The translations under genes and the position numbers were made by a program. Positions 1-32,373 of a stretch of 32,373 nucleotides of DNA are shown here, piece after piece. How positions within the stretch are numbered: position 1 is the first letter of the stretch; each line of letters begins with the position of its first letter. The notes beneath the pieces are model-generated. The model worked only from the letters and a program-made list of their open reading frames with translations. It was not told where the DNA came from and searched no databases. The stretch is from assembly GCA_030041545.1 (NCBI GenBank), contig JASHNQ010000049.1, forward strand, positions 1 through 32,373. Direction: 5' to 3'. Origin of the DNA: a candidate division FCPU426 bacterium. Lineage in GTDB: Bacteria; Oederibacteriota; Muellerivitia; Muellerivitales; Muellerivitaceae.

Positions 1-224
1 CAACTCAAACTACATTGACAAGCACCCAAACTTGTTTCGTATGCACTATTTAGTTTTCAAAGACCAATGCCGACAAGCATCCATTCGATGCTTATCCCAG
101 GGATGAGTAGGGACAACAAAACTCATCGCTGCGATGAGCACCGCAATCGAAAACGACTTTTCAGTCACGATTGTCTTGGATTTAAACTTCAAAGAACTTG
201 GCCACAAGCCTTAGTGGCCCGGGG
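1..224 (-). other. Probable rRNA operon leader (boxA-like motif and hairpins), cut by the window edge
   Basis: No open reading frame is visible here. Read on the minus strand, it holds hairpins at 200-219 (6-bp stem), 122-138 (7-bp stem, 3-nt loop) and 75-93 (7-bp stem, 5-nt loop). These are followed by TGGTCTTTGAAAACT (rc of 52-66), which resembles the boxA-type sequence in many rRNA leaders and spacers. The mature 16S 5' end (AGAGTTTGATCC type) is not inside the window, so it would lie just beyond position 1. The assignment rests on promoter strength, boxA-like sequence and lack of coding potential. Confidence 0.55.
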
Positions 225-230
225 GCAACT

Positions 231-282
231 TTTATACTAAAACCGCGGCCCTGTGTCAACTAATTATAATAAAAAAACCATT
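231..282 (-). promoter_or_regulatory. Strong sigma70 promoter with UP element, probably for an rRNA operon
   Basis: Read on the minus strand there is a perfect -35 box TTGACA (254-259), a 17-nt spacer and a -10 box TATAAA (231-236). A/T-rich sequence upstream (261-282) resembles an UP element. The bases just after the -10 box are GC-rich (GTTGCCCCCGGG), the discriminator type seen at stable-RNA promoters under stringent control. It points left, away from the radical SAM gene that ends at 294. Only a structured leader lies downstream inside the window, so its gene is beyond the left edge. The promoter is read directly; its assignment to rRNA is inference. Confidence 0.75.
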
Positions 283-293
283 CTTTCAAGCAC

Positions 294-1790
294 TTAATGC
301 GTGGGAGAAGTTTGGGCCACGGGCACGCGGGAAGCCTCGGAAATTGGAGTTTTTTCAGTGGAAGATTCTGAAATCCAACTAGAAATAAAATCCCTCGCCT
401 GTCGGAAATTAGTAGCCAAATCCTTAAAACTCTTAATTTTTTTAAGGCGTTTCAGGATATAGTTCGGCCGCAAATAAAACTCCCGATAGGCCCTTTTGCG
501 GGCTTCTTGCAGCTGCTCCAAAGACAGGGTGGGCAGGTTCAAGATTGGCTGGTTCAATTCATACTTGGCGTAATCTTCAGTGGTAATCCAGCCGTTCTTC
601 TTGCCCATAGCCTCCAACTCGGTCTTGGGGAACGGAATGGCGCAATAGAATTGGGCGTAATCCGGGTCTAGTTCTTTGACGTACTGGATGGTTTGATTGA
701 TCGTTTCCGGGGTGTCTCCCGGCAAACCAAAAATGATGTGAGTTAAAACCTCGATTCCAGCTTCTTTCGTCAGCTTCACGGCCACCCGGGCTTGTTCCGC
801 GGTGGCTCCTTTTTTCATGTTTTTTAGGATTTCGTCAACGCCCGATTCAACCCCGTAAGAAACGCCGATACAGCCCGAGGAACGCATTTCTTTCAACACT
901 TCGGAATCAACATGGTCCACACGGCTATTGGCCATCCAGCGGATTCTCCTTTCCATCCCACGTTTTTTAATCTCAGCACAGACTTCCATTACAAATTTTT
1001 TATTCTGGTTAAAAGTGTCGGACCACATGGTGAAATTACGGATTTGATTCTTTTCTAGGCATTCCTGCATTTCGTCCGCCACGTTCGCGGCGCTCCTTAA
1101 GCGGAGCTTTTTCCCGTAATACTGGTAGGCCGTACAATAGATGCAAGAATAAGGACATCCCCGGCTGGTGATGATCAGAGTATAAGGCTCGTTGATGACG
1201 GGCAGGGTATAGCGGGCGTTATCTAAAAGGTGGCGGGCGGCGAAAGGCAAATCATCCAGGCTTTCGTTAAAAGGCCGATCCTCGTTATGGACAACGGTGC
1301 CATCCTTGTCCTTAAAGGAAATCCCTGGGACTTCAACCAGGCTCCTTCCCTTTTCCAAGGCATCCACCAGGTCCTGGGCCGTCAACTCGGGTTCACGACG
1401 GATCACCGAGTCCAACCCTGAGGCTTGAAGCACTTCCTGTGGCAAGGAAGTGGCATGGTTCCCTATCACCGTGAAATGGGCCTTGGTGATGGACCGCATG
1501 ATATTAATGACCTCGATATCGCTGGTGGAAGTTGCCGTGGACATATTGAAAAGCACGAAAGAGGGCTCAAATTCGAGTATTGCTTTCTTCAGTCCTTCCA
1601 CATTCACGTCATTGGCAATGCAGTCCAAGATTTTCACTTGATGATGTTGGGCCTCCAGGGCTCCCGCAACCATCGGCAGTGAAATGGGGACCATCACATA
1701 TTGGAAGGAATTTAAACGCTGCTCACACCGGCCTTCCCGGATATATTTCATTCCCGTGCAAGTGGGCGGATTGACAACGAGCGTTTTCAA
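294..1790 (-). CDS. B12-binding-type radical SAM protein
   Basis: This 498-aa protein has the layout of the cobalamin-binding radical SAM (BchE/HpnJ-like) superfamily. An N-terminal Rossmann-like B12-type domain spans about residues 1-145 and a radical SAM barrel about 200-420. The 4Fe-4S motif CxxxCxxC is clear at C212, C216 and C219 (GCPYSCIYC). The base-off histidine of the DxHxxG motif is not evident: the matching place reads LDCIAN near residue 55. The start is TTG at 1788-1790, chosen because GGAGG lies 6 nt upstream. A -10-like TATAAT sits at 1895-1900. Members methylate or rearrange unactivated carbons, often in lipid, cofactor or peptide modification; the substrate cannot be told. 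It stands alone, with its stop about 35 bp upstream of the rRNA-type promoter. Confidence 0.85.
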   Translation of the reverse strand: MKTLVVNPPTCTGMKYIREGRCEQRLNSFQYVMVPISLPMVAGALEAQHHQVKILDCIANDVNVEGLKKAILEFEPSFVLFNMSTATSTSDIEVINIMRSITKAHFTVIGNHATSLPQEVLQASGLDSVIRREPELTAQDLVDALEKGRSLVEVPGISFKDKDGTVVHNEDRPFNESLDDLPFAARHLLDNARYTLPVINEPYTLIITSRGCPYSCIYCTAYQYYGKKLRLRSAANVADEMQECLEKNQIRNFTMWSDTFNQNKKFVMEVCAEIKKRGMERRIRWMANSRVDHVDSEVLKEMRSSGCIGVSYGVESGVDEILKNMKKGATAEQARVAVKLTKEAGIEVLTHIIFGLPGDTPETINQTIQYVKELDPDYAQFYCAIPFPKTELEAMGKKNGWITTEDYAKYELNQPILNLPTLSLEQLQEARKRAYREFYLRPNYILKRLKKIKSFKDLATNFRQARDFISSWISESSTEKTPISEASRVPVAQTSPTH

Positions 1791-1949
1791 AGTTCACCTC
1801 CGAGATGAAAAAAGCGGGCACTTCGGTACTAACCCTGTACCAGGAAGAACTTCAATCTTAGAGAGCGGGCAAGCTCTTCACTAATTTCGGGTTAATTATA
1901 ACTCTAAAAACGGCCCTTTTCATTCCATTCTCTCCCAGGCAAAAAGACA

Positions 1950-2087
1950 CTAGCAGGCTGCTGAAAATGTAAAAAAGAGCTACAAAGCAGCCTGCCTACC
2001 CCAAAGGTTCCGTAGGAATCGTGGGAGTTCCGCAAATGTCGTCAGCTGAAAAAGTCCGTTTTATGGATTTTTTCAACAATCTGCTAG
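1950..2087. repeat. MITE-like palindromic element, 138 bp
   Basis: The stretch begins CTAGCAGGCTGCTGAAAA and ends, read in reverse, CTAGCAGATTGTTGAAAAAA. This gives imperfect terminal inverted repeats of about 18-20 bp, with the 4-bp palindrome CTAG at both ends. There is also an internal perfect 10-bp inverted repeat: GCAGGCTGCT at 1953-1962 and its complement near 1985-1995. No open reading frame lies inside. CTAG may be either the repeat tip or a target duplication. The right end overlaps the stop codon (2084-2086) of the ABC ATPase gene, so the element supplies that stop and may also act as a terminator structure. The element type is inferred from structure only. Confidence 0.6.
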
Positions 2088-3028
2088 AGACGATCCCACT
2101 TCCAACAAGCCACTTTCCAGGCGTTGTCATCGCCTAAAAGCTGTTGTTTTTCCTGCCGGCAACGGTCCTCGGCAAAGGGGCAGCGGGGATGGAAGGTACA
2201 GCCCCAAGGAGCCTTAGCTGGATTGGGCGGTTCCCCCTCAATCATAACCCACCGCCCCTGACTGGCGGCCAACAGGGCCTTGGTATAGGGGTGGCGGGGG
2301 GTTCTTAAAACTTCCTCGGTTTTGCCCGATTCTACGACTGCGCCTAGATACATCACTAAAAGGCGTTGGCTAAGGTATCCCACCACCTGCAAATCATGCG
2401 AGATAAACAGGTAAGCGATACCTTTTTCCTGGTTCAAACGAGACAACAAGTTTAAAACCGAGGCCTGAACCGAAACGTCCAAGGAGGACACGGGTTCATC
2501 CAAGACGATCATATCCGGCTGGCAGGCCATAGCGCGGGCCAGGCCGATGCGTTGGCGTTGCCCGCCGGAAAATTCATGGGGGTATTTGCTCAAGTCCTCC
2601 TCCGTCAACCCCACTTGCGCCAGTAGCCCTTTCACGAATTCCAGCCTTTCTGTCGGGCGGAGTAATCCGTGGACTTCCAGCGGTTCCAGGAGGATTTTTT
2701 TTATCTTTTGCCGGGGGTTCAAGGAAGCATAGGGGTTTTGGAAGACCACCTGGAACTTACGTTGATGGGCCCGTTTTTGGGAGGCCGCCAACCCCCTGAT
2801 TTCAAGGTTATCCCACAAAACCTCCCCCGAGGTGGGCTCAAAGAGCCCCACGGCGCACCGGCCCAAGGTGCTTTTGCCGCAGCCCGACTCTCCCACGATC
2901 CCGACGATCTGCCCCGCCCCCACCTCCAAGGAAACCATGTCCACGGCCTTCACAAAAGCCGTGGGCCGACCCCAAAGGCCTCGTTGGACGGGAAAATGCT
3001 TGGTTACTTTCCGGAGGGATAAAAGCAT
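2084..3028 (-). CDS. Oligopeptide/dipeptide-type ABC transporter ATPase (OppF/DppF-like)
   Basis: A 314-aa ATPase that would power peptide or nickel/opine-type import. Walker A is GESGCGKS at 46-53, Q-loop Q97, signature SGGQRQR at 154-160, Walker B MIVLDE at 173-178 and H-loop H211. The C-terminal Cys-rich oligopeptide-transporter extension (HPRCPFAEDRC) is present. The ATG start lies inside the end of the upstream partner gene (25-bp overlap), suggesting translational coupling. The TAG stop falls within the right end of the MITE-like repeat, so the last residues may have been changed by that insertion. No permease or binding-protein gene lies nearby, so the transporter must be completed from elsewhere. 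Confidence 0.9.
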   Translation of the reverse strand: MLLSLRKVTKHFPVQRGLWGRPTAFVKAVDMVSLEVGAGQIVGIVGESGCGKSTLGRCAVGLFEPTSGEVLWDNLEIRGLAASQKRAHQRKFQVVFQNPYASLNPRQKIKKILLEPLEVHGLLRPTERLEFVKGLLAQVGLTEEDLSKYPHEFSGGQRQRIGLARAMACQPDMIVLDEPVSSLDVSVQASVLNLLSRLNQEKGIAYLFISHDLQVVGYLSQRLLVMYLGAVVESGKTEEVLRTPRHPYTKALLAASQGRWVMIEGEPPNPAKAPWGCTFHPRCPFAEDRCRQEKQQLLGDDNAWKVACWKWDRL

Positions 3029-3981
3029 CGGGCTTGATGACCTTTCCTGGTTTCCAAGAGTGGGGGCGCGGATTCACGGCACTTCCTTTCCACTCGGGGG
3101 CACCGGTCGGCGAAGGCGCACCCCTTGAGGTCCTCAAAGGGAGAGGGCACGACCCCTGGAATGTTGTAAAGCGGCCGACCTTTATGGGAAACTTCCGGTA
3201 GGGCCGCCAGCAGGCCTTCCGTGTACGGATGCTGGGGATGCCGAAAAATTTCGCCCGGAACCCCCTCCTCCACCACTAACCCCAGGTACAAAATCACAAC
3301 CCGGTCGGCATGGCCCCGCACGATCATAAGGTTGTGGGTGATAAGCAGGACAGCCAGCCGCTGTTCCTCGGTCATGCGGAATAAGAGGTCTAAAATCTGG
3401 GTTTGGACGGTCACATCCAGTGCGGTCGTGGGTTCATCGGCGATCAAGAACGAGGGCCCGCAGGCGACCGCCATGGCAATCATGGCCCTTTGACACATGC
3501 CCCCCGAAAGCTGATGGGGATATTGGCTGAGGAGACGGGGGGGATCGGGCAGGCCTACCTGCGCCAGCAGGGAAAGGGTCCTCGCCCGGATTTCCCCCGT
3601 GGAAAGTCCTGAATGGTTCCGTAAGGTTTCGGCGATTTGTTCCCCTATCGGCATCACTGGGTTCAAGGAGCTGATGGGTTCCTGGAAAACCATTCCGATT
3701 TCCCGCCCCCGGATTTCCAGCCACTGTTCCCGGGTCAGGTTTCCCAAATCCCGTCCCTTGAATTCAATTTGCCCGCTGGAGATTTCCATGGGCGGCCGGG
3801 GTAAAAGGCGCAGGATGGAAAGGGCCGTCACGCTTTTCCCGCATCCCGATTCGCCCACCAGCGCCACCCGCTCCCCCGCCTCCATCCGCAGATCCACACC
3901 CCTTAAAACCCATCCCTCACGGCCCGTCGGGGGGTCCCTAAGGGAAACTTTTAAATTCCGGACGCAAAGCAATTCAGGCAA
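3004..3981 (-). CDS. Oligopeptide/dipeptide-type ABC transporter ATPase (OppD/DppD-like)
   Basis: A 325-aa partner ATPase of the OppD/DppD group. Walker A GESGCGKS lies at 43-50, Q-loop at Q100, signature LSGGMCQR at 158-165, Walker B FLIADE at about 178-183 and H-loop H216. The usual signature in this group is LSGGMRQR; here a Cys replaces the Arg. The C-terminal Cys motif (CAFADRCPRVERKC) typical of OppD is present. The start is TTG at 3979-3981 with a weak GAGGG upstream. It lies 38 bp behind the metallophosphoesterase-like gene and overlaps the next ATPase gene by 25 bp, so the three are likely one transcript. Confidence 0.9.
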   Translation of the reverse strand: MPELLCVRNLKVSLRDPPTGREGWVLRGVDLRMEAGERVALVGESGCGKSVTALSILRLLPRPPMEISSGQIEFKGRDLGNLTREQWLEIRGREIGMVFQEPISSLNPVMPIGEQIAETLRNHSGLSTGEIRARTLSLLAQVGLPDPPRLLSQYPHQLSGGMCQRAMIAMAVACGPSFLIADEPTTALDVTVQTQILDLLFRMTEEQRLAVLLITHNLMIVRGHADRVVILYLGLVVEEGVPGEIFRHPQHPYTEGLLAALPEVSHKGRPLYNIPGVVPSPFEDLKGCAFADRCPRVERKCRESAPPLLETRKGHQARCFYPSGK

Positions 3982-4019
3982 TGGAACCCTCTTTCAACCG
4001 GCCTACGGCTGTCCTGCCT

Positions 4020-4796
4020 TTAAGTCAATATGGATTTCACATTTTTAAACTGGATGTCCATGGAGGGATAGTCGATGACGGCGTAATGACCCTCAAAAAA
4101 AGGCCCCGGGTTGACCACCACCGTGCTTCCCAACTTGACCATACCTTGACCGGAGGTGGCCCTGCCGCAAAGCACGAGCCGCGGGGAAATTTTTTCGATC
4201 AATTCATTGATTAGCAAAATACCGCAATGTTCGTCCCCCGATTTATCCAACCGGCAGACCGGCGGGGAGTAGAAAAGCAGCAGTTTTTCCCCCGGGAAAT
4301 ATTCCACCCGCCTCAAGGCGAATTCCACCCAAGTGCGCGAATACTGCAGGACCAAATCCCGGTTGTCATCGCTCAAGCTCATGTCGCCGCCGAACCCCGA
4401 TATCATGAACAAGTCCTCGCGATAGATCATTTCGTGGATCGGTCGTAAATTGGGGTAAATATTGGCATAGTTATAAACCGTTTTGAAGTAGAGGGATTCA
4501 GGCGCGTCATGGTAGCCAGGCACCACGTAAACCGTCTTCTGCGTATCCGCCAGCGCTAAAAGGAAATCCCGGAGGTGTTCGGCATCCCGCCCGATTTCTT
4601 CCTGGATCGCGGGACTGTCCAAGTCGGGTTTGCTATGGAACCGCCGTGCGGCTTCGTATTCCTGGAACCGGATATCGCCTTTCATCGAGCCGCCGCAGTA
4701 AAACAAGAGGTCCGGGTCCTCCCTTTCCACGATCGCCGAGACCACGAATAGATGCTCCCGGGCGCCGCAGTAGTCGCTGAAGCACACAAACTTCAC
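4020..4796 (-). CDS. Metallophosphoesterase-fold protein with degraded metal-binding motifs
   Basis: This 258-aa protein follows the calcineurin-like phosphoesterase plan, but the metal ligands are mostly gone. The first motif DxH reads D8-Y-C10, the GD motif reads C-G35-G36, and GNHD reads G94-Y-H-D97. The later His before PP reads Y176-S-P-P179, and GHxH reads G211-R-A-T214, followed by SGQG as in active relatives. The fold is probably kept while the dinuclear metal centre is lost, so it may be a binding or regulatory pseudoenzyme. The start is GTG at 4794-4796, supported by GGGAGG 5 nt upstream. It heads the likely operon with the two ABC ATPases. No link to peptide transport is known to me. 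Confidence 0.7.
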   Translation of the reverse strand: MKFVCFSDYCGAREHLFVVSAIVEREDPDLLFYCGGSMKGDIRFQEYEAARRFHSKPDLDSPAIQEEIGRDAEHLRDFLLALADTQKTVYVVPGYHDAPESLYFKTVYNYANIYPNLRPIHEMIYREDLFMISGFGGDMSLSDDNRDLVLQYSRTWVEFALRRVEYFPGEKLLLFYSPPVCRLDKSGDEHCGILLINELIEKISPRLVLCGRATSGQGMVKLGSTVVVNPGPFFEGHYAVIDYPSMDIQFKNVKSILT

Positions 4797-5107
4797 GGCT
4801 GCCTCCCTTGGTTGGGAATAGATGAATCTTGCGTTTTGGACGGCCTTAATTTTGCTGAAACGTTAACTTGATTGCGACATTCTAAGGGTTCCGATACAAT
4901 TTTGTCCTAATTAAACTTACAGTTTTTCAACTCCTGATTTTCACCCCCCGGCTTGCCAATAAGCGATAGGATGGAATCAGCCTGATCTGTTTTCTTGATT
5001 TTCGGCATAATCCGTGCGGTGCCAAGCTGCCGTAAAAATAATTTATCGGTTATTGGTATAGCACTGATTTATTTAATTCTTTTTCTTCTTTAAAGAAAAA
5101 TCGGCGC
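4797..5107. other. Divergent intergenic region
   Basis: 311 bp between the minus-strand phosphoesterase-like gene and the plus-strand GalT-like gene. It is A/T-rich and should hold both promoters. I see only weak candidates, such as an extended -10-like TGGTATAGC about 50 nt before 5108. There is no convincing open reading frame or RNA gene. Confidence 0.4.
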
Positions 5108-6430
5108 ATGTCCAAGTACCAAAATCCTTACTTCACCATGTCCGACGGGACCTTGAAGCACATCCATCCGCTCACCGGCACCGAGGTCTGGACCGTCCCT
5201 ACCCGGGCCCATCGCCCCTTTTCCAACCGTCCTTTAAAGACGCCCAAGCGGCTGGAAAAGGTGGAAAAGGAAAATTATTGTGACTTTTGCCAAACTGCAT
5301 ATTATCGCACCCCCCCCGAAAAGGCGCGAATTATCCAAACTGCCGACGGCCGTTATCAAAAAATTGAAAAGCTGAACCTCGATTTTCTAGACTCCTCCCA
5401 TGCCGTTTTCCGCCGTGTCGCCAACCTTTTTGAAATCGTCACCTTCGATTATTGGGTCAAGAACCATGGTTTTGAGCTTTCCGCCGCCCAATCTCAGTGG
5501 AAAAAAAACTACCTGGAAAACTCGCGAGGCCAGGAGCAGGTCCTTCGCCTAGTGGACATGAAATTGAACCTTTCGGGAAAACCGCCCGGGGAAATCACCG
5601 GGATGACCGCCAAGGAAAAATTGAAGCTAGCCGAGGGTTTTTTCGGCGGCGCGCACGAGATTTGCATCGCAGGACGTCACTACCGTCCCGGCGCCGAGTG
5701 GGACAACGAACTTTACTCCTCCGGGGAAATGGCCGCGGAAGAACATTATGAATACCTGCGCTTCACTATCGACGCGATGGCGGACATCTGTGCCAATAAC
5801 CGTTATGTCCGCTACGTCACCGTATTCCAGAATTGGCTCCAGCCTTCCGGGGCTTCCTTCGACCACTTGCACAAGCAGCTCGTCGGCCTGGACGAATGGG
5901 GCACCTCTATCCAGGCGGAAATGGAGGTCGTGCGGGAAAACCCGAACATTTACAACGAATCCATCGTGAATTTCTCCGCCTACCACAACCTGGTCTTCGC
6001 GGAGAACGATCATGCGGTCGCCCTCTCCGAAATCGGGCACCGTTATCCAACCCTGGCCATCTATTCCAAAAGCAAAAACACCCGCCCCGACGAGCACGGC
6101 CCGGAGGAATTAAGGGGGTTTTCCGACCTCGTGCACGCCTGCCACGCAGCCACGGGCAGTTCCATCCCCTGCAACGAGGAATGGTATTATTCGCCACGGG
6201 ACGCGGTAAGCGTCATGCCCTGGCATATCCTGATCAAGTGGAGGACCGTCACACCGGCTGGATTCGAAGGCGGGACCAAGATATTCATCAACCCTGTTTC
6301 TCCGGCCGCCTTGCGGGATCAAGTGGTGCCGCGGCTTTACGAACTGCGAGCCTTGGGAAAAATCCGTAATCTCCGGATCGCCACCGAGTGTGAGTTAAAA
6401 CCCAATCCACTCCTTTACGGCCGCCAATAA
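5108..6430 (+). CDS. GalT/HIT-superfamily protein, DUF4921-like
   Basis: A 440-aa soluble protein resembling galactose-1-phosphate uridylyltransferases and the DUF4921 family. It has a zinc-type CxxC near the N-terminus (C58-D-F-C61). The HIT-like catalytic signature H253-L-H255-K-Q257 sits where GalT enzymes carry HPHxQ. The second half has the conserved stretch CNEEWYYSPRD followed by PWHILIKWR. By family it would transfer or hydrolyse a nucleotidyl group on a sugar phosphate or related substrate; which one is unknown. The ATG start has only an A-rich weak ribosome site upstream. It is transcribed alone and ends 23 bp from the convergent gene at 6454. Family placement is moderate, function open. 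Confidence 0.65.
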   Translation: MSKYQNPYFTMSDGTLKHIHPLTGTEVWTVPTRAHRPFSNRPLKTPKRLEKVEKENYCDFCQTAYYRTPPEKARIIQTADGRYQKIEKLNLDFLDSSHAVFRRVANLFEIVTFDYWVKNHGFELSAAQSQWKKNYLENSRGQEQVLRLVDMKLNLSGKPPGEITGMTAKEKLKLAEGFFGGAHEICIAGRHYRPGAEWDNELYSSGEMAAEEHYEYLRFTIDAMADICANNRYVRYVTVFQNWLQPSGASFDHLHKQLVGLDEWGTSIQAEMEVVRENPNIYNESIVNFSAYHNLVFAENDHAVALSEIGHRYPTLAIYSKSKNTRPDEHGPEELRGFSDLVHACHAATGSSIPCNEEWYYSPRDAVSVMPWHILIKWRTVTPAGFEGGTKIFINPVSPAALRDQVVPRLYELRALGKIRNLRIATECELKPNPLLYGRQ

Positions 6431-6453
6431 GGGCATGGCCGTCTTCGGGCCTT

Positions 6454-6810
6454 CTACCGGACCACCACTAGGCTTTTGGTTTGGATGCCCAAATCCAGTT
6501 TCAACCAAAAAATATAAACTCCCGAGGCGACTTCCCCTCCAGAAAGGTTCTTCCCGTTCCAGGTGAGGGTTTGGGTCGCGCCGGCGGAGATAGATCCGTT
6601 GAAAAGGGTCTTGATGACTTCCCCGGCCGAGTTATAGATCACCAGCTTAGCGGTCCCGCCATAGGAGGACGAAAAAGTCGTCGTCACTTGTGTGTCTACA
6701 GGTGGGCGAAATAGATTATGGTCCAGGGTAAACGTGGCGGACTGGGCCAGCCCCTTGGAAGTTTCCGTTCCCGCCAACACAAGGCATAAGGCCAGGTATT
6801 TCCCTTTCAC
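6454..6810 (-). CDS. Secreted protein with FlgD-Ig-like / C-terminal sorting-type domain
   Basis: A 118-aa protein with an N-terminal signal peptide (hydrophobic stretch ending near ALAQSA-like GLAQS, about residue 23). A single Ig-like domain follows, of the kind found in FlgD and at the C-termini of secreted proteins. The telltale pattern is AKLVIYNSAGEVIKTL, then TLTWNGKNLSGGEVASGVYIFWLK and a final KSLVVVR. Such domains act as adhesive or sorting modules. The start codon overlaps the end of the upstream membrane protein gene by 4 bp (ATGA arrangement), so translation is probably coupled. Here the module is almost the entire protein, which is unusual because it normally ends a much larger protein. 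Confidence 0.6.
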   Translation of the reverse strand: MKGKYLALCLVLAGTETSKGLAQSATFTLDHNLFRPPVDTQVTTTFSSSYGGTAKLVIYNSAGEVIKTLFNGSISAGATQTLTWNGKNLSGGEVASGVYIFWLKLDLGIQTKSLVVVR

Positions 6811-9182
6811 GGATCGGTCCCTTCAGCCAGGCCCAGGTCACAGGCCCTATCAATGAAGTTTTGGCGTTGAAAGGCCCGGGCCGACCACCTATTTTCTTCC
6901 CGCGACTTTTTCAATTTTCCCAAACAGACAGCCATGGCCCGGCATAGGTCGGTGCTCCACAGGCCTTGCTCCCATGCCCTTTTGCCGGATCCGGCGGCTT
7001 GGCCGCAGAGGCCCATTGAACTTTCCAAAATGGCCTGGCGCGCCCAACCTTCCGCCACATCTGAGTTGCGCTCAACCCATCCCGTAATGACTTTATACCC
7101 TTCTGCGGTTTGTTGATGGAAGAGATCTTTATCCATTTCCCCGAAATCCTTCTCCTGCAGCCCAGGCAATTCCAGCAAGGAGGCTGGAGGGGATGAAACC
7201 GGGTTATCATTTAAACGGTAAACAATTGAGTTGTCGTAAACCCACCTTGGCGTCATGTAAAGCGCCCAAAATTTTTTGTATTCTTCCTGCGCCATTCCCG
7301 CCAATTCAAATTTCCGGCTCCGAAAATACATATCCTCCGCCTCGGCCTTTTGGTACAGGAAAAAAACAACTCCTTCGCGTTTAAGAAGCCGGGCCAGTTG
7401 CTCCGCAGTGTGGCACGAAGAGGCCCATTCCAGGAAGATCGGTTTTTTCCAGGCAAAATCCACGAAGGCGGTGCGTTGGAGGGGATAGGCTTGAAAAACC
7501 CCGAAGGCGACCACCTTGTCCCTTGCATCCGAATTTTCCTGAATATCATGGTAGGCGGCATAAGTGTCCAAGCTCAGGGAATAATGCCGTTTTAGCCTCA
7601 AAAGGTTGTCCTCCATGCCCAACGCAGAGGCGTAAGGGGCTGTTGAATTCAACTGGGCAGAGAGGCAAAGCCAAATGCTGAAAGCCGTTGCGACCCCGAA
7701 AAGAATTTTCGGGCCCACCTTTTTCCCTTGGAAGGCCGCCTCCCAAGCCATGGCCGCGATCAAAACCAGCGCGAAGGCCCCACCGGAAGCGTGCCGCAGG
7801 TTGGTGCAGAACAAAATCCATCCCAGGAAGAAAACACCGCTGAATAGGAACAAAAAAGTTCCCAACCGGCTTTTAAGCGCCTTCCATGCCCATGGCAAGG
7901 CCATGAAAACCAGGGGTGTCCAAGCCGCAGCCACTGCGTTGTCCGGCGTGAAAAAAACCCTCCAAATCAGGCCCAGATGCCCTGCAAGCCCCAAGCCTTG
8001 GGGCAATCCCGTATCCTGCCAGAGACCTTTTTCCATTCCTGGTCCATAGCCAAAACTTGTCCCAAAAATGAAAGTGGCTAAGGGGTAAAGGGGGTTGCCG
8101 AAGGCAATCCAGTTTTTAAAGAACCACGGAAAAATCGGTAGCGCGAAAAACGTGATCAAGGACCAATGAAGCTTTAATTTTACTTTTTCAATGAATATCT
8201 CATAAAACCCAAGAACAACGACAGCAATAATCGCGAATACCGCCGTATATTTAACCGTAAAGGCAAAACCCAAAAAAAACACTGCAAGGGAAAGCCAAGC
8301 CTTGTTTTGGGGCTGCTCCATGGCTCTCCAAAGGCTATAAAGAGCCGCTCCCTCGAACAATGCCAAAAAACCCTCAACATAACCCCAAGAAAAAAGGGCT
8401 AGGAAAAAGGGGCAGGTCCAAAAAATCCAGTTCGCGGTAGTTCCTCTCCCACCCCATTCCTTGGAGAAAAGGCAAATCAGCCCGCACGCACCTACCGCCG
8501 CCAAAGCGCTGGACATCCTTGAAAGGCTCTCCCCCCCCAGGCTCCAAAAACCGGCCAGGATCAGTTCCGCGGCCTTGGGCATATCCCCCGTGTGGTTGGT
8601 CCAATGAAAAGGAATCTGGTGAAGCCTGGCGATTTCCTTGGCGTAGCGGAAGTGGTCCAAAACCGCGTCCCAAACAATGGGAGCGGAGAGGTATTCCGAA
8701 AGCCACAGGAGAAGGGGCAAAGCCAACAACAAAACAGTTTTGTTTTTAGGGGGTCCTTTCCAAGAATCGGAAACCGCCCTCCACTCAGCCCATCCCCGCC
8801 CCAATGCCGGGACGAAGAAAAGGAAAACCAAAGGCCCGTAAAGGATTTCGTTGATACCCAACCCGAACACGTAAAGGGAAAAAAAACAAAGGGCGAGAAA
8901 AAATCCAAACCATTGGGCGGATTTGTGGTCGAACAGGGGAAAGAGGCGCCTTTGAAAAAAATGAGCCCACCCCAGGAAACCCAGGCCCAAGGGGACTAAA
9001 AGAAAAAAGGCGCGGAGCTTATCAGCTCCCAAAAACCAAAAAAGTGAAAAATCCCATTGGGTGTCCTGTAAAAGTCGGAGGGAGGGGAAAAAAGCGTGAG
9101 AGGCGTTCCCATAAAAACCAACGCCATAGACGAACAGTGCGAGGATGAAGACGGAAGCCAGGATTTTAACCAACCCATCCAC
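6807..9182 (-). CDS. Large multi-pass membrane protein, GT-C glycosyltransferase-like
   Basis: A 791-aa protein with about a dozen hydrophobic segments in the first 530 residues and a soluble C-terminal part of about 250 residues. The first long extracytoplasmic loop carries an acidic stretch (SAPIVWDAVLDHFRYAKEIAR) like the catalytic loop of GT-C lipid-linked sugar transferases (ArnT/PMT type). I see no motif diagnostic of one subfamily. It would use a polyprenyl-phosphate sugar on the periplasmic face. The start is GTG at 9180-9182. It overlaps the small FlgD-Ig-like gene downstream by 4 bp, so both are likely one operon. The donor and acceptor are unknown. It could also be a non-catalytic O-antigen-ligase-like protein. 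Confidence 0.55.
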   Translation of the reverse strand: MDGLVKILASVFILALFVYGVGFYGNASHAFFPSLRLLQDTQWDFSLFWFLGADKLRAFFLLVPLGLGFLGWAHFFQRRLFPLFDHKSAQWFGFFLALCFFSLYVFGLGINEILYGPLVFLFFVPALGRGWAEWRAVSDSWKGPPKNKTVLLLALPLLLWLSEYLSAPIVWDAVLDHFRYAKEIARLHQIPFHWTNHTGDMPKAAELILAGFWSLGGESLSRMSSALAAVGACGLICLFSKEWGGRGTTANWIFWTCPFFLALFSWGYVEGFLALFEGAALYSLWRAMEQPQNKAWLSLAVFFLGFAFTVKYTAVFAIIAVVVLGFYEIFIEKVKLKLHWSLITFFALPIFPWFFKNWIAFGNPLYPLATFIFGTSFGYGPGMEKGLWQDTGLPQGLGLAGHLGLIWRVFFTPDNAVAAAWTPLVFMALPWAWKALKSRLGTFLFLFSGVFFLGWILFCTNLRHASGGAFALVLIAAMAWEAAFQGKKVGPKILFGVATAFSIWLCLSAQLNSTAPYASALGMEDNLLRLKRHYSLSLDTYAAYHDIQENSDARDKVVAFGVFQAYPLQRTAFVDFAWKKPIFLEWASSCHTAEQLARLLKREGVVFFLYQKAEAEDMYFRSRKFELAGMAQEEYKKFWALYMTPRWVYDNSIVYRLNDNPVSSPPASLLELPGLQEKDFGEMDKDLFHQQTAEGYKVITGWVERNSDVAEGWARQAILESSMGLCGQAAGSGKRAWEQGLWSTDLCRAMAVCLGKLKKSREENRWSARAFQRQNFIDRACDLGLAEGTDP

Positions 9183-9225
9183 CTTTATCCGCCAGCATTC
9201 CCTGAACGGCCCTATTCCGAAAGGG

Positions 9226-9253
9226 TTGATTATCAGGGGTTGCCCGTTATAAT
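9226..9253 (+). promoter_or_regulatory. Promoter of tRNA-Leu
   Basis: -35 TTGATT (9226-9231), 16-nt spacer and perfect -10 TATAAT (9248-9253), ending 42 bp before the tRNA. It faces away from the minus-strand membrane protein gene. Confidence 0.7.
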
Positions 9254-9295
9254 ACGCTTCCTCGCTTTTTCAGGAAACCTGCTTTTTCAAGCGAA

Positions 9296-9378
9296 GCCCG
9301 GGTGGTGGAATTGGCAGACACGTACGCTTGAGGTGCGTATGGGCGACCGTGCGGGTTCGAGTCCCGCCCCGGGCACCA
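9296..9378 (+). tRNA. tRNA-Leu (anticodon GAG), CCA encoded
   Basis: The cloverleaf can be drawn fully. The acceptor stem GCCCGGG (9296-9302) pairs with CCCGGGC (9368-9374). The anticodon stem TACGC/GCGTA (9323-9327, 9335-9339) carries loop TTGAGGT with anticodon GAG at 9330-9332. The variable arm is long, as expected for class II tRNAs. The T stem GCGGG/CCCGC (9351-9355, 9363-9367) holds loop TTCGAGT. Discriminator A9375 and an encoded CCA follow. Anticodon GAG reads CUU and CUC leucine codons. Confidence 0.97.
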
Positions 9379-9386
9379 TTTACATT

Positions 9387-9421
9387 AAAAGCCACGAAAC
9401 AAAATGTTTCGGGGCTTTTTT
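9387..9421 (+). terminator. Rho-independent terminator of tRNA-Leu
   Basis: AAAAGCC-A-CGAAAC pairs with GTTTCG-G-GGCTTTT around a 5-nt loop (9401-9405), with one A/G mismatch, and a run of six T closes it. It starts 8 nt after the tRNA CCA end. Confidence 0.9.
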
Positions 9422-9525
9422 CATTTATTTTAAGGACTCGGATCCATGGGAATGGATTGGGGGAAACGGGAGTTCCCTCGTCTTTCAAAGGGGTACGTTG
9501 GGGCTTGGCCCCCTACGAACGAAGT

Positions 9526-9551
9526 GGTTGAATGCCCCGCCCTGAGCACCA
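9526..9551 (+). repeat. Degenerate duplicate of the tRNA-Leu 3' end
   Basis: The 26 bases from GGTTGAATGCCC to GAGCACCA match the tRNA T-arm and acceptor end at 9354-9378 (GGTTCGAGTCCC to GGGCACCA) with a few substitutions and gaps. Both copies end in CACCA followed by TTT. They lie about 170 bp apart in the same orientation. This could be an attachment-site relic of a lost integrated element or a decayed tandem tRNA copy. The 100 bp between contain a hairpin (GGGGC-TTG-GCCCC) but no integrase. Confidence 0.4.
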
Positions 9552-9599
9552 TTTTCACATCTTCCTAGTGAATGAACTTTTGGGAATCTTCACCATTTG

Positions 9600-10235
9600 T
9601 TAATTCAGAAGTTTCTCTACAAGATCCCTGAAGGACGCAAAGCTGTAATCGGGGTCCTGGCATTTCCCAAAGCCGTATTCGACAAAGGCAAAGGGTATGC
9701 CGCAGTCACGGGCGGCCCTTTGGTCGCCCTCCGCATCACCCACCATCAGGGGATTCCGCAAGCCGTTGCGTCTCGCCAGGTCCCTCAAATTTTCCGTCTT
9801 CGTCCGACCGGTATTCCCCCAGCATTCGAAATCCCGAAAAAACGGGCCGAACCCGCTCCACTCCATAAAGGTTTCGACGTACCCCGCCTGACAATTGCTG
9901 ACAATGAAAAGGGAATATATCCCGGCCAAGTCACGAAGTCCCTCGCGGACTGCGGAATAAATCAAACCGCCTTTTTCACGGACCATTCGGTTGTCTTCTT
10001 CGATGGTTTCGATACATATTTTTTGGATGGTTTCTTCAGGCAAGCCTTTGAAGGTTTCACGGATGCAGGTTTCGTGGGGCTTTCCGGTCACGGCCCGGAC
10101 ATCGGCCGCCGTAATGGCTCGAAAGGAAATTCCATTGCGGATGGCCACGTTATTCCACGCCATGGAGCAGGTATGGCAGGTATCCCAAAGGGTCCCATCC
10201 AGGTCAAAAATCAACGAATCAAACCGGTCGGGCAT
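9600..10235 (-). CDS. HAD-superfamily phosphatase (phosphoglycolate phosphatase-like)
   Basis: A 211-aa enzyme with all four haloacid dehalogenase motifs. Motif I is DLDGTLWD at about residues 11-18 (nucleophile plus acid/base Asp). Motif II is the Ser of IVSNC, motif III the Lys in GRTKTENL, and motif IV GDAEGD. The helical cap between motifs I and II fits the phosphoglycolate phosphatase/beta-phosphoglucomutase subgroup. It probably hydrolyses a small phosphorylated metabolite; the exact one cannot be deduced. The ATG start lies 3 bp after the stop of the upstream secreted-protein gene, so the two are co-transcribed. Confidence 0.85.
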   Translation of the reverse strand: MPDRFDSLIFDLDGTLWDTCHTCSMAWNNVAIRNGISFRAITAADVRAVTGKPHETCIRETFKGLPEETIQKICIETIEEDNRMVREKGGLIYSAVREGLRDLAGIYSLFIVSNCQAGYVETFMEWSGFGPFFRDFECWGNTGRTKTENLRDLARRNGLRNPLMVGDAEGDQRAARDCGIPFAFVEYGFGKCQDPDYSFASFRDLVEKLLN

Positions 10236-10238
10236 CGG

Positions 10239-11285
10239 TTATTTCAATTTTTCCTTCAATGCCAAAGCGTCCGGATTATCCGCTTGAAAGGAGAAGGCGA
10301 TTTTCAGGTAGTAACTGGCGTCCTTCTTGCTGCCCATGTCCAAAAGGGTTGAGGCCACCGCGGCGTAATAGCTGGACCTCATGCCTTTGATGTCCTTGGA
10401 TGGCACCTTTTTCTTTTGAAGCTCGGCAAAAAACGCCCCGGCTTTCTGGCCCAAAATCACAATCTGGCCTTTTTTCAGCAGCTCCGGCACTAATTCCGTG
10501 TTCAATCTCGTTGCAGACGCTTGCGCGTCAAGGGGCTCATCCCACCAACCGTTTTTGGAAGGGTGGCTGGGTTTAGGCGCTTGGGGGACGGAAGCCACCG
10601 TGGCCGCGTTCGAAGCAGGCTGGGGTTGGGCTATAGAATCTCCCGACCATCCGGCCAAACCACCTACGGCAGGCTTCGCCTCGCCGAAGCCGTCCTTGGC
10701 GTCGTTCCAAGTCAAGACATGTTCGGCCTCGCCCTCGTCCTTTGGAACGGCTTTGGAAGAACACCAAATGTCAACACCCTCGAATTTCGCGAAACCTTGG
10801 GGAGCAACGGCGTCCAGCACTTGTTTCATTTTCCCATCCTCATAGACGAACCCTTTTAGGACCTGGCTTCCGTTCAAGTCGTCCCTCAGGAATACCAGGA
10901 CGGGGGCCTTCTTTTCGGGGATTTTAAAAAGCCTGATCCACTGGATCGTTCCACCCTCGTCCTGGAAGCCATTTTCATATTTTTTCTGGTCGGGGTTGTA
11001 AAAGCAGACGTTGAACGTCTGGTTATGGGGCTTATCCAGTTCGTTCACTGGAGCCGATTGGCGGTAAATGAGCAGCAGATCTTTTTGGCCGATGCCGCGG
11101 ATATCCTCAAAATCGAATAAGCCTTTGCTATCGATCGTTCCATCTTCATCCAGCCAAGGGAGGTTTTCCAAAAGGTGGTCCGGCGGTAGGATGGAATCCA
11201 TCCACTGGTTTTGGGCCCCAAGCCGGCCGGTCATCACAACGAAAAACCCCAACCCGAAGAGTATTGCTTTGCAGGAAATCCTCAT
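10239..11285 (-). CDS. Secreted protein of unknown function with helical C-terminus
   Basis: A 348-aa protein not recognised as a known family. A clear signal peptide (MRISCKAILFGLGFFVVMTGRLGAQ, cut after about residue 24) sends it across the inner membrane. Residues 40-200 look like a beta-rich domain with repeated acidic DE/DG turns. Residues 205-250 form a Pro/Ala/Ser-rich linker. The last 90 residues are helical and end in a TPR-like pattern (YYAAVASTLLDMG, ASYYLKIAFSFQADNPDALALKEKL). The ATG start has GAGG 7 nt upstream. It is followed at once by the HAD phosphatase gene and preceded by the SDR gene with a 22-bp gap, so it may end the same transcript as the SDR. Confidence 0.6.
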   Translation of the reverse strand: MRISCKAILFGLGFFVVMTGRLGAQNQWMDSILPPDHLLENLPWLDEDGTIDSKGLFDFEDIRGIGQKDLLLIYRQSAPVNELDKPHNQTFNVCFYNPDQKKYENGFQDEGGTIQWIRLFKIPEKKAPVLVFLRDDLNGSQVLKGFVYEDGKMKQVLDAVAPQGFAKFEGVDIWCSSKAVPKDEGEAEHVLTWNDAKDGFGEAKPAVGGLAGWSGDSIAQPQPASNAATVASVPQAPKPSHPSKNGWWDEPLDAQASATRLNTELVPELLKKGQIVILGQKAGAFFAELQKKKVPSKDIKGMRSSYYAAVASTLLDMGSKKDASYYLKIAFSFQADNPDALALKEKLK

Positions 11286-11307
11286 TGTTGTACCTCGTAA
11301 AAACAGG

Positions 11308-12312
11308 CTAAGGTTTCAGCCAGCCTGCCTTTAAATAAAACTCCACCGTCTTCCGTATCCCTTTTTCAATATCCATCCGGGGTTTGAACCCCAATTCCCG
11401 TTGAATCTTCCGGCTGTTGCAAACCCAGCCGGGAGCCCTCCCCTCCTTGACTTTGTCGCTGCTGACAATGGGAGGGAGAAAGGATTTCCCCGTCCAACGG
11501 GCGGTCCAGTCCCCCAATGAAGCCACTATTCTAACGATTCCTAATGGAACATTGAAAGTTTTATACGTTTTTTTCAGGGTCTTCCCGATTTGGGCGGATA
11601 ATTCGTTCCAATCACAACTTTTTCCATCGGAAACAAAGTAAGTTTGGCCCTTGGCCCTGAATGAATGGGCGGCCAAGAGGATGGCTTCCACCAAGTCGTC
11701 CACGTAGATAAAACTGACCCTTTGAGTACCGTCCCCCCCATTGACAACCAGCCCCTGGCGGACCCTTTTGAAGTATTCAAAAATGTCCGTTTCCCGGGGC
11801 CCATAAACGGCACCGGGCCTCAAAATCGTCACTTCGAATCTTTTTCGGAACGACAGGGCCGTTTCCTCGCCCATCCGCTTGGTTTGTCCATAAAAACTCA
11901 CGGGACGACAACGCGTGCGCTCGTCGATCTCCCCGCCCTTTGGCGACGGGCCTGCGGCAGAAAGTGAACTCACGTAAACCAGCCTTTTGACTCCCTTTTC
12001 TCCCGCGGCCGCCTCGCAAACGTTCCTCGTCCCTTCCACGTTGACCTTCGCATAAGCCGAAAAGTCCGCACCCCTCAAGAGCCCAGCCAAGTGATAGACG
12101 ATCTTGACACCCTTTACGGCTTTCCGGATGGATTCCAAATCCGTCACGTCACCATAGCACAATTCCATGAAGGAGCTTGGTTTGAAAGGAAGCCGGCTCG
12201 TGGGGCGGACCAATAGTTTGACGCGGACCTTACGGCGGGCGATGGCCTCAGCAAGGTGGCTCCCGACAAAACCGCTGGCCCCGGTGATTAGGGAAGATGT
12301 TCGTAAATTCAC
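11308..12312 (-). CDS. NAD-dependent SDR epimerase/dehydratase family protein, candidate ceramide reductase (CerR-like)
   Basis: An extended short-chain dehydrogenase of 334 aa. The nucleotide-binding motif G11-A-S-G14-F-V-G17 sits at the very N-terminus and the catalytic Y141-G-Q-T-K145 follows SSLSAAG. I chose the GTG at 12310-12312, preceded by GGAAGA. The open frame could begin at a TTG at 12519, but the extra 69 residues look non-homologous to the family. It lies divergent from a serine palmitoyltransferase-like gene and a GNAT gene. In Caulobacter an SDR of this kind (CerR) reduces the 3-keto group in ceramide synthesis. That role is inferred from context; other options are a sugar-nucleotide epimerase or a hydroxysteroid-type dehydrogenase. 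Confidence 0.8.
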   Translation of the reverse strand: MNLRTSSLITGASGFVGSHLAEAIARRKVRVKLLVRPTSRLPFKPSSFMELCYGDVTDLESIRKAVKGVKIVYHLAGLLRGADFSAYAKVNVEGTRNVCEAAAGEKGVKRLVYVSSLSAAGPSPKGGEIDERTRCRPVSFYGQTKRMGEETALSFRKRFEVTILRPGAVYGPRETDIFEYFKRVRQGLVVNGGDGTQRVSFIYVDDLVEAILLAAHSFRAKGQTYFVSDGKSCDWNELSAQIGKTLKKTYKTFNVPLGIVRIVASLGDWTARWTGKSFLPPIVSSDKVKEGRAPGWVCNSRKIQRELGFKPRMDIEKGIRKTVEFYLKAGWLKP

Positions 12313-12411
12313 ATGAGTCTTCCAAAAAGGATGAGAGGGCTTGGTTTTCAGCTTATTCACCCCAAGGCCACGAAAAGAGAATACGGGGGGCGGTTCCCAA
12401 TGGCAAAATGT

Positions 12412-12441
12412 TTGAATCGGAAGGGGGCCTACGTTTATAAT
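12412..12441 (+). promoter_or_regulatory. Candidate promoter of the serine palmitoyltransferase-like gene
   Basis: -35 TTGAAT (12412-12417), 18-nt spacer, perfect -10 TATAAT (12436-12441). It would give a leader of about 195 nt before the ATG at 12644, containing the perfect inverted repeat at 12467-12486. Confidence 0.45.
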
Positions 12442-12466
12442 GCCCCTCACTTTGCCCTGAATTTTA

Positions 12467-12486
12467 AGGGGCCTTCCAAGGCCCCT
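12467..12486. repeat. Perfect palindrome in the divergent SDR/SPT promoter region
   Basis: AGGGGCCTT-CC-AAGGCCCCT is a 9-bp perfect inverted repeat with a 2-bp centre. It lies just downstream of the candidate plus-strand promoter. Its symmetry suits a dimeric repressor site or a transcript hairpin. The rest of the 331-bp gap (12313-12643) shows no other gene. Confidence 0.5.
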
Positions 12487-12643
12487 GGGCCGGATGTCTT
12501 TTACCATAAAAACGCCCAATCGTCAGCCTTTGGTTAAAACACCCATGAGCACTATTGAAGAGGTGTTTCCCTGAAACTTCAGTCTTCGGCATTGTTACTT
12601 TTCCGTAAACAGATGCTCATTTTTAAGAAATCAACGAGGGATC

Positions 12644-13840
12644 ATGGACATTTTCAATAAAGCCAATAATTGGACCGCTGCGGACGATGTTCGGAAGGCG
12701 GGCGTCTACCCTTATTTCCGGCCCAACACTTCACAGCTGGGCACAGAGGTCACTATTGGCGGCAAGAAAATGATCATGGTGGGTTCCAACAATTACTTGG
12801 GACTCGTCACCCATCCCGAGGTCCTAGAGGCTATGATCCAGGCCATCCGCAAGTATGGCTCGGCCTGCACCGGCTCCCCTTTCCTGAACGGCACCCTGGA
12901 CATCCGGGTGGAATTGGAGGAAAGGCTCGCAGATTTCGTGCGCATGGAATCGGCGCTGGTTTATTCAACCGGCTTCCTGGCCAATCTGGGGGCCCTCTCC
13001 ACCATTGCTACGCGGGGTGACTATATCCTCTCCGACCGCGAAAACCATGCCTCCATCGTGGACGGTTGCAAGCTTTCCTTCGCCAAGACCGTCAAATACG
13101 AACACAATAACGTCGAAGACCTGGAAAGGGTCCTTGCCAACCATAAAGGGAACCCCATGTTGATCGTCACTGACGGCGTCTTCTCCATGGGAGGCGACGT
13201 CACCGAATTACCTAAGATTGTAGAGCTAAAGAAGAAATATGGGGCGCGGCTAATGGTTGATGAAGCCCATTCTCTGGGTGTCCTAGGTCCCAACGGCGAA
13301 GGAACTGGAGCCCATTTCGGGGTTCAAAAGGATGTCGATATGGTCATGGGTACCTTTTCCAAGTCCTTGGTTTCCATTGGGGGATTCATCGCGTCCACCC
13401 ACAAGGTCATCGACTATTTGCGTCATAACAGCCGGCCTTTGATCTTCACCGCCAGCCTTTCCCCCGCCGACACGGCGGCGGCCCTCAAAAGCCTCGAAAT
13501 CATAAAGCGGGAACCCGATCGCAGGGAGCGCCTCTGGGCCATCATCCACCGTATGCGCTCCGAGTTCAAAGCCATGGGGTGGAACACACTCAACACCAAC
13601 TCGGCCATCATTCCCCTCATGGTGGGAGACAATATGAAGACCTTTGCCATGACCAAGGAACTGGGGGAAATGGGGGTTTTCGCAACGCCTGTCGTCTCCC
13701 CGGCTGTTCCACCCGAATCGACGCTCATCCGCACCAGTTACACCGCGACCCACACCGACGCCCAACTTAGTCACGTCCTAGAGTGCTTCCACAAGGTCGG
13801 CCGAAAGTACGGCATTATCCCTTCCGGCGTGCCCGTCTGA
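12644..13840 (+). CDS. spt: Alpha-oxoamine synthase, probable serine palmitoyltransferase
   Basis: A 398-aa PLP enzyme of the family that condenses an amino acid with an acyl thioester (Spt, BioF, Kbl, HemA). The PLP lysine is K240 in GTFSKSLVSIGGF. Stacking histidine H135 lies in ENHAS, and D206-E-A-H209 contacts the cofactor. The substrate motif GSNNYLGL lies at 47-54 and GSPFLNGT at 77-84. The GTFSKSL-SIGGF form is the one I associate with bacterial serine palmitoyltransferases, and a GNAT and an SDR flank the gene, so sphingoid-base synthesis is favoured over biotin (no other bio gene is near) or threonine breakdown. The product would be 3-ketosphinganine-type base. The ATG start has GAGG within ACGAGGGATC upstream. 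Confidence 0.82.
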   Translation: MDIFNKANNWTAADDVRKAGVYPYFRPNTSQLGTEVTIGGKKMIMVGSNNYLGLVTHPEVLEAMIQAIRKYGSACTGSPFLNGTLDIRVELEERLADFVRMESALVYSTGFLANLGALSTIATRGDYILSDRENHASIVDGCKLSFAKTVKYEHNNVEDLERVLANHKGNPMLIVTDGVFSMGGDVTELPKIVELKKKYGARLMVDEAHSLGVLGPNGEGTGAHFGVQKDVDMVMGTFSKSLVSIGGFIASTHKVIDYLRHNSRPLIFTASLSPADTAAALKSLEIIKREPDRRERLWAIIHRMRSEFKAMGWNTLNTNSAIIPLMVGDNMKTFAMTKELGEMGVFATPVVSPAVPPESTLIRTSYTATHTDAQLSHVLECFHKVGRKYGIIPSGVPV

Positions 13841-14018
13841 ACTTCGGCCGGGTTACACCATGGTAACAGAAATGAAGAAGGGATTTTTTATCAGCTCTAT
13901 TCGTGATTTTTGTTGTAATCTAGGGTCCCTTATCCCTTCGACTTAAATCAAAGCCAATAGCGTCTAAAGTAAACCGTAGAATTTAATTCCATTTTGGTTT
14001 CTATTGAAGGAGGAGCCA

Positions 14019-15218
14019 ATGGCCGTCGCGATGGAATCCGTTGGATCGGAAAGAACTGAAACCGGCAAAATCGCCGTGGCCGTGAAACAAATCGATTTGA
14101 ACGACAAAAAAAGCATTGAGGCCTTCCTGCATCTTCCCTGGAAAATCTACGTGACTCCAGACGGCAAGCGTGACCCCAATTGGGTGCCTCCCTTCCTGGA
14201 CGACCAACGCAGCCTCTTGAACCCCGCCAAGAATCCCTATCATCAGCATTCCCGTACGCGGCTTTTTATGGCTTACAACGACAAGGGCGAACCGGTAGGC
14301 CGCATCTCCGCCAGCGTGGATGACAATTTCATCAACTTTCACAATGAAAAAATAGGTTTCTTTGGGTGGTTCGAGTGTATCAATGACGCCTCCGTGGCCC
14401 ATGCTTTATTCCGGGAGGCTGAAAAATTTATGAAGGAGCAAGGCATGGTGGGTGCCCGTGGCCCCGCCAGTTTCACCTCGAACGACGACTACTTCGGCTT
14501 CCTGCTCGATGGCTACGACTCCCCCGCCCGCATTGCCATGACTTATAACCCGCCCTACTATCTTTCGTTGGCGGAGAAGTGCGGATATCTCAAGGCCAAG
14601 GACCTTTATGCCTGGTACCTCCCTGCCGAAGGACCCCTTCCCGAGCGCATGGTCAAGATCGCCGAGCGCACCATGAAGCGCGAAAACATTACCGTCCGCC
14701 CGCTGGACATGAAAAATTTCGACCGGGATACAAATATCGTCCGGGAGCTTTACAACAAGATTTGGGAGAAAAACTGGGGATTTGTCCCCTTGACCGAGGC
14801 CGAGTTCCAATACCAGGCCAAGAAACTCAAGGATATTATCTGGCCCGACTTCATCCATATCGCCGAGGTGAACGGGAAGGCCATCGGTTTCAACCTGGTG
14901 GTTAAGGATGTCAACCAGGCCCTGATCAAGATGGACGGGGAGCTCTTCTCCCTCCACGATCCTTTCGCCCTTTTCAAGTTCTTTTTTACCAATTTCAACG
15001 ACACCCGTGAAATGGCGATGGGAGTCCATCCCGATTACCGTAAAAAAGGCCTTGAGGTAATCCTTTATCTGGAAGCCCTCAAGACCGGCATCAAGCGCAA
15101 GATCAAAGGCGGGGAGCTCTCCTGGACACTAGAAGACAATGAAGGGATCAACAACGGAATCGCTGCTATGGGCGGGAAGATCATCAAAAAATACCGAATC
15201 TATGAAAAAACCCTTTAA
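14019..15218 (+). CDS. Large GNAT-fold acyltransferase, candidate bacterial ceramide synthase (bCerS-like)
   Basis: A roughly 399-aa protein of a GNAT-superfamily group recognisable by FLHLPWKIY, DPNWVPPFLDDQ and a later YNPPYYLSLAEKCGY. The C-terminal acetyl-CoA-type loop reads VHPDYRKKGLE. The frame opens at a TTG at 14004, but that TTG lies just before GAAGGAGGAGCC, a strong ribosome site, so ATG at 14019 is the start. It follows the Spt-like gene by 178 bp on the same strand. In Caulobacter a GNAT-type acyltransferase (bCerS) N-acylates the sphingoid base, so this is a good candidate for that step. The family is widespread and other N-acyltransferase roles remain possible. Confidence 0.7.
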   Translation: MAVAMESVGSERTETGKIAVAVKQIDLNDKKSIEAFLHLPWKIYVTPDGKRDPNWVPPFLDDQRSLLNPAKNPYHQHSRTRLFMAYNDKGEPVGRISASVDDNFINFHNEKIGFFGWFECINDASVAHALFREAEKFMKEQGMVGARGPASFTSNDDYFGFLLDGYDSPARIAMTYNPPYYLSLAEKCGYLKAKDLYAWYLPAEGPLPERMVKIAERTMKRENITVRPLDMKNFDRDTNIVRELYNKIWEKNWGFVPLTEAEFQYQAKKLKDIIWPDFIHIAEVNGKAIGFNLVVKDVNQALIKMDGELFSLHDPFALFKFFFTNFNDTREMAMGVHPDYRKKGLEVILYLEALKTGIKRKIKGGELSWTLEDNEGINNGIAAMGGKIIKKYRIYEKTL

Positions 15219-15249
15219 AAATTTCCCACGAATCCGGGCATAATAAAAA

Positions 15250-15702
15250 TTACGCCTGAGCGGTAGATGGGCCCAGTGGGGAAGAGGCCCCACGCCCCAC
15301 GGCGGAACGCAGCATCTTCACCAGGGTATCCCCCTCGAAATGACCTTTGACGAAGAAATTCTTGGCGCCTTTGCGCAAGGCCTCGAGGGCCAGTTCCGGG
15401 TCGTTGTAACCGGAAAGCACGATGATGGGGACCTTGGGCTTCAACTTATGAACCCGTTCCAGCGGCTCCAGTCCAAGGAAAATGGGAAGCGATAGGTCCA
15501 GGAGAACAGCGTCGACCTTTTCCGCTTGGAGCCGCTTCATGGCCAAGTCCAGGTCGGTGGCTTGGATCAACTCGAATTCCCCCGACCCGGATTTTCCCAG
15601 CGTCTCCACAAGCAAGAAAACGTCGGCCCGGTTGTCCTCGACCAAAAGAACCTTAATTTTTTTATCTCCTGTCGTTTTTTCCACTACTGCCCTGTCGATC
15701 AT
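15250..15702 (-). CDS. Single-domain response regulator
   Basis: A 150-aa CheY-like receiver domain with no output domain. The acidic pair E22-D23 lies in LLVEDN and the phospho-acceptor is D69 in LLDLSLP. The switch Ser is S97 in VLSGYND and the conserved Lys K119 is in FFVKG. The frame opens at GTG 15708, but that codon is part of the ribosome site GGGGAGGTG, so ATG at 15700-15702 is the start. No kinase lies nearby, so its partner is unlinked. It is convergent with the GNAT gene (31-bp gap). A similar regulator follows in the same direction 170 bp upstream, probably a diverged paralogue. Confidence 0.88.
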   Translation of the reverse strand: MIDRAVVEKTTGDKKIKVLLVEDNRADVFLLVETLGKSGSGEFELIQATDLDLAMKRLQAEKVDAVLLDLSLPIFLGLEPLERVHKLKPKVPIIVLSGYNDPELALEALRKGAKNFFVKGHFEGDTLVKMLRSAVGRGASSPLGPSTAQA

Positions 15703-15874
15703 GGACACCTCCCCATCTGCTTTCTAGTTGCACCTGTTCCGTCATTCAAAACGAAAACCCTGCATATAAGTCCACCCGGATGGATTTATTTTCTTCGACG
15801 AACCTTCCTCGGGAAATTCCCCATGGTCCCTAAGGCTTCCGGAACCACTCCACTGGGGCCAAACTTGAACCTGC

Positions 15875-16264
15875 TTAAGCGGTGGATGGAAACCCGGCGT
15901 AATAACGGAAAGCCCGCACCAGGTTTTTTGCGTCCAACCATTCCTTATTAAAAAAACAGCAGGCCCCCAGGCGTAAAGAGTGGACCGCCAGCCAGTCGGC
16001 ATAAACACCCGTAAAAACGATAACGGGTGTTCGAGGAGCAACTTCCTTCACCCTTTCGAGTGTTTCCAAACCGGAACTTCCCGGCAGGAAAAGATCTAAG
16101 AGGATCAAGCCAATTTCATCCGTTGAAACGCGCCGCAAACCCTGTTCCAAGGTTAGCTCGTGCACCAAGTCGAATTGATTTTCCATATAAGGCTTTAACG
16201 CCTCTTTCAATAAGCGCGCATCGGCCGGGTTGTCCTCGATTGCCAATACCCTTAATTTCTCCAT
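15875..16264 (-). CDS. Single-domain response regulator
   Basis: A 129-aa receiver domain: E10-D11 in AIEDN, phospho-acceptor D57 in LLDLFLP, switch Thr T85 in VFTG and Lys K107 in CFFNKEW. I use the ATG at 16262-16264 because the domain begins at once (MEKLRVLAIEDN) and GAGGAG precedes it closely. An upstream in-frame ATG at 16288 would add eight residues without a good ribosome site. There is no output domain and no kinase gene nearby. It lies 172 bp upstream of the other single-domain regulator, so they may form a small phosphorelay or chemotaxis-like pair. Confidence 0.85.
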   Translation of the reverse strand: MEKLRVLAIEDNPADARLLKEALKPYMENQFDLVHELTLEQGLRRVSTDEIGLILLDLFLPGSSGLETLERVKEVAPRTPVIVFTGVYADWLAVHSLRLGACCFFNKEWLDAKNLVRAFRYYAGFPSTA

Positions 16265-16916
16265 TTCTCCTCGTTCAAACACGTCCATCCAACAATGATT
16301 CCCCTTGTTTTTACCCTACCACTTTTCTTGTTCTTAAATCTTCAATAGTCCCTAAAAACCCTATGATTGTAGGAACAGATTGGAAGAGATGCACGGAATT
16401 GCCTTAAAACACGGTATCGTGCTCAGTTAAAAAACTAACACCCTAAAATTTTCCAAACTCGCAGTTAAGGAAATCGCATAACCCAATTCAGATATTTTGT
16501 CGCTTGCAAATCTTTCCGCGGGGAAAAAGTTCATCTTCGAGCATTATCGTTCTTGAAAAAGCCGGACAACGCTTGGACTTCGGAGGACGCTCGGCCGTTT
16601 TGGGGACCTTAACAATTCATTGGACCTCTTAAAAAGTCACAAAAGCATTATTTCAGGGTATTTTAACGACGAAAGCCCCCACAACCAAGACAGCTGAAAT
16701 TGAACCCGTTAGCCAACCAAAATCGACCCAAAGGCATAAGGCGAAACAAAGAACGAACGGTTTTCTCAAACCTAAAAGGATTCGCTCCGTCAAGCCGATA
16801 GCCAACCCGCCAACCGACGGGTTGGATGTTTTATCGGACGATTGCGCAAATTCAGTGCCATGCGCCCTCAAATCGACTTTTTAACGGATTTAAAACTCTC
16901 CTTAAAAAACGAGCTG
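16265..16916. other. Long intergenic region upstream of the insertion sequence
   Basis: About 650 bp with no convincing gene. A 72-codon minus-strand frame with a TTG start (16653-16871) is hydrophobic at its end but has no ribosome site. A hairpin at 16802-16825 (CCAACCCG/CGGGTTGG) is perfect over 8 bp. The A/T-rich part nearest 16290 should hold the promoter of the response regulators, but I see no clear boxes. Confidence 0.4.
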
Positions 16917-16920
16917 TCCG

Positions 16921-18461
16921 GAGCCTGTCGCATAACCCCCTGAAAAGGGGTTGAAAATAAAAGGAAAAGGAGTAAGAGAGAGAAAGGGGAAACAAAATTT
17001 TCAGGAGGAACCTTCGTGGCCTATAACTTCCATCCTTGTGAGCGAAACCAAATGATGCTGATGCCGCCGTCGTTGGAGGAATGGCTGGAGGAAGGGCACC
17101 TGGCGCGGTTTGTGGTGGATGCGGTGGAAGCCATGGATTTGAGGGTTTTGTACAAGAACTACCGGGAAGACGGAATCGGAAACACGGCTTATGACCCGGC
17201 GATGATGACGGGAGTGTTGTTGTATGGGTATTGCGTGGGAATCCGGTCATCGAGGCGCATGGAGCAGTTATTGGGACAGGATGTGGCATTTCGGTACTTG
17301 GCGGCTAACCAGTGCCCCGACCATGCGACTTTGGCCAGGTTCCGGCAGGAGAATGAAAAAGAATTAGAGGGGCTATTTATCGAGGTTTTGAGACTCTGCG
17401 GGAAAGCGGGGCTGGTGAAGGTGGGAGTGGTGGCGCTGGATGGGACTAAGATCAAGGCTAACGCGGCCCTGGAAGCCAACCGGACGACGGAAGGGATCGA
17501 GGCGGAAGTGAGGAGGATGTTGAGGGAAGCCGCCGAGGTGGACGATACGGAAGACAAGAAATACGGAAAAGACAAGCGTGGGGATGAGCTTCCGGAAGGG
17601 CTCAGGCGTAGCGAGGATAGGAAAAGGCGGCTGAGGGAATGCAAGGAAATGCTTGAGGAAGAAGCAAAAAAAGCCAGGGAGAGGCAAGAGGCCAAGATCG
17701 CCCAAAGGGAAAAAGAAGAGGAAGAAAGCGGGGGAAAGAAGCGGGGGCGCAAACCCTTGGACCCTGAGGAAGTGGTGGACAGGGAAGCCAAAGCCAATAT
17801 CACGGACCCTGAAAGCCGGATCATGAAGACCCGCAAGGGGTATGTGCAGGGATACAACGCGCAGGCAGTGGTGACGAAGGAACAGGTCATCGTTGCGGCC
17901 CAAGTGACGCAGGAAGAAAACGACGTGAACCAATTGAGGCCGATGATGGACGCCATGGGGGAAACACTCAGGATGGTGGGGGTGAAGGAAAAGGTGGAAA
18001 CCCAGCTGGCGGACGCCGGATACGGGATGAGCGAGGAAAGCCTGAAATGGTCGCTGAGGCAGAAGACCTTGTTCCTGATCGCCACGCAAAAGGATTGGAA
18101 ACAAAGGAAGGCGGCCCGACAGGCACCCTTACCCCGGGGTCCGCTACCCAGGGGGATGACGGCGAAGGAACGAATGGAACGAAGGCTGCTAACCACTCGC
18201 GGACGAAGGCTTTACAAGATGCGAAGTTGGATGGTCGAACCGGTCTTTGGGCAGGTGAAGGAAGGGCAGGGGTTCCAGAGGTTCAGCCGGAGGGGTAAGA
18301 AAGCGGCCCAAAGCGAGTGGAAAATCCAGGCGGCCAGCCACAATCTCCTCAAGCTATGGCGTAGTGGAAGAAGCTGGAACTAAGAAAAGGCCGGGGCCAC
18401 CGGTTTGGCGGGGTTATCCCCTGCCGATCCTAGGCCTGAATTTGAATTATGCGACAGGCTC
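16921..18461 (+). mobile_element. Complete IS1182-like insertion sequence, 1541 bp
   Basis: Perfect 15-bp terminal inverted repeats, GAGCCTGTCGCATAA at 16921-16935 and its complement at 18447-18461, bound the element. It is flanked on both sides by TCCG (16917-16920 and 18462-18465), read as a 4-bp target duplication. It carries one intact transposase gene. Identical ends and an open transposase frame point to a recent insertion. It landed in the gap just behind the outer-membrane protein gene (6 bp beyond the right target duplication) and breaks no recognisable gene. Confidence 0.9.
17016..18383 (+). CDS. DDE transposase, IS1182-like family
   Basis: A 455-aa transposase with an N-terminal DUF772-type domain (LEEWLEEGHLARFVVDAV and MMTGVLLYGYCVGIRSSRRMEQ). 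The likely catalytic triad is D142 in VALDGTK, D333 in ADAGYG and E408 in MVEPVFGQVK. Between the first two acids lies a long charged coiled-coil insertion, about residues 160-245. The C-terminal RAY-like end reads KIQAASHNLLKLW. The start is GTG at 17016 with AGGAGG 7 nt upstream. The gene is complete with no frameshift, so the element may be active. The plus strand is noticeably purine-rich compared with the neighbouring genes. Confidence 0.93.
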   Translation: MAYNFHPCERNQMMLMPPSLEEWLEEGHLARFVVDAVEAMDLRVLYKNYREDGIGNTAYDPAMMTGVLLYGYCVGIRSSRRMEQLLGQDVAFRYLAANQCPDHATLARFRQENEKELEGLFIEVLRLCGKAGLVKVGVVALDGTKIKANAALEANRTTEGIEAEVRRMLREAAEVDDTEDKKYGKDKRGDELPEGLRRSEDRKRRLRECKEMLEEEAKKARERQEAKIAQREKEEEESGGKKRGRKPLDPEEVVDREAKANITDPESRIMKTRKGYVQGYNAQAVVTKEQVIVAAQVTQEENDVNQLRPMMDAMGETLRMVGVKEKVETQLADAGYGMSEESLKWSLRQKTLFLIATQKDWKQRKAARQAPLPRGPLPRGMTAKERMERRLLTTRGRRLYKMRSWMVEPVFGQVKEGQGFQRFSRRGKKAAQSEWKIQAASHNLLKLWRSGRSWN

Positions 18462-18471
18462 TCCGGGATCT

Positions 18472-19260
18472 TCAAATCCCAAAGATTATCCCCAGCTCCA
18501 GCGGCATCACCACAAGGGGGCTGTCGGTGGAACCGTAAGCGGCGAAAGAAGAGGAGAGGAAATCGTAAGTGACCCTGCCTTGGAGGAAAGTTTCCAAACC
18601 CGAACCCAATCCCATTTCCAACCCAAATCCTCCCTCCACCAAGAAATCGAATTCATAAGAAAAAGGGATATAACCGTAGCCGGTGTTCACATCGATAATG
18701 GCGCCTTGGTCGCTTCGGTATTCGTTGTATGCGATTCCCGGGCCGGCGAAGAAATAAGGGCTGAAATTGCCGTTGAAAAGCCGGTACCGTGCCCAAAGGG
18801 CCGCCTCAATCAAGGTAAAATTATTGCCCTGGGTCAAGTTGTCATTTTTGGAACCAAATAGGTCCAAGTTCAAGTCCAACCAAATGGAAAAATTGTCCGT
18901 GACCCGGTAACCGCTGCCCAAATCCGCATCGAAACCGGAAGTATAGGCCGTCTGGATATTCGGGCTTAAGGGAAGGCCCAATCCCAAGGCCGCTGAAGTG
19001 ATCCAACGCGAGGGCTTCTTGGGTTTCAGGGTTTCCGGCACGACCCCCGCGGCTTGAGGCGCCCAAGTGGGAGCCACCATGGGAGTGGCGGTAGGCGTGG
19101 CGCTCGAATGGGGAGTTAGGAGTAAGGGATTGGGAGTCGAAGTCATTGTGGGAACAAAAGCAGGTGATGGAATCACCTCGGATGCGCAGAATCCTACCAA
19201 CGGCGTCCACCCGTTCACAAAAATCCACAAAAGCAGTGTCCCCCGTAATCCCGTGTTCAT
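18472..19260 (-). CDS. Outer-membrane beta-barrel protein, porin-like
   Basis: A 262-aa secreted protein. The ATG at 19258-19260 gives a clean signal peptide (MNTGLRGTLLLWIFV to about CASE); the frame can be opened ten codons earlier at a TTG with no ribosome site. A Pro/Thr/Ser-rich linker of about 50 residues follows. The rest is alternating beta-strand sequence typical of an 8- to 10-strand outer-membrane barrel (YRVTDNFSIWLDLNLDLFG, EAALWARYRLFN, SPYFFAGPGIAY, FLVEGGFGLEMGLGSG, MPLELGIIFGI). The GPGIAY turn is common in OmpA-like and opacity-type barrels. Its function is unknown; it may be structural or adhesive. The IS inserted just past its stop codon may alter its terminator. Confidence 0.7.
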   Translation of the reverse strand: MNTGLRGTLLLWIFVNGWTPLVGFCASEVIPSPAFVPTMTSTPNPLLLTPHSSATPTATPMVAPTWAPQAAGVVPETLKPKKPSRWITSAALGLGLPLSPNIQTAYTSGFDADLGSGYRVTDNFSIWLDLNLDLFGSKNDNLTQGNNFTLIEAALWARYRLFNGNFSPYFFAGPGIAYNEYRSDQGAIIDVNTGYGYIPFSYEFDFLVEGGFGLEMGLGSGLETFLQGRVTYDFLSSSFAAYGSTDSPLVVMPLELGIIFGI

Positions 19261-19358
19261 GTTCAGTAGTGTAACCCAGCTCCAGATCAATCACAATCAA
19301 GGCTGGATTTTTCGACGAGCCTAGTGAAAATAAGGAATCCCAAACCTAAGGACGGAAC

Positions 19359-19760
19359 ATGCCAACTAAGCCTTATGAAATGCTGATACGAGAATCCCAT
19401 CTGGACACTTTCGGACATGTCAACAACGCCGCTTACCTCACGCTCTTCGAAGAAGCCCGGTGGGATTTCATTACACGAAACGGTTACGGCCTTCAACGGG
19501 TCCAGGAACTCCAACAAGGGCCTGTTGTGCTGGAATTGAGCATGAAATTCAAGAAGGAGATCACTCTCCGGGAGAAAATCAAGATCACCCTGGAGCTTTT
19601 GGAGGCCAACAAGAAAATCAGCCGTTTCCGCCAGGAAATGATTAAGGAAGACGACACGGTCGCCACCGAACTGGAATTGACTTTTGGCCTTTTCGATCTT
19701 AAAACCCGCCGTTTGATCGAACCCACCCCCGCATGGAAAAAGGCCATAGGTCTCTCTTAA
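19359..19760 (+). CDS. Acyl-CoA thioesterase, hotdog fold (YbgC/4HBT-like)
   Basis: A 133-aa hotdog-fold enzyme. The signature HLDTFGHVNNAAYLTLFEEARWDF (residues about 14-37) holds the catalytic Asp of the 4-hydroxybenzoyl-CoA thioesterase group, and the length is normal. It would hydrolyse acyl-CoA or acyl-ACP thioesters in the cytoplasm; substrate unknown. The ATG start has GGACGGAAC upstream. It lies alone on the plus strand, divergent from the barrel protein gene and convergent with the amidohydrolase gene (45-bp gap). Confidence 0.85.
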   Translation: MPTKPYEMLIRESHLDTFGHVNNAAYLTLFEEARWDFITRNGYGLQRVQELQQGPVVLELSMKFKKEITLREKIKITLELLEANKKISRFRQEMIKEDDTVATELELTFGLFDLKTRRLIEPTPAWKKAIGLS

Positions 19761-19804
19761 TACCTCTTATGTTGGTTTTTGATAGGGCTTGGCGGTGAAA
19801 TAAC

Positions 19805-21370
19805 TTAATCGTTGCTTCTACGCAAAACCTGCCCGGGATACCGTCCCGAAAAACCGTTTTTAAAATCAAAGACCAATTGTCCGTTGATGAAGACCATCTT
19901 TACGCCCGTGGGGGGCACCCAGGGATTGACCGCCGTGGCATGGTCTCCGATGGTCTTCAGGTCGAATACCACCACGTCGCCCCAATCCCCTTCTTTCAGC
20001 AATCCCCGGTCCTTCAGGCCCAAAAGCCTGGCAGGCTCCTCGGTAAGCCGGTTGACGGCCTCGGAAAGCCGGATGACCCGCTTGTCCCGAACATAGGTGC
20101 CTAAAAGTCGGGCAAAGGCCCCGACGTCGCGGGGATGGGGAATGCTGTCGCTGGAATCCGATCCAAAAAGGATGAAAGGCGCCTGTATTTTTTTGATCAG
20201 GCCCTCTTCCGATAAGCCGTGGTAACAAATCTTGACATACTCCCCATTCTCGATGAGCAGCGCCAAAACCGCCTCTTCCTCCGATATCTTGCGCTGCCGG
20301 GCCAAGTCCGCGATGGTGTCGCCCAACAGGCTCTTGAAGGCCTTGGAACGGACACGGGTAATCTCGATTTTGTCCCCTCCTCCGTATTCTTGCAGGCGTT
20401 TGTGGATCAAGGCCAGGATGTCGCTGGTCTTCGAGTTGCTGCGGTAATAGCCCAGGTTGGCGTCTTCGGGTTTCAAATAGAGGAACTGGTAAAGGGGTAT
20501 CTGCACCTCATTGCCCCAGAAATCGTAGGGATAAACCGTGGCGTAAACCGGCTGCCCCTTTGCACCGGCCTCCTCCAAAAGCAACAGGCCGCTTTCGGTT
20601 TGGTCCCAATTGCTGGGTAGTTTGAACAAGAGGTGCTGGATAACCACGGGTACCTTGTCATCCTGACCCAGTTGGATGGCTTCCTGGATGGCTTCCAAAA
20701 CGCTGGAACGGTAATTACGGATGTGGGTGTAATAAGCGGCGTGGGGAAAACGGGAAAGCACCGAGGCCAAATCTTCCAGTTCGGCGGGTTGGCACCATTC
20801 ACCGGGTTCGTACCCCAGTCCGCTGGAAAGGCCGAAAGCCCCGGCCTGGAGGGCCCCTTGCAAAAAAAGCTTCATGACGGCCATTTCCTGGGGCGTAGCG
20901 GGATTTTGACGGTTGGTTTTGACGAACCAATCCCGCAGGGTACCTTGGCCGATCAAGGTGCCCAGGTTCAAAAGGCCCGGGTGCTTTTGGATTTTGGAGA
21001 GGTTTTTGTCCACGTCCAAAACGGAAAACCCGCAATTGCCCGTGAGACCCGTGGTGATCCCCTCTCGGATAGCCCTTTCCTGGGCCTGGAGGGTCCAAAG
21101 CAAGTCGTTATGCCGCAGAATGTCGATAAACCCCGGAGCCACCACCAGGCCGGAGGCATCCACCACATAATCGGCCTGGGATGCATCGATATGACCGATT
21201 TTTGCGATTTTTCCCCCATCCATAGCCACATCCCCCTGGTAAGGCGGCAATCCCGTGCCGTCCACGACCAGGCCGTTTTTAAGGACGATGTCGTAATGGG
21301 GGTCATCGGCAAAAGCGACGAAAGCAGGCGATAAAAGCAGGGTAAGAAACACTAAACGGGAAACTTTCAA
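19805..21370 (-). CDS. Secreted D-aminoacylase-like amidohydrolase
   Basis: A 521-aa protein with a signal peptide (hydrophobic residues 5-20, cut near AFA-DD) and the N-acyl-D-amino-acid deacylase fold. Typical landmarks are GLVVDGTG, VVAPGFIDI, TGNCGFS (C113), GLSSGLGYEPG, YYTHIRNY (H216), IQHLL (H246), FGSDSSD and LTEEPARLLGLKDRG. The HxH motif after FID is broken: it reads I84-L-R-H87, so the first His is Leu. The tightly bound metal site (Cys plus two His) looks kept. It would act in the periplasm on D-amino-acid or imide substrates. The start is TTG at 21368-21370 with GGAG upstream. Confidence 0.8.
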   Translation of the reverse strand: MKVSRLVFLTLLLSPAFVAFADDPHYDIVLKNGLVVDGTGLPPYQGDVAMDGGKIAKIGHIDASQADYVVDASGLVVAPGFIDILRHNDLLWTLQAQERAIREGITTGLTGNCGFSVLDVDKNLSKIQKHPGLLNLGTLIGQGTLRDWFVKTNRQNPATPQEMAVMKLFLQGALQAGAFGLSSGLGYEPGEWCQPAELEDLASVLSRFPHAAYYTHIRNYRSSVLEAIQEAIQLGQDDKVPVVIQHLLFKLPSNWDQTESGLLLLEEAGAKGQPVYATVYPYDFWGNEVQIPLYQFLYLKPEDANLGYYRSNSKTSDILALIHKRLQEYGGGDKIEITRVRSKAFKSLLGDTIADLARQRKISEEEAVLALLIENGEYVKICYHGLSEEGLIKKIQAPFILFGSDSSDSIPHPRDVGAFARLLGTYVRDKRVIRLSEAVNRLTEEPARLLGLKDRGLLKEGDWGDVVVFDLKTIGDHATAVNPWVPPTGVKMVFINGQLVFDFKNGFSGRYPGQVLRRSND

Positions 21371-21402
21371 CCCATCACTCCAGGGAAGGTTTGAAACTTG
21401 AG

Positions 21403-21431
21403 AGTATAGAAGGGCCGCCGAAGGACTTCAA
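21403..21431 (-). promoter_or_regulatory. Promoter of the amidohydrolase gene
   Basis: On the minus strand: -35 TTGAAG (21426-21431), 17-nt spacer, -10 TATACT (21403-21408), about 33 bp before the TTG start. It separates this gene from the def-fmt-rsmB transcript that ends at 21463. Confidence 0.6.
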
Positions 21432-21462
21432 CCAAGCATTTCCTCCAAATGATGGGAAAAAA

Positions 21463-22917
21463 TCAATCCTTTTGAAGGATGGATAAAAACCCACCGTCGT
21501 GATCGGCTGTCGGCAAAAAAGTAAGCCCCCACTGGTCTTTCAAAATCTCAAGATGGTTTTCGAGCGCCGGGGGAATAACAACCTTATAGCCGGAATGGTC
21601 ATTTAAAAAAGCCTGAACCACTTCTTGGTTTTCTTCCCTCTCTAGCGAGCAGGTACTGTAAACCAGATATCCCTTAGGATAAAGGTGGCCCTGGGCTTCT
21701 TCCAGCAGCTCCCTTTGTTGGGAACCATGTTCCAAAACGCTCTCCGGTGAAATCTTCCACCGTAAGTCCGCCCGGCGGGACAGCACTCCCGTGCCGCTGC
21801 AAGGGGCATCCACCCAGACCAGGTCGAATTTCTGGGACGGCGGAAGTTTGGCCGCCTCACCCTCATAGACCTGGACCTGTTTTAAGCCCGTCCGCTTCAG
21901 GTTTTCCGCCAGTTTTTTCCGCCTTTCCGGGGAAGCATCGCTGGCCATCACCTGGCCCTTTTCCCCCAGCTTCCAGGCCAATCCTACTGTCTTGCCTCCC
22001 GGTGCCGCGCAGAGGTCCCAAACCCTTTGTCCTTCCGAAAGGGGCAGACATTCCAGCATGGCCTGGGGCGTCCAATCCTGGACGATCCAGTCACCCTTTT
22101 GGAAACTGTCGCTGGAAAAAAGGCCCCCCTCGTGGCTTCTTAAGCTGAAAGTCCGGTGTGGCCAATTCGTCGGTTCAAGCTGGATATGCTGCCGCTCCAG
22201 GTCAGCTTTCACCTGCTCCTCCAAACCGGGCTTGACATGAAGGTAAACAGGATGGGGTTGGTTGTCTGCCTTTAAAATCCCCTCCGATCGCTCAAAGCAG
22301 AACTGTTTTTCCCACCGTTTGACCAACCAAGTCGGGTGGGAGTAACGGATGGCTAAGGTATCAATCTCGTTCTCCCCCTCGACCAGCAGGGATTCTTTTT
22401 TGTTTTCCGCGTTGCGTAATACCGCGTTCACGAAACCGCTCAAGGCTACCTGCCCGCCTTTTTTTGCGAGGTTGACCGCCTCATGGACCGCAGCGTGGGC
22501 CGGCACGCGGTCGAGGAAGAGGAGTTGGTAAAAGCCCAATCGCAGGGCGATTTTCGCTTCCACGGGGAGCTTCTGGAAAGGTGTCTGGCAAAGTGAGGCA
22601 AGGTGGTAATCCAAGAGCCTCTTTTGGCGGGTACTGCCGTAGACCAGTTCCCTAAAAAGGGCCTCGTCCGCAGGCTTGAGCCCCTTGGGATAGGCTAAAA
22701 CATCCGCGATTTTGGCCCCCTTTTCGATGGAATAGAGGGCCTTGGCGGCCTCCAGGCGGGAGGGTGAAATTTCCACAAATCCCCCCCTGCCTCCCTTTGT
22801 CAAAGGGGGGCGAAAACGGGATTTAGGGTGATCATTGGATTTGTCTTTATGACGTTCTTTAGCGGGCTTATATCTTCCTTTGGCGTGACTCTTGTGGCGC
22901 TGGGGTGCGGGGCTCAC
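21463..22917 (-). CDS. rsmB: 16S rRNA (cytosine967-C5)-methyltransferase RsmB
   Basis: A roughly 484-aa SAM-dependent m5C methyltransferase acting on 16S rRNA. An N-terminal NusB-like RNA-binding domain (about residues 65-200, with AKIALRLGFYQLLFLDRVPAHAAVHEAVNLAK) is followed by the catalytic domain. Motifs are LCAAPGGKT for SAM, DAPCSGTG and YSTCSLE with the two catalytic cysteines. The frame runs open far upstream, but there it overlaps fmt out of frame. The start is taken as GTG at 22915-22917, whose last two bases and the next A form the fmt stop (GTGA overlap). About 60 extra basic residues precede the NusB domain, part of them encoded by a palindromic repeat at 22778-22824. Confidence 0.93.
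   Translation of the reverse strand: MSPAPQRHKSHAKGRYKPAKERHKDKSNDHPKSRFRPPLTKGGRGGFVEISPSRLEAAKALYSIEKGAKIADVLAYPKGLKPADEALFRELVYGSTRQKRLLDYHLASLCQTPFQKLPVEAKIALRLGFYQLLFLDRVPAHAAVHEAVNLAKKGGQVALSGFVNAVLRNAENKKESLLVEGENEIDTLAIRYSHPTWLVKRWEKQFCFERSEGILKADNQPHPVYLHVKPGLEEQVKADLERQHIQLEPTNWPHRTFSLRSHEGGLFSSDSFQKGDWIVQDWTPQAMLECLPLSEGQRVWDLCAAPGGKTVGLAWKLGEKGQVMASDASPERRKKLAENLKRTGLKQVQVYEGEAAKLPPSQKFDLVWVDAPCSGTGVLSRRADLRWKISPESVLEHGSQQRELLEEAQGHLYPKGYLVYSTCSLEREENQEVVQAFLNDHSGYKVVIPPALENHLEILKDQWGLTFLPTADHDGGFLSILQKD
22778..22824. repeat. Palindromic dispersed-type repeat inserted in frame in rsmB
   Basis: The outer arms AAATCCC and GGGATTT enclose a perfect 15-bp palindrome CCCTTTGTCAAAGGG (22793-22807) within C-rich and G-rich arms. 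It encodes SRFRPPLTKGGRGGF in the rsmB frame. This sequence type (CCCCTTTGTCAAAGGGG; PPLTKGGRGGF when translated) is a dispersed repeat I recognise from many environmental genomes. Only one copy is in this window. Confidence 0.7.
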
Positions 22918-23852
22918 GAAAGGACGTCTCCCGGCCTGAAATCCGGATGGCCCAAGATGAAATCGTAAGCGCCCATTTTTTTCTTTCCAGGGGGCTGGAT
23001 TTCGATTAGCCGCAGCGAATCTACTCCCGCGGCCACCACCACCCCTTGTTTTGAAATTTCCAAAACTTCTCCCGCGTTTCCCTTGCGGGTTTCCAAAACG
23101 GTTTTGTACACTTTTAGCTCCATCCCCCTCCAAGAGGTTTCCGCGCCGGGCCAGGGGCTCAAGCCCCTCACCCGGTTGAAAACGCAGCCGGCTGGTGCCT
23201 TCCAATCCAGCCGGCAGAACTCCCTTTTGATGGACGGCGCATAGCTGGCATGGGAAGCGTCCTGCGGTTGGCGGGGGGCTTTGCCTTCCCCCAGGAGCCG
23301 CAGGGCTTCCATGAGCCCTTCCACCCCAACATAGGCCAACCGGTCATGGACTTCTCCCGTTGTTTCCTCCGTGCCGATGGGCGTTTTCTTGACTAGCAAA
23401 ACGTCACCCTCGTCCATTTTTTCGTTCATGTACATGATGGTCACGCCCGTCTCGGTTTCGCCGTTCATGACCGCGTAGTGGATGGGCGCCGCGCCCCGGT
23501 ACTTGGGCAGTATGGAGCCATGAATGTTCAAGCAGGCGATTTTAGGGATTTGAAGGACGGAGGCAGGCAGTATCTGCCCGTAGGCCGCCACCACCACCAG
23601 GTCGGGTTGGGCGGCGCGAAGGGTTTCCACGGCCTCCGGGATCTTGATCTTTTCAGGCTGGAAGACGGGCAGTCCCAACTCCAGGGCCTTTTTCTTGATA
23701 GGCGAGGCTTTCAACTCCAACCCCCGGCCCGCGGGTTTGTCCGGCTGGGTTACCACCAATGGGACGTCGTATCCCTTGGACCGGAGCGCCTCCAGCGCAG
23801 GCACGGCGAAATCCGATGTTCCCATGAAAAGAACCTTGAATAGTGAAGCCAT
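22914..23852 (-). CDS. fmt: Methionyl-tRNA formyltransferase
   Basis: A 312-aa enzyme that formylates initiator Met-tRNA using 10-formyl-tetrahydrofolate. The N-terminal formyltransferase domain starts KVLFMGTSDFAVPALEAL. The active-site region NIHGSILPKYRGAAPIHYAVMNGETETGVTIM carries the Asn-His pair and the SLLP-type loop. The C-terminal domain (DWKAPAGCVFNRVRGLSPWPGA) is present. Start: ATG at 23850-23852 with AAAGG 6 nt upstream; the frame opens 23 codons earlier without family support. It overlaps rsmB by 4 bp. In the common def-fmt-rsmB order, fmt here is separated from def by a pilin-like gene. Confidence 0.95.
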   Translation of the reverse strand: MASLFKVLFMGTSDFAVPALEALRSKGYDVPLVVTQPDKPAGRGLELKASPIKKKALELGLPVFQPEKIKIPEAVETLRAAQPDLVVVAAYGQILPASVLQIPKIACLNIHGSILPKYRGAAPIHYAVMNGETETGVTIMYMNEKMDEGDVLLVKKTPIGTEETTGEVHDRLAYVGVEGLMEALRLLGEGKAPRQPQDASHASYAPSIKREFCRLDWKAPAGCVFNRVRGLSPWPGAETSWRGMELKVYKTVLETRKGNAGEVLEISKQGVVVAAGVDSLRLIEIQPPGKKKMGAYDFILGHPDFRPGDVLS

Positions 23853-23950
23853 ACAACACCTTTGGGGAAGGAAATTTTCGCACAGATTAGCACGGATGGA
23901 GCCGGGGAAAGGATAGTTCAAATCCTGTTAGGGCCGGCCCAGCGGCCCCT

Positions 23951-24493
23951 TTATTGGTTCAACAAAAGGGTGGCGGCACCTGACAGGACGGTGATCCCCC
24001 TGGACGCCGGGGCACCCGGAACAATCATTCCCGATACGGTCGCTAACAAAAGGCCCGGGCTGGGAGGGTTGCTGTCCGAAGCGCAGAGCCAAATCTTCAC
24101 GGCGACTTGGCGGGCGAGGGGGTTTACGTCCACGGGGTGGACCTGGACCTGCCTCAAGTACCTCCAATGGCCGTTCGTCCGGCGGTTGTCGCTCAAGGGA
24201 TCGCCGGGATCGGTCACCGACTTGTCCGTGGTGAGGTTCAAATTGAAGCTGACCCCATCGTTGAAACCGTCCAGGACGGACCCTCCGGAAGAAGGATTGC
24301 CGTTGGCCTGGGACTCCAGTTCTTCCGTCATTTGCAGGCCCTTGAGCCTAGCGTAATTTCGGTCTATCAAGTCGACGCTCTTACGGGCCAGGACCAGCCG
24401 CGTCATCACGGCTGACTCGGCAAGAAGGGTAAAAATAACAATGCCGACGCAAAGTTCTACAAGGCCAAGTCCTTTGGCATCAAGGCTTTTCAT
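23951..24493 (-). CDS. Type IV pilin-like protein
   Basis: A 180-aa protein with a class III (prepilin) signal. A short charged leader MKSLDAKGLG is followed by LVELCVGIVIFTLLAESAVM, with Glu at +5 as needed for pilin assembly and a hydrophobic helix after it. The rest is a soluble globular domain rich in small residues, consistent with a minor pilin or pseudopilin. It would be cut by a prepilin peptidase and built into a pilus or secretion fibre. No pilus genes lie nearby. It sits between def and fmt, an unusual place, and may be co-transcribed with them. Confidence 0.7.
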   Translation of the reverse strand: MKSLDAKGLGLVELCVGIVIFTLLAESAVMTRLVLARKSVDLIDRNYARLKGLQMTEELESQANGNPSSGGSVLDGFNDGVSFNLNLTTDKSVTDPGDPLSDNRRTNGHWRYLRQVQVHPVDVNPLARQVAVKIWLCASDSNPPSPGLLLATVSGMIVPGAPASRGITVLSGAATLLLNQ

Positions 24494-24566
24494 CTTGAAT
24501 CCGGAATCCTGTTAAATTTGAAACCCAAAGGGTGGCGGCCAAGGGCAACGATGGCGCGAAAGCGGT

Positions 24567-25091
24567 TTAAAGTGGCACCGTTTCTTTAAAATTCTTCTTC
24601 AGTTGATCCAACTGTTTCTTGAGGAATAGACGTTTGACGGCGGGCACTTTTTGGATGAAAAGCTGCCCGTTCATGTGGTCGATCTCATGGAGGACACAGC
24701 GGGCCAACAGCCCCTCGTACTCCGAAGTGTGTTCCTTACCCTCTAAATCCTGATATTTCACCTTGACCTTGAAGGAGCGCTCCACTTCTTCGCGCACGTC
24801 AGGGATGGAAAGACAGCCCTCTTCAGTGGTTTCGGAACCTTCCTCCTCCAAAACCTCGGGGTTGAACATGGCCAGGGACTCTCCTTTGTCTTCCTGGTCA
24901 TAATGCTCGTCCATGACCATCATGCGGATGGGTTCCCCGATCTGGATGGCGGCCAAACCCACTCCGCCGGCGTTGCGCATGGTCTCGGCCATGTCCGCAG
25001 CCAATTCCATGAGTCCGGGGTTGAATTCGGTGACGGGTTTGCTTTTCATTTTGAGCCGTGGATCGGGATAAAGAACGATGGGGCGAAGCAT
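24567..25091 (-). CDS. def: Peptide deformylase
   Basis: A 174-aa metalloenzyme that removes the formyl group from new proteins. All three motifs are present: GGVGLAAIQIG, EGCLSIP (metal-binding Cys) and HEIDHMNG (two metal His plus the catalytic Glu). The start is ATG at 25089-25091, supported by GAGG 6 nt upstream; the open frame extends 10 codons further to a non-supported ATG. Length and motif order are normal. It heads the def, pilin-like, fmt, rsmB series. Confidence 0.96.
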   Translation of the reverse strand: MLRPIVLYPDPRLKMKSKPVTEFNPGLMELAADMAETMRNAGGVGLAAIQIGEPIRMMVMDEHYDQEDKGESLAMFNPEVLEEEGSETTEEGCLSIPDVREEVERSFKVKVKYQDLEGKEHTSEYEGLLARCVLHEIDHMNGQLFIQKVPAVKRLFLKKQLDQLKKNFKETVPL

Positions 25092-25228
25092 CAAAAACCT
25101 CACAATTTGTTGATTTAACACAAATTATACGTTCGAAAGGTCAATCAACTCAAGCCTCGGTACTTGAAGCCAGTGGCGGGTAACGGTAGCTGATAGCTAA
25201 AGGCCCTCGCTACCGGCTTTGAGCTGCC

Positions 25229-25882
25229 TTAGAGGGGATATTTCTGGAGGATTTCCTTGAACTCCACCGATATCTTCCGGACGTTCAAAGCCTTCACAAT
25301 GCCGGTGACAACCGCCACCCGGCGGGCGCCCGCCTTCAGGACTTCCTCGACATTATGCAGTTTAATGCCGCCTATGGTGAAAAAAGGAAGGTTCAACTTC
25401 GCGGCGGCAACCTGTTTGACATATTCCAGGGTCACCGGGGGCACGACGTTTTTCTTGGTTGGGGTAGGATAAACCGGCCCGACGCCGATGTAATCGGCCC
25501 CGTCCACCACGGCCTTTTTCGCCTGGTCCAGGTTGTGGGTGGAAACTCCCACGAGCTTCCCCTCCCCCAGGATTTTTCGGGCCTCCGCGACGGGCAAGTC
25601 GTCCTGCCCCAGATGCACCCCGTCGGCGTCGGAAAGCCGGGCTATATCCGGCCGGTTGTTGGCGATGAAAAGGGCGTTATGGGCCTTAGTGAGTTCCCGA
25701 ACTTTCCGGGCTAAGGTCAAAAGTTCTAAATCCGTCAGGGAATACTCGCGCAGTTGGACAATATCCACTCCGCCCGCCAAGGCCTCCGCCACGGTTTTCA
25801 CCGTATCGTGATTTTCAGACAGCTCCTGGTCCGTGACCAGGTAGAGTCGGACTTTGGACAAATGGGCTTTGAGTTCTGTCAC
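25229..25882 (-). CDS. thiE: Thiamine-phosphate synthase
   Basis: A 217-aa TIM-barrel enzyme that joins the thiazole and pyrimidine phosphates into thiamine phosphate. Landmarks are YLVTD, GGVDIVQLREY, FIANNRPDIARLSDADGVHLGQDDLP, VGVSTHN, ADYIGVGPVYPTPTKK and FFTIGGI. The start is taken as GTG at 25880-25882, 8 bp after the thiG stop. The frame continues upstream into thiG, but that part is a shadow of thiG. No strong ribosome site precedes it, fitting translational coupling to thiG. Operon order is thiS-thiG-thiE. Confidence 0.94.
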   Translation of the reverse strand: MTELKAHLSKVRLYLVTDQELSENHDTVKTVAEALAGGVDIVQLREYSLTDLELLTLARKVRELTKAHNALFIANNRPDIARLSDADGVHLGQDDLPVAEARKILGEGKLVGVSTHNLDQAKKAVVDGADYIGVGPVYPTPTKKNVVPPVTLEYVKQVAAAKLNLPFFTIGGIKLHNVEEVLKAGARRVAVVTGIVKALNVRKISVEFKEILQKYPL

Positions 25883-25890
25883 GTATGCTA

Positions 25891-26685
25891 CTAAAAATCT
25901 TTGCTGGGAGTCGAAGCCTGTGCGTAAAGCTTCTTTGGAATCCGGCCCGCAAGGTAGGAAAGCCTTCCCGCTTCGCAGGCTTGCCGCATGGCATGGCCCA
26001 TCCTCAACGGGTCCTTGGCATGGGCGATGGCCGTGTTCAAAAGCACCGCCACTACGCCCAATTCCATGGCCACCGCCACATCCGAGGCGGAACCCACGCC
26101 CGCGTCGATCAGGACCGGGCACTTCAGTTTTTCCAGGATGATGCGGATATTGTTGGGGTTCAAAACCCCTTGTCCAGACCCAATGGGAGAGCCCGCGGGC
26201 ATCACCGCATGGGCCCCGGCTTGCTCCAACTTTTGGGCCATGACCGGGTCGTCGGAGGTATAAGTCATGACGGTGAAGCCCTCCTTCACCAAGACCTTAG
26301 TGGCTTCCAAGGTAGCCAAGGGGTCGGGCAGGAGCGTTTTTTCGTCATAAAGCACTTCCAGCTTCACAAAGTCCGAAATGCCCGTGGCGCGGGCCAAGTG
26401 GGCCACCCGGATGGCTTCCTCGGCGCTGTAACATCCGGCGGTATTGGGAAGCAGGGTGTATTTCTTGGGATTAATATAGTCCAGGAGGGTTTTCTCGCCC
26501 TTGTTCTCCAGGTTGACCCGGCGCAGCGCCACGGTCACGATCTGGGTGCCGGAAGCCTCCAAACATTGGGCCATCAGTTCATTGGAGGCATATTTCCCCG
26601 TTCCTACCAATAAACGGGAAATGAAGGTCTTCCCATTGATCTGATAGGTGTCTTCCGCTTTTACTTGTTCCAATATTGTTGTCAT
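25891..26685 (-). CDS. thiG: Thiazole synthase
   Basis: A 264-aa TIM-barrel enzyme building the thiazole ring of thiamine from deoxyxylulose phosphate, dehydroglycine and ThiS thiocarboxylate. Landmarks are [14 protein letters not shown], the Schiff-base lysine in [32 protein letters not shown] and [18 protein letters not shown]. The start is ATG at 26683-26685 with AAGG 8 nt upstream; an earlier in-frame start at 26727 is not supported. It lies 54 bp after thiS and 8 bp before thiE. The dehydroglycine source (ThiH or ThiO) is not in the window. Confidence 0.96.
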
Positions 26686-26739
26686 GGTTTTCGCCTTATG
26701 GTTTTTTGCCTTGCTGACGACTGACACCTGACAGCTGTG

Positions 26740-26940
26740 TTAGCCGCCACCGACAAACTGGATCAATTCCACTTGGTCGCCCTCCGCTAGCTTCCAACCA
26801 GGCCGTTGGTCGTTTTGCACGATTTGCCGGTTCACTTCCGCCACGACGGTTTCCTTGCGCACCCCCAACTGGCGGATCAATTCGTCCAGGGAGATGCCCT
26901 CAGAAAATTCCTTGTTTTCGCCGTTAACAAGTAATTTCAT
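26740..26940 (-). CDS. thiS: Sulfur carrier protein ThiS
   Basis: A 66-aa ubiquitin-fold sulfur carrier. The chain starts MKLLVNGENKEF, has the usual VVAEVNRQIV core and ends in the obligatory Gly-Gly (QFVGGG), where the thiocarboxylate forms. It passes sulfur to ThiG, encoded just downstream. The ATG has GGAAGG upstream at a slightly long 9-nt spacing. The 57-bp gap before it contains no TPP riboswitch elements that I can see. Confidence 0.95.
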   Translation of the reverse strand: MKLLVNGENKEFSEGISLDELIRQLGVRKETVVAEVNRQIVQNDQRPGWKLAEGDQVELIQFVGGG

Positions 26941-26997
26941 TGAAAATAGCCTTCCGGAAAATGAGAAACATCATGTTGCATGAACTGAGGAGGGAGT

Positions 26998-27405
26998 TCA
27001 ACCGCGGTTTTTGTATTGCCGCAGTATTTCGTTGATCTTGGCTTCCAAATCATTTTCTTCGGGAGTATTGTCCAGGCCCAAAAAGCGGTTCAAGGCGATA
27101 CGAGTGACCACGCTGCCCCTCAGACGCTTGTCCCCTTCGTTAAGCTGTTCCAGGATCCGGATTTGGAGAAAACGAAGTTTGGAGCTTTTTTGTTTCCCGT
27201 CGATCTTAACACGCCGCGAACCCGCGGGCAGGGAAGCATTCCGCAAAGCGGTCAATTTCTCCGTTGTCTTTTCCACCTGGGTTTTCTCCGGGAAATAAAC
27301 TTTCTCGGCGGACTCTTTGGAGTTCTCTTCCCTCTCCTGGCGCAAAGCTTCCAAGCGCCGGATTTGTTTTTCGGCCTCAGTTAAATGCTTCTCTGGGTCG
27401 CTCAC
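26998..27405 (-). CDS. Small charged coiled-coil protein of unknown function
   Basis: A protein of about 135 residues that I do not recognise. Residues 5-50 form a highly charged coiled coil (EKHLTEAEKQIRRLEALRQEREEN). A basic helical C-terminal part (KSSKLRFLQIRILEQLNEGDKRLRGSVVTRIALNRFLGLD) could bind nucleic acid or a partner. I chose GTG at 27403-27405, with GAGGG 8 nt upstream; an ATG at 27423 is also possible. Either way the start lies inside the end of the PAP2-like gene, so the two are translationally linked. The role is unknown. Confidence 0.55.
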   Translation of the reverse strand: MSDPEKHLTEAEKQIRRLEALRQEREENSKESAEKVYFPEKTQVEKTTEKLTALRNASLPAGSRRVKIDGKQKSSKLRFLQIRILEQLNEGDKRLRGSVVTRIALNRFLGLDNTPEENDLEAKINEILRQYKNRG

Positions 27406-28339
27406 GGGCGAATCCCTCTTCATTGAAGATAAAAGGCCACTTCTTTTCCAGCCAGGGGGCCACAAAATAACAGCATAACCCTACCCCTAAACCGGTAACC
27501 ACATCAACGAAATAATGATAGCGCCCGTAAATGGTGCCCGCAAACAACATCAAGGTTAAAAACAGGACGCAAAAACGCCATTTTCCGAAATAAGGAAAGG
27601 CCATTAGGCAGATGACCGAAGCGGCGATGTGGGAGCTGGGGAAGGAACCGCCCGGAAAGGCATTTTGGTCCACCACCGATTGCAGCCAATCGGAGACCCA
27701 ATAACCCTTCAAGGATTCCCTTAACCCCGGCATGTAAAACCGGGGGCTTTCCGCCGGCAGGAAGATGAAAAGGATGTAGTGGAGAAAGTAAGTGAAACTA
27801 AGCGCGAACATAAAGGTGCGGAATTTGGAAAGCGGCGCCCGAAAATAAAGCGCCAGCGCCGAGAGGGGCAGCAGAAGGAAATAAAAACTGTAGCCAATGC
27901 TGAAAAATTCGTTCAAAAGGCGGCCCGGCTGATAAAAGCGCTGTAAATTCCAAATTCTCATTCCGATCTTCCCCATTTCCTCATCCACGCTGAAGAGCCA
28001 TTCGTCCAGTGTCCAATCAAAAAATTGGTGTACTAAAAGACCAACCTCGCGGTAAAAGAAAATCATGACAGCCAGGGGATAAAACTCGCGGGCAAAGGCA
28101 ACCACGGCGTTTGAAAAATTCCGGAGGTTCCAAAGGGCCACAAGGAGGGCGAGAAAGGCCAGGATGTGGTACCCCACTAACCGTATTTTATCGTCAGCCG
28201 GGAGGCTACCCGCCAGGATCAAAACCGACACCACCACCTGGTAAAGCAGCACCAGTGAATCAACGGGCTTGATCCAGGGATCCTTCGCCTTGCCGGTCTT
28301 TGGGAAATTAGCCGTCGAATTCATGGTTAGCCTATCCAT
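27377..28339 (-). CDS. PAP2-superfamily membrane protein, Aur1-like
   Basis: A 320-aa membrane protein with about six hydrophobic helices. The PAP2 signature motifs are FPSSH at 233-237 and GRYHYFVD with R273, H275 and D279, giving the two catalytic histidines and the Asp. The first lipid-phosphatase motif KxxxxxxRP is not obvious, which fits the PAP2_3 (Aur1/inositol-phosphorylceramide-synthase-like) branch better than classic phosphatases. It probably moves a phospho-head-group on or off a lipid at the outer face of the inner membrane. The first ATG is used; another lies five codons later. It is placed between a small unknown gene and the glycoside hydrolase-like gene. Confidence 0.75.
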   Translation of the reverse strand: MDRLTMNSTANFPKTGKAKDPWIKPVDSLVLLYQVVVSVLILAGSLPADDKIRLVGYHILAFLALLVALWNLRNFSNAVVAFAREFYPLAVMIFFYREVGLLVHQFFDWTLDEWLFSVDEEMGKIGMRIWNLQRFYQPGRLLNEFFSIGYSFYFLLLPLSALALYFRAPLSKFRTFMFALSFTYFLHYILFIFLPAESPRFYMPGLRESLKGYWVSDWLQSVVDQNAFPGGSFPSSHIAASVICLMAFPYFGKWRFCVLFLTLMLFAGTIYGRYHYFVDVVTGLGVGLCCYFVAPWLEKKWPFIFNEEGFARERPREAFN

Positions 28340-28361
28340 TTCTGATTTGGACGTTCCCAGC

Positions 28362-28472
28362 GAGTTATGAGTTTTAAGTTTTTAGTTCTAAGTTAATAAA
28401 TTTTCAATTTGAGATCCAAATTGAAAATCTTCCACAACTCAACACTTAAAACTTAGAACTCAAAACTGCCGT
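28362..28472. repeat. Nested inverted repeat between two minus-strand genes
   Basis: The centre is a perfect 12-bp inverted repeat, ATTTTCAATTTG (28400-28411) and CAAATTGAAAAT (28417-28428), with a 5-nt loop. Outside it, both flanks consist of degenerate units like AGTTTTGAG/AAGTTTTAAG on one side and their complement on the other, so the full 110 bp could fold into one long, imperfect hairpin. It has no T-run typical of a terminator at its end. It lies between the glycoside hydrolase-like gene and the PAP2 gene. Confidence 0.6.
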
Positions 28473-28477
28473 TATTA

Positions 28478-30811
28478 TTACCACGGTTTTATGACGGAAA
28501 TCTGCGGTTCCTGGCCTTTCTTGGCCATCTTCAAAGTATAGGTCAATGCCTCGCCCGGCGACCGGCTAGCCTTCAGTTTCAAACAACTGATGGAAAAAGA
28601 GGGAATCTCATAGTCATACCGCTGGTCCAGGCCCGCGTCCACGCTCAAATCGACGTCCCCACCATTCAACATTGTTTTTGGCCGCCAATAGCGGTCCCCT
28701 TTGTTGATAATCATCAACGTCACGTCCTTGGATTTCGGGTCCTGGGTGGCGTACACCGCCATGTCGGCGTTTTGGATCTGGGCCGGTACCGCCAAGCCGT
28801 GGATCATTTGGCCCCAAAGCTTCATCGTCCAATAAGCCGGCAGGGGCTGGAAGGAAACCCCCGCCGAACCTGATCCCCATGGATAGGATGAAATATCCAT
28901 GGCCAGGTGCTCATTGAGAAACTCGCCTTTTTTCTCCGCTTCCCACAAGGCGCTCCAAAATTGAAGGGTTACCGCCTCGTCCGGCGTCTTCGCGGTGACC
29001 GCCGCCGGGCAGGCGCTTTCTTCCGTCACCAAGAGCGGCGCCTCATAATCTGTGTTTTGGTAAATTTTGTCCCGAAGTGCTTCTATCACGGATGCCTCCT
29101 GGGGAAGGTCCTCGCGGATGGAAACCGCCAAGTTGGCGGTTTGGAAAGTGGCGTAGCGGTGGATGGAAATTCCCTCGGCGATATCGCCGTCATAGCGCAA
29201 GAAAGGGGTAATCCAGTCGTCTTCCCCCCGGGTGTATTCCTTGGCCACTTCGGGCCCCAGGACGACGATGGACGGGTCTTCCCTCTTCATGGCGTTATCA
29301 ATCATGCGGAAGTGGTTTACGTAATCATAAGCATTGTAATGGTCCACCCCAGTTACGCCCCTATCGGGTTCATCCCCCACGGCCCAAAAACGGATTTTGT
29401 AGCCTTTTTCCCCGTTAGCGTAACGCACCCACTGGGACGGTCCCTCCAAGTTATTGGGATCAATGGGGACAACCACCATTGGCTCCGCCCCCAATTGACG
29501 GGTGAAAGCCACGAATGAATCCAGAAGAATAGTGGCATTAGCGGTTGCCGTGGGGGAAGCCGCCAAATTCAATCGGATCAGACCGGCACTCAAGGGCTTC
29601 ACCCAAGACGCTAGCGTGGAAAGAAGGGTGATGAACTTGTCCGGAGATTGGGCACGTATGGATTGCCCAAAAAAGTAGGATCCCGCTCTTTGGAAGGAAG
29701 GGTCCCACTCCGCTGGAAGGGGCGACATTTGCAGGGTCACCGCCTTGGCATGACGGTCAAATCCCGAAAGTGAAACCACGTAACCGTCCAGCCGCCCGTA
29801 AAAAACCGTTTTATTGTAAACCTTGATCTTGGGCAGCTGAAAAAGCCCTTGGTTATCCGTCTTGGCTTGCCGCGTCTTGGGCCAGGTGCTCACCAAGACC
29901 CCACCCAAAGGTTTGCCTTTGGGGTCCAAGGCGATACCGGTCACGGTCTTGACGCCCGAATAGGTGGCGTCATGGGTGCCGTCCCACACCAAATCCGCGT
30001 AAAGATCCTCGCTTTGTTGGACAGGAATCATTTGTTCAATCGTTCCGGTCCACTGGGCTTCAGGCCAGGTGGAAGGATCCCTCAGGTCGGTTTCCTTGCC
30101 AGCGTAATTGAGTTGGACGATCCGGTAACCACCGATCTTTCCTCCCTCGTCAAGGGCCGCGTCCAAACGGAAATCCTTGCCCGAACCCAGATCAAGTCCT
30201 TGGAAATAACCCAGGGGGATACAGGCTTCCATCAAATAGCCCTTCAGTGTTCTCCGGGCGACCAACCGGGAGCCGGGAATAGCCTCATCCCTGTTAAAAC
30301 AGTAAATTTGGGGGTTTTTGCAGTCAGTTCCAGGTGAGAGACCGATATGGTAGTCCCCGCGGGCTAAATGGGAGGGCCCCGAAAGGTTGGACCTCGTGGA
30401 GAGGAACAACTCCACGCAGTCGCCGTTCCAGAGGGAAATGGGATCGTTGCGGTTGACCACTGCGCCGTTTTGGATGAGCGAGCTGGCCTCGGTAGGAATG
30501 ACGATTCCACCGACTTTTTGGACGATGGCGGCTATGTAGAGGTATTGCTGGTCGTAGGTAAGGAAGACACGACCGCTGAAATCATCCTCCCCTTTCCAAA
30601 AATTCTTGCCGATGGCAACCTGGTCTTTGCGGCCCAAATAGAGCATACGTGCCTCAGGCCAGTCATTGAGGTGGCCATCCACGCGGATGGGAACATCGGT
30701 TTGGCTAATTGTCAGGGGGGTGGAGGCTGGTGAAGGTGTTTGAGCGAAAAGTCGAGAGGCCAAAACCAAAATAACCTCCAAGACGCCAAGAGGCCAAGTT
30801 TTAAAGGTCAT
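28478..30811 (-). CDS. Secreted multidomain glycoside hydrolase-like protein
   Basis: A 777-aa exported protein with a signal peptide (residues 1-23, ending LFAQ). A CBM9/DOMON-type carbohydrate-binding domain follows (about 35-270, starting PIRVDGHLNDWPEA). Next comes a carboxypeptidase-regulatory-like Ig domain (about 285-365, VTGIALDPKGKPLGGVLVSTW). A TIM-barrel-like region (about 375-660) follows, and the C-terminus is beta-rich. The barrel resembles clan GH-A/GH44: candidate acid/base E481 is in WAVGDEPD, where the usual form is NEP, and candidate nucleophile E597 or E598 is in LLVTEES. It would act on a polysaccharide outside the cell. The ATG start has GGGAG upstream. Family assignment is moderate. 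Confidence 0.65.
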   Translation of the reverse strand: MTFKTWPLGVLEVILVLASRLFAQTPSPASTPLTISQTDVPIRVDGHLNDWPEARMLYLGRKDQVAIGKNFWKGEDDFSGRVFLTYDQQYLYIAAIVQKVGGIVIPTEASSLIQNGAVVNRNDPISLWNGDCVELFLSTRSNLSGPSHLARGDYHIGLSPGTDCKNPQIYCFNRDEAIPGSRLVARRTLKGYLMEACIPLGYFQGLDLGSGKDFRLDAALDEGGKIGGYRIVQLNYAGKETDLRDPSTWPEAQWTGTIEQMIPVQQSEDLYADLVWDGTHDATYSGVKTVTGIALDPKGKPLGGVLVSTWPKTRQAKTDNQGLFQLPKIKVYNKTVFYGRLDGYVVSLSGFDRHAKAVTLQMSPLPAEWDPSFQRAGSYFFGQSIRAQSPDKFITLLSTLASWVKPLSAGLIRLNLAASPTATANATILLDSFVAFTRQLGAEPMVVVPIDPNNLEGPSQWVRYANGEKGYKIRFWAVGDEPDRGVTGVDHYNAYDYVNHFRMIDNAMKREDPSIVVLGPEVAKEYTRGEDDWITPFLRYDGDIAEGISIHRYATFQTANLAVSIREDLPQEASVIEALRDKIYQNTDYEAPLLVTEESACPAAVTAKTPDEAVTLQFWSALWEAEKKGEFLNEHLAMDISSYPWGSGSAGVSFQPLPAYWTMKLWGQMIHGLAVPAQIQNADMAVYATQDPKSKDVTLMIINKGDRYWRPKTMLNGGDVDLSVDAGLDQRYDYEIPSFSISCLKLKASRSPGEALTYTLKMAKKGQEPQISVIKPW

Positions 30812-30851
30812 TTTTACAGGCTCCCTATCTTGGACCCTTCAAAAACTTATT

Positions 30852-30875
30852 GTGACCCCTTTAAATATAGGTCAC
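30852..30875. promoter_or_regulatory. Operator-like inverted repeat upstream of the glycoside hydrolase gene
   Basis: GTGACC (30852-30857) and GGTCAC (30870-30875) form a 6-bp inverted repeat 12 bp apart, spanning an A/T-rich core that reads TATATT on the minus strand and could be a -10 box. It lies about 45 bp before the ATG, a good place for a regulator of this gene. No -35 box is convincing. Confidence 0.35.
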
Positions 30876-30896
30876 CCCATGCGATGGAACACAGGA

Positions 30897-31178
30897 TCAA
30901 GGAGAATAACAAATACCAAGCCGTTGCGGGGGTTTTGGTATGGCATTTGGGTTAAAAATCCCAACAGAGAATATTAAAAACGCCGGAAACAAAATAATAC
31001 CCAAAGGAAGTAAAAAAGAACCCAAATAGAAAATAAATCCCAAGTCCACTATTGCAGCAATTAAACAAGACGCTCTAGAAAAAAGCCATCTTGTTGGATC
31101 AAATATTTTTTGAAATGGCAGTATTTGCCTTTTGGCTCTTCCTTCAAATACATCCCAAAAACTCAAAGTTATCTCCAT
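30897..31178 (-). CDS. Small hydrophobic membrane protein, uncertain
   Basis: A frame of about 93 residues from the ATG at 31176-31178; it can be opened ten codons further upstream at a TTG, but that lies inside the T-run of the gltD terminator. The second half has two hydrophobic stretches (CLIAAIVDLGFIFYLGSFL and LGIILFPAFLIFSVGIF), consistent with a two-helix membrane protein. The first half contains RAKRQILPFQKIFDPTRW. There is no good ribosome site, and the DNA here is much more A/T-rich than its neighbours. It may be a real small membrane protein, a decayed gene or chance. The rest of the 456-bp gap holds only the terminator and the operator-like repeat. Confidence 0.35.
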   Translation of the reverse strand: MEITLSFWDVFEGRAKRQILPFQKIFDPTRWLFSRASCLIAAIVDLGFIFYLGSFLLPLGIILFPAFLIFSVGIFNPNAIPKPPQRLGICYSP

Positions 31179-31204
31179 CGTAAACAAATAATTTTCAACA
31201 TAAA

Positions 31205-31232
31205 ACAAAAAGGACGAACTTGAGGTTCGTCC
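31205..31232 (-). terminator. Rho-independent terminator of gltD
   Basis: On the minus strand GGACGAAC pairs perfectly with GTTCGTCC around a 5-nt loop, followed by TTTTTG. It starts about 35 nt after the gltD stop codon. Confidence 0.92.
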
Positions 31233-31267
31233 TATATTATCTTCAACTTTGATTATTAACTATGCCC

Positions 31268-32373
31268 TCACAAAGGCGAAGGTAGGGTCGTTTCCCCCAT
31301 CAACCACAAGTCGCAGCCACGGGCCGCGGCGCGGCCTTCGGCAATGGCCCAGACGATCAGGGATTGGCCCCGGGTCATGTCCCCTGCTACGAAAACCCCC
31401 GGGACATTAGTCATCCTGTTGGCGTCACCCTTCACGTTGGAGCGTTGGTCCAGCTCGATACCCAATTTTTCGAACAAGGGGTTCTTTTCCGGTCCCAGGA
31501 AACCCATGGCTAGGAGCACCAAGTCAGCGGGCAGTTCAAATTCGCTGCCTGGGATTTCCTGCATCTTGGGGGGGACTCCCGGCTGTGGTACCCATTCTAT
31601 TTTCACACCCTTGAGTTTCTTGACCGCGCCGTTTTCACCCGTGAACTCCTTGGTGGAAACACTATAGAGTATTTCCCCTCCCTCCTCATGGGCGCCCGCC
31701 ACCCGTAAGATGCGGGCCCATTGGGGCCAGGGGTTGTCCGCGGCCCTTTCCGCAGGAGGCTTGGGAAGGACTTCCAGGGAGGTCACGCTCTTGGCGCCCT
31801 GCCGGTGGGCGGTGCCGATGCAATCCGCGCCAGTGTCGCCGCCGCCGATGACAATGACGTGCTTGCCTTTGGCCGTGATCTGGTCCGGAACCTTGTCCCC
31901 TTCCTGGACCTTGTTAGATTGGGGCAGGTATTCCATGGCGAAATGAACGCCTTTGAGTTCCCTTCCCGGAACCGGCAGGTTGCGGGCCTGGGTAGCGCCG
32001 CCACAAAGGATGATGGCGTCGAAGTTCTTGCGCAAATCCTCGATGGGCACATTATGGCCGATGTTGGCGTTCACCTTGAATTCCACACCCTCGGCTTCCA
32101 TTTGTTTCATACGGCGGTCCAGGTGCCGCTTTTCCATCTTGAATTCGGGGATGCCGTAGCGCAGGAGCCCGCCGATGCGGTCGGCCCGCTCGAACACCGT
32201 CACTTTGTGGCCCACACGCGCCAACTGCTGGGCGGCGGCCAGGCCCGCCGGGCCGGACCCCACCACGGCCACTTTTTTTCCCGTGAGAGCCTTGGGCGGC
32301 ATGGGCTTGACCCAGCCTTCGTTCCAGGCATGGTCGATGATGGAAACCTCGATGGACTTGATATTGACGGGTT
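31268..32373 (-). CDS. gltD: Glutamate synthase small subunit (partial, 5' end off the window)
   Basis: The NADPH-dependent FAD subunit that feeds electrons to the large subunit for glutamate synthesis. [19 protein letters not shown] is the FAD-binding motif and [17 protein letters not shown] the NADPH-binding motif. [27 protein letters not shown] is the closing FAD motif. The frame stays open to the right edge: before the internal ATG at 32302 it reads [23 protein letters not shown], the normal family sequence. The true start and the N-terminal 4Fe-4S domain are therefore missing from the window. About 130 residues are absent. The gene ends in a strong terminator. Confidence 0.95.

Follow-up and report, generated by a model that had tools for sequence, protein, structure and literature searches.

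A probable ceramide-backbone synthesis locus in a candidate division FCPU426 bacterium, with adjacent Spt and bCerS genes and a divergent CerR-type reductase

Sphingolipids are membrane lipids that were formerly regarded as mainly eukaryotic, and ceramide is their core. In Caulobacter, E. coli B and Sphingomonas the ceramide genes include aasR, cerR, acpR, spt and cerS (PMC9386255, PMC11324152, PMC11087976). yghO is listed beside CC_1154 (PMC9386255), CerR is periplasmic and associated with the inner membrane (PMC11087976), and cerS has been stated always to occupy a unit separate from spt and cerR (PMC11324152). In Bacteroidota the three ceramide genes are usually unclustered (PMC11334938), and the Bacteroidota/Sphingobacterium-type Spt (PDB 3a2b; NCBIfam NF047600) has no dedicated acyl carrier protein (ACP). 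In Black Sea genomes, an Spt-like clade B with bCerS and CerR encoded nearby extends over 38 phyla (PMC11334938). SulA, a cysteate fatty acyltransferase, is also an alpha-oxoamine synthase of the same fold, with Lys281 at the position where Spts have Ala (PMC9304779).

We analysed a window of 32,373 nucleotides, by which we mean the whole stretch of DNA, in which three neighbouring genes encode an Spt-type enzyme, a tandem-GNAT protein of the bCerS type and a CerR-type short-chain dehydrogenase/reductase (SDR). The evidence presented below makes it very probable that the locus serves synthesis of the ceramide backbone. The pathway is already known, and the locus is a new, well-supported example of it rather than a new system. 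It has in common with Caulobacter, E. coli B and Sphingomonas the core of Spt, CerS (YghO/CC_1154 group) and CerR (CC_1164 group), but it has no AcpR or AasR nearby, its spt and cerS are adjacent and co-directional with cerR divergent, and its Spt belongs to another subgroup. By sequence the closest characterised Spt is the Sphingobacterium-type enzyme, which like that of the window has no dedicated ACP. The Black Sea loci, compared by description, have the same three-gene content and a wide spread in uncultured phyla.

Family membership of the three proteins

The three open reading frames proposed in the initial annotation are all present, in the divergent arrangement that it described (the SDR on the minus strand, the other two genes on the plus strand) and with the enzyme classes that it assigned (Pfam Aminotran_1_2, Acetyltransf_1 and an Epimerase-type SDR). 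The first plus-strand gene (12644-13840) encodes a serine palmitoyltransferase-type alpha-oxoamine synthase of 398 residues. The lysine motif reported for it, GTFSKSLVSIGGF, was found and contains the PLP lysine, K240; the remaining active-site residues are H135 (His stack), D206 and H209 (PLP site), R363 and A270, and all the catalytic residues compared are those of serine Spts. In a tree from which SulA was absent, the enzyme falls within an Spt clade of 34 sequences (support 100/99) that includes the Spts of Sphingobacterium, Sphingomonas, E. coli and Bacteroides, while BioF, Kbl and ALAS fall outside, as does the BioF encoded in the same genome. This BioF is a separate protein scoring 456 bits against a curated cut-off of 426. 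The initial annotation had allowed that the window enzyme might group with BioF or Kbl; it groups with neither, and on the tree and the separate BioF both identities were rejected. Ala270 is present in 34/34 members of the Spt clade, and Thr or Asn occupies this site in the eight other alpha-oxoamine synthases (BioF, Kbl or ALAS). The top PDB match is the Sphingobacterium Spt 3a2b, at 406 bits and about 50% identity, and the NCBIfam model SerpalmtaseCFB scores 517 bits as against 392 for the BioF model. The NCBIfam Spt models are narrow equivalogs and none of their cut-offs was reached (516.8/640, 385.6/500 and 331.4/670 bits); those for BioF and Kbl were likewise missed, and the family assignment is therefore based on the tree and the residues.

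The second plus-strand gene (14004-15218) encodes 404 residues when read from a TTG, although the ATG at 14022 is the likely start. Its product aligns with E. coli YghO (33% identity, E 2e-62, 96% of the reference covered) and with Sphingomonas CerS (30%, E 3e-52, 99% covered), both values being for a database size of 1e8, so that with both proteobacterial references it falls within the bCerS limits of PMC11334938 (E<=1e-30 and coverage of at least 50%). The AlphaFold model has a tandem-GNAT fold (pLDDT 90.6), with 7q3a as its best PDB match (E 9e-15). By these data the protein is a full-length homologue of the CerS (YghO, CC_1154 group) enzymes; the GNAT tree was confined to sequences of the bCerS type.

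The minus-strand gene encodes a CerR-like NAD(P)-dependent extended SDR (Pfam Epimerase/3Beta_HSD) with a TGASGFVG motif and the YxxxK motif as YGQTK. It was indeed where the initial annotation had placed it, but the frame given there, 11308-12519, is over-long. Homology starts near 12305, GGAAG precedes a GTG at 12312, and in a relative of the same genus (L064) the stretch upstream of the SDR lies outside its frame. The start is probably this GTG, which yields a protein of 334 residues (11308-12312) with the Rossmann motif almost at its N-terminus, as in both proteobacterial CerRs. When the genome was searched with CerR from E. coli or Sphingomonas the SDR was the best match in each case (117 bits, the next being 44, and 108 bits, the next being 64), and it ranks top among 13 matches in the genome. 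With a database size of 1e8, the E values are 7e-30 for E. coli CerR (97% coverage) and 2e-26 for Sphingomonas CerR (99%), just outside the threshold of E<=1e-30 with these two as the only references and no Caulobacter CerR among them. The SDR, the CerRs and the Spt-linked SDRs lie on one side of a branch with support 90/91, in a tree with an unresolved backbone and with seven long or poorly aligned rows removed; in the first tree, containing all rows, two label changes were needed because a badly trimmed row from the same genome (L188) joined a long branch. The closest named models for the SDR are HpnA and sugar epimerases, and characterised CerRs are likewise HpnA-first. These comparisons support the assignment of the SDR as a homologue of the CerR (CC_1164 group) enzymes.

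Linkage, co-occurrence and alternative readings

The divergent layout of the SDR and the Spt-GNAT pair was found in 6/6 testable genomes of the same family and in one of the same order. Among 80 named loci, located through the GNAT alone, all three genes are linked in 40, and 22 have the divergent layout. An Spt at E<=1e-90 is present in 37 of 40 genomes that were chosen by the GNAT. In a set of 59 genomes, Spt and SDR show near-perfect co-occurrence (both in 26, Spt only in 1, SDR only in 0, neither in 32), and Spt and GNAT occur together in 25 (Spt only in 2, GNAT only in 7, neither in 25); the p-values calculated for these counts ignore shared ancestry. In one genome of the same phylum (G032), Spt and GNAT are joined in a single frame of 799 codons. 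The proposal that the three genes act together as a ceramide pathway is supported by this conserved linkage and by the homology to CerS and CerR enzymes. The initial annotation had envisaged that the GNAT and SDR might group away from bCerS and CerR and be unlinked; both are homologous to those groups, and linkage is kept in relatives and in other phyla.

Other readings of the locus may be weighed against these data. It is hardly credible that the three genes are unrelated and adjacent by chance, encoding a GNAT, a sugar-nucleotide epimerase and an enzyme of the Kbl or BioF type. Each of the three proteins does belong to a large superfamily, and the SDR does lie nearest to HpnA and sugar epimerases among named models, but the characterised CerRs share this profile, and conservation of the linkage in the family, the order and other phyla already contradicts such a reading, as do the near-perfect co-occurrence and the fusion. 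A locus of the sulfonolipid (capnine) type, in which a SulA/CFAT-like enzyme would join an acyl thioester to cysteate before N-acylation and reduction, is very unlikely. SulA has the Spt fold and a near-identical active site (PMC9304779), and a cysteate C-fatty acyltransferase is also among the PDB matches of the window enzyme; yet this match reaches 266 bits as against 406 for Spt (SulA itself being absent from the tree), and the window enzyme has Ala270 in place of Lys281. We also consider it very unlikely that the same three steps use alanine or glycine, yielding 1-deoxy-ceramides, or unusual acyl donors. Products of the pathway do include 1-deoxy ceramides (PMC11334938), and the residues compared cannot tell serine from alanine use, but the nearest solved homologue is a serine enzyme and the catalytic residues all match those of serine Spts.

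Proposed pathway and acyl supply

By analogy with characterised homologues, the ceramide pathway would begin with condensation by Spt of L-serine with a long-chain fatty acyl thioester, probably acyl-CoA, to form 3-ketosphinganine. The GNAT may acylate 3-ketosphinganine or sphinganine; we favor N-acylation of the former, after which CerR would use NAD(P)H to reduce the 3-keto group, yielding (dihydro)ceramide. The organism may make sphingolipids by this route. The tandem spt and bCerS genes are probably co-transcribed, and cerR would be transcribed divergently from a common promoter region. We see about an even chance that outside the proteobacteria the basic unit is the Spt-bCerS tandem, once fused, with CerR separate, and that bCerS takes the keto product directly, reduction coming last. 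If true, this would bear on whether acylation or reduction comes last, a point under dispute, and the tandem or fused genes, with cerR apart, offer a testable handle on the order of synthesis. They contradict the rule drawn from Rhodobacteria by which cerS never shares a unit with spt and cerR. The locus adds a well-supported example from an uncultured lineage and shows its layout to be old, widespread and common to many uncultured phyla.

A search of the window for an ACP or an acyl-ACP/CoA ligase gave just a chance match of 21 residues, and Pfam scans of its main open reading frames showed neither, in agreement with the initial annotation. This is not a peculiarity of the lineage, since absence of AcpR and AasR is expected outside the alpha-, beta- and gamma-proteobacteria (PMC9386255, PMC11324152). 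The genome has just two AMP-binding genes, both on other contigs, and a long-chain acyl-CoA ligase-like gene is present elsewhere in the genome.

The intergenic region

With the SDR starting at 12312, the true intergenic region is about 331 bp (12313-12643). The perfect palindrome described there is present at 12467-12486 as AGGGGCCTT-CC-AAGGCCCCT, and might form a hairpin in the leader upstream of Spt. Just 7 of 2000 shuffles contained 9-bp arms separated by a loop no longer than 2. It is kept, with paired changes, in L064 and was not found in seven other relatives, and its role as a conserved regulatory site or component of the locus was rejected because it is kept in this one same-genus relative only. 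A promoter core, CAAAATNTTTGA-TATAAT, is far better conserved. This core, CAAAATGTTTGA-(20)-TATAAT at 12404-12441 on the plus strand, is retained with small changes in most of nine genomes from two families (f1 and f2), the weakest match being in L043, and this is the one place where the pattern is matched exactly in the whole genome of 3.8 Mb, the reversed control giving no match. It includes a sigma-70-like match, TTGAAT-18-TATAAT, and CAAAATRTTTG within it is an inverted repeat in its own right.

Identity of the three enzymes

The protein encoded at 12644-13840 (+), upstream of the GNAT gene and on the same strand, is an Spt-type alpha-oxoamine synthase. This PLP enzyme passes no curated NCBIfam cut-off, and the profiles rank it as serine palmitoyltransferase (CFB type, 517 bits) ahead of BioF (392) and the Kbl-related entries (388 and 381). 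Of the solved structures, the Sphingobacterium Spt 3a2b scores highest (406 bits), followed by the Sphingomonas Spt (295), with cysteate acyltransferase (266) and E. coli Kbl (264) lower. Of the 42 alpha-oxoamine synthases in a maximum-likelihood tree, 34 form a clade (support 100/99) that takes in the window protein and all the characterised Spts and is separate from BioF, Kbl and ALAS. The initial annotation had asked how the enzyme would group relative to BioF and Kbl; it groups with neither. At the position equivalent to Lys281 of SulA, used as a reference (PMC9304779), Ala is present in 34 of 34 Spt-clade members (Ala270 in the window protein) and Thr or Asn in BioF, Kbl and ALAS, a comparison that does not separate serine from alanine use. 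BioF and Kbl are disfavoured as identities by this residue and the tree, the cysteate enzyme by this residue and the PDB scores. The genome search yielded just one other alpha-oxoamine synthase, a BioF scoring above its cut-off (456 bits versus 426).

The GNAT, encoded just downstream (14004-15218, +), is a bCerS-like, full-length homologue of E. coli YghO (33%, E 2e-62) and of Sphingomonas CerS (30%, E 3e-52; database size 1e8 for both). yghO belongs to one ortholog set with Caulobacter CC_1154, which is required for dihydroceramide (PMC9386255). In E. coli 120899, yghO is adjoined by spt, an ACP gene, an SDR gene and an acyl-AMP ligase gene; the content of the Sphingomonas reference cluster was read in the same manner. 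The AlphaFold model is a confident tandem GNAT (pLDDT 90.6). Its PDB matches are tandem GNATs, among them MAB_4324 and mycothiol synthase; N-myristoyltransferase ranks lower. The window GNAT carries an RxxG pyrophosphate-loop motif (YRKKGLE) that is absent from the proteobacterial CerS proteins of two reference loci (L080:9959-11101 and L036:15001-16152; YghO and Sphingomonas), which have a 3-residue insertion at this site. This difference may relate to the use of another acyl donor.

The three open frames and their strands had been placed correctly, but the SDR frame was over-long. We take this extended, CerR-like SDR as 11308-12312 (-, 334 aa), because homology begins near 12305, a GTG at 12312 has GGAAG upstream, and the stretch beyond it is out of frame in L064, the locus of a same-genus relative. 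The window SDR is, by a wide margin, the best match in this genome for the CerRs of E. coli (117 bits; next SDR, 44) and Sphingomonas (108; next, 64), and shares with the reference CerRs an NCBIfam profile ranking headed by HpnA. A profile built from Spt-linked SDRs placed both of these CerRs (224 and 211 bits) at the top of the SDRs tested, with HpnA next (195). The protein is thus likely to be CerR, but this is the weakest of the three identities, since the branch that places Spt-linked SDRs and CerR on one side (support 90/91) appeared with seven long or poorly aligned rows omitted, and the backbone of the tree is unresolved.

Linkage, co-occurrence and fusion

The proposed neighbourhood of the three genes is maintained in relatives and in contigs of other phyla. 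The exact layout, SDR(-) Spt(+) GNAT(+), recurs in six same-family genomes (in one the GNAT is cut by the contig end) and in one same-order genome; in an eighth the contig stops just past Spt. A further nine same-phylum genomes, more distantly related, still have Spt and SDR as divergent neighbours, with the GNAT elsewhere. A scan of named genomes with the GNAT alone as query yielded 80 loci, of which 22 have the window layout; all three genes are together in 40, and Spt and GNAT in 10 more. The window arrangement is seen in contigs whose titles name Zixibacteria, Ignavibacteria, Bacteroidetes, Chlorobiota, Gemmatimonadota and Planctomycetota, and plasmids of Streptomyces and Rubrobacter have Spt-GNAT-SDR operons. 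Spt was detected at E<=1e-90 in 37 of 40 GNAT-chosen genomes, often non-adjacent. Of 59 genomes around the window, 26 have both Spt and SDR, 1 has Spt alone, none has SDR alone and 32 have neither; for Spt and GNAT the numbers are 25, 2, 7 and 25. The pattern is clear, and its p-values are too small because of shared ancestry. The seven genomes with a bCerS-like GNAT and no Spt-type enzyme belong to families f3 and f9 and one other (for instance at loci L047, L051 and L054).

In one same-phylum genome, G032, Spt and GNAT form a single open frame of 799 codons (L056:162-2561), in which a linker of some 40 residues, rich in Pro and Lys, joins the two. If this is a genuine fusion and not a lost stop codon, it ties the two enzymes functionally. 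For the Black Sea alone, clusters of Spt, bCerS and CerR have been described in 38 phyla (PMC11334938); the locus adds to a known pathway type and the kind of cluster is not new. According to PMC11324152, cerS always occupies a unit apart from spt and cerR; in this locus and in most loci where the genes are linked, Spt and GNAT sit side by side in the same orientation, and once they are fused, with cerR apart. This agrees with the model that places acylation before reduction (PMC11087976), gene order being no proof.

The intergenic region

With the SDR so delimited, the gap between the divergent genes is about 331 bp. The perfect palindrome noticed there (12467-12486) is present and was matched in 7 of 2000 shuffles, making a chance origin unlikely; it is not broadly conserved, being kept with paired changes in the same-genus relative and absent from seven other relatives compared. 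Better conserved, across families f1 and f2, is a promoter-like core at 12404-12441, consisting of CAAAATRTTTGA, 18-20 nt and TATAAT. The CAAAATNTTTGA-TATAAT core has one exact match in the whole genome and reads as a putative promoter for Spt-GNAT; an inverted repeat over its -35 region may function for the divergently transcribed SDR gene as well.

Acyl supply and surroundings

The initial annotation was right that no ACP or acyl-CoA ligase gene adjoins the locus, and neither AcpR nor AasR was found near it. This is no departure needing remark, since these specialised proteins are characteristic of the alpha-, beta- and gamma-proteobacteria and their lack is ordinary elsewhere; the donor is likely to be acyl-CoA, because Bacteroidetes Spts use it (PMC9386255, PMC11324152). 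AMP-binding genes number just two in this genome, and one of these resembles a long-chain acyl-CoA ligase. Housekeeping ACP is a possible source, as SulA uses acyl-ACP (PMC9304779).

Just downstream of the GNAT gene, and convergent with it, lie two single-domain response regulators (15250-15708 and 15875-16288, both -). A PAP2_3 membrane protein is encoded 12 kb from the locus (27377-28339, -). This superfamily includes phosphosphingolipid head-group transferases, and the protein could act on ceramide.
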